The notes under the pieces: generated by a model
Told to the model about the DNA's origin: nothing
The model's database searches: none
The model's input: only the letters and a program-made list of their open reading frames with translations
Program-made: the position numbers and the translations under genes
Assembly (NCBI GenBank): GCA_030432295.1
Contig: JAUIHI010000002.1
Span: 1 to 64,000, forward strand
Direction of reading: 5' to 3'
Length of the DNA stretch: 64,000 nt
Origin: Anaerolineae bacterium
GTDB taxonomy: Bacteria > Chloroflexota > Anaerolineae > Caldilineales > Caldilineaceae
Shown here: piece after piece, positions 1-64,000 of the stretch
How the letters are laid out: the number at the start of each line of letters is the position of its first letter
Numbering within the stretch: the first letter of the stretch is position 1

Positions 1-262
1 CCAAGCCTTTCTGCGTCGTCGGCCTGCCACCAAAACCACCGTCTTCCCGGCGTAAAGATGCTCTGCTATCCGTTTCTATTCTGTTTTTATCCACCATTTC
101 TCTGTCAACATATTTCAGGACTTGACATATTACAACTTGGCGGAACGAGCGAGGCTGTTTCTGACGTAGTGCGTGGTGCGTGTACCAGTTCACGGACAAC
201 GCACTACGCACCACGAAAAGTGCGAGCAAACTTCCGCCCCACTGTACTACGATTCCCCGGAA
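1..262. other. gene-free left edge with a word-repeat hairpin
   Basis: No convincing coding sequence. The reading frames here lack a ribosome-binding site and homology-like motifs. A TTGACA box lies near 122-127 but no matching -10 follows at 16-18 nt. The only structure is the inverted repeat at 165-215, listed separately. Confidence 0.6.
165..215. repeat. iterated-word inverted repeat (CGTAGTG/CGTGGTG)
   Basis: Left arm 165-181 reads CGTAGTG CGTGGTG CGT and right arm 199-215 reads ACG CACTACG CACCACG. The arms pair over 17 nt with two mismatches, because the two 7-nt words occur in swapped order. It lies beyond the 3' end of the convergent MFS gene. No U-tract follows. Confidence 0.7.
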
Positions 263-1504
263 TCAGTCACCCGCCTCTACGACTACAGGCTGCACGAAGT
301 TCTGGGGGTTGCGCTGGCTGTTGCGATAGATGTGCCAGGCCACCAGAACCGACCCCACATAGACCAGCCCGGTCAGGGCAAAGACCCCCCGAAAGCCGAA
401 CCAAACCGCAACCCCGGCACCGATCAGAGGCGCAATCATCCGCCCACCCGCATTCACACTGTTGTCCAGCCCATAGGCCGTGCCTTTGGAACCGGCAGGC
501 GTGCGCAGGTTCATCAGCGCACCGATGGCGGGAACCATTGCCCCCTGCACCAGACCGGTGAGAGCTTGCAGGACGACCAGTTGCCAGGCAGCGGTGACAA
601 AGGGCTGGGGAATGTAGAGCAGCACCCCCAGCACCGCGCCAAAGAGCAGTACACGCGGGTGGCCCAGCCTGTCGCCCAGACGGCCAAACCAGACCGCACT
701 GCCTGAACCCACAATTGCCTTGAAGCCCATCAGCATTCCGGTCACAGTTGCCACGGCTGCAGTCGGCCCCATCAGTTCCAGCACAAAGAGCGCGGCAATG
801 GGCAGGGTGACAGAGCGGGCCACGCTGAAGAGAAAGGTGCTGGAATAGAGGCTGCCCATATCCGGTATGTGGATCAGCTTGCGGTAGCTGCTGAGAAAAC
901 CGGGGCGATCCTTGCGGGCCAGGGGCGTGAAATCCTCCCGCACCCACACAATTACCGCAAAGGCAGCCAGACTGAGCATCATGCCGGTGATCCAGAAGCT
1001 CTCGCGGAAGCCGAAAGCGTCGCCCAGCACGCCGCCGACCAGCGGCCCAACCGCGACCCCGACCCACGTCCCAGTCTGCATCAGCCCCAAAGCTTCGCCG
1101 GATTTCTCCGGCGGGGTGGAGGCAGCCACCAGCGCATTGGAGGCGGCAATCACCCCAGAGACCAGTCCCTGTAGTGTGCGCAGCAGCACCAGTTGCTCCG
1201 CGTTCTGGGCAAACCCCATAGCCCCTACTAAAATCGCGCCGCCCAGGCTGGCTCGGATGAGCATTGGTTTACGCCCGTAGCGGTCAGCGATTGTGCCCCA
1301 GATGGGCGCGGTGAACATCATTGTCACCGCCTGGGAGGAGAATACCAGCCCCGACCAGAACTCGATGGAGCCGACGGTTGAGACGCCCAATTCCTTCACA
1401 TAAAGGGGGAGGAAGGGAAAGACGAGACTGAACCCAGCAGTTGACAGAATCTGCACGGCAAAGAGGATATAGAGATTGCGACGCCACTGGGGAAGTGAGG
1501 ACAT
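263..1504 (-). CDS. MFS transporter (drug/solute efflux type)
   Basis: Predicted 12-TM major facilitator superfamily permease of 413 aa. The loop 2-3 signature is visible as GTIADRYGRKPML, and an equivalent loop (WFGRLGDRLGHPRVLL) opens the second half, as expected for the two 6-TM bundles. The ATG at 1504 is preferred over an upstream TTG at 1546 because AAAGAAA precedes it and the upstream extension is hydrophilic and unlike the family. Substrate cannot be read from sequence; the organisation resembles multidrug/tetracycline-type proton antiporters. It is divergent from ppk1 across about 200 nt. Confidence 0.85.
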   Translation of the reverse strand: MSSLPQWRRNLYILFAVQILSTAGFSLVFPFLPLYVKELGVSTVGSIEFWSGLVFSSQAVTMMFTAPIWGTIADRYGRKPMLIRASLGGAILVGAMGFAQNAEQLVLLRTLQGLVSGVIAASNALVAASTPPEKSGEALGLMQTGTWVGVAVGPLVGGVLGDAFGFRESFWITGMMLSLAAFAVIVWVREDFTPLARKDRPGFLSSYRKLIHIPDMGSLYSSTFLFSVARSVTLPIAALFVLELMGPTAAVATVTGMLMGFKAIVGSGSAVWFGRLGDRLGHPRVLLFGAVLGVLLYIPQPFVTAAWQLVVLQALTGLVQGAMVPAIGALMNLRTPAGSKGTAYGLDNSVNAGGRMIAPLIGAGVAVWFGFRGVFALTGLVYVGSVLVAWHIYRNSQRNPQNFVQPVVVEAGD

Positions 1505-1706
1505 AGGGTTGTTTCTTTGAAAAATTCGGCTCTTGGGAAAGATCAAAGCCCATTGCTAAACCGATAAAGTAATCTATTGGCAGCCAGTGTAGCACAAACA
1601 AAATCATCCGACAAACCCGCAAAAAGTGCTAACTTTCCAACAGCGGCCTTTTCGGGTAGACTTGCCTATAGTGCATAAACTCATACTACGCTAAGGGATG
1701 TAATTG
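1505..1706. promoter_or_regulatory. divergent intergenic region between MFS gene and ppk1
   Basis: This 200-nt gap must hold promoters for both divergent genes. A weak candidate for ppk1 is TTGCCT (1662-1667) with TACTAC (1684-1689) at 16 nt. No Pho-box-like direct repeat was recognised. Confidence 0.3.
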
Positions 1707-3953
1707 ATGGCCTCCTATTCCTACCACTTTGACGAACCAGATATTGCGATTGTGATCGGAGACGATCCAGTAGATACGCCCGTTGCGCTGGACCCGGAGG
1801 ATTCTGAATATATTTTCATGCCCCCGGTTGTGACCGGCGAGCCGTCGATCCCAGTTGCAGAGGTCTCGTTGGACGATCTGGCTTCGTCCCCGCTGATCTA
1901 CAACCGGGAGCTTGTCTGGCTGGACTTCAACTGGCGGGTGCTGGCCGAAGCCCTGGACGAGCGCAACCCAATCCTGGAGCGTCTGCGCTTTCTGGCAATT
2001 ACGGCCAGCAATCTGGACGAGTTCTTCCGCAAACGGGTGGGTGGCCTGAAACGGCAGCAGGCCGCGGGGGTCGCCAATCTGAACCTGATGGGCTGGACAC
2101 CCGACTATCAGATTCGGTTGATCGCCCAGGCTGTACACCAGATGCTGGAATGCCAGAGCAATTCGTTACTCAACGATGTGTTGCCTGCGCTGGAAGCCGA
2201 AGGTATGCAACTGGTCGATTACGCAGAGCTGAGTGAGGACGAGCGCGGCCAATTGGGCAGCTTCTTTCATCGGGAAATCTACCCCATTCTGACCCCCCTG
2301 GCGGTTGATCCCGGCCACCCCTTCCCATTCATCAGCAACCTGAGTCTGAATCTGGCCGTGGAACTGCGGGACCCGGTGACGGAGGAGACCCGTTTTGCCC
2401 GGGTGAAAATCCCGCCCAACCGGGCACGCTGGGTGACTGTGGAGAATTCCCTGCGCTTTGTTCCCCTGGAACAGGTGGTGATCCACAATCTGGCCGCGCT
2501 CTTTGATGGAATGCAGATTGTGGCAGCCCACCCCTTCCGGGTGACACGCAACGCGGACATTGCCCGCAACGAGGAAGAAGCGGAAGACCTGCTCAATATG
2601 ATCAGCGAAGAGCTGCGGGAACGCCGCTTTGCGCCGATTGTGCGGGTAGAGGTGACAGACCAGATGCCCCAACACGTGCGGGACCTGCTCTTGCAGGAGA
2701 TGGGGCTGCAACAGATGGATATGTACACGACCCGTGGCCCCCTGGGCCTGGCCGATCTCTTCCCCCTGGCCGATGTGAATCTGCCCCACCTGAAGTTCGA
2801 GCCGTGGGTCCCCCAAACCCACACGGCCATGGCTGGGCTGAGCCGCAAGTCCCGGCCCGCGGATATCTTCGCCATCATTCGCAAAGGGGATGTGCTGGTC
2901 CACCACCCCTATCACAGCTTTGCCACCAGCACCCAGCTTTTTGTGGAGGCCGCGGCCCGGGACCCCCAGGTGCTCGCCATCAAACAGACTCTCTACCGCA
3001 CCAGCGCGGATTCGCCGGTGGTCAAGGCGTTGATTCAGGCCGCCGAGCGGGGCAAGCAGGTGGCTGTGCTGGTGGAGCTAAAGGCCCGTTTCGACGAGGA
3101 ACGCAACATCGAATGGGCGCGCACATTGGAGGATTCGGGTGTGCATGTGGCCTACGGACTGGTGGGATTGAAGACCCACACCAAAACGACGCTGGTGGTG
3201 CGAGAGGAAGAGAACGAACTGCGGGCCTATGCCCACATCGGCACAGGCAACTACAATCCCAAGACGGCTACGCTCTATTCGGACTTTGGCTTCTTCACCT
3301 GTCGCCCGGAGATCGGCGCGGACCTGATGGACCTCTTCAATTTCCTGACTGGCTACAGCCGTCAGCAGCATTTCCGCAAGCTGCTGGTGGCTCCGGTCAA
3401 TATGCGCCAGCACTTCCTGGAGATGATCGAGACGGAGATCGCGGTGGCGCTGAACGGGGGGCACGCGCGCATCATCGCAAAGATGAATGCGCTGGATGAT
3501 TCGCCGATCGTTGCCAAATTGTATGAGGCCAGCCAGGCCGGCGTGCAGATTCAACTGATCATTCGGGGCAACTGTCGCCTGCGACCCGGTCTGCCGGGGA
3601 TCAGCGAGAACATTCAGGTCGTCAGTGTGATTGGACGATTCCTGGAACACCACCGCATCTTCTATTTTGAGAACAATGGGGATCCCCGCTACTTCTTGGG
3701 CAGTGCGGATTGGATGACCCGCAACCTCTCGGATCGGGTGGAAGCGATTGTGCCGATTGAAGAGCCGCTCTTGCAGCAGCAGCTACAAATAGCACTGGAC
3801 ACCTGTCTGCAAGACCAGCGCCAGGGGTGGGAGATGTTGCCCGATGGCCGCTATCGGCGGCGACGCTGGGTGGACGAGTCCGAAGGGGTGGCCGCGCTGG
3901 GCACACACCAGACGTTGATGGCGTTGACCCTATCGGGCAGCAGTTCAGCCTAA
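1707..3953 (+). CDS. ppk: polyphosphate kinase (PPK1)
   Basis: Reversibly transfers the gamma-phosphate of ATP to polyphosphate; a membrane-associated enzyme. It is 748 aa. The N-domain signature ([14 protein letters not shown], then [15 protein letters not shown]) starts near residue 66. The two phospholipase-D-like C-domains carry the catalytic histidines in KTHTKTTL (about H491, autophosphorylated) and EHHRIFYF (about H649). Conserved RFDEERNI and [10 protein letters not shown] motifs are intact. The ATG at 1707 has AAGGGA 8 nt upstream; a TTG directly before it is unlikely. About 60 acidic residues precede the usual N-terminus, an atypical extension. It converges on mdh across a strong hairpin. 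Confidence 0.96.
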
Positions 3954-3956
3954 ACA

Positions 3957-4000
3957 AAAAGTGAAGAGTCACCAGTGGGCACTGGTGACTCTTCACTTTT
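3957..4000. terminator. bidirectional hairpin between ppk and mdh
   Basis: Perfect 21-bp inverted repeat (3957-3977 and 3980-4000) with a 2-nt centre. It is flanked by A-rich sequence on the left and TTTT on the right, so it can act as an intrinsic terminator for both convergent genes. The stem is built of 7-nt words (GTGAAGA GTCACCA GTGGGCA). Confidence 0.85.
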
Positions 4001-4028
4001 CACTGCTTGCTATTTACCATCTCTTTGC

Positions 4029-5009
4029 TCAGAGAACATCTTCCACAGCCGAGCGCTCTTCCAGCAGCTCTGCGCCAGTGGCCTGAATCTTGGCCTGATC
4101 GAAGTCGCTCAGTTCCAACCCCTGCACGACCCGATAGACCCCATTTTCCACAGTCACCGGATAACTGAAGATCGTCCCCGCAGGCGAGCCGTAGTCGCCG
4201 GTGCTGGGAATACCCATACTAATCCAGTTGCCAGGCGCCGTTCCGTTGTACCAGGTCTGGACGTGGTTGATGGCTGCATTGGCCGCGCTGGCCGCGCTGC
4301 TGGAACCCCGGGCCGCGATGACAGCCGCGCCCCGCTTCTGCACGGTGGGAATAAAAGTATCTTTGATCCAGGCGTCGTCGTTGATCACCTCGGCCGCGGG
4401 CTGGCCGTCGATGCGGGCGTGATAGGCGTCGGGATATTGGGTAGCGCTGTGGTTGCCCCAAATGGTTACATTCGTCACAGCCGAGACGGGACGGCCACTC
4501 TTCTGGGCCAGTTGGCTGGCGGCCCGGTTGTGGTCCAGCCGGGTCATGGCGGTGAAGCGATCGTTGGGCACATCCGGCGCGTTGCTCATAGCAATCAGGC
4601 AGTTGGTGTTGGCGGGATTGCCCACCACCACTACCCGTACGTCGTCGGCCGCGTTGTCGTTGATGGCCTTGCCCTGGCCCACAAAGATTTTGCCGTTGGC
4701 GCTGAGCAGGTCCTTGCGCTCCATGCCCGGCCCCCGGGGGCGTGCGCCCACCAGCATCGCCCAACTTACGCCGTCGAAGGCTTTGTTGGCGTCGTCGGTG
4801 GCGACGACATTGTGGAGCAGAGGAAAGGCGCAGTCGTCCAGTTCCATCACAACCCCTTCCAACGCGGCCAGGGCTGGGGTGATTTCCAACAGATGGAGAC
4901 TGACGGGCTGGTCGGGTCCAAAAAGATCGCCGTTGGCGATGCGGTAGAGAAGGGCGTAGCCGATGTTCCCGGCAGCCCCGGTGACAGCAACTCGAATTGG
5001 GGAAGTCAT
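4029..5009 (-). CDS. mdh: malate dehydrogenase
   Basis: NAD(P)-dependent oxidation of malate to oxaloacetate, in the cytosolic TCA cycle. It is 326 aa, of the long (about 327-aa, Thermus/cytosolic-like) MDH type. The dinucleotide fold opens at residues 11-18 (GAAGNIGY). The mobile loop carries the substrate arginines ([15 protein letters not shown]), followed by [16 protein letters not shown] and the catalytic-histidine motif [13 protein letters not shown]. The ATG at 5009 has GGGAG about 7 nt upstream; the open frame further upstream is non-homologous and rejected. It is transcribed away from the FG-GAP gene and converges on ppk. Confidence 0.95.
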
Positions 5010-5304
5010 TGTTTGTTCTCCCTGATGACTATAGATCAAAAAACGTCTGATATGGAACAAGATTTGCACTGATTCCGTTCTTCTCAGGATACAGCGATTT
5101 GCCAGAAAGGTCAACGTTTTTGGGTAGGCTGCGAAACATCTGATTCGGTCTGGCTGGGGGGCTGTGCTACAATTTCTTTTGTGCGTTCCAAATTTTCCTC
5201 TGGTAATCAGCCTTTGTGCCCTTGCGGGGTGCAATGCTCTCCAGCCAAAAATGCAGCGAAAATTAACGAAGTGATCGTCTATAATTGCCCAAGGAGAAGA
5301 ACCA
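5010..5304. promoter_or_regulatory. divergent intergenic region between mdh and the FG-GAP gene
   Basis: No gene seen. A -10-like TATAAT lies at 5280-5285, just before the ribosome-binding site of the + strand gene, but no convincing -35 is placed 17 nt upstream. The gap lacks the iterated-word palindromes found in most other gaps. Confidence 0.3.
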
Positions 5305-7389
5305 ATGCAGCGAGCTTTTATTTCAAGAATTGTCGGGGTTGTGGTGCTGTTGTCGATGCTGCTGCCTGGCCGAGTCGGTCCGGTGGCCCAAGCAGCCTCC
5401 GATGCAACGGCTGACGACGAGATTATTTATATCGATTCGGGCAATTATATCCGAGTCATTGACCCCAATGTGGGAGAAGGAACCCAGCAGATTCAGTGGT
5501 CCAGCCCGGACAATGGCTGGTATGACTTTGCTGCGGGGGATTTCAACAATGACGGCGACAAGGAGATTGTCGCCATTGGCGGTGGCAAGTTGACTGTCTT
5601 TGACCCGGTGGTGCAGGATGGCGCAATCACGCCGGACGGGGAGTACAATTTGGTTCCCTGGGTGCGCTTGCACGAACGAGCGCTTGGTGGCGCGGATATT
5701 GTGGGCGCTGGCAATCTGGACCAGAACGCACCCGGCGACGAAATTGTGGTGGGATATAACGTCAACGAAGCCAATGGCACCAAATACCGTGTGGATGTAC
5801 TAAAAACGGGCGATGGGGGCCGCACCTGGACAACCCATATCAGCCAGGGCTTTGGCGCCAAATGGACCTACATTAAGGTAGGCAATATCGACAATCAAGG
5901 CTCGGACGACCTTTTGATGGCCCGCACCACAGCCGGAGACAGCCTGGTAGTAACCCATCAGGTGGACAATAATTTTGCCCCCATCTTTAGCAGGGCAGAT
6001 AGCACACTCTTCACCCAGCGCGACGGCGCGATCGGCCAGGTCTACGCAGGGGGTACAGGCGAAGTTGTACTGTTGCGCACCTATAATGGAACCGACCAGG
6101 CACCCACGCTATTCCTCTATCGATTTGTGAATGGACACTGGCCTTCAATCGACGATCCCAATAATGAGATCGAGAATGAAACCAATTTCCCACATCCATT
6201 CGACATTGTAACCGGAGATGTAAACGGCAATGGGGATGACGAGATCATCTGGCTGCGGGAGGCGCCTGCTGGCGACGGCACGACCTTGCGCCTGGTGATG
6301 GTCAATCGGGGCACAGACACGTCGTTGCCAGGCTTCGTTAGCCCGATGGACGCAGACAATGGCTACCGCGTCTTGGCAATGGGTGATCCAGATGGGGATG
6401 GACGCGAGGAGTTGGCGGCCATGCGCAACAACCGCATCCGCTATTTCTATGCCGTGGAGACCGGGAATACGGCGCTGTTTACAGATTTTGACGGCATCCT
6501 CACAAACAGCCGCAGTTTGCAAATGGCGAATCTGGACGGAACCGGCTACACAGCGGGTGCTCGCTTTAGCGCATCGCCCACAAGCATCTCGGCCAGCCTG
6601 GAAGCCGGAACCGTAAAGATACAGAATTTGAGCATCCAGCTTAGCAACGTGGGCAGCGGCGGAAATCTCCCTATCACAGTAAGCAAAGAAGGCAGTTCAA
6701 GCTGGTTTAACTTCTCCGTGGGGAGCAGCACAACGCCGGCCAGCATCTTCATCACCCAATTTGACGCATCTGCCCTGGCACCGGGAACCTATCGGGACCG
6801 ACTGGTGGTGACATCGTCCAATGGCAATGTCCTCAACCAGCCCTTCTACATTCCGATCGAAATGATCGTAACCCAAGCCAGTTTTGCACTGAACCCAACT
6901 TCTTTTGCAGTGGTTACCACCAAAACGGAGCCAATGACAAAAACCCAGGATATCGCGGTGAGCGGGTTGCCAGGGCTAACCTTCACAGCGGCCATCTTAA
7001 GTCTGCCGGAATATACAGCCGCATCTGCAGCGCTGGGCGCGCAGCCCACCCATGCCCATTTTGGCGAGTCTGGTAATCTGGTGTTGGTCAATGGCAGCGA
7101 GAAGTACACCACCTCCTTGACCCGCTCTGCCCAGGAAAGCCGGGCTGCCGCGGCCAACGACTGGCCTTCCGGAATCCCTGGGGTCACAGCCTATTCGGCG
7201 GGGGCAATCGTCCCCGGCACGATTACTGTAGCGGTCTCGTCCGCGCAGATGACCGCAGATGGGGCCACGGGTGTGCTGCTTGTCCTGGCGGACGAGCGAG
7301 CAGGGGACTTTCCTGACAATCTCAAGCGTTCCGAATTTGTGGCAATTCGCACAGACACACCGGTCTTCCTGCCAGTGGTCGCCCGCTAG
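5305..7389 (+). CDS. secreted FG-GAP/VCBS beta-propeller protein
   Basis: It is 694 aa, with an ATG preceded by AAGGAGAA. Residues 1-31 form a Sec signal peptide ending around AQA-AS. Residues 40-415 hold at least five FG-GAP/VCBS-type repeats with calcium-loop signatures ([44 protein letters not shown]). Two immunoglobulin/BACON-like modules follow (about 420-520 and 525-600). The protein ends in VFLPVVAR, a short hydrophobic-plus-arginine tail that may be a retention or sorting signal. No catalytic motif is visible, so a surface binding or adhesion role is likely but unproven. Confidence 0.8.
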
Positions 7390-7426
7390 ACAAAGTTGGA
7401 CACCGATAGCATTTCACAATCGTGAG

Positions 7427-7484
7427 CGGTGACCAGTAAACAGTGACCAGCGCTCGATGCCCGGTCACTGTTTACTGGTCACCG
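7427..7484. repeat. perfect inverted repeat of GTGACCA/GTAAACA words
   Basis: 22-bp perfect arms at 7427-7448 and 7463-7484 with a 14-nt loop. The left arm reads GTGACCA GTAAACA GTGACC, a 7-nt period. It sits 37 nt after the FG-GAP stop codon and could end transcription, though no U-tract follows. Confidence 0.8.
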
Positions 7485-7531
7485 TCTATACACACCACTA
7501 CGACACACAACAAACACCTGCGCTCAGGTGA

Positions 7532-7670
7532 AATTGCACCCATCGCACGGGGTGTCCGTTCCTGCGAAAGCCCCTTTCAGGGGGCGTAGCTCGGTAGCCC
7601 GGTGTCTTTAGCACTGGGCGGCACGAACGATTCCATTTCGCCCCAAATCTGAATTGCACCCATCGCACGG
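7532..7670 (-). repeat. dispersed double-hairpin element, copy 1
   Basis: A 19-bp direct repeat, AATTGCACCCATCGCACGG, occurs at 7532-7550 and 7652-7670. Between them lie two hairpins: GCCCC/GGGGC (7570-7585) and CCCGGTG/CACTGGG (7598-7618, one G-T pair). Read on the minus strand, the block TGCAATTCAGATTTG...GTGCTAAAGACACCGGGCT matches the element at 28138-28227. Likely a small non-autonomous mobile or structured repeat; short frames across it are spurious. Confidence 0.75.
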
Positions 7671-7677
7671 CAATTCT

Positions 7678-7707
7678 TTGATTTGCAATGGCGAGAAATG
7701 GTATACT
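7678..7707 (+). promoter_or_regulatory. probable promoter of the phosphatidyltransferase gene
   Basis: TTGATT (7678-7683) and TATACT (7702-7707) are separated by 18 nt, about 50 nt upstream of the start codon. It directly abuts the dispersed repeat at 7532-7670. Confidence 0.5.
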
Positions 7708-7758
7708 GGATTTCGCCAACTATCACCTGCCCAGAACCCTGAGAAAGGGACCCTGCTG

Positions 7759-8367
7759 ATGATGTCCAAATACATTCGGCCCTACGTTCTCGATCCGATG
7801 GCCCGACTGGCCCACTGGCTGCATCAGCGGGGTGTAACACCCAACGCGGTTACATTGACCGGGTTTGCCCTCACACTGGTCTCCACACTGATGCTGGCCA
7901 GGGGCATCCTCTTTTGGGGTGGGCTTGTTCTATGGGCCGCTTCAATGTTCGATATGCTGGACGGCGCGCTCGCTCGCTATTCCAATCAGGTCAGCAAGTT
8001 CGGCGCGTTTCTGGACAGCACCCTGGACCGCTACTCGGAGAGTATCACTTTTCTGGGGCTTGCCTTCTACTTTGCCTATGTGCCCGGCAGTCAGACAGAG
8101 CTGCTGTTGATCTTTCTGACACTCATCGGTTCGTGGATGGTGAGCTACACCCGGGCCAGGGCCGAAGGACTGGGGATCGAGTGCAAAGTCGGCATCTTGC
8201 AGCGCCCGGAGCGGCTGACAATTCTGATCGCCGGGTTGCTTCTGGGGCTGGTTTTGCCCGCGCTCTGGATTCTGGCCATCTTCACGAATGTGACTTCCTT
8301 CCAGCGCATCTACGAAGTCTATACCCAAGTGGGCCGCTTGCCGGGCAAACAGTCCGTAGGGGATTGA
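7759..8367 (+). CDS. CDP-alcohol phosphatidyltransferase family protein
   Basis: Integral membrane enzyme (202 aa, about six TM segments) that transfers a phosphatidyl group from a CDP-lipid to an alcohol. The full family signature D65-x2-D68-G69-x2-A72-R73-x8-G82-x3-D86-x3-D90 is present and intact, giving the two-metal site. Acceptor specificity (glycerol phosphate, inositol phosphate or other) cannot be decided. GAAAGGGA lies 9 nt before the first of two adjacent ATG codons. Its stop codon overlaps a tiny basic reading frame (TGATG), and ffh follows 180 nt later. Confidence 0.9.
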   Translation: MMSKYIRPYVLDPMARLAHWLHQRGVTPNAVTLTGFALTLVSTLMLARGILFWGGLVLWAASMFDMLDGALARYSNQVSKFGAFLDSTLDRYSESITFLGLAFYFAYVPGSQTELLLIFLTLIGSWMVSYTRARAEGLGIECKVGILQRPERLTILIAGLLLGLVLPALWILAIFTNVTSFQRIYEVYTQVGRLPGKQSVGD

Positions 8368-8429
8368 TGGGGCTAAAATCCCGACAAAAGAAAAAGTTCC
8401 GTCAACGCCACCGGGGCTTCCACATTTGA
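8367..8429 (+). CDS. possible 20-aa basic micropeptide
   Basis: A 20-codon frame starts in the TGATG overlap with the preceding stop codon, an arrangement favouring translational re-initiation. The peptide MGLKSRQKKKFRQRHRGFHI has 10 Lys/Arg/His residues in its first 16. No homology can be claimed and it may be chance; the overlap and strong basic bias are the only support. Confidence 0.25.
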   Translation: MGLKSRQKKKFRQRHRGFHI

Positions 8430-8546
8430 CCCAATGCCGGTTGTCGAGTAGAATTGAGCTTCGGTGTGGACGCGGAAAGTGCGCGCCTGTGTACCGAATT
8501 GCCCGACTATTTTTCCATCTTGCCCAACCGTTCAGGACGCCAGTTC

Positions 8547-9938
8547 GTGTTTGAAAGTCTGTCCGATAAACTCCAAGCCGTTTTTTCACAGCTCGCCTCC
8601 CACGGAAAACTCTCTGAGGCCGATGTCAACGCGGCCCTGCGCGAGGTGCGCCTGGCCCTGTTGGAAGCCGATGTAAACTTCAAAGTCGTCAAAGATTTTG
8701 TCGGGCGCATCAAAGAGCGAGCCATCGGCGTCGAGGTGATGGACAGCCTGACCCCGGCTCAGCAGGTGGTCAAAATCGTCAACGACGAACTGATCAATCT
8801 GCTCGGCAAGCCAGCCCCTCTCAATCTTTCCGGCCAGCCGCCCACAGTGATTATGCTGGTGGGCTTGCAGGGCGCAGGCAAGACGACAATGGCTGGCAAG
8901 CTGGCCCTGCGCCTGCGCAAACAGGGACAGCGCCCCCTGCTGGTGGCGGCTGATGTCTACCGACCCGCTGCGATCCAGCAGTTGGAAATTCTGGGCAAGC
9001 AGATCGATATACCCGTATATAGCGAAGGGACCGACGTTTCGCCGGCCACCATCGCCCGCAACGCGATTCGCGTGGCCAAAGAGAAGGCCCACACCGTCGT
9101 CATTCTGGACACAGCAGGCCGTCTACAGATCGACGACGCAATGATGCAGGAGTTGGAACAGGTGCGGCTGGTTGCGCGCCCCGCCGATATTCTGCTGGTG
9201 GTGGACGCCATGACCGGCCAGGAGGCCGTACATGTGGCCGAGGGCTTCCACGCCCGGGTCCCCACCACGGGCCTGATTATGACAAAGATCGACGGAGATG
9301 CGCGCGGCGGTGCTGCGCTCAGCATCCGTGAAGTGACCGGTGTGCCCATCAAGTTTTTGGGCACCAGTGAAAAGCTGGATGGTCTGGAACCCTTCCAACC
9401 AGACCGGATGGCCAGCCGCATTTTGGGCATGGGGGACATCCTCACCCTCATCGAACGTGCCCAGGAAAATATCACCGAAGAAGACGCAGCCGCGATGGAA
9501 GAACGCCTCGCCAGCGGTCAGTTCGACTTCGAGGATTTCCTGGACCAGCTTCGCCAGCTCAAGCGGCTCGGTTCGATCACCGATCTCCTGAAGATGATCC
9601 CTGGGATGAATCAGATGGCAAAAGATGTGGACCCCCAGGAGGCCACCAAAAACCTCAAGATGGTGGAAGCGATCATCAGCAGTATGACTGTCCACGAACG
9701 CCAGAACCCCCACGTGCTCAACGGCAGCCGCCGACGGCGGATCGCCACAGGCAGTGGCACAACTGTCAACGACGTCAATCAGCTTGTCAAGCAGTTCAAA
9801 GACATGCAAAAAATGATGAAACAGATGGGCGTGATGGGTGGCAACCGCAAGAAAAAGCGGGGGCGCAAAGGCGGTCGCCGTGAAGGTGCAGGAATGTTTG
9901 GCGGCGGCAATCTGATGGATATGTTTGGTGGACGGTAA
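8547..9938 (+). CDS. ffh: signal recognition particle protein Ffh (SRP54)
   Basis: GTPase of the signal recognition particle; binds 4.5S RNA and signal sequences and docks with FtsY at the membrane. The GTG at 8547 is chosen because FESLSDKLQ is the usual N-terminus and AGGA lies 9 nt upstream; an upstream in-frame extension is non-homologous. It is 463 aa. N-domain helices are followed by the G domain (P-loop GLQGAGKTTMAGKLA near 105, DTAGRLQ, TKIDGDARGG), then a methionine-rich M domain from about 295 with MIPGMNQMAK. The tail is basic and Gly/Met-rich (KKKRGRKGGRR). rpsP follows. Confidence 0.97.
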   Translation: MFESLSDKLQAVFSQLASHGKLSEADVNAALREVRLALLEADVNFKVVKDFVGRIKERAIGVEVMDSLTPAQQVVKIVNDELINLLGKPAPLNLSGQPPTVIMLVGLQGAGKTTMAGKLALRLRKQGQRPLLVAADVYRPAAIQQLEILGKQIDIPVYSEGTDVSPATIARNAIRVAKEKAHTVVILDTAGRLQIDDAMMQELEQVRLVARPADILLVVDAMTGQEAVHVAEGFHARVPTTGLIMTKIDGDARGGAALSIREVTGVPIKFLGTSEKLDGLEPFQPDRMASRILGMGDILTLIERAQENITEEDAAAMEERLASGQFDFEDFLDQLRQLKRLGSITDLLKMIPGMNQMAKDVDPQEATKNLKMVEAIISSMTVHERQNPHVLNGSRRRRIATGSGTTVNDVNQLVKQFKDMQKMMKQMGVMGGNRKKKRGRKGGRREGAGMFGGGNLMDMFGGR

Positions 9939-9956
9939 CTGATAACAACGAAAAGC

Positions 9957-10035
9957 GGACGCTGATGACGCAGAAACAATTGATTTACACAGATTTCATC
10001 AGCGCCAATCAGCTTTTTCAGCGTCATCAGCGTCC
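9957..10035. repeat. inverted repeat of GGACGCTGATGACGC family
   Basis: 15-bp perfect arms GGACGCTGATGACGC (9957-9971) and GCGTCATCAGCGTCC (10021-10035) enclose 49 nt of related degenerate words (ACAGATTTC, CATCAGCGCC). Relatives occur at 10452-10513, 52727-52811 and 62519-62590. Confidence 0.75.
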
Positions 10036-10107
10036 TATTCTCACAGCAAACAAACTGAGACCGGCCTTCTTTGCCGGGACAATTGATTCACAAGGAGTAT
10101 AGCAACA

Positions 10108-10431
10108 GTGGTTCGTATTCGCCTGCGCCGCATGGGTGCAAAAAAGAAACCGTTTTATCGCGTCGTCGTTGCCAGCCAGCGCAGCCCCCGAGATGGCCGC
10201 TTTATTGAGAACATCGGGACCTACGATCCCCTCAGTGATCCCCCTACCATCACCATTCAGGGTGATCGGGCAGCCCATTGGGTGATGCAGGGCGCGCAGC
10301 CCAGCGACGCCGTGGCCCGCCTGCTCAAGAAGATCGGCGTGCTGAACGAAGATGGCTCGGTGATTGCGCCCGCAGAGGCCCCAGCAGCCGAGACTACAGA
10401 AGCCGCTGCCCCAGAAGCTGTGGCCGCTTAA
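10108..10431 (+). CDS. rpsP: 30S ribosomal protein S16
   Basis: Small-subunit assembly protein binding 16S rRNA. It is 107 aa; the GTG start has AAGGAGTAT about 8 nt upstream. The signature [20 protein letters not shown] is at the N-terminus, followed by [11 protein letters not shown]. After residue 85 the tail is an Ala/Glu/Pro-rich extension ([20 protein letters not shown]) beyond the usual core, likely disordered. Order ffh-rpsP-KH-rimM is the classic arrangement. Confidence 0.97.
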
Positions 10432-10451
10432 GGCAGATGCAGATACCGCAG

Positions 10452-10513
10452 AAAGAATGATTTAGGCAGATTTTATCCAGCGCCCATCATTCTTTTCAGC
10501 GTCATCGGCGTCC
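10452..10513. repeat. degenerate inverted repeat, CAGATxxCGC family
   Basis: AAAGAATGAT (10452-10461) pairs with ATCATTCTTT (10486-10495). The right part, ATCATTCTTTTCAGCGTCAT, is repeated exactly at 52781-52800 more than 42 kb away, showing this is a dispersed family. Confidence 0.7.
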
Positions 10514-10540
10514 CGCTTTCACAACACGAAAGGCAGAACG

Positions 10541-10768
10541 ATGGAAAAGCTCGTTGAATTCCTGGCAAAGTCTCTGGTGGAACACCCGGATGCAGTGGAG
10601 GTCAGCCAGCGGTCCTACCGGGACCGGGTCGTTGTGCGCCTGGTAGTAGACCAGGAAGATACGGGGCGGGTCATCGGCAAAGGGGGCCGGGTGGCCAACG
10701 CGATTCGGACGGTGATGCGGGTGGCCGCAGCCAACGACGGACGCGACGCCACGCTGAAGATTCTGTAG
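10541..10768 (+). CDS. khpA: KH-domain RNA-binding protein KhpA
   Basis: 75-aa single KH-domain protein that binds RNA, in many bacteria with KhpB, affecting ribosome assembly and cell division. The GxxG loop is in GRVIGKGGRVANAIRTVM (residues about 44-61). GAAAGGCAG precedes the ATG. Its place between rpsP and rimM is the usual one; an intrinsic terminator follows its stop codon. Confidence 0.93.
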   Translation: MEKLVEFLAKSLVEHPDAVEVSQRSYRDRVVVRLVVDQEDTGRVIGKGGRVANAIRTVMRVAAANDGRDATLKIL

Positions 10769-10794
10769 CGTTCCCTCGCACAAATGCAGAGACG

Positions 10795-10830
10795 AAACAG
10801 CGGAAGGGATGACTCCTTCCGCTGTTTTTT
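10795..10830 (+). terminator. intrinsic terminator after khpA
   Basis: Stem AAACAGCGGAAGG (10795-10807) and CCTTCCGCTGTTT (10815-10827) with a 7-nt loop, running into TTTTTT. It would end or attenuate the rpsP-khpA transcript before rimM. Confidence 0.88.
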
Positions 10831-10917
10831 GATTCAATTCGGAGAGGGACGCAGATTTTTTGATTTGCGTCCATATTTCGTCGATTAGGCAACTAAGCCA
10901 GTCCAGAAGGAATTCCA

Positions 10918-11577
10918 ATGACCGAAGGCTCTACACCCGCAACGCCCCCTGTGCCGCCCCAGAAACGGGAGCGCCGCCGCCGCCAACCCGGTTCCCAGCC
11001 TGGGTCCCAGCCGGGCCGAACCACCCAAAACATCCATCGCAACCGGGCTATCCACGTGCCGGACGGCCATATGGCGATCGGACGGATTGTGGGGATGCAC
11101 GGGCTGAACGGCGAACTGCGGGTAGAATTGCACACGGACTTCCCCGAACGTTTTGCCCGTGGCGAAACCGTTTGGCTGGGCGATGCCTTGGCTGCCAAGA
11201 CAATACAGACGGCCCGGGAACACAAAGGGATGATTCTGCTGACCCTGGACGGCGTGACCAGCCGGGACGAAGCCGAGGCCCTGCGCGACCAGTGGCTCTT
11301 TATCCCCGAAGACGCGGCGATGGAATTGCCCGAAGGCGAATATTGGGTGCACGACATCATCGGTCTGGCGGTGGTGGACGAAGCCGGGCAGCCTTTGGGC
11401 CAGGTGACAGATATTCTGCAAACCGGGGCCAACGACGTATACATCATTACGCCTGCAGCTGGCGTCAACCGGGACAAGGAACTGTTGATCCCCGCCATTG
11501 CCCAAGTCGTGCAGAACGTAGACCTGTCCAGCGGAACAATGACCATCCGCATCGTCCCCGGTCTGATCGACGAATAG
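10918..11577 (+). CDS. rimM: ribosome maturation factor RimM
   Basis: 16S rRNA processing factor that binds S19 during 30S head assembly. It is 219 aa; the ATG has AGAAGGAATT upstream. The first ~48 residues are a Pro/Gln/Arg-rich extension (PQKRERRRRQPGSQ), absent from typical 170-aa RimM. The N-terminal barrel then opens with MAIGRIVGMHGLNGELRV and the C-terminal PRC barrel holds EYWVHDIIGLAVVDEAG and LLIPAIAQVV. dprA starts 13 nt downstream. Confidence 0.95.
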   Translation: MTEGSTPATPPVPPQKRERRRRQPGSQPGSQPGRTTQNIHRNRAIHVPDGHMAIGRIVGMHGLNGELRVELHTDFPERFARGETVWLGDALAAKTIQTAREHKGMILLTLDGVTSRDEAEALRDQWLFIPEDAAMELPEGEYWVHDIIGLAVVDEAGQPLGQVTDILQTGANDVYIITPAAGVNRDKELLIPAIAQVVQNVDLSSGTMTIRIVPGLIDE

Positions 11578-11589
11578 AAATTCAAGCCT

Positions 11590-12669
11590 GTGAACGAAAA
11601 AGCTTTCTGGATCGCCTTCAACCAGGTTCCTGGCATTGGGCCAGCCCGCCTGGCCGCACTGATCGATGTGTGTGGCTCGGTGGAGGCAGCCTGGAAAGCG
11701 CCCATCCAGCGGCTGAAAGAGGCAGGGCTGGATCGCCGCTCCCTGGAAAGCCTGCTGGCAACCCGTCGCTCACTGGATTTGGATGCGGCGTGGCAGCGGG
11801 TTGTGCAGTCCGGTGCGCGGGTCTACACCTGGAACGACGACGACTACCCGGAGAATCTGCGCCAGGTTCCCCTCTCCCCGCCAGTGATCTTTGTCCAGGG
11901 CGAACTGGTGGAGGAGGATCGGCTGGCCGTGGCACTGGTAGGAACCCGGCAGGCCTCGGCCTATGGCCGGGAAGTGGCCCGGGGACTTGCCAGTGAGCTG
12001 GCCCACAACGGAGTTACGGTTGTCAGCGGTCTGGCCCTGGGCATCGACGCCACAGCCCACGAAGCAGCGATTGAAGCAGGCGGACGCACGCTGGCGGTGC
12101 TGGGCAGCGGGGTTGATCAGATTTACCCAGCCAAGAATCGCAAAATGGCCCTGGCCCTGATCCAGCAGGGCGCGCTGATCAGCGAATATTCCCTGGGAAC
12201 CCGCCCGGAGGCCAGCAATTTTCCGCCCCGCAACCGCATTATCAGCGGGCTGAGTCTGGCGGTTGTGGTGATTGAAGCGGGACAGCGCAGCGGCGCATTG
12301 ATCACAGCCAAATTTGCCGCGGAGCAGGGCCGGGATGTCTTTGCTGTGCCCGGCTCGATTTTGCAGCCCAGCAGTGCAGGCTGCAACGCACTCATCCAGG
12401 ACGGCGCGCTGCCCCTGCTCTCTATCAACGATCTACTGGAGCAGCTCCATTTGGAGCGGGCAGCCGTGCAGCACGAAGCCCGCCAGACGATCGCCGCGGA
12501 CCCGACCGAGCGGCTGCTGCTGGAACATTTGAGCAGTGAGCCGGTCCATTTGGACGAGATTGTACGGCTTGCGTCCATGCCCCCGTCCCAGGTCAGCAGC
12601 CTGCTGGCGATGATGGAATTGAAGGGGCTGGTGCGCCAGAGCGGTTCTATGCGGTATGTCAAAGGATAG
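11590..12669 (+). CDS. dprA: DNA-processing protein DprA
   Basis: Binds incoming single-stranded DNA and loads RecA in natural transformation; cytosolic. It is 359 aa with a GTG start 13 nt after rimM. A helix-hairpin-like N-terminus (VPGIGPARLAALI) is followed by the Rossmann-like DprA core: VALVGTRQASAYG, VSGLALGIDATAHEAAI, GSGVDQIYP and FPPRNRIISGLS. Residues ~290-359 form the winged-helix DprA C-domain. Placement with rimM suggests co-transcription; its presence implies but does not prove competence. Confidence 0.95.
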   Translation: MNEKAFWIAFNQVPGIGPARLAALIDVCGSVEAAWKAPIQRLKEAGLDRRSLESLLATRRSLDLDAAWQRVVQSGARVYTWNDDDYPENLRQVPLSPPVIFVQGELVEEDRLAVALVGTRQASAYGREVARGLASELAHNGVTVVSGLALGIDATAHEAAIEAGGRTLAVLGSGVDQIYPAKNRKMALALIQQGALISEYSLGTRPEASNFPPRNRIISGLSLAVVVIEAGQRSGALITAKFAAEQGRDVFAVPGSILQPSSAGCNALIQDGALPLLSINDLLEQLHLERAAVQHEARQTIAADPTERLLLEHLSSEPVHLDEIVRLASMPPSQVSSLLAMMELKGLVRQSGSMRYVKG

Positions 12670-12739
12670 TTGATTGGTTCACTGGTTGATTGGTTCCCTG
12701 GCTTGCGGGTTCAACCAGTGAACCAGTCAACCAATCAAC
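12669..12739. repeat. inverted repeat of 8-nt words (TTGATTGG/TTCACTGG)
   Basis: Left arm 12669-12695 reads as TTGATTGG TTCACTGG TTGATTGG TT; right arm 12713-12739 as AACCAGTG AACCAGTC AACCAATC AAC. The 27-nt arms pair with three mismatches, two caused by words in different order. Clear 8-nt periodicity. Confidence 0.8.
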
Positions 12740-12760
12740 CACTTGTCAAAGGAGACAACT

Positions 12761-13837
12761 GTGTACGTAGCAATTCTTGCCGGAGGGGTGGGAACCCGTC
12801 TTTGGCCCCGCAGCCGCGAGGCCATGCCCAAGCAGTTCAGCGATGTGATCGGCACAGGCCGCACAATGATCCAGGCTACTGTGGATCGGCTGGATGGGCT
12901 GGTGGAACTGTCCGACATCTACGTCATCACAGGTCGGGGCTATCGGGCACTTGTGCTGGAACAGTTGCCGGGTCTTCCCCCCGAAAATGTCATCGTCGAA
13001 CCGGACGGACGCAATACGGGTCCGGCCATCGGGCTGGCCTGTGCCCACCTTTACCGGCGAGACCCCAACGGGATCATCGCCCTGCTCCACGCCGACCACA
13101 TCATCCAGGACCCGGTGGCCTATCGCGCAGTTCTTCAGCAGGCCGCACTGGCTGCCCAAGGCGACTACCTGACGGTGCTGGGCATCACGCCGACTTCACC
13201 CCATACAGGCTACGGCTACATCCAACGCACGGGCGAACCACTGCCCGCATCGGGCACTATTCCCGTCTATGCGGTGGACAGCTTTCTGGAAAAGCCGGAT
13301 CAGGCGACTGCGGAGAGCTTTCTGGCCAGTGGCAGCTACTATTGGAATGCAGGCAATTTCATCTGCCGGGTGGACAGGATGCTGGGGGAATTTGAGCGCC
13401 AGTTGCCCGATCTCCATGCGGGCCTGATGGCGATTGGCGACAGTCTGGGCACGGACCGGGCGGACGAAGTGCTGGAAAGCGTCTGGCAGACCCTCGCCCC
13501 CATCTCCATCGATCACGGGGTGATGGAGCACGCGCAGCGGGTTGCAGTGATTCCCTTGCAGGCGGGCTGGAACGACGTGGGCAGTTGGGACGCCCTGGAA
13601 GAGGTCCTGCCTGTGGACGACGAGGGCAACGTTCTGGTGCAGGGCGAAACGCTGCTGGTGGATAGCCACGGCCTGATTGTCTCCGGCGGCAAACGGCTGA
13701 TCGCGCTGGTCGGTGTCGAAGATTTGGTGGTGGTAGACAGCGGCGACGCGCTTCTGATCGGCCACAAGAAGCAGATTCAGAAGATCAAAGCGGTGGTTGA
13801 GCAGTTGCGGGCCGAGGAACGATTCGACCTGCTGTAG
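12761..13837 (+). CDS. manC: mannose-1-phosphate guanylyltransferase
   Basis: Makes GDP-mannose from mannose-1-phosphate and GTP for glycan synthesis. It is 358 aa, the size of the single-function enzyme, without the type II isomerase domain. The nucleotidyltransferase signature AGGVGTRLWPRSREAMPKQF is at residues 7-26, and later motifs include GYGYIQRTG and the sugar-loop YYWNAGNFICR. The GTG at 12761 is chosen because AAAGGAGA lies 6 nt upstream, inside a longer open frame. It follows a word-repeat hairpin after dprA and precedes the two-TM protein by 8 nt. Confidence 0.93.
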   Translation: MYVAILAGGVGTRLWPRSREAMPKQFSDVIGTGRTMIQATVDRLDGLVELSDIYVITGRGYRALVLEQLPGLPPENVIVEPDGRNTGPAIGLACAHLYRRDPNGIIALLHADHIIQDPVAYRAVLQQAALAAQGDYLTVLGITPTSPHTGYGYIQRTGEPLPASGTIPVYAVDSFLEKPDQATAESFLASGSYYWNAGNFICRVDRMLGEFERQLPDLHAGLMAIGDSLGTDRADEVLESVWQTLAPISIDHGVMEHAQRVAVIPLQAGWNDVGSWDALEEVLPVDDEGNVLVQGETLLVDSHGLIVSGGKRLIALVGVEDLVVVDSGDALLIGHKKQIQKIKAVVEQLRAEERFDLL

Positions 13838-13845
13838 GGGGAACG

Positions 13846-15699
13846 ATGGCAAATCAACCCAATCCGGCATCTGGCGAAAGTCAAACGGGCCGGGTATCAT
13901 CCGAGCGTATGCTGGCGATTGGCTGGCTGCTGATGGGGCTGCTGGCTGGCCTGCTCATCGGCTGGGTGGTCTGGCCTGTTCAGTGGTCGGACGCGGGGCC
14001 GGACAATCTGCGCCCGGATGCCCGCGCCCATTTCATTGCCGCCACAGCCGACGCCTATGTGGCATCCGGCGGCCAGGACCCCAACACAGCCCTGGCCCGG
14101 ATGCAATCCTTTGACGATCCCCAGGCAGCGATCGAGGATGCCATTGCCTTCTTTCGCCAGAGTGACGATCCCAAGCGGATGATTCGGGAGGTCAACCTGC
14201 GCAGTCTTGCGTCGGCGATGGGGCTATCAGCGATGGAGTCATCGGCGTTGGAATCATCGGCGTTAGATTCGACACCAGCACCACTCCCCAGCCTGCCCCC
14301 TTCACAGACCGACGCACCGGAGATCAGTTGGACCAATTGGCTGGTGGGTGTTTTGACCGGACTGCTGCTGCTGGTCGGCGGCGGCTGGATCATCCGCCGC
14401 TTGCTGATCGAGCGACGCAGCGCTCCCATTGCACCGGCCACCGCGACGTCGGCCAGACAGACATCCTGGGTTCCTGCACGCCCGCCCAACAGCCCGACAA
14501 ATCAGCCAGCGCCAAACGACGGCGGATGGCAGCCATCTGCACCGCCGGACCAGACAGACCCGATGGGCCTGGGACAGACGAGGCAAGTGAGTCAACCGAC
14601 TCCAGTGAGCCGGTCTGTGCAAATGGAAACCTGGGACGACCCGAACGATGCACCCGAGTTTGCCGGGCCAGCCTTTACCCCCAGCAGCGCAAGGCCCCGC
14701 CCATTTCCCAGCCCGCTTGACGAAGACGAACCCCTGCGCCGGGTTGTGCCCGGTCAAGGGAGAACAGCCACTAGCGAGCCTAAAGCTGGAACCCCTACTG
14801 CAGGCGATTTTTCGCTGACAGGGCTGGATGAAGAAGATGGCGGCCAGGAGATTGACACAGAAATTGATGAAGACGACGACGACGGCTGGGAAAGCTGGGA
14901 GCCGGAAAGGAAGCTGCCCACCGTTCGGAAAATCATCCCGGTTGCAGTGGAAGAAGACGACGACGAGGACGCGATAGACTGGCCCGACGATTGGGCCGAC
15001 CGCGTGTCGGAGATTGACGATTCTGGCGAAGACGGATGGGAACTGGGTGAGAATGAGGACGAAGATGGGCCGCCGGTTACCGTTCATCGGATTGGCGAAA
15101 CCCGGCCAGCACTTGCCCCCCCAGCGGACCCAGACCCCAACCCCGACGAGGATGACGACCCGGAATCGGGCATCCTTCCCACTGTGCAAAGTGTGTTGAG
15201 CAATTTGGGTTGGGGCCAGAAAGAAAGTAACCCAAAGGGCAGGGATGAAAAGACAGTTGGGTCGTATACCGCCGAATACAACGTCGGGATAATGGCCTAC
15301 GACCAGAGCTTTACCATCACATCCACAGGGGCCGAAAATGACCCACCCCTGGGCGCGTGCGGTATGGCCATCAGCGAGGAACTGGACAAGAGCGCGGCCA
15401 ACTCCAATAACGTGCGGGTGTTGCAGGTCTGGCTCTACGACGGGATAGAAGTGCGCACGTCCAGCCAATATCTGGTCAGCCCTGGCATGGACAAGGAAGC
15501 CCTGGGGGAACAGGCCAAGAGTGCCGGGACAATCACCGGGGAACCTCTCGACATTGCGCCCGGCGTGGCCTTTCGCATTCCTGCAAAAAATCTACTGCTC
15601 GACTGTCGAATCGCCAGCGCCGACTTCCTCACAACCGATGCCCAGCCAAGCCCCCTGCGCACGGTGCGGGTGGAGATGACGGTGCGGGCGGCGAAGTAA
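13846..15699 (+). CDS. two-TM protein with long acidic linker, function unknown
   Basis: Not recognised. It is 617 aa. TM1 lies at about 22-46 and TM2 at about 163-187, with an extracytoplasmic-looking segment between. A short tandem repeat (ESSALESSALDS) lies before TM2. Residues ~195-470 are low-complexity, very rich in Asp/Glu/Pro (DEDDDDGWESWEPE, EEDDDEDAIDWPDDWADR), likely disordered. A folded C-terminal domain (about 480-617) starts near VGSYTAEYNVGIMAYDQSF and contains one Cys pair candidate. It begins 8 nt after manC, so is probably co-transcribed. A structural or signalling envelope role is possible. Confidence 0.75.
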   Translation: MANQPNPASGESQTGRVSSERMLAIGWLLMGLLAGLLIGWVVWPVQWSDAGPDNLRPDARAHFIAATADAYVASGGQDPNTALARMQSFDDPQAAIEDAIAFFRQSDDPKRMIREVNLRSLASAMGLSAMESSALESSALDSTPAPLPSLPPSQTDAPEISWTNWLVGVLTGLLLLVGGGWIIRRLLIERRSAPIAPATATSARQTSWVPARPPNSPTNQPAPNDGGWQPSAPPDQTDPMGLGQTRQVSQPTPVSRSVQMETWDDPNDAPEFAGPAFTPSSARPRPFPSPLDEDEPLRRVVPGQGRTATSEPKAGTPTAGDFSLTGLDEEDGGQEIDTEIDEDDDDGWESWEPERKLPTVRKIIPVAVEEDDDEDAIDWPDDWADRVSEIDDSGEDGWELGENEDEDGPPVTVHRIGETRPALAPPADPDPNPDEDDDPESGILPTVQSVLSNLGWGQKESNPKGRDEKTVGSYTAEYNVGIMAYDQSFTITSTGAENDPPLGACGMAISEELDKSAANSNNVRVLQVWLYDGIEVRTSSQYLVSPGMDKEALGEQAKSAGTITGEPLDIAPGVAFRIPAKNLLLDCRIASADFLTTDAQPSPLRTVRVEMTVRAAK

Positions 15700-15707
15700 A
15701 CAAACAA

Positions 15708-15776
15708 ATATTGGGTATTGGATATTTCGTTGGGACGTCGGCGGGATATCCCAACAAAATATCCAATACCCAATAT
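15708..15776. repeat. GGGTATT-family inverted repeat
   Basis: 28-nt arms (15708-15735 and 15749-15776) pair with one mismatch. The core word is GGGTATTGGATATTT, and the same word recurs in palindromes at 37546-37618 and 51253-51332. It lies between two convergent genes and may serve as a terminator, although no U-tract is present. Confidence 0.82.
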
Positions 15777-15779
15777 CGC

Positions 15780-16943
15780 TTAAACCCGCTCCTCCGGATC
15801 AAAGAGCCGTTTGTATTCCAGCACAGCGAAACGGTCGGTCATCCCCGCGATATAGTCGCAGACCACCCGGTGCAGACCGCCGGGCTGGGTGTCGATGCGC
15901 TCTTGGGTGGCGGTGGGGAGCTGCTCCGGTTCGGTCACAAAGGCATCGAAGAGACGGCGCAAAATGCGGTCCGCCTTGGAGGCCATACGCACCACCCGGT
16001 AGTGACGGTAGAAGTTTTGGTAGAGAAAGCCTTTTAGTTCCTGATTTTCCTCGGCCAGCTCGGCAGAATAGCAGGCCACATTCTCTGGCAGGTTGCGCAA
16101 ATCTTCCAGACTTTCCACCCCCTGGGCCACGAGACCAGCGCCCGTCGCCCCAATCGCATCGCTGACTTCTGTCCCTACCAGACGCCGAATGAAGCGGTGA
16201 CGGGTCAGTTCGTCGTTCAGGTCTGCGCTGCCCGTCATCCCCAAACTGGCCAGCACCCGGCGGGCAATCGCCAGTTCCTGCACAGCCTTCGCCTGTAAAA
16301 TTCCCGCACGCAGCCCGTCGTCCAGATCGCTGGTATTATAGGCGATCTCATCGGCCAGATTGCTCAACTGACATTCCAGCGTGCCTTTCTCCTCCGGGCA
16401 ATAGTCCCGGGCATCCACAATATCATAGGAGGTGTCGTGCTTGACCACACCCTCCCGCACTTCGTAGGTCAGGTTCAGCCCCGGATGTTCCGGGTAGCGC
16501 CGTTCCAGTTCGGTGATAATCCGGTAGGTCTGCTTCTGGTGGTCGTAGCCGTCGTGGTCCGCCATCAGACTGTTCAGTGTCGTCTCCCCGGTGTGGCCGA
16601 AGGGGGGATGGCCCAGGTCGTGGGCCAGACAGATGGCCTCGATCAGGTCTTCGTTGCAGCCCAGGGCACGGGCCATTGTGCGCCCGATCTGGGCCACTTC
16701 GATGCTGTGGGTCAGCCGGTTGCGGTAGTGGTCGCCCTCGGAATAGACAAAGACTTGGGTCTTATATTCCAGGCGGCGGAAAGCGGTGGTGTGGATGATC
16801 CGGTCCCGATCCCGCTGATAGGCCGTGCGGTAGGGGTGTTCGTCCTCCGGGTATAGCCGTCCGCGGGAACGGCTGTTGCGCATGGCAAAGGGAGCCAGCG
16901 CTACCTCCTCCCGGTCTTCCAGTTCCTGGCGTGTGACTTGCAT
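15780..16943 (-). CDS. dgt: dGTP triphosphohydrolase-like HD protein
   Basis: Hydrolyses dGTP or dNTPs to nucleoside and triphosphate. It is 387 aa, the short dGTPase type-2 length. HD-domain metal ligands are visible: H79 in RLTHSIEVAQ, H108-D109 in AHDLGHPPFGHTGE, and the later Asp in SNLADEIAYNTSDLDDG. The N-terminal RDRDRIIHTTAFRRLEYKTQ motif is typical of the family. AGGAGG lies about 6 nt before the ATG. It converges on the preceding two-TM gene across the GGGTATT hairpin. Confidence 0.93.
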   Translation of the reverse strand: MQVTRQELEDREEVALAPFAMRNSRSRGRLYPEDEHPYRTAYQRDRDRIIHTTAFRRLEYKTQVFVYSEGDHYRNRLTHSIEVAQIGRTMARALGCNEDLIEAICLAHDLGHPPFGHTGETTLNSLMADHDGYDHQKQTYRIITELERRYPEHPGLNLTYEVREGVVKHDTSYDIVDARDYCPEEKGTLECQLSNLADEIAYNTSDLDDGLRAGILQAKAVQELAIARRVLASLGMTGSADLNDELTRHRFIRRLVGTEVSDAIGATGAGLVAQGVESLEDLRNLPENVACYSAELAEENQELKGFLYQNFYRHYRVVRMASKADRILRRLFDAFVTEPEQLPTATQERIDTQPGGLHRVVCDYIAGMTDRFAVLEYKRLFDPEERV

Positions 16944-16973
16944 AACAGCCTCCTATTGCAACGATTTTTAGGC

Positions 16974-17000
16974 AGGGGTGCTGCTCGCTGTGCCCCTACC
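16974..17000. repeat. AGGGG...CCCCTACC repeat family member
   Basis: The sequence AGGGGTGCTGCTCGCTGTG followed by CCCCTACC is an imperfect palindrome with AGGGG/CCCCT ends. Related sequences occur at 28386-28414, 33855-33874 and 36636-36655. Confidence 0.5.
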
Positions 17001-17072
17001 ACCCTGTTCGATGACCCCAGTATAGCACACCCCGTTTTGTTGGTTGTTGTACCAATTCCTAAATGCTGAAAT

Positions 17073-17102
17073 TTGACAAGCGATTCACAGCGACCCTATA
17101 AT
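17073..17102 (+). promoter_or_regulatory. consensus sigma-70-type promoter of the LacI-family regulator
   Basis: TTGACA (17073-17078) and TATAAT (17097-17102) both match consensus exactly, with an 18-nt spacer. The start of transcription should fall near 17109, inside the operator at 17106-17119, leaving a leader of roughly 160 nt before the GTG. Confidence 0.85.
17075..17088. promoter_or_regulatory. second LacI-type operator-like site (degenerate)
   Basis: GACAAGCGATTCAC keeps the AA-N-CG-N-TT core of the LacI-family operator, with altered outer bases. Its centre lies 31 bp, close to three helical turns, from the centre of the perfect site. It overlaps the -35 box and spacer. Confidence 0.45.
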
Positions 17103-17105
17103 TGA

Positions 17106-17119
17106 TGCAATCGGTTGCA
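17106..17119. promoter_or_regulatory. LacI-type operator at +1
   Basis: TGCAATCGGTTGCA fits the LacI/GalR-family consensus TGNAANCGNTTNCA at every fixed position. It begins 4 nt after the -10 box, so a bound repressor would block initiation. Autoregulation by the downstream LacI-type gene is the natural reading. Confidence 0.8.
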
Positions 17120-17271
17120 TTTGCATTGTTTGGCAGATGCTCCCGGATTGACGGTACGGAATCGCAGCAAACGGTCTTCCCCATCGGGTGTCACCCCCAT
17201 ACACCTGTAGACCGGTATTATTTCCCCAATCGGGCAATGCCCGAGCCTTTGCAGTGAGCAGGTCTTTTTCT

Positions 17272-18282
17272 GTGTCAACCATTCGAGATGTGGCCGCGCA
17301 GGCCGAGGTACACCCCAGCACTGTCAGCCGGGTCTTTTCCGGAAACGCACAGATCAGCGAAGCAACCCGGCAGCGTGTATTGGAGGCAGCCAGGGAACTC
17401 AATTTCCAGCCCAACGCCATCGCCCGCTCGCTCAGCGTGCGCCGCACAAAGACGATTGGGGTGATTGTACCTCACGTTTTCGATGGCTATTTTGCCGACA
17501 GCTTTTTCCCCCAATTGATGGCAGGACTGTTGGAAGTCTGCTATGAGCGGGGATACCGGCTGCTGGTGGGCGGCTGCGACGGCTATCAGGACGAGCACAT
17601 ACAGGCGTTGGATATTCTGGCAACCCGGCAGGCCGACGGCATTGTCGTCACCAGCAGTCGGCTGGATGTGGATACGGTGGGCGAATTGCGGCGACACAAT
17701 ACCCCGCTCGTCCTCATCGGCCACCCGCCTGCCCAGCACGCAGATGTGGCCTGGGTGGATGCGGATAACCGGACGGCGACCCGACGGGTGATCGAATACC
17801 TGGCCCAGAAAGGCCACCGGCGCATTGCCTATGTGGGCGGCGACCCGGACAGCAGTGTAGTCAAGGAACGGCTGGAAGGCTATTTGGATGGGATGGCCCA
17901 GGCCGGTCTGGACGTGCAGCCCGAATGGATCGACTACGGCTACTTTGCCGAAGATGGGGGCTATCAGGCCGTGGAGCGCACCCGTCGGGACGAAGCCAGC
18001 GCCCCCACCGCCTACTACGCAGCCAATGATCTGATGGCAATCGGGATTCTGCGTGGCCTGCGCGAGCGAGGAATTGATGTGCCAGGCCAGGTTTCTCTGG
18101 TGGGCACAAACGATTCCCCCGAAGCTGCCCACCTGTCGCCGGGCCTGAGCAGCCTGCGGGTTCCCTATCGGGCCATCGCAGCCGCGGCCACCCACCGGCT
18201 GATCGATGCCATCGAAAAGGGCGAACAGCCCGCCGGGCACGAATTGCTGGAATCCTGTCTGATTGAACGTGAGTCTGTGTAG
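17272..18282 (+). CDS. LacI-family transcriptional regulator
   Basis: Sugar-responsive repressor of 336 aa. The N-terminal HTH is IRDVAAQAEVHPSTVSRVFSG (residues 4-24), with the hinge ARELNFQPNAIARSLSVRRT. The periplasmic-binding-protein-like effector domain follows (IGVIVPHVFDGYF, GHRRIAYVGGD, YYAANDLMAIGILRGL). GTG 17272 is preferred because STIRDVA is the usual N-terminus and AGCAGGT lies 9 nt upstream; another GTG at 17254 is possible. It has its own operator and promoter and sits directly upstream of a maltose-type importer that it probably controls. Confidence 0.93.
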   Translation: MSTIRDVAAQAEVHPSTVSRVFSGNAQISEATRQRVLEAARELNFQPNAIARSLSVRRTKTIGVIVPHVFDGYFADSFFPQLMAGLLEVCYERGYRLLVGGCDGYQDEHIQALDILATRQADGIVVTSSRLDVDTVGELRRHNTPLVLIGHPPAQHADVAWVDADNRTATRRVIEYLAQKGHRRIAYVGGDPDSSVVKERLEGYLDGMAQAGLDVQPEWIDYGYFAEDGGYQAVERTRRDEASAPTAYYAANDLMAIGILRGLRERGIDVPGQVSLVGTNDSPEAAHLSPGLSSLRVPYRAIAAAATHRLIDAIEKGEQPAGHELLESCLIERESV

Positions 18283-18331
18283 AAGTAACCGGCGTGGTTC
18301 ATTTCGCTGTCGAATGATCTTTACAAATAGA

Positions 18332-18400
18332 GAGGAGTGAGCACGCCCACGTGCGGGGGTGGACTCGGCTGCGACCGGCACGTGGGCGTGCCTACTCCTC
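18332..18400. repeat. long hairpin between regulator and binding-protein gene
   Basis: Arms of about 24 nt (18332-18355 and 18377-18400) share GAGGAGT and GCACGCCCACGTGC with two mismatches. It may end the regulator transcript or act as a processing point before the binding-protein gene. No U-tract is seen. Confidence 0.7.
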
Positions 18401-18484
18401 ATACCGAATTGATAAGATGCCGACCCATCCAAATGAACCACACCAAGTAACCATATTTCTTTCTGTTTGGAAAAGGAGAACCCA

Positions 18485-19831
18485 ATGAAGAATCGTGCTT
18501 TGATCCTGATTTCAGTGCTGATGGTGCTGAGTCTGGTGCTGGCCGCGTGCCCCGCGCCTGCCCAGCCTGCGCCAGAAGCCGCCGCACCAGTCGAAGCGGC
18601 CCCCACCGAGGCCCCCGCGGCTGAGGTAGTCGCCGAACCCACAGAGGCCCCGGAAGCGGAGCCAACCGCTGTCCCCACCGAAGAACCGATGGCCGAAGCG
18701 GGTTGCCCCGCGGACGCGCCCAGCCTGACCATTTGGGCTGACAACACCCGCGCACCTGTGCTGAGCAGTGTGGGCGAAAGCTTTACTGCCGAGTTTGGCG
18801 TCTGTGTGGCTGTGGTCGAGAAGGGCTTCGGCGACATCCGCGACGACTTCAAAGTGGCAGCCCCCACAGGCGAAGGGCCGGACATTATCATCGGCGCGCA
18901 TGACTGGCTGGGCACGCTGGTGACCAACGGTCTGCTGGCCGAAATGGACCTGGGCGACAAGGACGCCGACTTCCTGGATGCAGCCAAACAGGGCTTCATC
19001 TACGACGGTGCGCTCTACGGTATGCCCTACGCCACCGAAAATGTGGCGCTGATGTACAACCCGGAGATTGTGACCGAAGTACCCACCACCTGGACCGGCG
19101 TGACCGAACTGGCCGCCCAGTTGGAGGCCGACGGCATTGTGGAGCAGGGCTACATCCTGCAACAGGGCGACCCCTACCACTTCTTCCCCATCCAGACAGC
19201 CTTTGGCGGTTACGTCTTTGGCGTCACTGATACGGGCTACAATGCGGAAGATGTGGGCATCGACAGCGAAGGTTCCATCGCCGCGGCCACCTGGCTGGAC
19301 GAGATGGTGAAAGCCGGACATCTGAAGGCGGACATCGACTGGGGCACAATGCACGCCCAGTTCTGGAATGGCGACGCCGCGATGATGATTACAGGCCCAT
19401 GGGCCTTGCCGGACACCCGGGCATCGGGCATCCCCTATGCCATTGCGAAACTGCCTGGCGAAGTGCAGGATGCACAGCCCTTCCTCGGCGTGCAGGGCTT
19501 TATGGTCAGCGCCTTCAGCAGCGACCCGCTGTTGGCCCAGACCTTCCTGCTGGACTTCGTAGCCACGGAAGAGACGATGCAGGCCATCTTCGACGCAGAC
19601 CCGCGCCCCTCGGCCTATCTGGCCGTGCGCGATAAGATCGACGACCCGGACCTGTTGGGCTTTGCCGCAGCCGGAGCCAACGGTCTGCCCATGCCCTCCA
19701 TCCCTGCGATGGATTCGGTCTGGTCGGCCTGGGGTGATGCGGAGACGCTGATCTTCCAACAGAGCGAAGCGCCGGATGTAGCCTTCCAACAGGCGGCGGA
19801 ACAGATTCGCACCGCCATTGCTGAAAAGTAA
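18485..19831 (+). CDS. malE: ABC transporter sugar-binding lipoprotein (maltose type)
   Basis: Extracytoplasmic solute receptor of 448 aa delivering sugar to the MalF/MalG permeases. A lipoprotein signal ends at C22 (lipobox VLAAC). Residues 23-75 are an Ala/Pro/Glu linker. The mature domain shows the family features [30 protein letters not shown] and [24 protein letters not shown] precedes the ATG. Its TAA overlaps the permease start (TAATG). Sequence character fits maltose/maltodextrin; the actual sugar is inferred. Confidence 0.9.
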
Positions 19832-21426
19832 TGGGTAGGGCAGTCAATAGTCGGGCGGGGGGCGCGTTTGCGCCCCCCGTTTCGCAGACGGGTCCGACAC
19901 TCCTCTCGTGGGTATTTCGCCTGACAGCCCTGGCGATAATCGACGGGATTGCCATCTGGCTGCTCTACCAGATGTTCAGCGATGGCGTCTGGCAGTTGGG
20001 GCTGGCGATTGGCATTGTCACACTGTTACTCAACCTCATCTTCCTGCGGGAAGAACTATACCCCCTGCGCTGGATATCCCCCGGTCTGGCCCTGTTGGTT
20101 GTGCTGGTCATCTATCCGGTGCTCTTCAGCGTCTACACAGCCTTCACCAACTACGGCGACGGCCATCTGCTCACCCAGCCCCAAGTCGTGCGCCTGCTGG
20201 AGAATCGCCGCTTCCTGGCGGAGGGGGCGACCCTCTTCGACTACACGGCCTATCTCTCGCCGGACGGCACGGAATACGCGCTCTATCTGGAAGCCCCCGA
20301 CGGCAGCGAAGCCTATATCGCCCGGGAGGGAAGTCTGGAAGAGGCCACACCGGGCACAATTCCGGCAGAGATCGACGGCTTTCTGCCCCTGGCCCGGGCC
20401 GATATTCTGCGCGGAGGCCATACTGTAAAGCTGGTGGCTGTCACTTTTGGCGACGACGAGAGAGCCTTTCAGGTCAGTGACCGCCAGTTGGGCAAAGCCG
20501 CCGAATTTCAGCAGCGCTACACCTATCTGGCCGACGAAGACGCTATGCGGGACAACGAGACGGGAATAGTCTATCGGCCTGTGCAGGGGACGTACACCGG
20601 CGAAGACGGCTCGACCCTCACCCCCGGCTATCAGGTGGTGGTGGGAACCCGCAACTTCGAGCGGCTGCTGACAAACCCAGCCTTCCGCGAGCCGTTTATT
20701 CTCGTCTTTCTGTGGACGATTGGCTTTGCCATTCTTTCGGTAGCAACTACTTTCGCAGCGGGCCTGCTGCTGGCCATCGCGCTGGACGCTCCAGAGATGC
20801 CCTTCCAGAAGCTCTTCCGCTCGTTGCTGCTGATTCCCTACGCCATCCCGGCCTTTATCAGTGTGCCGATTTGGGTGGGTCTGCTCAACCCCCAATTCGG
20901 TGTGATCACCCTCTTTTTACAGGACATCTTTGGGGTGACAATTCCCTGGTTCGGCCACCCCACCTGGGCAAAGGTGGGTATTGTGCTGGTCAACCTGTGG
21001 CTGGGCTTTCCCTATATGTTTCTGATCTGCACGGGCGCGCTGCAAGCCCTGCCCACGGACATCTACGAAGCCGCGGACATCGACGGGGCCAACATCTTCC
21101 AGCGCTTCCGGGCCATCACCCTGCCTCTGCTGCTGATTACAGTAGGGCCGCTGCTGGTGGCCTCATTCGCCTTCAACTTCAACAATTTTGTGATTATCGA
21201 TCTCTACAACCAGGGCGCACCGCCTATGAGCGGCACACCGTCGCCGGTGGGCCACACGGACATTCTGGTTTCGTACACCTTCCGGGTGGCCTTTAGCAGT
21301 GGCCGGGGCGCGGATCTGGGCTATGCGGCCGCGATTACCGTAGCCATCTTCCTGATTCTGGTGGTGATCACCTGGTTCCAGTTCCGCTTTACGAATATGC
21401 TGGAAGAACGCAGCGAGAACGTGTAG
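19831..21426 (+). CDS. malF: ABC transporter permease MalF
   Basis: Inner-membrane permease subunit of 531 aa. Early TM segments flank a large periplasmic loop (about residues 115-285), as in MalF of enterics. The ATPase-docking EAA loop is YEAADIDGANIFQRFRAITL. The ATG overlaps the preceding stop, and no better in-frame start is near: the next Met is about residue 48. A strong GC hairpin therefore falls within codons ~9-17. The malK ATPase is not in this window. Confidence 0.9.
   Translation: MGRAVNSRAGGAFAPPVSQTGPTLLSWVFRLTALAIIDGIAIWLLYQMFSDGVWQLGLAIGIVTLLLNLIFLREELYPLRWISPGLALLVVLVIYPVLFSVYTAFTNYGDGHLLTQPQVVRLLENRRFLAEGATLFDYTAYLSPDGTEYALYLEAPDGSEAYIAREGSLEEATPGTIPAEIDGFLPLARADILRGGHTVKLVAVTFGDDERAFQVSDRQLGKAAEFQQRYTYLADEDAMRDNETGIVYRPVQGTYTGEDGSTLTPGYQVVVGTRNFERLLTNPAFREPFILVFLWTIGFAILSVATTFAAGLLLAIALDAPEMPFQKLFRSLLLIPYAIPAFISVPIWVGLLNPQFGVITLFLQDIFGVTIPWFGHPTWAKVGIVLVNLWLGFPYMFLICTGALQALPTDIYEAADIDGANIFQRFRAITLPLLLITVGPLLVASFAFNFNNFVIIDLYNQGAPPMSGTPSPVGHTDILVSYTFRVAFSSGRGADLGYAAAITVAIFLILVVITWFQFRFTNMLEERSENV
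19856..19882 (+). promoter_or_regulatory. strong GC hairpin at the malE-malF junction
   Basis: CGGGGGGCGC (19856-19865) and GCGCCCCCCG (19870-19879) form a perfect 10-bp stem with a GTTT loop, followed by TTTC. It starts 25 nt after the malE stop, inside the malF reading frame. It could stabilise malE mRNA or partly terminate, giving more binding protein than permease. Confidence 0.6.
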
Positions 21427-21431
21427 GAGAC

Positions 21432-21540
21432 AACGGACGGCAGACGGCAGACGGCGGACGCTACACAGCGCGACATCCGCACATTGGCGGTCTGTGGTTG
21501 GCGGTCGGCGGTCAGCGGTCTGATATTACTTGCAGGGGAA
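21432..21540. repeat. GACGGCA word cluster between malF and malG
   Basis: The gap holds GACGGCA GACGGCA GACGGCG GACG near 21434-21459 and a related GGCGGTC/AGCGGTCTG run near 21484-21522. The halves pair poorly here, so this is a decayed or non-palindromic member of the GACGGCA family. Confidence 0.55.
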
Positions 21541-21547
21541 AACCTCA

Positions 21548-22426
21548 ATGGCACGAACTTCTCATTCCATAAAACAGCAGCGAAAATGGGCGATGACAGC
21601 CCGGATTGTGCTGGCGCTGGTCGTGCTTGCCTATGCGCTCTTCCCGGTGATCTGGATTTTTTCCGCATCCCTGGACCCGCGCAATACACTGGTGAACCAG
21701 ACGCTGATTCCGCCCAAAGCCAACTTCGACAATTACGTGAAGCTCTTTACCAGCGGTGATCTGTTGCCCTATCGCCAGTGGCTGCTCAATTCCACCCGCA
21801 TCGCGGTGACAACGACAGTGCTGACGCTCTTTATGACGGCCTTTGCCGCCTACGCTTTCTCCCGCTTCCGCTTCCGGGGACGGCGTTCCCTGCTGCAAAC
21901 GGTTCTGCTGATTCAGGTCTTCCCCAATTTCCTGAATATGGTGGCGCTCTTTCTGATTTTGCAGCAGTTGGGCGCGTATGTGCCGTGGCTGAGTCTGAAC
22001 AGCCACGGCGGGCTGATTCTGCTCTATCTGGGCGGCGCGCTAGGGGTGAATACGTGGCTGATGAAGGGCTTCTTCGACTCTATTCCCCGTGACCTGGACG
22101 AAGCGGCCACCATCGACGGGGCCAGCCACTGGCAGACCTTTTGGCTGGTCATCTTCCCGCTGGTGCGCCCGATTCTGGTGGTGGTGGGCCTGCTGATCTT
22201 TGTGGGAACCTATCAGGAGTTTATCCTGGCCCGGGTGATGTTGCAGGACTCGCAAAAATATACGCTGGCGGTCGGCCTGAGCCTCTTTGTGCGGGACCAG
22301 TACGCCCAGCGCTGGGGGGTCTTTGCGGCCGGCGCGCTCATCGGTGCAATGCCGGTGGTGATCGTCTTTCTGATCTTCCAGCGCTATCTGGTGGGTGGTT
22401 TGACCGCAGGGAGTGTGAAGGGGTAG
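21548..22426 (+). CDS. malG: ABC transporter permease MalG
   Basis: Second membrane subunit of the sugar importer, 292 aa with six predicted TM helices. The docking loop is [20 protein letters not shown]. The ATG at 21548 follows AGGGGAAAA; an in-frame TTG 18 nt upstream would absorb that site and is rejected. A 120-nt gap rich in GACGGCA words separates it from malF. An intrinsic terminator follows at 22486. Confidence 0.92.
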
Positions 22427-22485
22427 AAGTGGCAGGTAGCAGGTGATGTGCCGGGTGACTGCCCAGTCCACAACTTCTCCAATGC

Positions 22486-22519
22486 AAGACGGCGACCGAA
22501 ATAGCGGTCGCCGTCTTTT
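22486..22519 (+). terminator. intrinsic terminator after malG
   Basis: AAGACGGCGACCG (22486-22498) and CGGTCGCCGTCTT (22505-22517) form a 13-bp stem with a 6-nt loop, followed by TT. It closes the importer operon. Confidence 0.9.
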
Positions 22520-22577
22520 GTATTACCGAACGTCTTTGCCTCTTTGGATTCGAGATCGAATAACTCGCCGATTTCGG

Positions 22578-22641
22578 CCTTCCCGGAAGCGGCCAGCACC
22601 AGATACCTACGCCCTAAATGCTGTGGCCGCTTCCGGGAAGG
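22578..22641. repeat. TTCCCGGAAGCGGC hairpin, copy 1
   Basis: Perfect 18-bp arms CCTTCCCGGAAGCGGCCA (22578-22595) and TGGCCGCTTCCGGGAAGG (22624-22641). A second element with the same arms is at 32531-32594. It lies between the malG terminator and the 3' end of the convergent protease gene. Confidence 0.8.
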
Positions 22642-22680
22642 CGGGCCAAGTTGTTTGGTCGCCGATCTTTAGGCGGATCC

Positions 22681-25600
22681 TTACCGCAGCGTGCGGTGGG
22701 CCGTATTGACAAATACCATTCGCCCGGTAGCCGTCATGCGGCTGGGGCCGTCGTCAAAGCCCCAGAGCATCCAGAAGTTGCTCTGCATCAGCAGATCGCC
22801 GTAACGCTGATCCTTATCATTGAGGCCAAATACCTGCACTTCTTTGGACTCGTTGAGCAGAATATCGACCCGTCCGCTCGGTTTCTCGTAGAGTTTCAGG
22901 AACTCATCCCGGAACTGAAACTCGTAGGGATAGCGCCAGATGGAATCGCTCACCCGTTGGGCGATGATCGACGTTCCGTCGCCGTGCGCGCCGTTGGGAG
23001 AGCCGATGTGCAGGCCCAGCTTGCCAAAGAAGGCGTAACCCCCTTCGCCCATCCCCAGCACAGGCTTCTCGTACTGGCGAATGTGATCCAATGCTTCCGG
23101 CGTACCCCACTCAGTCAGATAGCCCGTGTCCGGTCCCACAATCACCAGATTGTAGAGAGTCATATCCGCGGCGGGCACGCTGTTCATCTGCACCATATCC
23201 ACACCGATACCGTTGGCCTGGAGCAGCGTCTTCACTTCCTGGCCCTTGGCTCCGTCGCTTCTATAGATGTAGAGAGCGCGGGGTTTGAGATGGAAGCTGG
23301 TGTTGCGGTAGAGGGTGAAGGGCTGGCCGTTCAGGTCTATGCCCCGGGCCATCCCCCGCACTTCGTAGGGGCCGGGATAATGGCCTTCGATGAACTGGGC
23401 ACCGTAGATGCCGTCCTTCACCTGGCCGTCTCCGTGCATCCCGTCGTCGTAGAGGGTCAGAGGCCAGACATCCACAGCCGCCGCGCCGGGCTTCGTGCCG
23501 CCGCTGGCATAGGGTGCGTAGACGTGGACCTGCACCGTCTGACCGATCAGAGGCTTGCCGCCCTGATGGAGAACGCCGAGGAGTTGTATGGGACGATGGA
23601 CCACCCGATCCGCCTCTGGCGTGCCCACAAAAAGTTGGAAGCCAACCTGTGTGCGGGCGCTGGCCCAGACCACATACTCGTTGGTATTGCTGGTTTCCAC
23701 GAACGAAACGAGCAGCGTCCACTTGCCAGCCGGAACCTTCTCGATGAGGCACGTCTGGTGGGTGGCATCGTCCCGGCAAAGGGGGTTCTTGCCGTCGGCC
23801 CGGTAGATATTGCCATCCGGGTCCTCCACCTGCAAGCGCAGGGTCTGGCCGGCAATCGCCCAATTCACTGCGAAAGTGAGCCGTTGCAGACCGTCGGGGA
23901 CTTCGATAGTCCAGTGCACCTCTTTGCTCTCCCGGTCCGTCATCCCATAGGCCTGGAAGAGACGCACCTCGTCCAGCACCTCCTCGGCGATGGATTTATA
24001 GGTGTCGCCCAGACGGTTGGGGAGTGTAGCAGGCCAGGCGCTCAGCCCTTCGCCCAGAATCGCGGGGGCGCTCACATCGGCGGCCATCACCGATGCGCCG
24101 GGGTCTGTTACCACATAGGGTGTACCGCCGTTCTGGTTGGCAATCGTCGCCAGCAGCGCGTGATGACCCGCGCTGGCCGGACCCACCGCAACCGTATGGA
24201 TAATCGTATCCGTCGGTTCGATTACCCCCTTCACAGCAGGGGTGTCGTAGAGCGGGTCCTCATTTTCCATGCCGTCGCTGAGCAGCACCAGCACATCGTA
24301 GATACTGAAATCCGCCGGGGCTTTGGTCACTTCGGTCTGCCCGGCCAGCAGCCCTTTGCCGATGGCCGTCCAGTCGGTGGGCACAAAGCTGTCGATAGCC
24401 GACTTGGCCGCGTTCAGTTCAGGCTGAGCCGGATTGTTGCTCACTTCGTGGATTGTATAGGGTGTGCTGGCGTTGGTGCTGAAGCCGACCACCGCCACCC
24501 GGTCGCCGATGAGGGACTGGTCCACAAAGAGGCGGGCCGCATTCTGAGCCGCGGCCATCTTGTCGTAGTCGGACATACTGCCCGAATGGTCCAGAATGAT
24601 GGCCCGGTCCGCCACCTCCCGCTCGGTGAAGAGGATGGCGCGAGTCTCTTTATCGCTGCCGTAGCCAGTCCAGGTCACGCTCAAGTCGTATTTGCTGCCG
24701 CCGCTGTAGACGCCGCTCTGGGGTCGTACATTCAGCCAGAACTGCTCGCCCACAGGCAGACCGCTGACGATTGTGGCCGGTGTGGAATCGATCATCACAC
24801 TGAAATCCCCGGCCACCGCGTCTTGCATATTCCCGATCGCGCTGCCGCCGGTCAGGGCGTTGACCGCCTCGACTACCACCAGCACCACATTCGGGTTGTT
24901 GGGATCGCCAGCCTCGGCCACATTGCCAGTCTGGGGTTCCACAATATTCAGCGTGCGGAAGTCACCGGCCAGGCTGTAGGACTGGGTATTGTTGTTGGGC
25001 AGGGCATTGGCCCGCACCCGGATCGTCCACGTCCCGGCCTGTAGACCAGCCGGGTTGCTCACAGAGACCTGCTCCACATTGTTGAGCCGATCCACGCCCC
25101 GCACCGCGGGCAGAATGTGGGTGGCCCGCACAATCGGATCGGCCACGCCTGTGTCCTGGAAGCTGGCGTTGTAGGTGTTGGCTCTGGGCAGAGCGGGCAG
25201 CACCCAAGGACGGAAGGTGATCCCGTTGGGGTCAATCAGTGTCAGGTCCAGGTCGTTGACCAGTTGGGCGGCTGTGATGTTTTTGGTCGGGTCACCGGCT
25301 TCATCACTCCACACCAGCGTCACTTTGAAGTCCGTGCGCCCGGCAGGGAGTACCATCGAAAAGTCATCGACAGTATCCCCAGGCGAGACCGAATCCTCTA
25401 CGAAGTTGCGGGCACGGACGGCAGATACCGCAGCAGCCGCGTCCACAGCGCCGTAGCCGGTGGACCAGTCTGGCCCGGCGTGGAAGATGACCGGTTGACC
25501 GCTGTCCGGGTCGCTCCAGCCATACTCGGCAAAGCCCGCCTGTCCCGGTTCGTGGACCAAATCCACCGCCGTGTCGATCAGCACCGCTTTGATGGTGGCC

Positions 25601-27879
25601 GGATCGGGTCGCCCCGCGGCGGGGAAACTGCGGTGATACTGTTCGGTCACCAGGGCCACCACACCCGCCACCGAAGGCGACGCCATGGACGTACCGCATT
25701 TAGCGACGTAGCCATTGGTGTCGTTGTCGGTGGAGAAGGCACAGCCCACACCCATTACATCGGGTTTCAGACGCCCGTCCCAAGTGGGGCCGCGGCTGCT
25801 GAAGTCGGTCAGGTTGAAGTTCGTGCCCCGATCTACCGCGCCCACCACAATCTGATTTTTGGAGGGCGAGAGGATGGACCAATAGCCCCGAGGGCCAGTG
25901 GTCGGGTCCGGGTCCGGGTCGGTGTTTTCGTCCGGGCCGTCGGGGACTGTGCCGGTGGTACAATATTGGGCACCGGTTCCCTGATTGCAGGCGGCCCACA
26001 CAACCGTATGGGGCAGAATAGCCGAGCCGCCGCTGGTCAGCTCACCCCGCACCAGCTTGTCCACATCCCGGGCCGCATTGTTGTAGCTGCCACAGGTCAT
26101 CACATAGGAATGGTTGCTGACTTCGATGCCCAGGCTGTTGACCGCGCTGGCGTAATCAGCCGCGCTGTCGCCCCAATAGGGAGCCAGCCCCACGCCGGGG
26201 GCCATTCCCCGCATCTGGAAGTCGGTGCAGCCACCCCCATAAGGACAGTTGGCCACGCTCTGACTGCCGCTGGCCCCCACCATCCCGGCCACGTGGCTGC
26301 CGTGACCGTTGGTGTCGTTGGCGGTGCGCAACAGGCGTCCGGCAAAGTCCGGGTGGGAGAATGTGGGTGTGTTGATGCCTGTGTCAAAGATGCCCACATT
26401 GACGCCGCTGCCGTCCAGCCCGGCATAGAAGATCGACCCGGCAGAGACAGTAGCAGCCTGCACCGCATCCACATTCAGATCGTTGCGGGCCACGTCGTTG
26501 ACCGGCTGCAAGGGTGCGGGTCCTTCTTCCATCCAACGCACCCGGTCCTCCTGGCTGAGGGGAACGATCTGTGCTTTGTCCATCACCACCGCCCAGGACT
26601 GATCGCCGTGGGCTGTGTAGCTGGCCGTATATTTCGCCAGAAGCTCCTCCGCCTCCGCGCTTGGCACATCGGCAAAGAAGGAGACGAGCAGATTGACAGT
26701 GCCGTCGCCGTTGTCTGCCCAGCTCTCGAACTGACCGGCCAGAATCTTCGGGTCCACTTTGTCGCCGGGCAGATAGAGACCCATCCAGCGCACCAGTTCA
26801 GCCACAGGTGTGGCGTTGGGATCGAAGCTCTTGGCGACGGTCACAGAATAGGTTGTGCCGTCGATGTAATTGAGAAGGATAATGCCCGCATCTGCCAGAC
26901 TGGCCTGCTCCTCTGGCGACGGAAGACGGCGCAGTTGGGCCAGGGCGTGGAGATGGGGCAGAGAAGTAGCGGCCAGGGCATCCAACAAATCTTGATCGAT
27001 GCCTGCACTGGGCGTAAACTCGCGCCCGCGCAGAGGGATCGTCAGATTCTCGGTCTGTCCGCCCAGACTGTTGAGAAAGAGGGTGCGTCCGGCATCGGTG
27101 AAGCCATCTGGCCCGCCGCCGAAGCCCCAGAGCAGATAGCGCTGGCCGGTCTTGACCAGAGGGAACTGCCCGTCGTTGTCAGGAAGGGAGGCGATGCGCA
27201 CGCCTTCGGGCAAGCGCTCGGCCAGAGGCACGGCCACACCGCTGCGGGCCGCGTTGAACAGAATCACGACGCCATCGCCAGGAATGGGTACGCCACCGGG
27301 CGCTGTGTAGAAGGGCTGGCTGTCGCCGTAGTCGGCCACTTTGACCGATGCGCTCTCCACAGCCACGCCGTTAGGGTGGCCGATGTCCAGCCCCAGTTTT
27401 CCGTAGAGGGCGTGGCCACCGCTGCCCAGACCCACGACGGGCAGGCCGCTGTCGCGGATGGCCTCGACCAGCCCGGCTTCGGTGCTCCACTGCTCGCCCG
27501 CGCCGGTATCCGCCAGCACGAGGATCAGGTCAAATTGGGTGAAGTCAGGGATACCTGCCCCGGGCGCATCCCCGGTTCGGCTGCCGGGTGCGCTACTGAT
27601 CAGAGGCAAGAGTAGGTGATGGTCCAATGTAATGGCTTCGGGCGGGGCCACTTTGAAGGACTGGGCGCTGAAGCCGTTGCCGTTGAGCAAAGCCGCCCAG
27701 CCGGTGGCCTGACTGTCGTCCTGGCTGTAGACAATGGCTACACGAATGGGGCCATCAGCAGAGGGCGCGGCGAATGCCTGGTCTTTCTGCACTACGACAG
27801 TAAGCAACCCCAGGATCAGGAGCAGAGTCAGAAGGAAGGCGAGAAAAGGTGAGAGGAAATAACGCAAACGTTGTGTCAT
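22681..27879 (-). CDS. secreted subtilisin-family protease with VWA domain and duplicated terminal domains
   Basis: 1732 aa. The ATG at 27879 has AAGGAGGACC upstream; upstream frame is rejected. A signal peptide covers residues 1-36. Residues ~45-310 form a glutamine-amidotransferase-like domain (VGLGSGGHALYGKLGLDIG, YLLWGFGGGPDGFTDAGRTL). The S8 catalytic domain has D499 (GIFDTGIN), H526 (NGHGSHVAG) and S731 (CGTSMASPSVAG). A jelly-roll-like region follows. The VWA domain has a complete MIDAS: DHSGSMS at D1097, a later Thr in DWTAIGKGL, and LLSDGMEN. Residues ~1533-1732 repeat the N-terminal domain (LGMGEGGYAFFGKLGLHIG, FWMLWGFDDGPSRMTATGRM). Likely an extracellular or surface protease. Confidence 0.9.
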   Translation of the reverse strand: MTQRLRYFLSPFLAFLLTLLLILGLLTVVVQKDQAFAAPSADGPIRVAIVYSQDDSQATGWAALLNGNGFSAQSFKVAPPEAITLDHHLLLPLISSAPGSRTGDAPGAGIPDFTQFDLILVLADTGAGEQWSTEAGLVEAIRDSGLPVVGLGSGGHALYGKLGLDIGHPNGVAVESASVKVADYGDSQPFYTAPGGVPIPGDGVVILFNAARSGVAVPLAERLPEGVRIASLPDNDGQFPLVKTGQRYLLWGFGGGPDGFTDAGRTLFLNSLGGQTENLTIPLRGREFTPSAGIDQDLLDALAATSLPHLHALAQLRRLPSPEEQASLADAGIILLNYIDGTTYSVTVAKSFDPNATPVAELVRWMGLYLPGDKVDPKILAGQFESWADNGDGTVNLLVSFFADVPSAEAEELLAKYTASYTAHGDQSWAVVMDKAQIVPLSQEDRVRWMEEGPAPLQPVNDVARNDLNVDAVQAATVSAGSIFYAGLDGSGVNVGIFDTGINTPTFSHPDFAGRLLRTANDTNGHGSHVAGMVGASGSQSVANCPYGGGCTDFQMRGMAPGVGLAPYWGDSAADYASAVNSLGIEVSNHSYVMTCGSYNNAARDVDKLVRGELTSGGSAILPHTVVWAACNQGTGAQYCTTGTVPDGPDENTDPDPDPTTGPRGYWSILSPSKNQIVVGAVDRGTNFNLTDFSSRGPTWDGRLKPDVMGVGCAFSTDNDTNGYVAKCGTSMASPSVAGVVALVTEQYHRSFPAAGRPDPATIKAVLIDTAVDLVHEPGQAGFAEYGWSDPDSGQPVIFHAGPDWSTGYGAVDAAAAVSAVRARNFVEDSVSPGDTVDDFSMVLPAGRTDFKVTLVWSDEAGDPTKNITAAQLVNDLDLTLIDPNGITFRPWVLPALPRANTYNASFQDTGVADPIVRATHILPAVRGVDRLNNVEQVSVSNPAGLQAGTWTIRVRANALPNNNTQSYSLAGDFRTLNIVEPQTGNVAEAGDPNNPNVVLVVVEAVNALTGGSAIGNMQDAVAGDFSVMIDSTPATIVSGLPVGEQFWLNVRPQSGVYSGGSKYDLSVTWTGYGSDKETRAILFTEREVADRAIILDHSGSMSDYDKMAAAQNAARLFVDQSLIGDRVAVVGFSTNASTPYTIHEVSNNPAQPELNAAKSAIDSFVPTDWTAIGKGLLAGQTEVTKAPADFSIYDVLVLLSDGMENEDPLYDTPAVKGVIEPTDTIIHTVAVGPASAGHHALLATIANQNGGTPYVVTDPGASVMAADVSAPAILGEGLSAWPATLPNRLGDTYKSIAEEVLDEVRLFQAYGMTDRESKEVHWTIEVPDGLQRLTFAVNWAIAGQTLRLQVEDPDGNIYRADGKNPLCRDDATHQTCLIEKVPAGKWTLLVSFVETSNTNEYVVWASARTQVGFQLFVGTPEADRVVHRPIQLLGVLHQGGKPLIGQTVQVHVYAPYASGGTKPGAAAVDVWPLTLYDDGMHGDGQVKDGIYGAQFIEGHYPGPYEVRGMARGIDLNGQPFTLYRNTSFHLKPRALYIYRSDGAKGQEVKTLLQANGIGVDMVQMNSVPAADMTLYNLVIVGPDTGYLTEWGTPEALDHIRQYEKPVLGMGEGGYAFFGKLGLHIGSPNGAHGDGTSIIAQRVSDSIWRYPYEFQFRDEFLKLYEKPSGRVDILLNESKEVQVFGLNDKDQRYGDLLMQSNFWMLWGFDDGPSRMTATGRMVFVNTAHRTLR

Positions 27880-28137
27880 CGTACCGGTCCTCCTTGGCGA
27901 ATGTGCCCGATGGATGGGCCCATAACTTCCAGATTTGTGAGAGACACGGGATAGCGAAGAGATTGAGGAGAGAAGACACGAGGAAGGAAAGGGTTGAGTT
28001 GGGTATCTCCTTTCAGTCATTCACAGACAAAAGCGTCGGGTTTTTGCAGGTCTCTTCAGAAATTGGACCTGCCACAGAGCTGCCCACAAGTGTAGCACAA
28101 ATGAGTGCCTGTGCTGTTCAGAGGCAGTCTGTCGGAG

Positions 28138-28327
28138 TGCAATTCAGATTTGAGGCGAAGTGAGAATCGTCTATACCACCCGGTGCTAAAGACACCGGGC
28201 TACCGAGCCACGCCGGATAAATCCGGCTTATCCGTCCTCTGCTTGGCTCTCTTACAGCCCGGTTTACGGGGCGTAATAGCTCCGGACGCGGTCCGTGACC
28301 GGCGAGCGGGTCACGGACCGGCTGTAA
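28138..28327 (+). repeat. dispersed double-hairpin element, copy 2, with extra stem-loops
   Basis: TGCAATTCAGATTTG (28138-28152) is followed by hairpin CCCGGTG/CACCGGG (28179-28199) and hairpin GCCGGAT/ATCCGGC (28212-28227). These match copy 1 at 7532-7670; the second stem differs in sequence but keeps pairing. Downstream, TTACAGCC (from 28252) and GGCTGTAA (28320-28327) enclose GGTCCGTGACC/GGTCACGGACC (28290-28319). Reading frames across it are spurious. Confidence 0.72.
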
Positions 28328-28385
28328 GCACCCGTTGCGGTCTACTGACAATAGGGGAGAAATCAGATCGGGTCTGTGCAGATGT

Positions 28386-28414
28386 CAGGGGCGCTTGCTT
28401 GCTACACCCCTACG
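28386..28414. repeat. GGGGCGCTTGCTTGC...CCCCTACG family member
   Basis: GGGGCGCTTGCTTGCTACA followed by CCCCTACG resembles the elements at 16974, 33855 and 36636. Short GGGG/CCCC pairing is possible. Confidence 0.45.
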
Positions 28415-28467
28415 CAAAAGCGGCCACCGGCAACTTTCCTACTGGAAAGCTTTCACCGGCGATTTCT

Positions 28468-29055
28468 CTACCCCTCGTGGCCCAGATAGTGGGTTAACGT
28501 CGCCACCAGCCCGCAGAGTTCCATTGCCTCGATGCCCAAATCGCGCAGGATGTCCCGCTGATCCATCGGGACCCGGGGCGGCGCGGCGGGCAGGGTTTTG
28601 TCCACCGCGTGCCAGCGGTCCAGCACCTTTTGCAGGGTGATCTTCTCTTCCCACAGAAAATCGAGCATTGCTTTGCGCGCCCAGGCCATCACCTTCTGCC
28701 AGTCGATGGCAAGGGTATCGCCTGCCGCGTCGGCCACAAATTCGGCGCAGAAGTTGGGGTGCAGTCGCCAGGCCAGCGCGAAGACGTGGCTGCCATCAGC
28801 CAGCCGGTGGGTCGGCCCCATATAATCGAGCCGGTTGAGCGTCAGTTGCACCGCGGCCAGGGCCAGATCAGCGCTGCCCCCCTCTGTGCTGCCGAAGTCG
28901 AAGCCGCCCGCGCTGTGGTGGCGCAGAGGGGGCAGATTGGCCGCCACCAGCGGCTGCCCGTCTACTGTCACCCGGCGGGCCACAATCCCCCCGGTCACGG
29001 GCTGGGCCAGGACGAGAAAGCCAACTTCTTCCCCTGTGGTTGTTGAGATATTCAA
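28468..29055 (-). CDS. hypothetical protein, 195 aa
   Basis: Not recognised. The TTG at 29055 is chosen because AAAGGA lies about 7 nt upstream; the frame upstream runs into a GACGGCA word repeat and is rejected. The sequence is acidic and mixed alpha/beta, with a hydrophobic N-terminal half (GFLVLAQPVTGGIVAR) and a helical C-terminal half ending MELCGLVATLTHYLGHEG. No catalytic motif or TM segment is obvious. It lies 115 nt downstream of the DinB gene on the same strand. Confidence 0.65.
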   Translation of the reverse strand: MNISTTTGEEVGFLVLAQPVTGGIVARRVTVDGQPLVAANLPPLRHHSAGGFDFGSTEGGSADLALAAVQLTLNRLDYMGPTHRLADGSHVFALAWRLHPNFCAEFVADAAGDTLAIDWQKVMAWARKAMLDFLWEEKITLQKVLDRWHAVDKTLPAAPPRVPMDQRDILRDLGIEAMELCGLVATLTHYLGHEG

Positions 29056-29170
29056 TCGTATATCCTTTGGTGTTGAGATGACCGCGGACGACGGACGGCA
29101 GACCGCTGTCAATGGAGGCATCAGCCATTTCCGATTCTCCCGCGGTCTGCCGTCCGCGGTCTGTCGTCTC

Positions 29171-29668
29171 TTACTTCTGCCCCCGCCAGTCCACATCGAT
29201 CCCCTGGCTGCCCAGCCGGTCGGCGATTTCGCCGATGTGCATCATCAGATGGCGCAGAGAGTACAATTGTAGCTCCAATTTGCCAAAAGGCAGCCATTCG
29301 AAACCGGACGGCGCGTCCAGGTCCAGCACAGGGATCTGCCTGTCCACCTCGGCCCGGCATATTGAGAGATAGTCGAGCAGCTCGGCCTGGCTGTAGGGCT
29401 GGTCAATGACTACTTCGGTGAAGGGCGGATAGCCCAGGCGACCGCCCATCACATTGTAGTTTTCCCGGTGCTTGGCCCAGGGCACAAAGTCCGCTTCGGT
29501 GGGCTGCAAGTAGAGATGAACATAGAAGAGCGCGTGGTAGGCGATGTGCCAGGCTCTGTTCTTGGGCGCAGCGTCGTACCAGACCCCATCCGGGCAGCGC
29601 TGGATCGTCTGTTCCAGCATATCCAAGGCCGCGTGGAATTGGGAGTTGATGACGGCGGTGGTTGACAT
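29171..29668 (-). CDS. DinB superfamily protein
   Basis: 165 aa, four-helix-bundle fold of the DinB/bacillithiol-S-transferase superfamily. Conserved metal-ligand histidines are seen in WHIAYHALFY and near the C-terminus in LRHLMMHIGEIADRLG. AAAGGAGAA lies 7 nt before the ATG at 29668. Members are thiol transferases, damage-inducible proteins or mycothiol-dependent isomerases; the substrate is unknown. The upstream part of the open frame crosses a word repeat and is not coding. Confidence 0.82.
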   Translation of the reverse strand: MSTTAVINSQFHAALDMLEQTIQRCPDGVWYDAAPKNRAWHIAYHALFYVHLYLQPTEADFVPWAKHRENYNVMGGRLGYPPFTEVVIDQPYSQAELLDYLSICRAEVDRQIPVLDLDAPSGFEWLPFGKLELQLYSLRHLMMHIGEIADRLGSQGIDVDWRGQK

Positions 29669-29779
29669 TCGGGTTCTCCTTTCGATAGGAAACGACGGCA
29701 GACGGCGGACGGAAGACGAACGTATGGCGAATTGATTCGTCTTTTGGTGAGTAAACGATGAGTCCATCGCAAGAAGCTC

Positions 29780-29848
29780 AAAAACCGAGTTTTTAGGACC
29801 GAGCCACACCTGGGGTTTCCCGTCACTTTCACCAAAAACTCGGTTTTT
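29780..29848. repeat. perfect inverted repeat AAAAACCGAGTTTTT
   Basis: AAAAACCGAGTTTTT (29780-29794) and AAAAACTCGGTTTTT (29834-29848), 15 bp each, with a 39-nt loop. The stem is A/T-ended and flanked by further T, so it may act as a terminator on either strand. Confidence 0.75.
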
Positions 29849-29868
29849 TCAGTGGAGCCAAACGATGA

Positions 29869-29913
29869 CAGACGGAAGACGAACGTTCTGCGAATTGGTT
29901 CGTCTTCCGTCTG
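29869..29913. repeat. GACGGAAGACGAAC inverted repeat
   Basis: CAGACGGAAGACGAAC (29869-29884) and GTTCGTCTTCCGTCTG (29898-29913) pair perfectly over 16 bp with a 13-nt loop. The arms continue outside as GACGGCA-family words. A matching unpaired half lies at about 29692-29720. Confidence 0.8.
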
Positions 29914-29931
29914 CCGTCCGTCGTCAGCGCT

Positions 29932-30864
29932 TCAGCGCAATCGCGGCATCACTTCCTGGGCGAACATCTCAATCCCCTCCGTGCGGGGAAAGTCGAGCAG
30001 GCGCACGATCAGATAGCTGACGCCCAGATCGAGAAATTGCTGTAGCTGCTCGGCCACCTGTTCGGGCGTGCCCAGAATTGTGTTGCGGTTGTAGGGCGAA
30101 GCCGCGGCGATGCGCTGGGCTTCGGCTTCGGTTTCCGCCACGACGACGGCTTCGGCGGACCAACTTTTGCCGATGGAGTCGTAGTCCCGGCCCACCGCGT
30201 CGCAGTGACCGCGCAGGACGTCCAGTTTGTGGGCGTAGTTTTCCAGGGTTCCGCCGGGGATATTCCACCAGTCCGCGTGTTTGGCGACGACGCGCAGGGT
30301 GAGCTGCTCGCCCCCGCCGCCGATGAGAAGGGGCGGGACCGGATTGGGCCGGGGTTCGCAGTAGGCGTTGTCGATGCGGTAGTATTTGCCCGCGTAGCTG
30401 GCCGGGGCTTCTGTCCACATCTTTTTGACAATCTCAATCGCCTCTTCCATCTGGGCAATGCGCACGGACGGCTTGGGAAAGGGCCAGTTGTAGGCCTCGT
30501 ACTCCTCCACCATCCAGCCCGCGCCGATGCCGCAGATGAAACGGCCGCCGGTGAGCAGTTGCAGATTGGCCGCCATCTTCGCCATCAGCCCCGGATTGCG
30601 ATAGGCCTGGGAGAGCACACTGGAACCGAAGGTCAGTGTGGGATAGGCCGCGGCGAAGTAGGCGATTGTCGTCATACACTCCAGATAGGGGGTGTCGTTG
30701 GACTGCCAGGTGGCCCAGGGCATCATATGATCGTCCACCCAGACCGAATCGAAGTGGGGGTGAATCTGGCCCAGTGTATTGTGAATCTGCTCGACGAAAG
30801 CTGTACCGGCGCTGCCGTCCACAGGGAAGGAGGGCATGTGCCAGCCGAATTGGAGTTTACGCAT
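29932..30864 (-). CDS. luciferase-like (LLM class) F420-dependent oxidoreductase
   Basis: 310-aa TIM-barrel flavin- or F420-dependent oxidoreductase. The family core is visible as TFGSSVLSQAYRNPGLMAKM, then LTGGRFICGIGAGWMVEEYEAY, with PPLLIGGGGEQLTLRVVAKHAD and a C-terminal ILGTPEQVAEQLQQFLDLGV. AAAGGACTCTC precedes the ATG. Cofactor choice (F420 rather than FMN) is inferred from similarity to actinobacterial/Chloroflexota members; substrate unknown. Confidence 0.9.
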   Translation of the reverse strand: MRKLQFGWHMPSFPVDGSAGTAFVEQIHNTLGQIHPHFDSVWVDDHMMPWATWQSNDTPYLECMTTIAYFAAAYPTLTFGSSVLSQAYRNPGLMAKMAANLQLLTGGRFICGIGAGWMVEEYEAYNWPFPKPSVRIAQMEEAIEIVKKMWTEAPASYAGKYYRIDNAYCEPRPNPVPPLLIGGGGEQLTLRVVAKHADWWNIPGGTLENYAHKLDVLRGHCDAVGRDYDSIGKSWSAEAVVVAETEAEAQRIAAASPYNRNTILGTPEQVAEQLQQFLDLGVSYLIVRLLDFPRTEGIEMFAQEVMPRLR

Positions 30865-30904
30865 GGGAGAGTCCTTTCAAATGTGGGAATTTCAGGGAAC
30901 TGCC

Positions 30905-30975
30905 GGACGGCGGACGATAGACGGAGGACGAACCAATTCGCAGTACATTCGTCTGCCGTCCGCGGTCTGCCGTCT
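30905..30975. repeat. GACGGCA-family inverted repeat
   Basis: Left GACGGCGGACGATAGACGG (from 30905) and right CGTCCGCGGTCTGCCGTC (to 30975) form an imperfect stem of about 27 nt with several mismatches. It touches the stop codon of the next minus-strand gene. Confidence 0.65.
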
Positions 30976-31305
30976 TTATTCCGGCCACTCCGCGCCGTCG
31001 TAATAGCGGGTTCCCCGATGACCCGTGCGGGGAATGGGCTGTGCGAGTTTTTCGCCGGGGGTGGAGACGAAAATGAGGGTGCGGGGTTTGCCTGAACTGG
31101 GATTGACCGCGCCCCCTTCCAACCGGACAATCGGCAGGCGACCCACAATTTCGTCCTGCCAGATGGTGTAGACGAAGTGGCCCACTTTCAGTTTGGAGGG
31201 TTTGCCCGCCATGTGAAATTCGTATTCGCCGGGAACGCTGTAGAGTTCATCGACAGCCCTGGGGCCTTCGGATTGGGGCAGGGTTTTGGTAATGCCAAAG
31301 CTCAT
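30976..31305 (-). CDS. hypothetical protein, 109 aa
   Basis: Not recognised. The ATG at 31305 has AGGAGAAACCCC upstream. Small, predicted beta-rich and soluble, with no TM segment or Cys (FHMAGKPSKLKVGHFVYTIW, RTLIFVSTPGEKLAQPIPR). The C-terminus is GHRGTRYYDGAEWPE. The longer open frame upstream crosses a word repeat. It lies between two word-repeat gaps on the same strand as the luciferase-like gene. Confidence 0.65.
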   Translation of the reverse strand: MSFGITKTLPQSEGPRAVDELYSVPGEYEFHMAGKPSKLKVGHFVYTIWQDEIVGRLPIVRLEGGAVNPSSGKPRTLIFVSTPGEKLAQPIPRTGHRGTRYYDGAEWPE

Positions 31306-31350
31306 GGGGTTTCTCCTATGCTGAAAAGGGGGTGCAAAAAGGTCAGTTTC

Positions 31351-31445
31351 ACCGCGGAGGCGCAGAGGAAACGCGGAGAGATTCAGGAGAAAACCTCCGC
31401 GAACCTCCGCGTCGCCGCGTCTCGGTGCCCCCGCGTCTCCGCGGT
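31351..31445. repeat. CGCGGAG/CGCAGAG word palindrome
   Basis: The ends ACCGCGGAG (31351-31359) and CTCCGCGGT (31437-31445) pair over 9 bp. Inside are GGCGCAGAGG, ACGCGGAGAG and their complements CCTCCGCG, CGCGTCTC in a degenerate array. Confidence 0.6.
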
Positions 31446-31473
31446 AGGCCAAGAGGTTTTTGCAGTGGACCGA

Positions 31474-31513
31474 TGGAAGGAACAAGGATCTTTGACCGAT
31501 CCCTGCTCCTTCC
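31474..31513. repeat. GGAAGGAxCAxGGATC hairpin
   Basis: GGAAGGAACAAGGATC and GATCCCTGCTCCTTCC pair over 16 nt with two mismatches and a 7-nt loop. It lies about 30 nt beyond the 3' end of the minus-strand gene ending at 31544. Confidence 0.65.
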
Positions 31514-31543
31514 GTTCCGTGTAGATAATCCATCCACCAGCCG

Positions 31544-31891
31544 TTAATTCCTGGCACGCCCCCGGCGCTGGCGCAGCCGGTTGATGGCGGAATATATCTG
31601 TTGCTGTCGGGTCTGTTTTTGTTGTGCCCCGCTGCTGCCCAATTTCGCTTCTTCTTCCGCCAGTTGTTGGACCGCAGCCACATACGTGCCCATATCCCAC
31701 GACTGTTTCGTCTTCAGCGATGTCTGGATTTCCCGTGCCAGCAAATTGCCGAGCAACAGGCGGGCATATTGGGACGAATGGCCCTGGGCAATCAACTGCT
31801 CATAGGTTCGCCGGACTTCGGGTGGATTGCTTTCGACCAACTGTTCGTCCAAGACCGCGAGGTAACGATTTTCTTCGCTTTGACTGTACAT
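31544..31891 (-). CDS. small conserved-looking hypothetical protein, 115 aa
   Basis: AAGGAAGGC precedes the ATG at 31891. The core (SNPPEVRRTYEQLIAQGHSS then LLLGNLLAREI) resembles small helical proteins of the DUF1841-like type as I recall them, but this is not certain. The C-terminus is basic and Gln-rich (QKQTRQQQIYSAINRLRQRR). No TM segment. Function unknown. Confidence 0.6.
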   Translation of the reverse strand: MYSQSEENRYLAVLDEQLVESNPPEVRRTYEQLIAQGHSSQYARLLLGNLLAREIQTSLKTKQSWDMGTYVAAVQQLAEEEAKLGSSGAQQKQTRQQQIYSAINRLRQRRGRARN

Positions 31892-32115
31892 TTTTGCCTT
31901 CCTTTTTAACTTTGTAATGCGACAATGAAGGACGCGACACTCTCGCCAGCACTGCTTTACGGATAACCTTTTTGGTGGGTACGAAAAATATTTTATCCCA
32001 TTTTGGAGAATCAAATGACCAGCAATGTTTCGGATATTTTTCGCCCAGCGCAGACGTCAACCCTACAGATCGGCAACGCCTGGCCCGGAAATAGCCGTGT
32101 ATACAACGTTTTTAT

Positions 32116-32149
32116 CCATCCGGGCGCACATCGGAATCCGCCCGGATGG
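32116..32149. repeat. CCATCCGGGCG hairpin at methyltransferase truncation point
   Basis: CCATCCGGGCG (32116-32126) and CGCCCGGATGG (32139-32149) form an 11-bp perfect stem. It begins 13 nt beyond the last codon that resembles the methyltransferase, so it marks or caused the break. Confidence 0.65.
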
Positions 32150-32161
32150 CCGCCCTACGCA

Positions 32162-32347
32162 CCCGTCGCCCCGCTGTTTATCTGCGCCGGCCTCAAAGGT
32201 GAAGCGTTCGCCAGTCGGGTCATCCTCGGCAGGCGTCGGGTGGCCGAGCAACCGGCAGAGGTCGATGAAATGTTCCTGGGCCGCGCTGCGCTCTTTCAGG
32301 GCGACGCCGCGCCATTTGTGGACGAATTGTTGGGGAGTGATGGGCAT
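32162..32347 (-). pseudogene. 5' remnant of an MmeI-like DNA methyltransferase/restriction enzyme
   Basis: From an ATG at 32347 the first 62 codons read MPITPQQFVHKWRG, then KERSAAQEHFIDLCRLLG, PTPAEDDPTGERFTFE and GADKQRGDG. This is the highly conserved N-terminus of type IIG/MmeI-like class I SAM-dependent DNA methyltransferases, normally about 900-1000 aa. Similarity stops at 32162 and the catalytic and target-recognition parts are absent, so the gene is dead. A hairpin lies right at the break. It adjoins a toxin-antitoxin locus, fitting a decayed defence island. Confidence 0.82.
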
Positions 32348-32442
32348 GGGGCGGATTCGGATTCGATGGGATGGATGGGTGGGTGGATTGACGGCGGACG
32401 GCGGACAGCGGACCGCTGGTTGTGTCGGGTGTGCGCGGCTTA

Positions 32443-32478
32443 CAGAAGTTCGACTTTTCGGAAAAAGTCGAACTTCTG
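32443..32478. terminator. CAGAAGTTCGACTTTT hairpin
   Basis: CAGAAGTTCGACTTTT (32443-32458) and AAAAGTCGAACTTCTG (32463-32478) form a 16-bp perfect stem with a 4-nt loop. It lacks a long U-tract but the stem end is A/T-rich. It lies upstream of the methyltransferase remnant. Confidence 0.7.
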
Positions 32479-32530
32479 AATTGTAGCGGGTGGGGGCGGG
32501 GCTGTCAATCCGGGCGCGGGTGCAAGGCAA

Positions 32531-32594
32531 CCTTCCGGGAAGCGGCTGGAACTATTTTCCTGGTCGGTTGATTTTGTAGCCGCTTCCCGGAAGG
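32531..32594. repeat. TTCCCGGAAGCGGC hairpin, copy 2
   Basis: CCTTCCGGGAAGCGGCT (32531-32547) and AGCCGCTTCCCGGAAGG (32578-32594), 17 bp perfect, 30-nt loop. Same arm sequence as 22578-22641 with an unrelated loop. Confidence 0.8.
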
Positions 32595-32632
32595 ACAGCG
32601 ATGGAAGATTCACCCAACCTACAGAAGGGGCT

Positions 32633-32661
32633 TTGCGTGCAAGGCCAAAAACGGATACACT
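32633..32661 (+). promoter_or_regulatory. probable promoter of the toxin-antitoxin operon
   Basis: TTGCGT (32633-32638) and TACACT (32656-32661) with a 17-nt spacer, about 40 nt upstream of the antitoxin ATG. Confidence 0.5.
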
Positions 32662-32701
32662 AATCGAAAGGATTGTCACGGTTCAAGAAAGCGAGGAAAC
32701 A

Positions 32702-33181
32702 ATGGGCACAGTACCGGAGATCGAACAGGCAGTTACCCGATTATCAAAGCAAGACTTGGCCCGCTTCCGGGAGTGGTTTGAAGAATTCGACGCCCAACTG
32801 TGGGACAAGCAAATTGAGTCCGATGCCAAATCTGGCAAATTCGACAGAACGGTGGCAGAGAGCATCGCCGATTCTCGCGCTGGCTACACGACAACCTCCA
32901 CACCGAATCCGGTCGCGGCCACACACCCGCAAAAAGAAGGGGCGTCATCTGTGTCATCTACGGCCATTGCGACAATGACCAAAATGATGGAGTCCCTGCC
33001 TGAACCCGCGCAGGAGCAGATGGTTGAACATTTGCGTGACTATCTGGAAGAGCTACAGGACGAGCTACAGTGGGATATTCTCTTCAAGAAAACACAGCCG
33101 CAACTGATAGCCGCCGCGCGCCGCGCCAAAGAGGAAATGGCGCAAGGGTTGGCCAAGCCGATGGATTATGACCGATTATGA
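32702..33181 (+). CDS. antitoxin, apparent fusion of two antitoxin domains
   Basis: 159 aa; the ATG has GAGGAAA upstream. Residues 1-62 (VTRLSKQDLARFREWFEEFD, AQLWDKQIESDAKSGKFD) match the short addiction-module antitoxins usually paired with ParE/RelE-type toxins. After a Thr/Pro/Ser linker (63-85), residues 86-159 (MMESLPEPAQEQMVEHLRDY, LQDELQWDILFKKTQPQLI, AARRAKEEMAQ...KPMDYDRL) match a different family of small antitoxins, which normally precede the toxin type encoded next. The stop codon overlaps the toxin start (ATGA). A fusion or a frameless merger of two genes is inferred. Confidence 0.78.
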   Translation: MGTVPEIEQAVTRLSKQDLARFREWFEEFDAQLWDKQIESDAKSGKFDRTVAESIADSRAGYTTTSTPNPVAATHPQKEGASSVSSTAIATMTKMMESLPEPAQEQMVEHLRDYLEELQDELQWDILFKKTQPQLIAAARRAKEEMAQGLAKPMDYDRL

Positions 33182-33441
33182 AGTCGGAAACACTGCCTTC
33201 ATTCTGGTCCGCCTACGAACGGTTAGATGCAACTATCCGACGCAGCGCCAGAAAGGCATATCGCCTCTGGGCAGAAAATCCCTATCACCCTTCTTTGCAT
33301 TTTAAGTGTATCAATCGCGAAGAAAGCATTTGGTCAGCAAGAGTAACCCATGGCTATCGTGCCATTGGCATTTTTGAAGGCGATACTGTCACGTGGTTTT
33401 GGATTGGCAAGCACGATGCGTATGAGCGATTTTTCGGGTGA
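33178..33441 (+). CDS. RelE/HigB-like toxin
   Basis: 87 aa, the size of RelE/ParE-fold toxins, with the typical central motif NPYHPSLHFKCINREESIW, SARVTHGYRAIGIFEGD and C-terminal TWFWIGKHDAYERFF. Probably a ribosome-dependent or free mRNA endonuclease blocking translation, held inactive by the upstream antitoxin. Its ATG overlaps the antitoxin stop by 4 nt, so translation is coupled. Confidence 0.85.
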   Translation: MKSETLPSFWSAYERLDATIRRSARKAYRLWAENPYHPSLHFKCINREESIWSARVTHGYRAIGIFEGDTVTWFWIGKHDAYERFFG

Positions 33442-33543
33442 AGTAAACGCAAACGCCAGATCGCTACGTGCAGATGCCGGAAGTCGCCTACGCTTGAAGC
33501 ACAGAAGGTGTTTTCGACTGTGAAATACGCAAAGGAGGCCCCA

Positions 33544-33807
33544 GTGCCGACAGCAACACCGAATCTCTCCCTTCCTTTCTATGAGCAGGTGCTGGACTTT
33601 CTGGCCCAAAGCCCATCGGCCCAAGAGTTGGTCGATTTCCGCCCAACTCCCGCAGCCCAGGCGCGCTTCAGCGAACTGTTGGAGCTAAACAGGGAACGGG
33701 TGCTGTCCACGCAGGAAGAAGAGGAGTTGGATCGTTACGTACGGATGGAACGGTTGATTTCACTCTTGAAGGCCAAAGCATTTCGCCATATCGGAAATTC
33801 TCACTGA
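33544..33807 (+). CDS. small acidic helical protein, possible orphan partner of an HNH nuclease or toxin
   Basis: 87 aa from a GTG with an ideal AAAGGAGG 5 nt upstream; a longer frame from 33508 lacks such a site. The sequence is helical (FYEQVLDFLAQSPSAQEL, STQEEEELDRYVRMERLI, SLLKAKAFRHIGN). In my recollection such proteins usually precede an HNH endonuclease gene in cyanobacteria and Chloroflexota; none follows here. It lies 100 nt after the toxin gene. Function not established. Confidence 0.6.
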   Translation: MPTATPNLSLPFYEQVLDFLAQSPSAQELVDFRPTPAAQARFSELLELNRERVLSTQEEEELDRYVRMERLISLLKAKAFRHIGNSH

Positions 33808-33830
33808 TGCCACCGCTCGCGGCATCAGTG
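33802..33830 (+). terminator. hairpin overlapping the stop codon of the small orphan gene
   Basis: CACTGATGCC (33802-33811) and GGCATCAGTG (33821-33830) form a 10-bp perfect stem with a 9-nt loop. The TGA stop lies in the left arm. No U-tract follows. Confidence 0.6.
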
Positions 33831-33854
33831 CGTAAAGCAGTGGTTAAACGGGCT

Positions 33855-33874
33855 CAGCAAGCAGCGCCCCTACG
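33855..33874. repeat. 20-bp dispersed repeat, copy 1
   Basis: CAGCAAGCAGCGCCCCTACG occurs exactly here and at 36636-36655, in two different gaps. It belongs with the CCCCTAC-ended family seen at 16974 and 28386. Confidence 0.7.
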
Positions 33875-33932
33875 GAATTTCTGACGATACGACCCAATCA
33901 CCTAATCACCCAATACCCCAGGCAACCACCCA

Positions 33933-35411
33933 ATGACCCAATCCACCCGCAAACCCAATATCGTTCTTCTCGGCATCGACTCCCTGCGCGCCGACCACCT
34001 GAGCGGCTACGGCTACCAGCGGCTGACATCGCCCCATCTGGACCGCTTCGCCCAGCAGGGGGTGCTCTTTGAAAACACCTTCAGCGCCCACATCCCCACC
34101 ACCAGCGCCTATGGCTCGATGCTGACGGGGATGGACGTTTTCACGACGCAAGTGGTGGCCCTGCGCCACAAAGGGCCGATGCGGGAAGAGGTGCAAACCC
34201 TGGCCGAAATCCTCAAGGAGCAGGGCTATACGACCGTCTGCGTGGGCTTCAGCGGCAACCCCAGCAGCCGGGGCTTCGACGAATATCTCGACTACACCGC
34301 CTGGGGCAGTTGGGACGAGGGCCGTCTGCCCAAAGCCCAGAATCTCAACGAGCAGGCCATCCCCGCGCTGGAGCGGCTGCTGGCCGACGATAAGCCATTC
34401 TTCCTCTTCCTGCGCCATATGGACCCCCACGCGCCCTATCTGCCCCCAGAACCCTACGAGCGCATATTCTACAGCGGCGACGAGTGCGACCCGGCCAACA
34501 GTTCGATGGAGCCGGTGCTGGCCTTCAAGCCCTTCCGGGATTTTCTGGCCAGTTGGCTGCCACCGGGCATCACCGACCAGGAATATGTGACCGCCCAGTA
34601 CGACGGCGCGATCGCCTATATGGACGCGGCCATCCAGGCGATTTTCACTGCGCTGGAAAGCCGGGGCGTGCTGGATGAAACGATTGTGGCGGTCAACGGC
34701 GATCACGGCGAGACCCTCTACGAGCACGACTGCTTCTTCGACCATCACGGCATCTACGACAATGTGCTGCACGTGCCGCTGATCCTGCGCTACCCGGCCA
34801 AACTGCCCGCGGGCAAACGGGTTTCCGGCTTCAACCAGCACAAAGATTTGGTCCCCACACTGCTGGAACTGGCCGAGATCGACGCTGGAATTGATTTTGA
34901 TGGGCGTTCTTTGCTGCCGATGATCCGGGGCGAAGTTGCCAGCCACGAGAGCGAATTTTACATCACCGAATGTACGTGGATGCGCAAGCACGGCTGGCGC
35001 ACCCCCCAGTGGAAACTGATTCTGGCGTTGGAGCCGGACTTCCACTTCAAGCCCGCGGTGGAACTTTACAATCTGGTGGAGGACCCGGAGGAGAACCGCA
35101 ATGTGGCCGAGGAGAACCCGGATGTGGTGATGGCCCTGACCGCCCGGATGCAGGCGTGGATTCGCCAGCGGGAGGCCGAGACCGGCCTGCCAAACCCCAT
35201 CCACCACCAGGGCGACTGGCACGGCCAAGAGGGCGTCGGCCCTTTCACCAGCAGCCAGCAGGCGTATGATACGCTGCACATCGGCAACGCGTCCCAGGCC
35301 AAGCGCCTGCAGGAAAAGCTGAAGGCAGAGGAGGAAGCCACGGCCGCGCAAGCGACGAAGGAGAAAAAGCCGAAGGCTAAGCCCCGGGCACGCAGGAAGA
35401 AGAAGGAGTGA
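33933..35411 (+). CDS. sulfatase-like hydrolase of the alkaline phosphatase superfamily, atypical active site
   Basis: 492 aa, cytosolic (no signal peptide). Family motifs are the metal-binding IDSLRADHLSGYG (D16), NGDHGETLYEHD (D257-H258) and the FENTFSAHIPTTSAYGSMLTG region (residues 47-67). True sulfatases have C/S-x-P-S/T-R, with the Cys/Ser converted to formylglycine; here the aligned positions are H53-I-P55-T56-T57, so no convertible Cys/Ser and no Arg. It may instead be a phosphoesterase using Thr, or act without a covalent step. A Lys-rich tail (KEKKPKAKPRARRKKKE) ends the protein. No clear ribosome-binding site. Confidence 0.8.
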   Translation: MTQSTRKPNIVLLGIDSLRADHLSGYGYQRLTSPHLDRFAQQGVLFENTFSAHIPTTSAYGSMLTGMDVFTTQVVALRHKGPMREEVQTLAEILKEQGYTTVCVGFSGNPSSRGFDEYLDYTAWGSWDEGRLPKAQNLNEQAIPALERLLADDKPFFLFLRHMDPHAPYLPPEPYERIFYSGDECDPANSSMEPVLAFKPFRDFLASWLPPGITDQEYVTAQYDGAIAYMDAAIQAIFTALESRGVLDETIVAVNGDHGETLYEHDCFFDHHGIYDNVLHVPLILRYPAKLPAGKRVSGFNQHKDLVPTLLELAEIDAGIDFDGRSLLPMIRGEVASHESEFYITECTWMRKHGWRTPQWKLILALEPDFHFKPAVELYNLVEDPEENRNVAEENPDVVMALTARMQAWIRQREAETGLPNPIHHQGDWHGQEGVGPFTSSQQAYDTLHIGNASQAKRLQEKLKAEEEATAAQATKEKKPKAKPRARRKKKE

Positions 35412-35426
35412 GGAGCATAAGACTAG

Positions 35427-35603
35427 CGCCGGTTGAGTAGGCGTCGCATAAGAATGCGGGGGCTGTTCCCAGCCGTATCGAAACCAAACGGGTCACACCA
35501 AAAAGCAACAAACCCACCGGTAGACCCGCCGCCTGGGTTTCGATACGCCGCCACAAAGAGAGCGCAAGTTCGTGAGAAGTCTGCGGCGGCTACTCAACCG
35601 GCG
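35427..35603. repeat. nested inverted repeat CGCCGGTTGAGTAG / GGTTTCGATACG
   Basis: Outer arms CGCCGGTTGAGTAG (35427-35440) and CTACTCAACCGGCG (35590-35603), 14 bp perfect. Inner arms CGTATCGAAACC (35474-35485) and GGTTTCGATACG (35536-35547), 12 bp perfect. Similar GTTTCGATACG...CTACTCAACC palindromes are, in my memory, common in Actinobacteria; that cannot be tested here. Confidence 0.8.
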
Positions 35604-35756
35604 GCGGCTAGACTGGTTTGCCAAATCTACTAATCTTGAAGTGTGTCGTCAGCGCCACTACACCTACTGTTCACTGACAACTACTCACCGTTCACCGGCT
35701 GTCCGACTCACACCACTACCAAATATCCAATACCCAATACCCTTTTGGAGACCCCC

Positions 35757-36554
35757 ATGAAACTTGGCGCAAATTCAGTCCTCTTCGGTGGCTACGATAT
35801 GGAGACCGCCTTTCGCTGTACGGCAATGGCTGGCTATGACGGCATCGAAGTCTCGGCCATCGACGGGATGAGCGAGCATCTGGTCATCGACCGCTGGCGG
35901 GAGATCGCCCCGGATGTCAAGCGGCTGGGCAAAGAATACGGGCTGGAACTGCTGGCAATGGAACAGCCCAGCCGGGACCCGATCAAAATGGAGGCGGCGA
36001 TGCAGGCCGCGGTGGAGATCGGCATTCCCGTCATCAACTGCGGTCCAGGTGGCAAGACCGGCGACGAATCCACCTTCCAGCAGACAATCGATGAACTGGG
36101 CAGCCTTGCCCAGATGGCCGAACGCTACGGCGTCATTCTCTGCGTCAAGGCCCACGTGGGCCACGCGGTCTACAACACGCCCACCACTCTGCGGGTGATG
36201 GAGGCCATCACCTCCCCCAACTTCGGCATCGATATGGACCCCTCCCACATCTACCGGGCCGACGAAAATCCGGTGGAGGCCATCGCTGCGGTCATCAGCC
36301 GGGTGAAGCACGTCCATATCCGCGACTGCAAGGGACGCCAGCAGGGGCCGGGCAAACCGGAGATGCAGGCCAATGGCCGGGGCGACATCGATCTGGTAGG
36401 CTACATCCGCACCCTACACGAAAACGGCTACACCGGTGCGCTCAACCTGGAAGTGATCGGCGCGCGGGAATACAGCCTGGAACAGTGCTGCACCATCGCC
36501 GCCGAGAGCCGGGGCCATATGCAGGCGTGTCTACAGGCGTGCGGAGCGAGGTAG
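35757..36554 (+). CDS. sugar phosphate isomerase/epimerase-like TIM barrel protein
   Basis: 265 aa, AP-endonuclease-2/xylose-isomerase-like fold. Metal-site motifs include EVSAIDGMSEH, LAMEQPSRD, VKAHVGHAVYNTP, GIDMDPSHIYRADENP, HVHIRDCKGRQQGPG and a C-terminal LNLEVIG. The ATG at 35757 follows TTTTGGAG. Many homologues act on inositols, keto-sugars or hydroxypyruvate; the substrate here is unknown. The gene is followed by the PhyH dioxygenase and GDPD in the same direction. Confidence 0.88.
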   Translation: MKLGANSVLFGGYDMETAFRCTAMAGYDGIEVSAIDGMSEHLVIDRWREIAPDVKRLGKEYGLELLAMEQPSRDPIKMEAAMQAAVEIGIPVINCGPGGKTGDESTFQQTIDELGSLAQMAERYGVILCVKAHVGHAVYNTPTTLRVMEAITSPNFGIDMDPSHIYRADENPVEAIAAVISRVKHVHIRDCKGRQQGPGKPEMQANGRGDIDLVGYIRTLHENGYTGALNLEVIGAREYSLEQCCTIAAESRGHMQACLQACGAR

Positions 36555-36567
36555 GAAATGCGGCGTG

Positions 36568-36703
36568 CTGCGTGCTGCGTAATCAGTGACGAACACTGCT
36601 TTTGTTGCGGCTGAACGGTAGTTATGCAGCGGACGCAGCAAGCAGCGCCCCTACGATTTCCGGTGAAACGCGCCTAAATTGTCACTACTTACGCAGCACG
36701 CAG
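36568..36703. repeat. GCGTGCT-word inverted repeat
   Basis: CTGCGTGCTGCGTAA (36568-36582) and TTACGCAGCACGCAG (36689-36703), 15 bp perfect, with further AGTGAC/GTCACT pairing just inside. The left arm is a 7-nt repeat (GCGTGCT GCGTGCT GCGTAAT). Related to 165-215. Confidence 0.75.
36636..36655. repeat. 20-bp dispersed repeat, copy 2
   Basis: CAGCAAGCAGCGCCCCTACG, identical to 33855-33874. It lies in the loop of the GCGTGCT palindrome. Confidence 0.7.
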
Positions 36704-36754
36704 TACGAACTACGCAATCTGATTCACCTTTTCACACAGGAGTCCCTTCCCCCA

Positions 36755-37540
36755 ATGCTCACCCAAGCCCAAATTGACCGTTTCCGGCGGGACGGCTTTC
36801 TCAACGGCGGCGCGCTGTTGCGTGAGGCCGAAGTGGAAGAACTGCGGTCGGAAGTCATGCGCGTCATCGACGAACGGGCGCGGCCGGAGATTCCCCAGCC
36901 CGTCTTTGTGCGCAACCTGACCGCAGACGACAGCAAACCGGTCTGGCAGATCGTCAATATCTGGCAGGCCAGCCCGGCCTTCCGGCGGCTGATGATGCGC
37001 CCCGAAATTACATCATCCATCGCACAACTGACCGGCGCTGCCCAACTGCGTATCTGGCACGACCAGATTCAGTACAAACCCCCGGAGATCGGCGGCCAGA
37101 CCGACTGGCATCAGGACGCCCCTCTCTGGCCGATTATCGCGCCGATGACCGAAGTGACCGCCTGGGTGGCCCTGGACGATGCGGACGAGAGCAACGGCTG
37201 TATGTCGATGGTTCCCGGCTCCCACACCTGGGGCAACCACATCGACTTCCTGCGCACAGTGGAGGTCTACGAGAGCCTGCCCGCCGAATACGAAGGCCAC
37301 ACAGTCAATGTCGTGCGCTGTCCGGTGCGCAAAGGCGAAGTCCACTTTCACCACGCGCTCACCTGGCACGGCTCCCACCGCAACACCAGTGGACGTCCCC
37401 GCCGGGCCATCGCCCTGCACTATATGACCGGCGAAACCCGCTTTGTGGAGTCGGGCCGCCACCCGATGAAGGATTACGTCACAGTGGCCGACGGCGAAGT
37501 CTTGCAGGGCGATGCCTTCCCGCTGGTCTATCCGCTTTAA
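36755..37540 (+). CDS. phytanoyl-CoA dioxygenase (PhyH) family protein
   Basis: 261-aa Fe(II)/2-oxoglutarate-dependent oxygenase. The iron ligands are visible in the H-x-D motif DWHQDAPLWP and the distal His in FHHALTWHGSHRNTSG; the Arg binding 2-oxoglutarate is in RRAIALHYM. AGGAG lies about 13 nt before the ATG, a long but usable spacing. The family hydroxylates lipids, antibiotics and sugars; substrate unknown. It sits between an isomerase-like gene and a GDPD. Confidence 0.88.
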   Translation: MLTQAQIDRFRRDGFLNGGALLREAEVEELRSEVMRVIDERARPEIPQPVFVRNLTADDSKPVWQIVNIWQASPAFRRLMMRPEITSSIAQLTGAAQLRIWHDQIQYKPPEIGGQTDWHQDAPLWPIIAPMTEVTAWVALDDADESNGCMSMVPGSHTWGNHIDFLRTVEVYESLPAEYEGHTVNVVRCPVRKGEVHFHHALTWHGSHRNTSGRPRRAIALHYMTGETRFVESGRHPMKDYVTVADGEVLQGDAFPLVYPL

Positions 37541-37545
37541 GAAAG

Positions 37546-37618
37546 GGGTATTGGGTATTGGATATTTCTTGAGGAACCCGCGTAGGTGTCACTTCCAAAT
37601 ATCTGACATCCACTACCC
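37546..37618. repeat. GGGTATT-family inverted repeat, degenerate
   Basis: Left GGGTATTGGGTATTGGATAT (from 37546) and right AAATATCTGACATCCACTAC (to 37618) pair over 22 nt with about five mismatches. A weaker member of the 15708 and 51253 family. Confidence 0.65.
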
Positions 37619-37633
37619 GACTCGGAGGTGTTC

Positions 37634-38410
37634 GTGACGATTGAAGTCGTTTCCCATCGGGGCGCCAATGGACTTGCACCCGAAAACACCCTGGCCGCAG
37701 CCCAGTTGTCGGTGGATTTAGGCGTTGACTACATCGAAGTCGATGTCTGGACCAGCCGGGACAACGAATTCTATGTGATGCACGACGCCACTGTGGACCG
37801 CACCACCGATGGAACCGGCCACCTGCTCAGCCTGTCGTCCCATGAAATCGACAAACTCGACGCGGGCAGTTGGTTCGCCCCCCACTTTGCTGGCGCGCGG
37901 GTGCCCCGGCTGGCCGATTTTCTCGACTGGGCACAGGGCCGCACAAAAATTTTCTTCGACATAAAATTCGCCCACCCCCAGCATCTGATCGATCTGATCC
38001 ACCAAAAGGGGATGGCAGACGCGGACAAATGCTTTCTCTGGTCTGGCAGCAAACAGTGGATGCACCTCTGCCACGAAATGGCCCCCGAACTGGCACTCAA
38101 AGTCAACGTACGCTCGGTAGATGATGTAAAAAAGGCATATACTGACCTGGGCGCGGCCATTGTGGAGGTGAACCCGGCCCATCTTAGCCAGGAACTGTTC
38201 GCCGCCTGTCGTCAGCGCAACATCCGGGTTATGGCCAATCCATCGGCCAACGACGAAGCCGCCTATCGGCACCTGCTTGGCCGGGGGATTGATATGGTAA
38301 ACATCGATCGGCCCGATCTCTTTTTGCAATTGGCAGCCCAGCACTCGGGGGGAATAATCGGTAGCAGAGACAAAAAAGGAAATCCAAATGGCAAAAATAC
38401 TGTTGGCTGA
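37634..38410 (+). CDS. glycerophosphodiester phosphodiesterase (GDPD)
   Basis: Hydrolyses glycerophosphodiesters to glycerol-3-phosphate and alcohol. 258 aa. Catalytic motifs: SHRGANGLAPENT, DYIEVDVWTSRDNEFYVMHD and DRTTDGTG; later IFFDIKFA and DMVNIDRPD. The GTG at 37634 has CGGAGG 5 nt upstream; another GTG at 37628 overlaps that site. Its last 23 nt overlap the response-regulator gene. No signal peptide is visible, so it is probably cytosolic. Confidence 0.9.
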   Translation: MTIEVVSHRGANGLAPENTLAAAQLSVDLGVDYIEVDVWTSRDNEFYVMHDATVDRTTDGTGHLLSLSSHEIDKLDAGSWFAPHFAGARVPRLADFLDWAQGRTKIFFDIKFAHPQHLIDLIHQKGMADADKCFLWSGSKQWMHLCHEMAPELALKVNVRSVDDVKKAYTDLGAAIVEVNPAHLSQELFAACRQRNIRVMANPSANDEAAYRHLLGRGIDMVNIDRPDLFLQLAAQHSGGIIGSRDKKGNPNGKNTVG

Positions 38411-38753
38411 AGATGAGGCCCTCACTGCCCGGACATTGCGGGAACTACTGGCAGGATATGGACATCAGGTGGAGATTGTGGCTACTGGCGCAGAAGTGCT
38501 GGCTGCGGTAGCTGACAACAGGCCCGATCTGATTCTGATGGACATCGGCCTGGCCGGGCCGATGAACGGCATCGAAGCAGCCCGCCAGGTCCGTGTGCTC
38601 CATCCGATCCCCATCGTCTTTATCACCGGCTATGACGACCAGGAAAGTATGAAGGAAGCCCTTGAGCTGTCAAAGGCCTATATCAGAAAGCCCCTGTCGA
38701 TTGAGATACTGGTCCAGGCCATCAACAGCGTATTCGTCGCGCCAGACAGTTGA
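38388..38753 (+). CDS. single-domain response regulator (CheY-like)
   Basis: 121-aa receiver domain only. Acidic pocket E8-D9-E10, phospho-acceptor D52 (LILMDIGLAG), T80 and K101 are all present, so it should be phosphorylatable. The ATG has AAAAAGGAAAT upstream, inside the end of the GDPD gene, and the two overlap by 23 nt. No kinase or output domain is encoded nearby; partner unknown. Confidence 0.93.
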   Translation: MAKILLAEDEALTARTLRELLAGYGHQVEIVATGAEVLAAVADNRPDLILMDIGLAGPMNGIEAARQVRVLHPIPIVFITGYDDQESMKEALELSKAYIRKPLSIEILVQAINSVFVAPDS

Positions 38754-38838
38754 CAGATGCGTAGTTGTGGCACAGGTGCTACAATAGGGTTCAGCAGCAT
38801 CTGTCGACTTCCATCTGCCACGGCAAAGGTCTCCCCCT

Positions 38839-40035
38839 GTGTCCAATCTGCTCCTGCTCACCGGTGTGATCGGTCTCGTCTACCTCTCCATCGGACTCTC
38901 TTCTCCGCTGATGTCCCTCTACCTTCAAGAGTTGGGGGCCAGCTTTCAGCAAATTTCCCTGATTCTCACCACCTATTCGGCCACTGTCCTGCTCAGCAAC
39001 TACGCCTGGGGGCGCATCTCCGACCGCCTGGGGCGACGCAAACCCCTGCTGGTACTGGGGCTGGCAGGTCTGGCCCTGGCCTATTGGCTGCTGGGACGCG
39101 CACCCTCGGCCAATCTGGCCTGGCCTGTGCGGGTGCTGGAAGGCGTCGCGGCCGCGGCCTATCTCACCCCCAGCCTGGCGCTGATGGGCGATCTGCTGGC
39201 AGGCACGGGCCAGCGGGGGCGGCGTATGGGCATCTATCGAGGCAGCGCGTCGATGATGTTTGCCGTGGGCGCATTCTTCGGCGGATCAATTGCAGACCGC
39301 AGTTCCATCAGCACAGTCCTGCTGGTCTGCGCGGGTGTCTACATCCTTGCCGCGCTCTGCGCGCTTTTCGTGGCCGATGTGAAACCTGCCCTGGCAGCCA
39401 GCCCCACCCCCAATGCAGAGAGTACACCCCAGCCAGCCGCCCCGGCAGAAAAATCCATGCCCTGGATATTCCTGCTGGGCGCGGTGCTGTGGACCGCGGC
39501 CCACGGCGCGGGTGCGTCTATGTGGCCCAATTACATGGTTTACCTTGGCTACACGAAGACAATTACCACCCGGCTCTGGTCCCTGGCTGCGCTGGTGGAG
39601 TTCCCGTCTATGGCTGTGGCCGGTGTGGCATCGGACGCACTGGGCCGCGCGCCGATCCTCTTTGCCGGTGGCGCGTTCGCTACAGTCGTCCACATCGGCT
39701 ATGTGACCCTGGCCGCGGTCGTCCCCGCCCTGTTGATCATTCAGGTCATCCGGGGCTTCGCCTTTGGCAGCTTCACCACCACCGGCATGACCTTCGCCGC
39801 GGAATGGGGCAGTCAGCAGCGCCGGGGCCGCAACAGCGGAGCATACAACGCTGCCAACGGAATGGGCGGTCTGATCGGCACTTTCCTGGGCGGGACAATC
39901 GTCCAGATTCTCGGCTTCCAATCCCTGTATACCGTCTGCGCTCTCCTGGCCGGAGGCAGCGCGGTCGCCTTCCTCCTCCTGCGCCGTCAGCAGAAGAGGG
40001 AGGAAGTGGCCGAGTTGGTGGAGGCTGTACGTTAA
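38839..40035 (+). CDS. MFS transporter
   Basis: 398 aa, 12 TM segments. Loop 2-3 signature: GRISDRLGRRKPLLVLG. AAAGG lies 9 nt before the GTG. A cytoplasmic central loop (SPTPNAESTPQPAAPAEKS) separates the two halves. Homologues include sugar and drug exporters; position among sugar oxidoreductase genes makes a carbohydrate-related role plausible. Not closely similar to the MFS at 263-1504. Confidence 0.85.
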   Translation: MSNLLLLTGVIGLVYLSIGLSSPLMSLYLQELGASFQQISLILTTYSATVLLSNYAWGRISDRLGRRKPLLVLGLAGLALAYWLLGRAPSANLAWPVRVLEGVAAAAYLTPSLALMGDLLAGTGQRGRRMGIYRGSASMMFAVGAFFGGSIADRSSISTVLLVCAGVYILAALCALFVADVKPALAASPTPNAESTPQPAAPAEKSMPWIFLLGAVLWTAAHGAGASMWPNYMVYLGYTKTITTRLWSLAALVEFPSMAVAGVASDALGRAPILFAGGAFATVVHIGYVTLAAVVPALLIIQVIRGFAFGSFTTTGMTFAAEWGSQQRRGRNSGAYNAANGMGGLIGTFLGGTIVQILGFQSLYTVCALLAGGSAVAFLLLRRQQKREEVAELVEAVR

Positions 40036-40043
40036 CCGCAAAT

Positions 40044-40126
40044 TGACGATGGACGGCAGACGACAGACGAACGGATAACGCCATTTAGACTCCACACGTT
40101 CGTCCACCGTCAATCGTCTGCCGTCA
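40044..40126. repeat. GACGGCAGACG-family inverted repeat
   Basis: 30-nt arms (40044-40073 and 40097-40126). The left is TGACGATGGACGGCAGACG followed by ACAGACGAACG, the right its degenerate complement with words in altered order. The perfect outer parts are GACGAACG/CGTTCGTC-type matches. Confidence 0.7.
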
Positions 40127-40164
40127 TTTCCCAGTTGAATCATTTTCCCAAAGGAGCATCCCAA

Positions 40165-41409
40165 ATGATCCGAATCGGTATTGTCGGCTGTGGCCGCATC
40201 CTCAACGCCCATCTCCACGGCTATCGCAAGCTGCGGGAAGCGGGCATCGACAACTTCCGCATCACCGCGCTGGTGGCCCGCAACATCGACGACGCGCGTA
40301 TGTTCCGCAAACGGGGCGAAGGGCCGCCCCCCCGTCCGCCCGTCCTGCCCAACGATTCCGGCGACCCCCTGGGCGCGCCCCACATCTGGCTGGACGATTT
40401 TCAGCCGGACACGGATGTGGCGGTATTCAGCGACTACAACGAAATGATCGCATCCGGGCTGGTCGATGCGGTCAACGATTTTACGACTCTCTCGATGCAC
40501 CACCAGATCGGCGCTGCCTGTCTGGACGCGGGGCTGCATCTGCTCACCCAGAAGCCCCTGGCCGTCTCAGTCAAAGCCGCCCAACTGCTGGTGGACAAAG
40601 CATCCGAAAAGGGGCTGACCCTCGGCGTCTTTGAGAACGTGCGCCAGGGCGAACGGGTGCGGGCCGCGGCCTGGGCCGTGGAGAGCGGGCTGATCGGCGA
40701 TCTGCAAATGGCCCTGCTCGGCGGCATCGGCGGCTTCTGGTCGCCGGATGTGATTGTGGCCGAGACTCCCTGGCGGCACAAGAAAGTGCTGGGCGGCGGC
40801 GGCGGGGCCATCGACATCGGCGTGCATGTGATGCATATGCTGCGCCACATCTGCGGCGAAGTCACCAGCGTCAGCGGAACCGTGCGCACCTTCGAGCCGA
40901 CCCGTTATCTCCACGGCGACCCGACCAGCGGCGTCAGCGTGGAGGCGGATGTGGACGACACATATATGGCGACGGTCACGACGGCAAAAGGCGCGCTGGC
41001 CCAGATGATCTGGTCCTGGGCAGGCCACGGCGAGGCCACCAGTTTCCCCGGCGGGCCAGTCTTCTATGGCAGCCGGGGCTGCATCAAAGGCGGCGAGATT
41101 ATCCTCGACGACGGATCCAAGCGCAATCTGCTCGACGTTTACCGGGCCGAAGCCCCCGCAGCCCAGCGGGAAGTCCACTTCCCCCACGGCCTGAGCGACG
41201 CCTTCGCCGTCTCCCAACTGGACTGGCTGGAGGCCATCGGTCGGGGCGAGGACCCGGAGACCAGCGGCGTGGAAGGTCTGCGCGATTTGGCCGCGGCCTT
41301 CGCTATCATCGAATCCTCCCACCTGGGCCGCACCGTCACCCTGGACGAAGTGCTGTCGGGCGCGGTGGATGGGTATCAGCGGGAGATTGACGAGCACTAC
41401 GGGTTATAG
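40165..41409 (+). CDS. Gfo/Idh/MocA-family oxidoreductase (1)
   Basis: 414 aa, NAD(P)-dependent sugar or polyol oxidoreductase. The Rossmann motif GIVGCGRILNAH is at residues 5-16. The usual EKP cofactor/substrate motif appears as LLTQKPLAVS, with Gln in place of Glu. The catalytic His is likely in AIDIGVHVMHMLRHI. AAAGGAG precedes the ATG. It has a large insert near residues 50-85 (GEGPPPRPPVLPNDSG) absent from the two neighbours. First of three such genes in a row. Confidence 0.9.
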   Translation: MIRIGIVGCGRILNAHLHGYRKLREAGIDNFRITALVARNIDDARMFRKRGEGPPPRPPVLPNDSGDPLGAPHIWLDDFQPDTDVAVFSDYNEMIASGLVDAVNDFTTLSMHHQIGAACLDAGLHLLTQKPLAVSVKAAQLLVDKASEKGLTLGVFENVRQGERVRAAAWAVESGLIGDLQMALLGGIGGFWSPDVIVAETPWRHKKVLGGGGGAIDIGVHVMHMLRHICGEVTSVSGTVRTFEPTRYLHGDPTSGVSVEADVDDTYMATVTTAKGALAQMIWSWAGHGEATSFPGGPVFYGSRGCIKGGEIILDDGSKRNLLDVYRAEAPAAQREVHFPHGLSDAFAVSQLDWLEAIGRGEDPETSGVEGLRDLAAAFAIIESSHLGRTVTLDEVLSGAVDGYQREIDEHYGL

Positions 41410-41496
41410 ACGGCGGACGGGGGACGACAGACGAACCAGTGGAAAACTCTGCCCATAAGAGACTCTACGTTCGTCCGCCGTCTGCGGTCAGCCGTC
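41409..41496. repeat. GACGGCGGACG-family inverted repeat
   Basis: Left GACGGCGGACGGGGGACGAC..., beginning on the last base of the preceding stop codon, and right GTTCGTCCGCCGTCTGCGG... (41469-41496) form a 28-nt imperfect stem. CAGACGAAC-type words again form the inner end. Confidence 0.7.
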
Positions 41497-41532
41497 CTGC
41501 AACAGCATCAAATCATCGAAAGTGAAACTGCC

Positions 41533-42564
41533 ATGAAACGTATCGGAATTGTCGGCGCAGGCTCTATCGCCCGCACCCACGCCGACCGCATCAAGAAAAT
41601 GCCGGGCATCGAACTGGCCGGCTATTACGACATCTTCCCGGAGGCGGCCCAGCGGGCCGTGGAACAGTACGGCGGGAAGGTCTACCCGTCCCTGGACGCG
41701 CTGCTGGATGACGTGAATTATGTGGACATCTGCACCACCGCCAACGCGCACAAAGAGCCAGTGTTGGCCGCGCTGGAAGCGGGCGTGCCCGCCTGTGTGG
41801 AGAAACCCCTGGCCCGCCATCTGGCCGACTGCTACGAAATTGTGGAGGCCCAGGCCCGTACAGGCACGCCGCTCTTTGTGGCCCAGGTGGTGCGCTACTT
41901 TCCCCAATTTGCCGCGGCCAAAGCCGCCCTGGATCGGGGCGACATCGGTGCGCCGGGGGTCATCCGCACGGTACGGGGCGGCAGCGCACCCGGCGGCGGC
42001 GGTTGGGGCAGCGCATCCAGCGCCCGCTCCTATTACAATGACTTCGACAAAAGCGGCGGCGTCATTCTGGACGTGAGCATCCACGACATCGACTACCAGC
42101 GCTGGTGCTTCGGCGAAGTGGAGCGGGTCTTCGCCCGTGGCCTGCGCTTTGCGGGCAAAAACCCGAAGGATCACGCGCTGATCAGCCTGCGTTTTGAAAA
42201 CGGGGCTATCGGCCATATCGAAGGCAGTTGGGCCTATCCCCCCGGTCTCTGGCGCACCCGCATCGAAATGGCGGGCACGGCTGGCCTGATCGAATGGGAT
42301 TCCCTGGACCAGCAGCCGGTGGAGTGGCGCATCCAGCCCGACGCGGACAGCCAGCCCAGCAGCGGTACGGCCAGCCCGCTGATCGACGCCGACGATCCCT
42401 ACTACCGGGAACTAGCCCACTTTATGGATTCCGTGGAGAACGACAAACCCCAGGGCGTCACCGCCTACGACGGGCTGATGGCGGTCAAAATCAGCCTGGC
42501 CGCCATCGAATCCGAGCGGCGGGGCGAGGCGGTACGGGTACGGGACTACGAAGAAAAGCTTTGA
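41533..42564 (+). CDS. Gfo/Idh/MocA-family oxidoreductase (2)
   Basis: 343 aa. Nucleotide-binding GIVGAGSIARTHA (residues 5-17), canonical CVEKPLARH, and catalytic-region LDVSIHDIDYQRW. A Gly/Ser-rich loop (APGGGGWGSASSAR) precedes the active site, as in myo-inositol/scyllo-inositol dehydrogenase relatives. The ribosome-binding site is weak (GAAAGTG). It lies between two word-repeat gaps, so may have its own processed transcript. Confidence 0.9.
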   Translation: MKRIGIVGAGSIARTHADRIKKMPGIELAGYYDIFPEAAQRAVEQYGGKVYPSLDALLDDVNYVDICTTANAHKEPVLAALEAGVPACVEKPLARHLADCYEIVEAQARTGTPLFVAQVVRYFPQFAAAKAALDRGDIGAPGVIRTVRGGSAPGGGGWGSASSARSYYNDFDKSGGVILDVSIHDIDYQRWCFGEVERVFARGLRFAGKNPKDHALISLRFENGAIGHIEGSWAYPPGLWRTRIEMAGTAGLIEWDSLDQQPVEWRIQPDADSQPSSGTASPLIDADDPYYRELAHFMDSVENDKPQGVTAYDGLMAVKISLAAIESERRGEAVRVRDYEEKL

Positions 42565-42570
42565 TCAATC

Positions 42571-42618
42571 GAAACGTAAAACGTAAAACGGCTTGAACGA
42601 TCTCACGTTTTACGTTTC
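42571..42618. repeat. ACGTAAA-word inverted repeat
   Basis: GAAACGTAAAACG (42571-42583) and CGTTTTACGTTTC (42606-42618) pair perfectly over 13 bp; the left side carries two ACGTAAA units in tandem (7-nt period). Confidence 0.75.
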
Positions 42619-42640
42619 ACGCCTTACGGAGCACATTCCA

Positions 42641-43633
42641 ATGACAACAAACGTGAAACTCGGCTTCTTTTCCTTCGCCCATATGCACGCGGTGAGCTAT
42701 GCCCGCTCCGCGCAAAATATGCCCGGCGTGGAGATCGCCGGTATCTACGACGCCAACCCGGCCAAAGGCGAGGAGTGGGCCGAGAAGTTGCAGACCCGTT
42801 TCTTTGCCAGCGCCGACGAATTGCTGGCCGAAAATCTGGACGGCGCAATTATCTGCGCCGAGAACGTACACCACCGACCGCTGGTGGAAGCGTGCGCGGG
42901 GCGAGTGGGCGCGATTCTCTGCGAGAAGCCCATCGCCACCACAATCGCCGACGCCCAGGCAATGATCGACATCTGCGCCAAGACCAACACAAAGCTGCAA
43001 ATTGCCTTCCCCGTGCGCTATTCCCCGCCCATCCGCCACCTGAAAGATCAACTGGACGCGGGCAGTCTGGGCGAAATCTACAGCGCCAAATGCACGAATC
43101 ACGGCTCTATGCCCGGCGGCTGGTTCATCGATCAGAAGTTGGCCGGCGGTGGCGCGGTCATCGACCACACAGTCCACGTCATCGACGTGCTGCGCTGGTT
43201 CTGGGGCGCGGAGGTGACGGAAGTCTACGCCGAAATCGGCGACAGTCTGCTCCACCCCGATCTGGGCATCGACGACGCGGGTCTGCTCAGTTTCCAGTTG
43301 AGCAACGGCGTCTACGGAACTCTGGACACCAGTTGGAGCCGCCCCAAAAGCTACCCAACCTGGGGCGATGTGAAGATAGAAGTGCTGGGCGCAAACGGAC
43401 TGATTCGCACCGACGCCTTCGCCCAGCACATAGCGGTCTCGTCCGACGCCGCGGGCAAGACCCAGTGGCCGGGCTGGGGCAGCAACGCCGACGCCGGGCT
43501 GGTGGCTGATTTCGTGGGGATGATCCGGGAAGATCGGGAACCGTCCATCACCGGCTACGACGGGCTGAAAGCGCTGGAAGTGGCGTTGGCCGCGTATGAG
43601 TCGGCACGAACTGGGAAGCCCGTTCAAATTTGA
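42641..43633 (+). CDS. Gfo/Idh/MocA-family oxidoreductase (3)
   Basis: 330 aa. The N-terminal motif is altered (LGFFSFAHMHAVSYARSA rather than G-x-G-x-x-G), so nucleotide binding may differ from its neighbours. LCEKPIATT is canonical and the catalytic region reads IDHTVHVIDVLRWFWG. GGAG lies 9 nt before the ATG. The variant N-terminus resembles a subgroup of family members found with TIM-barrel isomerases; an isomerase-like gene follows. Confidence 0.88.
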   Translation: MTTNVKLGFFSFAHMHAVSYARSAQNMPGVEIAGIYDANPAKGEEWAEKLQTRFFASADELLAENLDGAIICAENVHHRPLVEACAGRVGAILCEKPIATTIADAQAMIDICAKTNTKLQIAFPVRYSPPIRHLKDQLDAGSLGEIYSAKCTNHGSMPGGWFIDQKLAGGGAVIDHTVHVIDVLRWFWGAEVTEVYAEIGDSLLHPDLGIDDAGLLSFQLSNGVYGTLDTSWSRPKSYPTWGDVKIEVLGANGLIRTDAFAQHIAVSSDAAGKTQWPGWGSNADAGLVADFVGMIREDREPSITGYDGLKALEVALAAYESARTGKPVQI

Positions 43634-43640
43634 ATCCATT

Positions 43641-43699
43641 GACGACAGACGAACGAATGTCCAGATATGTGAGCTGACAGTCAACGTTCGTCTGTCGTC
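43641..43699. repeat. GACGACAGACGAACG inverted repeat
   Basis: GACGACAGACGAACG (43641-43655) and CGTTCGTCTGTCGTC (43685-43699), perfect 15-bp stem, 29-nt loop. A further GCGGTCCGCCGTC word run follows. Confidence 0.78.
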
Positions 43700-43748
43700 C
43701 GCGGTCCGCCGTCCATTGTCACAAACAATTCGTTTCGGGAGTATACAA

Positions 43749-44603
43749 ATGACAACACCTACCCTCCGCCTCGGCACATCCACCTATTCCTACTGGCACT
43801 TTCTGCCAGAAAAAGTGGCGATTGAAACGGTGATGGACGAAGCTGCCAAACTTGGATTGTATGGCGTGGAGATACTCCACCGCCAGATGGAATCGGAAGA
43901 GAACGGCTATTTGCAGAAGCTCAAGCGCCACGCCTTCCAGTTGGGCCTGAGCCTCTACAACCTTTCCATCCACCAGGACTTTGTCCACGACGACCCTGCG
44001 GTGCGCCAGCAGCACATCGACCACACCCTGCGCTGCATCGACCTGGCCCACGAGATGGGCATCCCGTCTATGCGGATCAACTCCGGCGGTTTCCGCAAAG
44101 GGGGCGATTTCAACGACCTCATCGCGGCCAAAGGCTGGGTCGATCCCTGGCCTGGCTACACGAAGGAAGATGCAGTGGGCTGGGTCACAGATGCCATCGA
44201 AGCCTGCCTGCCCCACGCGGAGAAGCGGGGCGTGATGCTCCTGCTGGAAAACCACTGGGGACTGACCACCTTCGCCGCGGATATGGCTGGGCTGATCGAG
44301 ACGGTCAACTCGCCGTGGCTACGCGCAATCCTGGATATGGGCAACTTCATCTTTGAGGACGATATGTACGCGGCGATGGCGACCGTCGCCCCTCACGTCT
44401 GGCTGGCCCACGCCAAGACCTATCCCGGCGGCGGAAGCTGGTATACACTGGAGTTGGACTACGCCCGCATCTTCCGCACACTGCTGGACGCGGGTTGGCA
44501 GGGCTACTGCTCGATTGAAATGGAGGGCGGCGAGGATGCGTCTACGGCCATGCCCAAGAGTGTCGATATGTTGCAGGCGGCGTGGGCAGAGGCGAAGGCG
44601 TAA
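43749..44603 (+). CDS. sugar phosphate isomerase/epimerase-like TIM barrel protein (2)
   Basis: 284 aa, xylose-isomerase-like barrel. Motifs: LGLYGVEILHRQME, LSIHQDFVHDDP, MRINSGGFRKGGDFND, LLLENHWGLT, ILDMGNFIFEDD, VWLAHAKTYPGGG and CSIEMEGGEDA supply the expected metal-binding Glu/Asp/His residues. GGGAG precedes the ATG. It lies 116 nt after an oxidoreductase and 41 nt before galK. Substrate unknown, but coupling with Gfo/Idh enzymes suggests a sugar or inositol catabolic step. Confidence 0.88.
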   Translation: MTTPTLRLGTSTYSYWHFLPEKVAIETVMDEAAKLGLYGVEILHRQMESEENGYLQKLKRHAFQLGLSLYNLSIHQDFVHDDPAVRQQHIDHTLRCIDLAHEMGIPSMRINSGGFRKGGDFNDLIAAKGWVDPWPGYTKEDAVGWVTDAIEACLPHAEKRGVMLLLENHWGLTTFAADMAGLIETVNSPWLRAILDMGNFIFEDDMYAAMATVAPHVWLAHAKTYPGGGSWYTLELDYARIFRTLLDAGWQGYCSIEMEGGEDASTAMPKSVDMLQAAWAEAKA

Positions 44604-44644
44604 GAGCTTTAACGCGAAGGCGCAGAGGCGCAGAGAGAAGAAGA

Positions 44645-46012
44645 ATGGGGAGATTTGAGTTAAGAGAGGAGTTGCGCGCCATCTACGGCGCGGGGGCGGA
44701 CGGACAGACAACCCGCTACAACGCCGCGCTGGATCGGTTTCGGGATCGCTACGGCCCTGGGCCAGTGCATATCTTCCGCGCGCCGGGGCGGGTGAATCTG
44801 ATCGGCGAGCACACGGACTACAATCACGGCTATGTGCTACCCGTGGCCCTGGACCGGGATGTGCTGCTGCTGGCCCGTCCGCGTTCGGATGGGCAGGTGC
44901 GGTTGGCGAATGTGGAAGACGATTTCGAGGCGCGCAGCTTTGCCATCAGCAGTGCCATTCCCGCCGCGCCTGCCGGGGACTGGAGCAACTACGCCCGGGG
45001 TCCGGCCCAGGAGTTGACCCGGCTACGTTCTACAGGCTCAGTACAAGTGCTGGGCGCGTCTGTCCCCGGTTTTGATGGACTGGCCAGCGCCGCGCCCCCC
45101 TTCGGCGTGCCCCGGGGCGCGGGGGTCAGTTCCTCCTCCGCGCTGACGGTGGCGATGGCTGTGGCCTTTGCTCACTTTGCTGGGTGGGAATGGGAAGGGG
45201 CCGAGATGGCCCGTCTCTGTTCAGATGCGGAGTGGTATGTGGGCACCCGCGGCGGGATTATGGACCAGTTCATCGCACTGCTGGCCGAGCGGGGCCACGC
45301 CCTCTTTCTGGATTGTCGCCCGGACGCAGACGGCAACTTCCGCACCCGTCCCATCCCCCTGCCCGCAGGCTACCGGCTGCTGGTGATGGACAGCGGCGTG
45401 CGCCACACCAACACCCGCAACGAATTCAACCAGCGGGTGGCCGCCTGCCGGGCTGGGGTCGCCCTCCTGCGCCAGGAAATGCCCGGCATCACCCACCTGC
45501 GAGATGTGGAAAATATCGAGTGGGCCACACTGGAATCCCAACTCCCGGAGGCGGTGAGTGTGGCCGCTCTGCGCGCCGAAGGGCTGGAATTGGGCGATCT
45601 GCCCAATGTGCCGGATGACGCGCCCCTGCGGGTGCGGGCCTGTTGCCGCCACGTCTGGACAGAAAACCGCCGGGTGCTGGAAACGCTGGATGGATTAGGC
45701 AGCGGTGACATTCGACGGGTCGGCTCACTGCTGGACGCAGCCCACGCCAGCGCAGCGGAGGACTATCGCATCAGCACGACCGAACTGGACGCGCTGACTG
45801 TCGCGGCCAGAGAAGTCGATGGCGTGACCGGGGCGCGGCTCACCGGCGCGGGCTGGGGCGGATGTGTGATTGCGCTTGTGCCAGAGGGTCAGGTGGCAGA
45901 ATTCACCGGGCACGTAGGGCGGGTGTATACCCGTGAAACCGGACGGGAAGCGACGATTTTTCCTTGCTCCGCCGGGCCAGGTGCAGGTCTGGTTGCCGTC
46001 GCAGAAGTGTAG
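44645..46012 (+). CDS. galK: galactokinase
   Basis: GHMP-family kinase phosphorylating galactose with ATP. 455 aa, somewhat longer than the usual 380-400. The three GHMP/GalK motifs are intact: APGRVNLIGEHTDYNHGYVL, PRGAGVSSSSALTVAMA and ARLTGAGWGGCVIALV. The extra length is partly an insert near residues 125-160. The ATG at 44645 follows GAGAAGAAG; the upstream frame crosses a CGCAGAGG word repeat. No galT or galE lies in the window. Confidence 0.93.
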   Translation: MGRFELREELRAIYGAGADGQTTRYNAALDRFRDRYGPGPVHIFRAPGRVNLIGEHTDYNHGYVLPVALDRDVLLLARPRSDGQVRLANVEDDFEARSFAISSAIPAAPAGDWSNYARGPAQELTRLRSTGSVQVLGASVPGFDGLASAAPPFGVPRGAGVSSSSALTVAMAVAFAHFAGWEWEGAEMARLCSDAEWYVGTRGGIMDQFIALLAERGHALFLDCRPDADGNFRTRPIPLPAGYRLLVMDSGVRHTNTRNEFNQRVAACRAGVALLRQEMPGITHLRDVENIEWATLESQLPEAVSVAALRAEGLELGDLPNVPDDAPLRVRACCRHVWTENRRVLETLDGLGSGDIRRVGSLLDAAHASAAEDYRISTTELDALTVAAREVDGVTGARLTGAGWGGCVIALVPEGQVAEFTGHVGRVYTRETGREATIFPCSAGPGAGLVAVAEV

Positions 46013-46071
46013 TATACTCGCAGTATCTATTGGTTGCGTGAGACCGGTCGTGGTGTCGCGCGGGAGTACTT

Positions 46072-47793
46072 ATGCGACTGACCCGATTCTTTGCTGCTCT
46101 ACTTAGTCCAACCGAACAGCGGTTGGTCACCCGCTCGATTGTAATTGGGGCGCTTGTCTGGGCAGCCGTTCACACGCTCAAATTCGCCGTCAACTGGACA
46201 TTTGAATCTGTACAGCTTTGGGTAGAGAGTACAGAAAGTCTACTCTGGGTTTTGGCACCCCTGGTCGTGGGTGCGCTGGTGATGGCGGCCTTTGCCCGCT
46301 ACGGCGTCAGCGTTCTCAACTACCGGTCGAGCGACGGTCACATCCACAAACTGGTCGATGTGCGGGGGGATGGACTGGAGCGGGCAATCGCCCTCTACTA
46401 CTCTTCCGAGCCTGCCCTGGAACAGACACTGCTGGGCGACGAGGGCGTGAATGTGCGCTGGCAGCTTCCCACCTGGTCCCTGGCCCTGCGCAAAGCCCTG
46501 GCAACACTCGTTACGTTGGGCACAGGTGGCAGCGGTGGCCTGGAGGCCAGCGTGACCCTCATCGGCGAAAGCCTGGCCGCCGGGCTATTCAAACCCAGGC
46601 GAGCGCGCCTGGGAAAAATCCGCCATTCACCCCTGGCCCAGAAACTCTGGCGCTGGTGGAGTTCCAGCAATCCGGATGAATTGCAGACCGCCCAGTTGGC
46701 CGGGATTGCGGCGGCTATTTCGGCACTTCTGGGCGCACCCTTTGCCGCGGCTTTCTTTGCCATCGAAGTGATGTACCGCCGGCGTCCGGTGATCGAAAAG
46801 CTGATTTTTGCCCTCATTGGCGCGCTGGTTGCCTATCTCCTCAATCTGGTGGTGGGGGGCCAGCAGCGGGTCTTTGAGCCGATTACCCTCCTGCGTCCGC
46901 CTATCACCACCGCCTACTACCTTCTGTTGGTTCTGCTCTCCTTTTCCATTGCTATGACCGGTATTCTCTTTGAATACCTGCGGGAGCGCATTGTCGATTT
47001 CTACCGGATTGCCAAATTCAACGACTGGCAGCGGCATCTCTCCGGTGCGTTGCTTGCCGGGACAATCGCTCTTGTCGCGGTTGCTCTGACCGGCGAGCCA
47101 CTGGATCTGATTTTGGGGACCGGCGATCGGATGGTGGAGGCCGCGCTCGATGGACAGGTCACCCTGCAAATCGCGATTGTCGCTCTCTTTGGCAAGATGC
47201 TGGCCACGACCCTGACCATCGGTTCCGGTGGTTCCGCGGGGCTGCTCGTCCCGTCCCTCTTTTTTGGGACGATGACGGCCACTGCCTTGAGTCACCTCTT
47301 TGGCTACCCACCCATTCTGCTGATCGTACCGGCGATGACCGCCAGTCTGGTTTCGATTGTCAATGTGCCCCTGGCCGCCACCCTTTTTGTTGTGGAGATA
47401 TTCGGCTCGACCTATCTCCTGCCGGCAATGGTGGTACTGGTTCTCACCCTCATCTTCACCCACGACACAAGCATCTACCGCACCCAACGGGAAGAGTACC
47501 AGGGCCGCCAGCTCATTCCCGGCTATAGCACACGCCGGGTGCTGGTTCCCCCGGCCTGGCACGGACGGACGATCGTCGATCTGCAAATCCGCGCCCGTTT
47601 TGGGCTGAATGTGATAGGCCTGTTGGAAAAACACGCGCTGGACGGACACTCCCCGCCGGAGGCAGTTCTGAATCCCCTTGTGGACCACCCCCTGCAAACC
47701 GGCGACAGTTTGATATTGCTCGGACGCGACCAGGCCCTCGACGCATTCGACGAGTCCGTTGCCGAGTTGACAACAATGGAAGATTGGAAGTAA
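46072..47793 (+). CDS. ClC-family chloride channel/transporter with TrkA-C domain
   Basis: 573 aa. The N-terminal ClC membrane domain has altered selectivity motifs: GTGGSGGLEASVTLIGE (canonical GREGP position reads GLEAS but keeps the Glu) and GSGGSAGLLVPSLFFG. FFAIEVMYRR is present at the second conserved Glu region. A cytosolic TrkA-C-like domain (about 475-565) replaces the usual CBS pair. CGGGAG precedes the ATG. Likely exchanges or conducts chloride; ion and direction not decidable. Only ~12% of the window separates it from a second ClC gene of another type. Confidence 0.88.
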   Translation: MRLTRFFAALLSPTEQRLVTRSIVIGALVWAAVHTLKFAVNWTFESVQLWVESTESLLWVLAPLVVGALVMAAFARYGVSVLNYRSSDGHIHKLVDVRGDGLERAIALYYSSEPALEQTLLGDEGVNVRWQLPTWSLALRKALATLVTLGTGGSGGLEASVTLIGESLAAGLFKPRRARLGKIRHSPLAQKLWRWWSSSNPDELQTAQLAGIAAAISALLGAPFAAAFFAIEVMYRRRPVIEKLIFALIGALVAYLLNLVVGGQQRVFEPITLLRPPITTAYYLLLVLLSFSIAMTGILFEYLRERIVDFYRIAKFNDWQRHLSGALLAGTIALVAVALTGEPLDLILGTGDRMVEAALDGQVTLQIAIVALFGKMLATTLTIGSGGSAGLLVPSLFFGTMTATALSHLFGYPPILLIVPAMTASLVSIVNVPLAATLFVVEIFGSTYLLPAMVVLVLTLIFTHDTSIYRTQREEYQGRQLIPGYSTRRVLVPPAWHGRTIVDLQIRARFGLNVIGLLEKHALDGHSPPEAVLNPLVDHPLQTGDSLILLGRDQALDAFDESVAELTTMEDWK

Positions 47794-47894
47794 GTGTTGT
47801 AGTATACACTGTAAAGTACAGCATACTGGCCTCCAGAAACCAGCACTATCTGCGTATAAAATCATAGCCCGCACATCACCCAAAGGAGACCCCT

Positions 47895-49169
47895 GTGGAC
47901 GGTTCACCCACCCCTAGCTACATCGAAAAATCCTACGCACTGGCCCGAGAACGCTACGCCGATCTGGGCGTGGACACGGACCGCAGCCTGGACCTGCTGG
48001 CCCAGATTCCCATCAGCCTGCACTGCTGGCAGGGCGACGACGTGCTGGGCTTTGAAGACCCGGACCGGGGACTAAGCGGTGGGATTATGGCCACGGGCAA
48101 CTATCCGGGCAAGGCCCGCACGCCCGACGAACTGCGCCAGGACCTGGACAAGGCATACAGCCTCATTCCCGGCAACCACCGGCTCAATCTGCACGCCAGC
48201 TATCTGGAAGCGAGCAGCCCGGTCCCCCGCAACGAAATCGGGCCGGAGCATTTCCGGGGCTGGGCGGATTGGGCCAAAGCCAACAACCACGGCATCGACT
48301 TCAACCCCACCCTCTTTTCCCACCCCCTGGCCGACGACGGCTTCACCCTGGCCCACGCGGACGCGGGCATTCGCCAGTTCTGGATCGAACACTGCATCGC
48401 CAGCCGGGAGATCGGCGCCTTCTTTGGCAAGGAAGTCGGCACACCAGCCGTCACAAATATCTGGATTCCCGACGGCTATAAGGATATGACTGTGGATCGG
48501 GCCGCGCCCCGCCAACGGTTGAAGGATGCGCTGGATGCGGTCTTCGCCCCGCCAATTGACAGCCGATACAATCTGGACGCGGTGGAGTGCAAGCTCTTCG
48601 GTCTGGGGTCCGAGAGTTACGTCGTCGGCTCCCACGAATTTTACATGGGCTATGCGGTCGCCAACCAGCTCGTCCTCTGCCTGGACGCGGGCCACTTCCA
48701 CCCCACCGAAACCATCTCGGACAAAATCTCGTCCACCCTCCTCTTTGTGCCACGCCTGCTCCTGCACGTGAGCCGGGGCGTGCGTTGGGACAGCGATCAC
48801 GTCGTCACATTGACCGACGATCTGCAGGCGATTATGCAGGAGATTATCCGGGGCAACTATCTGGACCGGGTACACATCGGCCTGGACTTCTTCGACGCCA
48901 GCATCAATCGGGTCGGCGCGTGGGCAATTGGCACACGCAACGCCCTGCGCGGTCTGCTGATGGCCCTGCTCGAACCCATCGACGAACTGCGCAAATTGGA
49001 GCAGGACGGCGACTTCACCGCCCGGCTGGCCCTGCTCGAAGAGTTGAAGGGGTTGCCCTTCGGCGCAGTCTGGGACTACCACTGCCTGCGCCAGGAAGTG
49101 CCAGCGGGAATGGGATACGTAACCGAAATCCGGCAGTACGAAAAAGATGTATTGGCAGGACGCAGCTAA
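47895..49169 (+). CDS. rhaA: L-rhamnose isomerase
   Basis: Converts L-rhamnose to L-rhamnulose. 424 aa, collinear with enterobacterial Rha[103 protein letters not shown] and [13 protein letters not shown]. The metal-ligand Glu, Asp and His residues in these blocks are conserved. AAAGGAG lies 9 nt before the GTG. A ClC gene follows after 12 nt and rhaB after that. Confidence 0.97.
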
Positions 49170-49181
49170 AGACAGGCACGT

Positions 49182-51251
49182 ATGACAATTTCAGGTGAAA
49201 CGAACGCAAGCGGCCCGACCTGGCAACAGAAGTTGCGCTCACGGGTGCAGGACGGTTTTGGATGGAAGAGGCCCGAACAACTTATTTTGTTTGCCACGGC
49301 TGTGCTGGTTGGCCTGGGCACGGGTTTGGGTGCGGTGGTCTTTATCTGGCTGCTGGGGCAGATCGGCAGCTTGACCGCATGGATGCAGAGCGTTCTGGGC
49401 GGTGTGATCGGGCTGCTGCTGGCAATGGCGATGGCCGGGCTGATCGTCGGCTATGTCATCGAGCGCTGGGCCAGCGAAGCCAAAGGCCACGGCGTGCCCG
49501 AAGTGATGGAGGCGGTCGCCCTGCGCGGCGGTCACATCCGCCCCCGGGTGGCAGTTCTCAAAGTGCTGGCCTCCTCCCTCACCATCGGTACGGGCGGTTC
49601 GGCGGGCCGGGAAGGGCCGATTGTCCAGGTGGGCGCGGCGCTGGGATCGACCGTCGGCCAACTCTTCCACTTCAGCGGCGACCGGGTGCGCACACTGGTG
49701 GCCTGTGGCGCGGCCGCGGGGATCGCCGCCACATTCAACGCGCCCATCGCTGGCGCTATCTTCGCCCAGGAAGTGATCCTCAACAACTTCACAGCCCGCT
49801 ACTTCGGAATGGTCGTCATCAGCGGCGTGGCCGCCAGTATTGTCAGCCGCGCCCTGCTCAGCGACAAACCGGCCTTTCTGGTCCCAGCCTATCCGATGAA
49901 CCATCTGGCCGAGTTGGGCGTCTATATCGTCCTGGGGCTGCTGGCAGCGCTGGTGGCAGTGCTCTTCATCCGGGTTCTCTACAGATTTGAAGAGTTCTTC
50001 GACAGTCGGCCTGTGCCACTCTACCTGCGCACCACAATCGGAATGGTGCTGACCGGGCTGGTGGCCCTGCTGCTGCCCGGACGCGAGGTGCTGGGGCCGG
50101 GGCTGGATATGATCGGTGAGGCAATTGCCGGGGATTTTCAGATGGGGCTGGGGCTGATGGCGTCACTGCTTGTCCTTAAGATGCTGGCGACGAGCTTCAC
50201 CCTGGGCGCGGGCAATTCGGGCGGGGTCTTTGCGCCCAGCCTCTTTATGGGCGCGATTCTGGGCGGGATGGTCGGCCAGGTGGCCCACGGCCTGTGGCCG
50301 CAGATTGTCACCAACCCCGGCGCGTATGCGATTGTGGGTATGGCCGCGGTCTTTGCCGGCGCGGCCCGTGCGCCGATTACCGCAGTTCTGATCGTCTTTG
50401 AGATGTCCGGCGACTACAAACTGATTCTGCCCCTGATGCTGGCCACAGTCATCTCCACATTCCTGGCCGAGGGCATCTTCCGGGAGTCAATCTACACCCT
50501 CAAACTGCGCTTGAAAGGCGTTCACCTGCAAGGCGGGCGGGATGTGGACATTTTGCAGGGCGTGACGGTGGCCGAGGTGATGGGCGGCAATCTGCACACA
50601 GTTTCCGAGCAGGCCACACTCACCCAACTCTCGGACATTTTCAGCCAGACCCGCAGTCACGGCCTGCTGGTGCTGGACGCAGCGGGCAAGCTGGCAGGAA
50701 TCACAACCGTAACCGATCTGGACAGGGCTGTGGCTGCTGATCAGTCACGCAGCACGCCCGTCTACGCCATCGGCACGCCCTTCGATCGGCTGGTCACCGC
50801 CTTCCCCGATGAATCAATCGGCGAAGCCCTGACCCGGATGAGTGTGCGCGGTTTTGGCAGATTGCCGGTGGTGGATCGGGCCGACCGGCACAAGCTGCTC
50901 GGTGTCATCCGCCGGGAAGAGATCATCAAAGCCTACAATGTGGGGCTGGCCCGACGGGCCGAACTGCAACACCGCACCCAGCGCGCCCAGCTACGCAATA
51001 TCGACGGCACAGAATTTGTCGAGGTGGCCCTGAGCGCGGGTGACAGTGCGATAGGCCAATCCATCCAGGAGATCAGCCGCGCCCTGCCCAAAGATGCCAT
51101 CCTCATCTCCATTCGGCGTGCCGGGCGGGTCCTGATTCCCCACGGCACAACCCGTTTCGAGGCCGACGATCTGGTCACGGCCTTTATTCATACCCGGGAC
51201 ATCGAAAAGCTGGTCTCTGCCCTGCGCCAGGAGACGCCACGAAACCCATAA
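49182..51251 (+). CDS. ClC-family chloride channel with CBS pair and TrkA-C domain
   Basis: 689 aa. The membrane domain has near-canonical motifs GHGVPEVMEA, GTGGSAGREGPIVQVGA (gating Glu in GREGP) and GNSGGVFAPSLFMG. Two CBS motifs follow (about residues 455-590: VAEVMGGNLHTVSE and IGTPFDRLVTAFPDESIGEA), then a TrkA-C-like domain (about 600-680). These may sense adenine nucleotides. It begins 13 nt after rhaA, so is probably co-transcribed. Its architecture differs from the ClC at 46072. Confidence 0.92.
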   Translation: MTISGETNASGPTWQQKLRSRVQDGFGWKRPEQLILFATAVLVGLGTGLGAVVFIWLLGQIGSLTAWMQSVLGGVIGLLLAMAMAGLIVGYVIERWASEAKGHGVPEVMEAVALRGGHIRPRVAVLKVLASSLTIGTGGSAGREGPIVQVGAALGSTVGQLFHFSGDRVRTLVACGAAAGIAATFNAPIAGAIFAQEVILNNFTARYFGMVVISGVAASIVSRALLSDKPAFLVPAYPMNHLAELGVYIVLGLLAALVAVLFIRVLYRFEEFFDSRPVPLYLRTTIGMVLTGLVALLLPGREVLGPGLDMIGEAIAGDFQMGLGLMASLLVLKMLATSFTLGAGNSGGVFAPSLFMGAILGGMVGQVAHGLWPQIVTNPGAYAIVGMAAVFAGAARAPITAVLIVFEMSGDYKLILPLMLATVISTFLAEGIFRESIYTLKLRLKGVHLQGGRDVDILQGVTVAEVMGGNLHTVSEQATLTQLSDIFSQTRSHGLLVLDAAGKLAGITTVTDLDRAVAADQSRSTPVYAIGTPFDRLVTAFPDESIGEALTRMSVRGFGRLPVVDRADRHKLLGVIRREEIIKAYNVGLARRAELQHRTQRAQLRNIDGTEFVEVALSAGDSAIGQSIQEISRALPKDAILISIRRAGRVLIPHGTTRFEADDLVTAFIHTRDIEKLVSALRQETPRNP

Positions 51252-51252
51252 C

Positions 51253-51332
51253 GGGTATTGGGTATTGGATATTTCGCAGTGACATTGGCAGGACGTCCCA
51301 GCAAAATATCCAATACCCATTATCCAATACCC
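51253..51332. repeat. GGGTATT-family inverted repeat
   Basis: Left GGGTATTGGGTATTGGATAT... (51253-51277) and right GCAAAATATCCAATACCC ATTATCCAATACCC (51300-51332). The right arm has an extra 7-8-nt word. The loop (GACATTGGCAGGACGTCCC) resembles that at 15736-15752. Confidence 0.75.
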
Positions 51333-51344
51333 AAGAATCCACCT

Positions 51345-52730
51345 ATGAAAAAACTTACTGTTCTTGCAATCGATCTGGGAGCGGAATCGGGCCGGGTGAT
51401 GGCCGTCCACTACGACGGGCGCGGCTTGGAATTAGAGGAGCTACACCGCTTCCCCAATATGACCGTCAATGTGCGGGGAACCCTGCACTGGGACTTTCTG
51501 CGTCTGTGGACGGACATCCAGCAGGGCATTGGCCTGGGCAAAATCCACAATCCGGCCAGCCTGGGCGTGGACACCTGGGCCATCGACTTTGGGCTGCTGG
51601 ATCGCCAGGGCCACCTGCTGGGCAATCCGGTCACCTATCGGGACAGCCGGACGGATGGGGTGTTGGAGCGGGCTTTCGCGAAAGTCTCCCAGGCCGACAT
51701 CTACGCCCAGACCGGCATCCAGTTTATGCCCATCAACACCCTCTACCAGCTTCTCACACTGGTGGAGGGTGGCTCGCCCCAACTGGCCGCGGCCCAGACA
51801 TTCCTCACCGGGCCAGACCTGCTCAACTACTGGCTGACCGGGGCGAAGGTCTGCGAATTCAGCAACGCCACGACGACGCAACTGTTCAATCCCCGCACAG
51901 GCAATTGGGCCTGGGAACTCCTCGACGCCTTCGCCATCCCCCGCCACATCTTCCCGGAAGTGGTGCAGCCGGGTACGCGGCTGGGCACGTTCGACGGCAT
52001 ACCCGTTATCGCGCCGGCCTGCCACGACACAGGCAGCGCGGTGGCTGGCACACCCCTGGCCTCGCCCCACTCTGCCTACATTAGCAGCGGCACGTGGAGT
52101 CTGGTCGGGCTGGAAGTGGCTGCGCCGGTCATCAACGACGCAGCCCTGGCCGCCAATGTGACGAATGAGGGCGGAGTCTACGGGACCTATCGCCTGCTCA
52201 AAAATGTGATGGGGTTGTGGATTGTCCAGCAGTGCCGGGCCACTTGGGCCAAAGCTGGTGAAGAATTGGGCTACGACGAACTGACCCGTCTGGCAGCCGA
52301 TGCCTCGCCGGATACGACCGCCATCGACCCCAACGACAACCGCTTTCTTGCGCCGGGGGATCATCCGGCCCGGGTGCGGGAGTGGTGTCGGGAGCGCGGG
52401 TTACCGGTTCCACAGACAAAAGGGGAGATCGTACGCTCGGTCTTGCAGGGGCTGGCGAACCGCTACGCCAGCGTCCTTGCCAGCCTGACCGACCTGACCG
52501 GCCAGCCCGCGGATCGGATTCACATTGTGGGGGGCGGCAGCCAGAACCGGATGCTCAATCGGATGACCGCGGACGCCAGCGGCCTGCCGGTAGTGGCTGG
52601 CCCAGTGGAAGCGACTGTGCTGGGCAATGCGCTGGTGCAACTGATCAGCCTGGGCGAACTGGCAGACATTCAGCAGGCCCGCCAGTTGGTGGCACAGATG
52701 GGCGGACAGGAAGAATTTTTACCAGAATAG
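51345..52730 (+). CDS. rhaB: L-rhamnulokinase
   Basis: FGGY-family kinase phosphorylating L-rhamnulose at O1. 461 aa. N-terminal AIDLGAESGRVMA, then SLGVDTWAIDFGLLDRQGHL, QTGIQFMPINTLYQL, ACHDTGSAVAGTP, ISSGTWSLVGLE and the C-terminal HIVGGGSQNRMLNRMTAD all match RhaB. The ribosome-binding site is weak. It follows rhaA and the ClC gene; no rhaD or rhaS/rhaR relative is in the window, so downstream cleavage must be encoded elsewhere or differ. Confidence 0.95.
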   Translation: MKKLTVLAIDLGAESGRVMAVHYDGRGLELEELHRFPNMTVNVRGTLHWDFLRLWTDIQQGIGLGKIHNPASLGVDTWAIDFGLLDRQGHLLGNPVTYRDSRTDGVLERAFAKVSQADIYAQTGIQFMPINTLYQLLTLVEGGSPQLAAAQTFLTGPDLLNYWLTGAKVCEFSNATTTQLFNPRTGNWAWELLDAFAIPRHIFPEVVQPGTRLGTFDGIPVIAPACHDTGSAVAGTPLASPHSAYISSGTWSLVGLEVAAPVINDAALAANVTNEGGVYGTYRLLKNVMGLWIVQQCRATWAKAGEELGYDELTRLAADASPDTTAIDPNDNRFLAPGDHPARVREWCRERGLPVPQTKGEIVRSVLQGLANRYASVLASLTDLTGQPADRIHIVGGGSQNRMLNRMTADASGLPVVAGPVEATVLGNALVQLISLGELADIQQARQLVAQMGGQEEFLPE

Positions 52731-52811
52731 GACGCAGATTCCGCTGAAAAAGTTGATCTGCGCTGATTATATCAGTGGCAATCATTCTTTTCAGCGTCAT
52801 CTGCGTCCTAT
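52727..52811. repeat. GGACGCAGAT-family inverted repeat
   Basis: Arms of 24 nt (52727-52750 and 52788-52811) pair with two or three mismatches: ATAGGACGCAGATTCCGC against its complement. It overlaps the rhaB stop codon. The segment ATCATTCTTTTCAGCGTCAT also occurs at 10486-10505. Confidence 0.8.
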
Positions 52812-52831
52812 CTCCACAAAGGAAAATCGCT

Positions 52832-54289
52832 ATGCAAAACACAACTCCGCAGGAATCCCTCGACCCCCAGGACTGGGAAGCCATGCGCGCCCTAGCCCAC
52901 CGCATGACCGACGACGTCATCGACTATCTGGCTGGTGCGCGGGAGCGTCCAGTCTGGCAGCCCATCCCAGAGGAGGTATCGGCCACATTCAGCGCACCGG
53001 CTCCGTCCGCGCCGTCCGATGCGGAGAGCGTCTATCAGGAGTTTCAGCGCACAATCCAGCCCTACCCGATGGCGACCACCCATCCCCGTTTCTGGGCCTG
53101 GTATATGGGCAACGGGACCGCGCTGGGTGCGTTTGGCGATCTGTGGGCGGCCACCCTCAACTCCAATCTGGGCGGGGGCAACCACGCGCCAGTGCTGGTG
53201 GAAAGTCAGGTGGTAGAGTGGATGAAGTCGATCATCGGCTTCCCCGCCGAAGCCAGCGGCCTGCTGGTCAGCGGGGGAAGTATGGCAAATCTGGTGGGAC
53301 TGGCCGTAGCCCGTAACATCAAAGCCGGCTTCGATATACGCGACGAAGGGATAATTGCCGCGCCCCAACGACTGACCGTTTACGCCTCGGTGGAAGTGCA
53401 TAGCTGCCACCGGAAGACCGTGGAACTGATGGGGCTGGGCAAGCAGAGCCTGCGCCTGATCCCCGTCAACGACGACTACACGATAAATCTGGCAGCGCTG
53501 GAAACGACACTGGCCGCGGACCGGGCCGCGGGGATGCGCCCCATCTGTATCATCGGCAGCGGCGGCACTGTCAACACCGGCGCTATCGACGACCTGACTG
53601 CACTGGCCGACATCTGCCAGCGGGACGACCTCTGGTTTCACGTGGACGGGGCCATCGGCGCGATTGGGATGCTGGCGGAGAATGTGCGCCCTTCGCTGGC
53701 TGGAATCGAGCGGGCCGATTCGGTGGCTCTGGACCTGCACAAGTGGATGCACGTCCCCTTCGAGGCGGGCGTCGCATTGATCCGCTACGGCGATGCCCAT
53801 CTGAAAACTTTTTCAGTGGTTCCAGAGTATCTGGAACACGGAACCCGGGGCCTGGCCGGGAGCCAGCACTGGTTCAGCGACTACGGACTGCAACTCTCCC
53901 GCCACTTCCGGGCGCTGAAGGTCTGGATGACCGTCAAAGAGCACGGGCTGGCACGGCTGGGACGGATGATGGCCCGCAATGTGGAGCAGGCCCACTACTT
54001 GGCCGGGCTGATTGCAGCCGATCCATCCCTGGAACTGGTGGCCCCGGTGGGGCTGGATATTGTCTGCTATCGCTTCAATCCCGGCGGGCTGGACGACGCC
54101 CAACTCAACGCGCTCAACGGCGAGATTCTCATCCGCTTGCAGGAGCAGGGCATTGCCGCCCCCTCCTCCACCCGGCTCAACGGGCGCTTCTGCATCCGGG
54201 TCGCCATCGCCAACTACCGCAGCACGCTGGCCGATTTTGACCTGCTGGCCCAGGAGACTGTGCGAATTGGGCGTGAAATCATCCAATAA
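52832..54289 (+). CDS. PLP-dependent amino-acid decarboxylase family protein
   Basis: 485 aa, group II decarboxylase fold (aromatic amino acid/glutamate decarboxylase type). [15 protein letters not shown] and [11 protein letters not shown] bind the cofactor; the PLP lysine is in [14 protein letters not shown]. The N-terminus begins with a DDVIDYLAG element. The ATG at 52832 has AAAGGAAAA upstream. The substrate amino acid is unknown. It is not an obvious part of rhamnose metabolism. Confidence 0.9.
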
Positions 54290-54305
54290 AGCCCTGTGTC
54301 TCTGC

Positions 54306-54343
54306 GGCTCTGCGCGAGACAAAAAATTATCTCGCGCAGAGCC
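54306..54343. repeat. GGCTCTGCGCGAGA hairpin
   Basis: GGCTCTGCGCGAGA (54306-54319) and TCTCGCGCAGAGCC (54330-54343), perfect 14 bp, A/T-rich 10-nt loop. It lies between the decarboxylase and the PWM-repeat gene. Confidence 0.75.
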
Positions 54344-54371
54344 ATAAAGACGCAGAAAAGATGGAGGACAG

Positions 54372-55040
54372 GTGGCAGAGCAGAAATCGGATGAACCGAA
54401 AAAATCAAAGCCGAATCGGTCAAAACTTTGGCGCTTTCTGCCCGCCGCGCTGATTGTTATCGGCCTGGTGGTGACAGTTCTCTTTAGCCTGCGCTCGATC
54501 CGCTCCTTTCGCCAGTTGCAGTACATTCAGCAGGAGGGGCTCGACCGGGGCACGGCCAGCGTGGACGCCATCCAGCCCTGGATGACTATCCGGTTTATCG
54601 CCGTGGCCTACGCTGTGCCGGAGGAGTATCTCTACAGTGCGCTGGATGTGGCCTTTGACCGGCGCAACGCAGACCGGCCCATCGGACACATCCAGCCTGT
54701 ACTCCCTACCCCCTCGAGTGGCCCGCCGCCCACACCTGTTCCCGATTTTGGCGCAGTGATTGTGGAGCGGGCCAAAGCCGCGGTGCTGGCCTATCAGGCC
54801 GACCCGGTGGCGACCGGTCTGCGCGACATTCGCCCGTGGATGAGCCTGCGCTACATTTCCAACAGCGGGGGCATTCCCCTGGGCGAAATCTTCACAAAAA
54901 CGGGTCTTTCCTCTACCCTCGACCCAGACAAGCCCCTGGAGATGCTGGCCGCGGAAGAAGAATATCCCGGTGGGCCGCGAGGGCTGGTGGAAGCAGTAGC
55001 AGAAGCGCTGGGCCTGCAGGCCGGCGGAGGTCGGCCATGA
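54372..55040 (+). CDS. membrane-anchored protein with duplicated PWM motif
   Basis: 222 aa, GTG start with GGAGGACAG upstream. One TM segment at about 21-41 anchors a larger extracytoplasmic part. Two related ~30-aa units occur: IQPWMTIRFIAVAYAVPEEY (about 68-90) and IRPWMSLRYISNSGGIPLGE (about 156-178), joined by a Pro-rich linker. I do not recognise a named family. The stop overlaps the start of a DedA gene (ATGA), implying a joint function at the membrane. Confidence 0.75.
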   Translation: MAEQKSDEPKKSKPNRSKLWRFLPAALIVIGLVVTVLFSLRSIRSFRQLQYIQQEGLDRGTASVDAIQPWMTIRFIAVAYAVPEEYLYSALDVAFDRRNADRPIGHIQPVLPTPSSGPPPTPVPDFGAVIVERAKAAVLAYQADPVATGLRDIRPWMSLRYISNSGGIPLGEIFTKTGLSSTLDPDKPLEMLAAEEEYPGGPRGLVEAVAEALGLQAGGGRP

Positions 55041-55621
55041 GCCTGGCTGACCTGAGCGGGGACATCCTCAGTTATATCATCACCTACGGTTCGGTTGCTC
55101 TGGGTGTGACAGTATTTCTGGCCGCGGTGGGGGTTCCTTTTCCCAGCACAGTCTTTGTGCTGGCCAGCGGTGCGTTCATCCAGCAGGGCGTGCTGGACCT
55201 GCCTACTACCCTGGCCGTGGCCCTGCTCTTTGTGGTGATGGGAGACACACTGGGTTACGGAATGGGTCGGCTGTTGCGGGTTTTTATGCAGCGGCGTTTT
55301 GGAAAGATAGAAAGATGGCGCAGTGCGGAGGGGTACTTCCAGAGACGGGGCGGCATTGCCATTTATCTGACCCGATGGCTGCTCACACCGATTGCCGTCC
55401 CCACCAATTGGATTGCAGGCAGCAGCGGCTATCATCCCCTGTGCTTTCTGGCCTATGCCGCCGCGGGAGAGCTGACCTGGCTAGTGGCCTATGGCGGGCT
55501 GGGCTATCTTTTTGGCAGCCAGTGGGAGGTGGTCAGCAGATTCATCAGTGACTTCAGCGGCTTGCTGGCCGGTCTGGTGCTGCTGGCAGGCGGGGTCTAT
55601 TGGTGGCTGCGGAGAGAATAA
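55037..55621 (+). CDS. DedA-family membrane protein
   Basis: 194 aa, several TM helices. Family motifs: GVPFPSTVFVLASGAFIQ, GDTLGYGMGR and the amphipathic FQRRGGIAIYLTRWLLTPIAVP with its conserved Arg. DedA proteins are implicated in lipid-carrier recycling and proton-linked transport. Its ATG lies in ATGA with the preceding stop codon. Confidence 0.9.
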   Translation: MSLADLSGDILSYIITYGSVALGVTVFLAAVGVPFPSTVFVLASGAFIQQGVLDLPTTLAVALLFVVMGDTLGYGMGRLLRVFMQRRFGKIERWRSAEGYFQRRGGIAIYLTRWLLTPIAVPTNWIAGSSGYHPLCFLAYAAAGELTWLVAYGGLGYLFGSQWEVVSRFISDFSGLLAGLVLLAGGVYWWLRRE

Positions 55622-55630
55622 GGAAATACG

Positions 55631-55684
55631 AGAGCGGGGATTGGAGATTTGGCTATACGCAGCCAATTTCCCAGTCCCCGCTCT
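55631..55684. repeat. GGGGATTGGAGATTT inverted repeat
   Basis: 24-nt arms (55631-55654 and 55661-55684) with four mismatches and a 6-nt loop. Words ATTGGAG/GGGGATT repeat at 58599-58642. Confidence 0.7.
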
Positions 55685-55695
55685 CCAACTCTAAT

Positions 55696-56832
55696 CTACG
55701 GAACTCGCAACATATCCCCCGGCGCAAGCTCCCGGCTCGACAACTCGATGTTGGCCGTTTTGAGCGCTTCCTCGGTCATGCCAAGCTGAACAGCCACACT
55801 CGTCCAAGTATCCCCAGCGACAACTGTATAACTGCCATCTGCAGGGGCGGACGTGTCGTCTTTGTCAGGCGCGGTCCGAATCTCCATAGGCGGCGGCGGT
55901 GAGCCGTGGGCGGGGATGACCATCTGGTCGGCGGGGCGAATGTTCTGCCCGCGCAATGCCCACAGTTCAGGATTGGCTGAACGCAGTTTTTCAAAGGTCA
56001 TGCCATAACGGTTTGCGATGGCGAACCAGCTATCGCCCGGGCGAACGGTGTAGGTGGTCGCGTCCGCGGGCGGGTTGGTGACCAGGAATGGCGGCGAACT
56101 GTCAACTGACGGCAGTGTACCCGGCACAGGTGGTGGGGCCTGGACAGGGGCTGGAGTGGGGGTTGCAGCAGCTTCGGGCGCAGTGGCGGGCGCGGCTGCC
56201 GGCGTAGCCGTTGGAGCGACGACGGCTGGCTGGGCAACCGTTGTCCCGGCAGTAGCCGTATCCACTGTCTCAGCTATTGGCTGAACAGCCACAGGGTTGG
56301 GTCCGACCACCTGCATTTGATCCCCAGGCCGAATGACTATGCCCCGGCGCCGCCACAGCCCCAGATTGTCCAGGCGCAAATCCCAGTAGCTGACGCCAAA
56401 TTTGTCTGCAATCCGATACCAGGAGTCCCCCGGTTGGACGGTGTATTCCTCGGTGGCCCGCTGGTCAGCCGCAGTGAGGCCAGGGATGCTCATTTCGTCG
56501 CCGGGCCAAATCAGTTCGCCCCGCAGCGCCCACAGTTCCGGGTTGGCAGCCCGCAGTTCGTCGTAGGTGACGCCAAATTTGCGGGCGATCAGAATCCAGT
56601 ATTCACCCAAACGGACTTTGTAGATGAATGCGTTGGGGTCGTCCACCGCGTGGGGCTGGATCACTGGCATCGAGAAACCTCGTCCAGTGGGTACACTCTC
56701 CTGGGCACGCACGGTTCTGGTAGCCTGCGACAGGAGCAATGCCAACAGCAGGCATCCCAGGAGTATGCCCAATCCAGGCAAAATCCGGTTCTGCCATCGG
56801 TTTTTATCTGCCGTTAAAAGGAATCTGTTCAT
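55696..56832 (-). CDS. secreted/anchored protein with four LysM domains
   Basis: 378 aa. ATG 56832 follows GAGGCGG; an upstream GTG at 56844 is less likely. A signal-anchor segment lies at about 16-42. Four LysM repeats: YKVRLGEYWILIARKFGVTY (about 70), YTVQPGDSWYRIADKFGVSY (about 130), YTVRPGDSWFAIANRYGMTF (about 258) and YTVVAGDTWTSVAVQLGMTE (about 335), with an Ala/Pro/Thr linker (185-245) between repeats 2 and 3. Binds peptidoglycan-like glycans; no enzymatic domain seen. Confidence 0.88.
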   Translation of the reverse strand: MNRFLLTADKNRWQNRILPGLGILLGCLLLALLLSQATRTVRAQESVPTGRGFSMPVIQPHAVDDPNAFIYKVRLGEYWILIARKFGVTYDELRAANPELWALRGELIWPGDEMSIPGLTAADQRATEEYTVQPGDSWYRIADKFGVSYWDLRLDNLGLWRRRGIVIRPGDQMQVVGPNPVAVQPIAETVDTATAGTTVAQPAVVAPTATPAAAPATAPEAAATPTPAPVQAPPPVPGTLPSVDSSPPFLVTNPPADATTYTVRPGDSWFAIANRYGMTFEKLRSANPELWALRGQNIRPADQMVIPAHGSPPPPMEIRTAPDKDDTSAPADGSYTVVAGDTWTSVAVQLGMTEEALKTANIELSSRELAPGDMLRVP

Positions 56833-56992
56833 AGACCGCCTCACAATGTGGCTGAAATGGAATCGGTTGGATTTGGGCTGCCGCGTGTAGAAGCGCAGTG
56901 CAAAACCGCGCTGGAATATTCTACCAGTGTACCGGATTGGAGCGGAAAGAGCAACCCGAATTTGGCTTACAGATTGGCTGTCAAAAAGAGAG

Positions 56993-57021
56993 TTGTAATG
57001 GCCGTTACGATATGCTACACT
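56993..57021 (+). promoter_or_regulatory. extended -10 promoter of the VOC gene
   Basis: TTGTAA (56993-56998), 17 nt, then TACACT (57016-57021) preceded by TGC, an extended -10. It lies about 90 nt upstream of the ATG. Confidence 0.5.
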
Positions 57022-57113
57022 CTCAACTCTGCATTGCCTCTCCGGCTTCCCTTTTGGATTTCATCCTCTTGGCGCAGTCGACAGGCGCGCTAAAGAAAGC
57101 GATTGGAGACCAA

Positions 57114-57485
57114 ATGACGACATTTTCGAGTATTACACCTGTTCTACGCAGCTTTGACGAGGCCAAAGCCAGGGAATTCTACATCGACTTTCTCGGTTTT
57201 CAGGTCGATTTTGAACACCGATTCGAGGAGAATTTTCCGCTCTATATGGGCATCTCAAAGGACGGATGTCGGCTGCACATCACCGAACACCACGGGGATT
57301 GCAGCCCTGGCAGTGCGGTACGTATCGCCACCGAGGGGCTAGCGGCCTATCATCAGGAATTACTGGGCAAAGAGTACAAATACGCCCGACCTGGAATCGA
57401 AACAACGCCCTGGGGAACGCGGGAGGTAACTATCACTGATCCCTTTGGCAATCGCATCACCTTTGCTGAGGAGAGCGGGGAATAG
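57114..57485 (+). CDS. VOC-superfamily (glyoxalase/bleomycin-resistance-like) protein
   Basis: 123 aa. A betaalphabetabetabeta fold with FYIDFLGFQVDFEHRF, LHITEHHGDCSP and DPFGNRITFAEE. GATTGGAGAC precedes the ATG. The family binds metals or antibiotics; with the single short domain it may sequester a drug or be a lyase/isomerase. It is followed by the leader-peptide/GNAT unit 100 nt downstream. Confidence 0.85.
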   Translation: MTTFSSITPVLRSFDEAKAREFYIDFLGFQVDFEHRFEENFPLYMGISKDGCRLHITEHHGDCSPGSAVRIATEGLAAYHQELLGKEYKYARPGIETTPWGTREVTITDPFGNRITFAEESGE

Positions 57486-57584
57486 GGCCAAGAAAAAAAC
57501 CGTTTGCACAGACCGAGCGGCGTATGATACAGTGCGCTTGCAGGCACATTCCAGCCCCGCAGACCAGAAAGGAGGTGTATTCCA

Positions 57585-57671
57585 ATGAGACAGCATCAGA
57601 TGCAGTATCAACTACAGTCAAAGTCACGAACAAAATCGACGCACGGGAGACACCTCAGCGAAGCCGCATAG
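57585..57671 (+). CDS. Gln-rich leader peptide, 28 aa
   Basis: A 29-codon frame starts at an ATG with perfect Shine-Dalgarno AAAGGAGGTG 6-7 nt upstream, the best in the window. The peptide begins MRQHQMQYQLQSKSR and ends HGRHLSEAA; five of residues 3-11 are Gln. Its last codons, AAGCCGCA (57661-57668), are complementary to TGCGGCTT (57715-57722) of the terminator that follows, so ribosome position could decide between terminator and an alternative stem. Interpreted as a leader peptide, not proved. Confidence 0.45.
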   Translation: MRQHQMQYQLQSKSRTKSTHGRHLSEAA

Positions 57672-57693
57672 CCACATTCTTTTGTGCCCACTG

Positions 57694-57725
57694 GCCGCAG
57701 GTGTGTTCCGCACCTGCGGCTTTTT
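57694..57725 (+). terminator. intrinsic terminator/attenuator upstream of the GNAT gene
   Basis: GCCGCAGGTG (57694-57703) and CACCTGCGGC (57711-57720), perfect 10 bp, 7-nt loop, then TTTTT. It sits 23 nt after the leader stop codon and 34 nt before the GNAT ATG. Confidence 0.85.
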
Positions 57726-57758
57726 GTTGTGACGACAACCAGCAAAGGAAGATTTTCC

Positions 57759-58595
57759 ATGCAAGCAGTTCAGTCACACACAACGGGCGCAATTTCAGCC
57801 CAGGCAGTACAAGAAAACTTCATTACCTATTTTCGTATCTTTGCCGGTCTGCCCGGCATTCCCTACACAGAAGACGATTCTGTGGCGTGGATCGCCTGCG
57901 AAGGTGCACCGGGTAGCAGTGTATTGAAGACCCATTTCAGCAGCAATGCATCCGCTCAGATCGACGACACTTTGCGGCGAGTAGGCCAACACGTAGGCGC
58001 GGTCGACTGGATGGTGTGGCCCGACGATCAACCGCAAGATTTAGGGGTACAGTTGGCGAAGGCCAGCGCAGCCAACGGCCAATGGATGCTCTATGGCAAC
58101 CAGGGCGGCGAGACAGGAACGTGGATGGTCATCGATCTGGATGGTCTGGCCGAGCGCGTGCCTGTCGCAACGGACTTTCGCGTGGAGCGAGTGCACAATG
58201 AAGAACAATTCGAGGTTTGGGCAGACGTCAATGCCCGGGGTTTTGGCGGCGGGGATTACAGCGCGTTCCGAGCGGCCTATCTGCGTCACGGCTTTGGGGA
58301 CGATGCCCAGGCCATTCACTTTGTCGGCTTCGCAGGCGACCAGCCGGTGACTTCCTCCACACTGCTCATCGCCGGGGGCAGCGCCAGTGCCTACAACATT
58401 TCCACACCGGCGGAGTTGCGCCGTCAAGGCTACGGCAGCGCTATCACCCACGCCACACTGCTGGCAGCGCGGAAAAGGGGCTATCGCTCCTCGTGGATTT
58501 GGTCATCAAATCTGGGGCGCAGCCTCTACCAGAAGCTCGGCTTTGTTATCACAGATTTTGGTATCCGGGAGTACCAGTGGAAAAAGAGGGGGTAG
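57759..58595 (+). CDS. GNAT-family N-acetyltransferase
   Basis: 278 aa; ATG 57759 has AAAGGAAG upstream. The C-terminal half (about 140-278) has the GNAT core: STLLIAGGSASAYNISTPAE, then LRRQGYGSAITHATLLAARK (acetyl-CoA pyrophosphate loop RRQGYG) and SSNLGRSLYQKLGF. The N-terminal half (VQENFITYFRIFAGLPG) is less conserved and may be a degenerate second GNAT fold. Substrate unknown; it lies downstream of a possible attenuator. Confidence 0.88.
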   Translation: MQAVQSHTTGAISAQAVQENFITYFRIFAGLPGIPYTEDDSVAWIACEGAPGSSVLKTHFSSNASAQIDDTLRRVGQHVGAVDWMVWPDDQPQDLGVQLAKASAANGQWMLYGNQGGETGTWMVIDLDGLAERVPVATDFRVERVHNEEQFEVWADVNARGFGGGDYSAFRAAYLRHGFGDDAQAIHFVGFAGDQPVTSSTLLIAGGSASAYNISTPAELRRQGYGSAITHATLLAARKRGYRSSWIWSSNLGRSLYQKLGFVITDFGIREYQWKKRG

Positions 58596-58598
58596 AGA

Positions 58599-58642
58599 AT
58601 TGGAGATTGGGGACTTGGACAGCCCAGTCCCCAATCTCCAAT
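58599..58642. terminator. ATTGGAG-word hairpin between GNAT and lipoprotein genes
   Basis: ATTGGAGATTGGGGACTTGG (58599-58618) and CCCAGTCCCCAATCTCCAAT (58623-58642), one mismatch, 4-nt loop. Left arm period 7 (ATTGGAG ATTGGGG ACTTGG). It lies 3 nt after the GNAT stop and just before the converging lipoprotein stop, so probably a bidirectional terminator. Confidence 0.82.
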
Positions 58643-58645
58643 CCC

Positions 58646-59437
58646 TTACTTCTCGTGATAGCGCAGGTAGAGTTCGCTCAGATTGTCGTCTGGCCCCAGC
58701 ACAAACTGGACTGCCTCTCCCATCGGGAAACCGCCCCCGTCGAGCAGTTGGACTTCCCAGAGACCTTCGGGTTTTTCAAAAAAAGCCGCGCCCAGATTGG
58801 CAAAACGGGTGTAAGGGCTGGGACCGGGCCGGGTCTCGCCGGGCAGTCCATCGGTGGAGCGGGCCAGAACACTCAACGGCACACCGTCTTTGCTCACACT
58901 GATAGTGTAACCGCCCAGGGCATAGGCTTCGCCGTTGTAGACGTAGACGTAGACCCGCACCTCATCCACACCGGGCAGTTGGGTGGGAAACTGCTCCGCC
59001 AATTCCAGAGAAAAGGCGTAGTCCGGTGTGGGTGTCGGTGTCGGCGTTGGGCTGGGCGTGATTGTGGGCGTGTCGGTGGGTGTGGCCGTCGGCGTCTCAG
59101 TTGGGATCGGCGTATCCGTCGGCGGAATAGGCGTCGGGGTGGCAGTCGGCGGCTCTGGTGTAAAGGTGGCTGTGGGCGGAACCGGCGTATTCGTCGGCGC
59201 AGGCAGTTGGGCGGCTGGCTGTTGAGCCGCCGGGTTCTGAGCCGCCGGGTTCTGAGCCGCCGGGTTCTGAGCCGCCGGCTGCTGAGCCACCGCTACCGGC
59301 TGTTGCCCCTCCGGTGTTGACGTATAAGTAGGAATAGGGGTGCGGGTCGGCGTCGGTTCTTCCCGTCCGCCACAGCCGCCAATTACAAAAGCTGCCAGCA
59401 AAAGTAGCAGTAAGCCTAGTCGAATCACACCTTTCAC
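58646..59437 (-). CDS. lipoprotein with Thr/Pro-rich stalk
   Basis: 263 aa. The GTG at 59437 has GGGGAGAG upstream and is followed by a lipoprotein signal (lipobox VIGGC, Cys near residue 19). A stalk follows: PAAQN repeats, then long TPTP-type stretches (residues ~25-150). The C-terminal domain (about 165-263) contains VYVYNGEAYALGGYTISVSK, RPGPSPYTRFANLG and FVLGPDDNLSELYL. A cell-surface binding or structural role is likely; function unknown. The 15-bp tandem array lies in the stalk. Confidence 0.82.
   Translation of the reverse strand: MKGVIRLGLLLLLLAAFVIGGCGGREEPTPTRTPIPTYTSTPEGQQPVAVAQQPAAQNPAAQNPAAQNPAAQQPAAQLPAPTNTPVPPTATFTPEPPTATPTPIPPTDTPIPTETPTATPTDTPTITPSPTPTPTPTPDYAFSLELAEQFPTQLPGVDEVRVYVYVYNGEAYALGGYTISVSKDGVPLSVLARSTDGLPGETRPGPSPYTRFANLGAAFFEKPEGLWEVQLLDGGGFPMGEAVQFVLGPDDNLSELYLRYHEK
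59225..59284. repeat. 15-bp tandem repeat in the lipoprotein stalk
   Basis: Four copies of GAGCCGCCGGGTTCT, the last diverged, encoding AAQNP units on the minus strand. Codon-in-phase repeat, likely to vary in copy number. Confidence 0.85.
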
Positions 59438-59486
59438 GCCATTCTCTCCCCTACAATCATTTTCGAATTCAGCCCAGAAAATCAGA

Positions 59487-60305
59487 TCAAGCGGGTGGCA
59501 GCAGTCCCGCGGCCCGGAGCAACACTGCGTACTCTTCGGCGCGTGCCTCCGCTTCCTCAGCGCGTGCTTCCGCAGCTTCGGCCCGTTGCCGTTCGGCCCG
59601 ATAGAACGGCGAGATGAAAGCGCTATAGACCGGGTCATCTATCATTTGGGAAGGTGCCGGATTGCCGTAGAGGTCTGCCACCCGGAATTGAAATCCGGGC
59701 AATACAAGCGAACGGACGACCCCATCCTCGCGGGGCAGGGGCTCGTATATGCCCTGCTGGTTCAGCCGGTAGAATTGAGTTTCAATTCCCCGCTCGTCCA
59801 ACAGATAGTATTCCTGCACCCCAGCCGCAGCGTACTCCTCCCGCTTGACAATGGCATCCCGATCCACTTCTGTCTGGCTGCTGTCCGAGATAGATTCAAC
59901 GCAAATATCGAAGATGCCCTGATAGCTGCGGTCGTGATCCCCCAGTGGAACCGGATTGGTATTCAGCACAACGCCCAAATCCGGCTTGCGAATGGTAGTC
60001 TTGGTAGGCAAAACCAGACGGAAACCCAATTCAAGCCCGATGATTCTGGCAAACGGCTGGACGTGCAGAAAGTCCCGCAGCGCATCGACAAACCAGAGAT
60101 ACATCATATATTTGGCGTAGTCGGTCATTGGAATCTCCTCCAATTGGCCGTTGTTCCACTCGTAATTGATGTCAGAATCGGCGTAGTACTTTTCCCAGTA
60201 GAGCGACTCGGAAATATATTCACTTGTGGCATCGGCGCGATAGATGGGGCGACTGTTAGTCGCTGGTTTCTCCGTCTCAATTGTCGTTGAACGTTGTACC
60301 GTCAT
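59487..60305 (-). CDS. Uma2-family endonuclease (PD-(D/E)XK fold)
   Basis: 272 aa; AGGAGG lies 7 nt before the ATG at 60305. The core shows RKPDLGVVLNTNPVPLG, CVESISDSSQTEVDRD and VKREEYAAAGVQEYYLLDER, matching the Uma2 PD-(D/E)XK signature (PD, then E, then K/E on YxxxGVxEYW). The C-terminus carries a charged coiled coil (AERQRAEAAEARAEEAEARA) not found in all members. Often present in multiple copies in cyanobacteria and Chloroflexota; biological target unknown. It lies directly upstream (3') of glmS on the same strand. Confidence 0.87.
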   Translation of the reverse strand: MTVQRSTTIETEKPATNSRPIYRADATSEYISESLYWEKYYADSDINYEWNNGQLEEIPMTDYAKYMMYLWFVDALRDFLHVQPFARIIGLELGFRLVLPTKTTIRKPDLGVVLNTNPVPLGDHDRSYQGIFDICVESISDSSQTEVDRDAIVKREEYAAAGVQEYYLLDERGIETQFYRLNQQGIYEPLPREDGVVRSLVLPGFQFRVADLYGNPAPSQMIDDPVYSAFISPFYRAERQRAEAAEARAEEAEARAEEYAVLLRAAGLLPPA

Positions 60306-60455
60306 TGCCGCCTCCTGTCAGTCCGTCCTGCCGCCTGCTGATCTGCCAAAACAATAGCACAACAGCCACCACAGGGCAAAGAGTGGAGGGATTGTGGGAT
60401 GCTGAGATGATGGAAAACGCTCCCGCCACTCACCCCAGCATCCCGGAATTTTCCT

Positions 60456-62312
<1,857 letters not shown>

Positions 62313-62949
62313 TTTGGGATTCTCCTTTGGTGACAAGCAAAAGATAGTGAACAGTGACCTGTGCTCAGTGGGTATTGACACCCAACTGAGGACTGATAAC
62401 CGTTTACTGATAGCTGCCAACGCTTGCCGCTTCTGTCCCGGCGCTTGCGCGTCGGTTTTGTACGGCTGCTTTTGCTTGTCAAAGGAGGGAATACAACCGA
62501 ACCGCCGTGGCATTCAGAAGAATAGGACGCAGATTCCGCAAATTTACGCAGATGCTATCCGCGTTTATCAGTGTTCATCAGTGGCCTATTTTTTTGAATA
62601 GATTTTGGCTGGCTTCGGGTCAGGCCATTGGTCTGGCCTGGGGGCATCCGCTGATCTCTCGATTTTCCCGGAGTGGCTCCGGTTAGTCCGGCGTCGCCGC
62701 CGGAAACCCCTTCCTCGTCACCCGGTAGTTAGGAGACTGGGGAACAGGAACTGGGGATTGGGGACGGGATACACCCGCTAACAATTCACCGTTCGCTATT
62801 CACCATTCACTATTTCCTGCCGGGCCTTGCGCTCTTCCCTCTGCATTTTGGTTACTGAATAGGCGTGTACCTCCGCATAAAATTGAACTGCACAACAGGG
62901 ACAGTCTAGCCCAGCCAGGACGCTTTCTGCAAACCGGAAGGTCTATCGC
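62313..62949. other. gene-free interval upstream of glmS with word repeats
   Basis: No coding frame is supported. The region holds an AGTGAACAGTGACCTGTG run (62346 on), a GGACGCAGATT-family block (62519-62590) with T-rich end, CCGGAGTGGCTCCGG and a ACCGTTC/ATTCACC word run (62783-62815). It presumably carries the glmS promoter, but no clear -35/-10 pair was found on the minus strand. Confidence 0.55.
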
Positions 62950-63999
62950 TCAGCCCCGCAACGCGTGCCAGAACAGCCCCGGCAGCCGCCACGCCTTCTG
63001 GTCAGCCGTGAAGTAGAAAAGCTGGCGAGCTATCGCTGTGCCCTGGCGGTTGGTGACAAACCAGGGCGGTTTGGGCAGAATGTGCCGCTCGCCGTGGAGG
63101 AGATAGCGGGGGTGCAGATTGTGGGGAAAGGGGGTGAAGTCGCCGTAGACGACACTCTTTTGCGCCCGGTCAAAGAGAAAGGTATTGTGGACCAGCCCGA
63201 TGCCGCTGCCCGCGTCGTCCAGTGTGTGGCCGGGGAAACCGCCCCAAGTGGTCTGGGAGAGCATAAAACCGGACGCAGCCCAGATATTGACGTTGATACT
63301 GCCGTAGCGCAGATCGGCCAATGCCTGCTCAAAGGCGTGGCGATATTCGCGCAGGGTAGCCGGGTGGATGATGAGATTGACGGCCAGTGTGCCCCACAGC
63401 CGTTCGTTGCAGAAGACGACCGCCCGACGCAGGAAGTCCGCGGGATCGTTGCCGGGGAGAAGGGTCTCGGCCAAGGCTGTGCAGAAGAACTCCTCCCGGA
63501 AGGCGGCTTCGTCCGCGGATGGGTCCAGACCGGGAATAAGCACCGGATCGCCGGGACGGTCGCCCAACCGTTCGGCGCGGGGATGGCTGGCCGCCTGCTC
63601 CTTGCGTTCCTCCGCTCCGGGATAGTAGGGGTGGCGGCTGGGCAGTCCACGCAGCACAGCCCGCAGGTGATAGAGCAGTTTGTCGCTCTGCGCCCACTTC
63701 CCAGGCATCACCAGCACTTGGCTGCCCACACAGTTGAAGCCGCAGTTGTTTAGTTTGGATGTGGCAATGTTCTCCGCCTGAAAGCGCAGATCGTCCTCGG
63801 TCCACGGGCCGGGGACAACAATTGTGGGTGTCACATTGCCCAGTTCGCTGCTGATGGGCTTATCCAGCAATGGCTGGTTGGCGGCTTTGCGGGCTGCGCC
63901 TTCTTCGCCAGCGCCGAAGACAATCGCGTCGTGGGTGTGGATGCTGCCGGTCATGTGGATGGCGTCGATGCCCGGATGCTGGACCAGATATTTGCCCAC
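62950..63999 (-). CDS. aldehyde dehydrogenase family protein, 5' truncated by window edge
   Basis: The last 349 aa are visible; the N-terminus lies beyond 64000. The likely general-base/NAD region reads DAIHMTGSIHTHD, followed by KPISSELGNVTPTIVVPG, and the candidate catalytic Cys lies in LNNCGFNCVGSQVLV. The C-terminal half (LWGTLAVNLIIHPATLREY, YGSINVNIWAASGFML) fits the ALDH catalytic domain. It resembles a divergent ALDH group rather than the classic one. Substrate unknown. Confidence 0.8.
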   Translation of the reverse strand: MGKYLVQHPGIDAIHMTGSIHTHDAIVFGAGEEGAARKAANQPLLDKPISSELGNVTPTIVVPGPWTEDDLRFQAENIATSKLNNCGFNCVGSQVLVMPGKWAQSDKLLYHLRAVLRGLPSRHPYYPGAEERKEQAASHPRAERLGDRPGDPVLIPGLDPSADEAAFREEFFCTALAETLLPGNDPADFLRRAVVFCNERLWGTLAVNLIIHPATLREYRHAFEQALADLRYGSINVNIWAASGFMLSQTTWGGFPGHTLDDAGSGIGLVHNTFLFDRAQKSVVYGDFTPFPHNLHPRYLLHGERHILPKPPWFVTNRQGTAIARQLFYFTADQKAWRLPGLFWHALRG

Positions 64000-64000
64000 A

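Follow-up and report, generated by a model that had tools for sequence, protein, structure and literature searches.

The minus strand of the window (the whole stretch of 64,000 nucleotides that was analysed) carries a gene whose product appears to be a subtilisin-type protease that is secreted and synthesised as a zymogen. Both ends of this protein bear homologous domains predicted to adopt a class I glutamine amidotransferase-like (GATase1/ThuA/GIFT) fold, and in sequence alignments both are devoid of the amidotransferase Cys-His-Glu residues. The C-terminal copy belongs to a long tail, proposed here to be a general-purpose extracellular targeting and holding unit. The probability of this explanation, taken jointly with all its parts, is put at roughly 0.55. 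The new elements are the domain combination, the two-ended layout and an uncatalogued domain family.

The gene and its domain order

The open frame spans 28020..22681 on the minus strand and counts 1779 aa from its first ATG. Translation likely starts at Met48 (27879), which is preceded by AAGGAGG and followed immediately by a signal peptide. A preliminary description, made from the sequence alone, reported a 1732-aa protein for 22681-27879; this length is correct when counted from Met48, and the strand, which had been left unstated, is minus. Residues are numbered below in the 1779-aa frame, and subtracting 47 gives the 1732-aa numbers of that description. The domain order, as read from sequence and predicted models, is signal peptide region, N-terminal GATase1-like copy (N copy), two ferredoxin-like domains, S8 protease, PPC-type domain, VWA, a domain with a DDG..DG motif and C-terminal GATase1-like copy (C copy). 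The features are as follows.

22681..27879, minus strand: whole gene, 1732 aa plus stop codon, starting at Met48 of the 1779-aa open frame
27889..27895, minus strand: Shine-Dalgarno-like AAGGAGG, 9 bases upstream of the ATG at 27879
27766..27879, minus strand: Sec-type signal peptide region, residues 48-85 of the 1779-aa frame, with a basic start, a long hydrophobic stretch and AFAA, as read by eye
27046..27753, minus strand: N-terminal GATase1-like copy, residues 90-325, with a low-confidence insert at model residues 52-69
26776..27003, minus strand: first ferredoxin-like (beta-alpha-beta-beta-alpha-beta) propeptide-type domain in the predicted model, residues ~340-415
26524..26700, minus strand: second ferredoxin-like propeptide-type domain in the predicted model, residues ~441-499
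25546..26412, minus strand: Peptidase_S8 domain, residues 537-825, with the triad D499/H526/S731 (1732-aa numbering)
25009..25371, minus strand: PPC-type beta domain, C-terminal to the protease, residues 884-1004 (Pfam PPC 30 bits, cut-off 25.9)
24106..24600, minus strand: VWA domain with MIDAS (DHSGSMS ... T ... D), residues 1141-1305
23353..23460, minus strand: 'choice-of-anchor X' motif NF041940, residues 1521-1556 (NCBIfam, 27.1 bits, cut-off 25)
22684..23310, minus strand: C-terminal GATase1-like copy, residues 1571-1779, the very end of the protein
22684..24951, minus strand: shared tail ('chassis'), residues 1024-1779, ~755 aa, comprising VWA, linker, DDG..DG motif domain and C copy

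Two plus-strand ORFs of 808 and 832 aa that overlap the gene are antisense and were taken as shadow frames, not real genes. Some 40-100 bases past the stop codon, on the minus strand, a perfect 18-base inverted repeat with a 28-base loop (window 22578-22641) resembles a terminator, without an obvious T run.

The Pfam model Peptidase_S8 (PF00082) matches the protease with 120 bits against a cut-off of 21.8, and the subtilase triad of the predicted protease is complete and in order, with Asp499, His526 and Ser731 exactly where the preliminary description had placed them. Both ferredoxin-like domains ahead of the protease look like subtilase propeptides in the predicted model, and may be read as I9-like. 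The VWA domain is matched by VWA_2 of Pfam (33.7 bits, cut-off 27), and its MIDAS (motif DxSxS...T...D) is intact in the alignment (DHSGSMS, T, D); DHSGSMS is located at 1097 in the 1732-aa numbering, in agreement with the earlier reading. The genome to which the window belongs contains 16 Peptidase_S8 matches above the cut-off, and therefore secreted subtilases are an expanded family there.

Two of the related proteins with a domain copy at each end depart from this pattern. In L034 (6179-11593, minus strand) and L037 (3-2039, minus strand) the motif of the subtilase catalytic Asp, VGIFDTGIN, is replaced by IGHMERKPA and VGHFERRAD, respectively (DTG by MERK or FERR). Both keep the catalytic His; L034 keeps the Ser too, and the sequence of L037 ends before it. 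The N copies of these two proteins are the most divergent ones. Judging from their sequences, they may be inactive or changed proteases. Two of the seven genomes with the two-ended layout thus have another sequence where the Asp motif should be, and so protease activity is not constant across the gene family.

Homology, predicted fold and residues of the terminal domains

As was found by the BLASTP search, the N and C copies share 34% identity over 161 aa (E 2e-22). Their Smith-Waterman score is 199, and 500 shuffles gave a mean of 34.1, a standard deviation of 5.4 and a maximum of 54. These shuffles, together with two-ended orthologues in six further genomes, exclude an artefact or a chance repeat. 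The idea that the same domain stands at both ends is thereby confirmed as homology, and the four paired motifs quoted in its favour were located at 150, 1609, 249 and 1704. The alignment of 41 domain sequences (A5) has the invariant columns G88, G90, G91, G107 and W183 and the conserved frames 'P-[IV]-L-G-L-G-E-G-G-Y-A-F-F-G' and 'L-W-G-F..GP..MT..G..LF.N'.

The terminal copies of the window protein have no Pfam match, and 25 members of the domain family showed nothing above cut-off in Pfam 2025 or NCBIfam 2026. A known Pfam or NCBIfam domain under another name was considered and rejected, as the matches were sub-threshold only (e.g. flavodoxin, E 0.0035 and 0.0027). The domain may well be recognised by the InterPro structural class 'class I glutamine amidotransferase-like'. 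Viral contigs scanned with the C copy contained no relative.

The AlphaFold2 models of the C copy (pLDDT 95.5, pTM 0.92) and of the N copy with the propeptide region (pLDDT 87.1, pTM 0.75) predict an identical order of strands and helices, save for the insert of the N copy, which is probably disordered, and one short extra helix in each. The structural matches of the C copy (VIA) include the ThuA-like protein 4pxy (Z 16.1, rmsd 3.3, 192 aligned), IFT52 (5fmr, Z 14.8) and OST48 (6s7t, Z 14.2); comparison of this predicted model with the anthranilate synthase glutaminase 1i1q_B gave Z 15.1, rmsd 2.8 and 174 aligned. The N model is matched by 8aa2_G (Z 15.3, rmsd 3.2, 195 aligned), 4pxy (Z 15.0), OST (6ezn, Z 13.8), IFT52 (5fms, Z 13.0) and 1i7q_B (Z 14.5, rmsd 3.1, 179 aligned, likewise for the predicted model). 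ThuA-like structures (4pxy, 1t0b) are the best or joint best match for both copies, and for both the GATase1-like matches far exceed the level of unrelated ones. Foldseek returned the same GATase1-like class for the C copy (best E 5.9e-8), and site-1 protease is absent among the structural matches listed for the copies. According to the predicted models, both copies have the class I glutamine amidotransferase-like fold; the preliminary guess of a fold of this type thus stands, and the two termini, checked for differing folds, have the same secondary-structure order and the same best structural matches.

Similarity at the sequence level is slight. Sequence profiles compared with solved structures gave short Rossmann-like matches only (2l69, E 5e-5 and 4e-5). 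The hhalign comparison with four amidotransferases of the same genome was weak (E 5.9e-4 in one comparison, probability 29%), and that with its three ThuA proteins gave E 0.017 and a probability of 2.7%. Because the profile matches are weak, the kinship with amidotransferases and ThuA rests on predicted structure.

Class I glutamine amidotransferases share the predicted fold and this weak profile similarity with the copies, but the catalytic Cys and the His-x-Glu pair are absent from the latter. When the domain profile was aligned with that of the four amidotransferases, the invariant Gly88 took the place of the Cys nucleophile, Gly188 that of the His and Ser190 that of the Glu. No column of the 41 rows shows Cys, His, Ser, Asp, Glu or Lys in 90% or more of the sequences. 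With an invariant Gly at the Cys position and no His-Glu pair, both terminal copies are probably binding or regulatory pseudo-enzymes.

Distribution, origin and the shared tail

The two-ended layout was found in seven genomes, as single ORFs in five of them (the window genome, G014, G025, G009 and G019) and split between contigs in two. One of the split cases is G018; the other is the Anaerolineae isolate CSSed11_269R1, where L085 represents the N part and L054 the C part, with the break at residue ~1375. This isolate is additional to the six two-ended cases among 46 genomes of the family, and so an architecture that might have proved common turned out to be rare. Identity to the window protein over the full length is 69% for L052, 64% for L053, 54% for L055 and 48% for L034. 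The other six genomes of the window's genus (completeness 74 to 98%) contain a single-copy protein only. The window genome encodes such a protein as well (L038, 6746-10492, plus strand, contig C45), a secreted protein of 1249 aa with one GATase1-like copy and no Pfam match; each of the six other genomes searched in the genus has a counterpart of it.

The domain itself is distributed more widely. It was matched in 23 of 100 related genomes, in 16 of 46 family genomes and in at least 4 of 400 genomes drawn from the phylum. The scan of genome contigs yielded 36 loci, four of which repeat G014, G025, G009 and the C half of G018. The domain was seen in Chloroflexota, Planctomycetota, Omnitrophota, Deinococcota, archaea and others; the records are metagenome-assembled genomes (MAGs), with taxon names taken from record titles, and single taxon cases may therefore be misbinned. 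Planctomycetota have it at the C-terminus of beta-helix proteins (L064, L066, L068), it ends a CARDB protein from Trueperaceae (L086), and in an Omnitrophota protein that combines a dockerin with a reprolysin-like metalloprotease (L062) it is located near the N-terminus. Chloroflexota proteins of ~900-1200 aa carry it in the first half, and in L040 a copy stands beside a CBM96. Two small proteins, one from a Bathyarchaeota and one from a Lokiarchaeota MAG (L061, 7893-8744, and L071, 5066-5884, both plus strand), begin with a signal-like stretch, contain a single copy and end in a hydrophobic segment, and by their sequences likely represent a minimal membrane-anchored form.

The phylogenetic tree of terminal domains (48 rows) placed the seven N copies in one clade (100/99) and the seven C copies in another (100/99). 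The C copies group with the single copies of C39-peptidase proteins (96/97), and the N copies are near L062, L067 and L078 with weak support (82/80). A tree constraining N and C copies together was not rejected (AU p 0.251). The term 'duplicated', used in the preliminary description, is apt as far as homology goes; it may mislead about origin, given the separate clades and the closeness of the C copies to those of C39 proteins. The N copy may have arisen by duplication within the gene or have been joined from elsewhere, and joining is favoured because of the modular distribution of the domain.

The C copy is also C-terminal in proteins combining a C39-type peptidase with a VWA (L057-L060, L065). 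Over ~705-805 positions the tail as a whole is 31-36% identical to L057-L060, L065, L050 and L149-L152, all of the C39 type, and in the same range to L161, a contig-edge fragment of 684 aa from which the protease part is missing. L049 is a remote C39-type relative of the tail, with 27% identity and the MIDAS lost. Seven C39 regions were aligned and retain the Cys, His and Asp/Asn columns, the alignment of L049 stopping before the last column; the Pfam scores for C39 are close to the cut-off (21.0 to 26.0 bits against 24). In a survey of the class, at least 67 of 396 genomes matched some part of the tail at E <=1e-15, many of these matches covering the GATase1-like or the VWA part alone. As the tail is also found behind C39-type cysteine peptidases, it is not tied to the S8 protease.

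Beyond the two-ended proteins, those closest to the S8 half (~327-1024) are L159 and L160 (1862 and 1838 aa), S8 proteins without either copy. An S8 half without the copies and a tail behind C39 peptidases represent, at the level of sequence, a modular assembly. It seems that these bacteria mix and match cutting units with tails. The related VWA tail of L155 and L158 lacks a GATase1-like domain, and a carbohydrate-binding module, CBM96, forms the C-terminal end.

Counting L155 and L158, four proteins of 1300-1800 aa have VWA tails of this family (L155, 667-6132, and L158, 3-5168, minus strand; L153, 1368-5603, and L154, 2597-6553, plus strand). The models used detected no S8, C39 or GATase1-like domain in them, and the part ahead of the VWA matches nothing in Pfam.

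Proposed function, known systems and genomic context

The tail works with two unrelated protease folds, and for this reason targeting, adhesion or ligand binding is a more likely role for it than catalysis. In the proposed mechanism the VWA would make metal-dependent contact with a protein, and the GATase1-like domain would bind a glycan, another ligand or a partner. The CBM96 that ends the related VWA tails of L155 and L158 and the copy beside a CBM96 in L040 were counted in favour of binding, and GIFT domains of the same fold have been proposed to bind sugars (PMC7226087). The N copy, ahead of the propeptides, might serve as a second binding module. After self-cleavage it would leave with the propeptide or stay bound to it, and the C copy would stay with the VWA and the protease; the zymogen would then have two binding caps and the mature enzyme one. 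This order of maturation events is an inference.

A rather doubtful alternative to binding is that of a lock on the zymogen: through contact with the protease, the GATase1-like domains would gate its active site or support it, and the N copy would keep the zymogen inactive until its release freed the enzyme. In every two-ended protein seen the N copy does precede the propeptides. In human site-1 protease, a subtilase, a single GIFT subdomain supports the active site; this subdomain packs on S8, supports the oxyanion-hole Asn and may control access (PMC11231238), and it is this precedent that keeps the lock alive. However, VWA and about 700 residues separate the C copy from the protease of the window protein, and the tail with the C copy works with an unrelated protease fold too.

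It is unlikely that the C-terminal copy is a sorting or anchoring signal that fixes the protein at the cell surface or exports it. The C copy forms the last residues of all five complete two-ended ORFs and of the C39 proteins, and the 'choice-of-anchor X' motif precedes it, but in the archaeal L061 and L071 the domain is internal and followed by a separate transmembrane segment, and the domain is not C-terminal in many Chloroflexota proteins of ~1000-1250 aa or in the N copies.

Similarly improbable is a matched regulatory pair of caps, in which the N copy would pair with the C copy or the protease and the enzyme would remain locked, or held at a surface ligand, until it cleaved itself. The C cap and the VWA tail, common to serine and cysteine proteases, would, if this were true, constitute a protease-independent unit of control and targeting across bacteria and archaea, in the fold class to which the GIFT subdomain of site-1 protease belongs. 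Finally, it is very unlikely that the copies are enzymes that use this cleft for a different reaction. The fold as such is that of an enzyme, and at least 90% of the 41 rows agree at Thr62, Tyr141 and Asn202, but no nucleophile, acid or base is conserved across these rows, and Glu89 in the 'GEGG' turn is missing from the N copies.

Among known systems, site-1 protease (S1P/MBTPS1; 8UW8, 8UWC) is likewise a zymogen subtilase with a non-catalytic GATase1-like/GIFT domain, and the window protein reaches 8uw8/8uwc in its S8 part (phmmer, E 2e-8). In site-1 protease, however, a single GIFT subdomain stands straight after a P-like domain, with no VWA and no N-terminal copy, whereas the window protein continues from the protease into a PPC-type domain and a VWA and has its GATase1-like copies at the two ends, which places it outside that family. 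The GIFT domains of IFT52 and OST48/Wbp1, already known as GATase1-like pseudo-enzymes, share the fold (Z 13.0-14.8 for IFT52 and 13.8-14.2 for OST48/OST); at the sequence level no Pfam model scores above its cut-off in the 25 members of the terminal domain family. The KP-43-type subtilase 1wmd matches residues 517-936, the protease and the following beta domain (phmmer, E 1.4e-16); the matched region of its chain has no terminal domains and no VWA.

Proteases with a VWA are also known already, namely CLCA (PMC6851300). The CLCA proteins (self-cleaving metalloprotease and VWA) likewise fuse a protease to a MIDAS VWA, and the window VWA matches that of CLCA1 (6pyo, E 4.6e-5; TIGR00868, 34.6 bits); however, the cut-off of the CLCA family is 900.85 bits, the match spans the VWA alone and the protease is unrelated. 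No relevant description of the two-ended layout was found in the open-licence PubMed Central literature. The earlier statement that no protein with this layout had been described can accordingly be kept for the two-ended layout with a VWA in the literature searched, but not for the pairing of a subtilase with a GIFT domain, which is known from site-1 protease.

The domain represents a recurrent extracellular domain of several bacterial phyla and two archaeal MAGs, unnamed in Pfam 2025 and NCBIfam 2026, and one new profile could annotate it. A tail common to S8 and C39-type proteases amounts to a natural experiment on pseudo-enzyme domains in secreted proteases, and it gives the GIFT subdomain of site-1 protease, itself poorly characterised, a counterpart in bacteria.

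The neighbours of the gene in the window, named by eye from their translations, include genes of a maltose-type ABC transporter, dgt, a flavin-dependent oxidoreductase and others. A conserved operon partner was sought by comparing 14 window ORFs with the other loci, and the neighbours did not recur beside two-ended genes; this negative is weak because several of the compared contigs are short. A dGTPase-like gene (window 15780-16943, minus strand) is located a few kb from the two-ended gene, and a gene 63% identical to it at L058 (2526-3683) adjoins the C39-VWA gene there; this shared neighbour could be due to chance or to old synteny.

Follow-up and report, generated by a model that had tools for sequence, protein, structure and literature searches.

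A predicted antitoxin–antitoxin fusion upstream of a ParE_like toxin gene in two species of Caldilineaceae

We analyzed a 64,000-nt stretch of DNA (hereafter, "the window") from the genome of an Anaerolineae bacterium of the family Caldilineaceae (contig JAUIHI010000002.1, positions 1–64,000; genome designated "G000"). On its forward strand, an ORF of 159 amino acids that combines two antitoxin-like domains immediately precedes a putative toxin gene of the ParE_like family. A second copy is present in the genome of the Caldilineaceae MAG CHL15 ("G310"), which belongs to the same genus. Below, "N-class" (approximately 65 aa) and "C-class" (76 aa) denote two groups of standalone antitoxins that were defined in this analysis. 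The features of the locus, with the evidence for each in parentheses, are as follows:

32693–32697, + strand: Shine–Dalgarno (SD)-like GAGGA of the fused antitoxin, in the inherited N-class start region (sequence, DNA homology, and anti-SD duplex)
32702–33181, + strand: fused antitoxin ORF, with an ATG start, 159 aa, comprising two antitoxin domains and a 21-residue linker
32702–32887, + strand: N-half, residues 1–62, corresponding to an N-class antitoxin minus its last few residues (alignment with 17 standalone N-class proteins; dN/dS)
32888–32950, + strand: linker, residues 63–83 (dN/dS; leader comparison)
32936–32942, + strand: internal SD-like GAAGGGG, 8 nt before codon 84 (duplex energy)
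32951–32953, + strand: GTG (Val84), the putative former C-class start codon, with ATG at this codon in G310 (alignment with the starts of standalone C-class genes)
32951–33181, + strand: C-half, residues 84–159 plus the stop codon, corresponding to a complete C-class antitoxin (alignment with 27 standalone C-class proteins; dN/dS)
33178–33441, + strand: ParE_like (PF24732) toxin, 87 aa, overlapping the antitoxin ORF by ATGA (Pfam; toxin tree; dN/dS)

Sequence matching showed that residues 1–62 resemble the standalone N-class antitoxins and residues 84–159 the standalone C-class antitoxins. In the class-wide sample, the single-half matches were strong (for example, 67% identity over residues 3–63 and 79% over residues 77–159), and a chance likeness of the halves to standalone antitoxins was therefore dismissed. 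The N-half of the window copy retains all six invariant N-class residues (L14, W25, W34, D35, D41, and G61), and in the G310 copy the invariant D41 is replaced by N. In both copies, the terminal K-x-x-L motif of the free N-class proteins is gone and the linker occupies its place. The C-half matches the C-class over its full length, including the P-M-D-x-x-L tail, and a toxin of the C-class clade lies next to it. At the 5′ end of the gene, the GAGGA motif forms an anti-SD duplex of −7.8 kcal/mol, and the DNA homology between the fused gene and an orphan N-class gene of G312, a genome of the same genus, starts at position 32686, upstream of the ATG. On these sequence comparisons, the gene is a true antitoxin–antitoxin fusion.

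The downstream ORF scored 33.0 bits against the PF24732 ParE_like profile (gathering cut-off, 24.4), and the closest PDB sequences were YoeB and RelE3, with weak scores (E 0.4–0.9). Judging from its family and its operon, the ORF at 33178–33441 would encode a toxin. The fused antitoxin and this toxin are separate ORFs with a 4-nt overlap rather than one toxin–antitoxin polypeptide. In a maximum-likelihood tree of 55 toxins, the partners of the N-class antitoxins split from the rest at 100/99, and the partners of the C-class antitoxins formed one clade (100/99) together with the partners of the two fused antitoxins, which were nested inside it. The antitoxin-class labels changed 4 times on this tree, versus 27.4 times when they were shuffled. 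The toxin clades follow the class labels, and the toxin lineage therefore tracks the antitoxin class. The original observation that only a toxin matching the C-terminal domain follows the fused gene was borne out by this position inside the C-class clade.

Standalone N-class antitoxins of approximately 65 aa are followed by toxins of about 83–94 aa (L005–L009, L010, and many other loci), and standalone C-class antitoxins of 76 aa by toxins of about 87 aa (L004 and L010–L038); PF24732-type toxins adjoin standalone members of both classes in many genomes. Neither the fused antitoxin nor its halves matched a curated family in Pfam or NCBIfam (the NCBIfam scan gave nothing meaningful), neither half matched the DUF2281 (PF10047) profile, and the proteins of the window had no match in PADLOC. 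A PDB sequence search found no relative of either antitoxin class, and in a PDB fold search, the C-half had no match and the N-half no significant one. No ParD/RHH domain was detected in the antitoxin by Pfam, NCBIfam, or PDB searches, and the models contain no strand. The two halves are therefore not parts of one annotated family with members of the same length elsewhere: no curated family covers either half, and the full-length form was found in one other species only.

The two classes nevertheless resemble each other. When their profiles were aligned with hhalign, the score over 56 columns was 25.9, whereas the 200 column-shuffled controls did not exceed 18.6 and the reversed profile scored 10.9; the probability of 54% and the identity of 13% correspond to remote homology. 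The halves were modelled separately, the N-half as a monomer. Helices were predicted at residues 4–12, 16–44, and 46–59 of the N-half (pLDDT 87) and at residues 4–14 and 18–64 of the C-half (pLDDT 86), each followed by a low-confidence tail, so that both models show a short helix, an LP/LS turn, a long helix, and a tail. A joint alignment of both classes was dropped for structure prediction because the N-class proteins landed on the C-half. Since the class profiles are alike beyond chance and share the same predicted layout, what had been proposed as a fusion of domains from two different toxin–antitoxin (TA) families stands as a fusion of two antitoxin domains, but the two families are more aptly described as divergent classes within a single antitoxin group, both serving ParE_like toxins. 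The N-class and the C-class, both of them common and uncurated groups of antitoxins that accompany PF24732 toxins, are probably distantly related.

Because the fused protein was recovered over its whole length, at 81% identity, in G310, a second species of the same genus, a sequencing error was dismissed (locus L003 comes from G310 and is identical to the locus in that genome). One or both antitoxin classes were found in 72 of the 298 genomes of the class-wide sample, where the fused form occurred in the window genome only, and among the 46 genomes of the family sample it occurred only in G000 and G310. The phylum sample contained no further fused forms, the viral contigs searched contained no relative, and the plasmids searched yielded two weak N-half matches and no fused form. 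A longer partial match in G470 (residues 43–159) proved on checking to be an ordinary standalone C-class pair.

In both G000 and G310, the fused module lies at the same site, upstream of a sulfatase-like gene. In related genomes, this site is nearly empty, at only about 270 bp (G311), or is occupied by a pair ending in a PIN-like ORF (G313) or by a HicAB-like pair (G312), the latter two assignments being read from sequence. The corresponding region of the window (32351–33892) appears as a TA docking site, in which the small TA pairs differ between related species; in G310, the docking site holds the fused module plus a BrnT-like pair. Just downstream of the module in the window, a 99-aa ORF (33508–33807) has no Pfam match and no evident toxin partner; it resembles a small orphan gene of the TA type. 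Upstream, the window contains a perfect 16-bp inverted repeat with a 4-nt loop (32443–32478; CAGAAGTTCGACTTTT) and a palindrome (32531–32594; CCTTCCGGGAAGCGGCT-30 nt-AGCCGCTTCCCGGAAGG) that is a dispersed repeat, the arms of which gave 73 genome matches at up to 2 mismatches versus 2 for the reversed control. The palindrome was rejected as a TA operator because it is repeated genome-wide.

Selection was estimated by comparing the window copy with the G310 copy (dS 0.5–0.9 outside the linker). The dN/dS was 0.04 for the C-half, 0.11 for the toxin, and 0.16 for the N-half (bootstrap 0.05–0.38; 95% interval below 0.4), and about 1.7 for the linker. In the two halves, dS was 0.7–0.9, and the reading frame is intact in both species. 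The N-half has accumulated more amino-acid change than the C-half (Fisher p = 0.001). Three standalone N-class pairs at usable divergence gave dN/dS values of 0.03, 0.13, and 0.20. These values point to purifying selection on both halves and to a relaxed linker, and the fusion is probably a conserved, functional working variant of a common TA module.

The first part of the linker is Thr/Pro-rich, and its last part shows a weak similarity to the leaders found 5′ of C-class genes (summed p 0.0085 and 0.02), from which we infer that the last part is the old C-class leader. Comparison of the linker with the 3′ ends of N-class TA loci gave no match (p 0.65 and 0.95), and the 5′ part of the linker resembled nothing tested; a remnant of an N-class toxin was rejected as the source of the first part, the alignment being no better than shuffles. 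The internal SD before codon 84 forms a duplex of −7.7 kcal/mol in the window and −8.2 kcal/mol in G310, on a par with standalone C-class genes, the SD duplexes of which range from −5.4 to −12.6 kcal/mol (mean −8.7). Of 1126 in-frame internal ATG/GTG codons in the long ORFs of the window, approximately 4% score as well as codon 84. Both the internal SD and the start codon are kept in the two fused copies, and synonymous changes are rarer in the linker (2/17 sites, versus 44/92 in the rest of the gene; p = 0.007, with small site numbers), consistent with retention of the signal. The gene may thus yield both the 159-aa protein and a short C-class antitoxin.

Several other composite antitoxins were observed in these genomes. 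In G097, an N-class antitoxin is fused to DUF2283 (44.6 bits; L062:1456–1875). On contig C12 of G312, an N-class head is joined to a CopG_antitoxin piece (50.8 bits) and a tail of the form RQATLxAIxxGKYA...EERR (L079:817–1272), and a related orphan on C26 of G000 joins an N-class head to the same type of tail (L044:1588–1941). In all three cases, no ParE_like toxin lies downstream, and that of G097 has no adjacent toxin. A chimeric antitoxin of G305 (L064:1489–1878) combines a head weakly matching DUF2281 with an N-class tail, and the tree places its toxin among the N-class toxins; this pairing suggests that the choice of toxin depends on the C-terminal part of the antitoxin. Antitoxins before other PF24732 toxins of these genomes also matched DUF2281 weakly (21 bits, below the cut-off). 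In G309, an XisI domain (PF08869, 127.8 bits) is fused to an antitoxin-like tail directly before a ParE_like toxin (L087:947–1450), and a locus of G310 looks like the same arrangement (L090:1746–2333). Among four open-access papers containing both terms, none presented XisI as an antitoxin in its title or abstract. Judged by these sequences, antitoxin concatenation is recurrent in the family, and the window and G310 are the only case found in which N-class and C-class antitoxins are joined with a toxin retained.

We consider it probable that the gene encodes a bipartite antitoxin derived from an A1-T1-A2-T2 arrangement by the loss of T1. Two neighboring antitoxin–toxin operons would have stood in this order, and the loss of T1 together with the end of A1 would have left A1 and A2 in one reading frame with T2 behind. 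The C-half (A2) would still neutralize the linked ParE_like toxin, its long helix and disordered C-terminal tail probably wrapping around the toxin, the translation of which would be coupled to that of the antitoxin through the ATGA overlap. The N-half (A1) would still be a folded, selected domain that most likely provides a second, homologous surface for antitoxin action or assembly, through oligomerization or by binding the same ParE_like toxin or a related one. It may also cross-protect against newly arriving N-class modules. Codon 84 (GTG/ATG) and its ribosome site would probably still yield some free 76-aa C-class antitoxin.

Related genomes offer parallels to the steps of this route. In G131, an N-class pair and a C-class pair lie about 1.3 kb apart on one strand, in an array within about 2 kb, with a middle pair that looks like BrnT and a CopG-type antitoxin; thus, both classes do share arrays. 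In G312, the N-class antitoxin is an orphan without a toxin, and the frame of a C-class antitoxin continues directly into the final residues of its deleted toxin; small deletions thus remove toxins in this lineage. Counting against the proposed route, directly adjacent N-class and C-class pairs were not found in any genome examined. N-type toxin binding may also be gone, because the N-half lacks K-x-x-L and the G310 copy lacks D41. The remote homology of the two halves, the first part of the linker without a traceable origin, and an internal start that ranks just in the top 4% weigh in the same direction.

Other roles for the N-half have to be weighed against this explanation. Binding to a second, unlinked toxin, as originally suggested, found no support in the genome: G000 has just two PF24732 toxins, the second of which (on C3) pairs with an antitoxin weakly matching DUF2281, and no N-class-type toxin was found there. 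Because the sole other PF24732 toxin has a different antitoxin and an N-class-type toxin is missing, cross-talk within the same genome is unlikely, barring an interaction across classes between the N-half and the C3 toxin. Two candidate roles are left for the N-half, which sequence does not separate: it may form an additional surface of the same complex, for toxin holding or for assembly, or it may protect against N-class modules met elsewhere. The latter would make the protein a bivalent immunity (anti-addiction) antitoxin, neutralizing N-class-type ParE_like toxins carried by mobile DNA or by other strains; a single protein would then deal with two subfamilies of toxin. Such a threat exists, because the genus and family often carry N-class TA pairs. 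Although deprived of its own toxin, the N-half shows the constraint of live N-class antitoxins, and toxinless N-class antitoxins are also present in G312 and on C26 of G000. Nevertheless, both fused copies have lost the N-class C-terminal tail, the G310 copy has lost an invariant residue, and the genome itself has no detected N-class-type toxin, and we regard this role as unlikely. More speculative, and less likely again, is the broader idea that one gene gives a bivalent protein against two ParE_like subfamilies, one linked and one foreign, plus a short antitoxin from the retained internal start, which would represent a natural route of stacking immunity domains on toxin loss.

A role in dimerization or stability only, possibly with operator binding as a larger complex and with no toxin binding of its own, is possible, although we doubt it. 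It accords with the predicted short helix plus long helix of the N-half, with the loss of its tail, with its weaker constraint relative to the C-half, and with related antitoxins in the genus that place other N-terminal domains, such as XisI, before a similar tail. However, the structure was predicted as a monomer only, and the N-half matched neither a known DNA-binding fold nor a PDB entry. The models consist solely of a short and a long helix joined by a turn, with a flexible tail, and do not support the original suggestion that the N-terminal domain supplies DNA binding. Finally, the N-half might be a recombination scar, the decaying remnant of a second TA locus carried by chance and without a role. 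The gene did arise by rearrangement, plausibly between neighboring TA loci, and toxin loss and merged orphan antitoxins occur in related genomes, so this part of the original alternative is retained. The decay is not: the frame is intact in two species at the dS given above, and the dN/dS of the N-half falls in the range of live, free-standing N-class antitoxins, which makes a scar very improbable.

The bipartite antitoxin may capture an intermediate of TA evolution, in which a toxin was lost from a tandem array and the freed antitoxin was kept as a second domain instead of decaying. If the N-half still neutralizes N-class toxins, one gene would combine an addiction module with protection against related modules, which is testable with a few small proteins. 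In the open-access literature searched, we found no paper naming PF24732 and no report of an antitoxin–antitoxin fusion of this kind. The module shares the toxin family, the antitoxin-first order, the ATGA overlap, and the toxin length of about 84–90 aa with the uncurated two-gene PF24732 modules, which have a single antitoxin of 65–76 aa (standalone N- or C-class) instead of the double antitoxin described here. In classical ParDE systems, ParD is a ribbon-helix-helix protein, whereas the fused antitoxin has no ParD/RHH domain. A DUF2281 antitoxin has been validated with VapC (PMC12654330), and some antitoxins with a weak match to this family precede PF24732 toxins, whereas the halves of the fused protein do not match DUF2281. 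Mono-gene modules in which toxin and antitoxin are fused likewise represent gene fusion within a type II TA operon, but they join toxin to antitoxin, and the ParE-like family in the published examples is PF15781 rather than PF24732; here, antitoxin is joined to antitoxin and the toxin is separate. The retention of an antitoxin domain in the absence of its own toxin recalls anti-addiction and orphan antitoxins (reviewed in PMC7354431), but here the domain is part of another antitoxin that still has its toxin, and the protective role is putative. The hyperpromiscuous Panacea/PanA antitoxins (PMC8832971, PMC10440598) likewise reflect the recombination of antitoxin and toxin modules over time and the swapping of partners at the domain level; in Panacea, one domain is combined with many toxin folds, whereas here two related antitoxin domains are combined with one toxin family.
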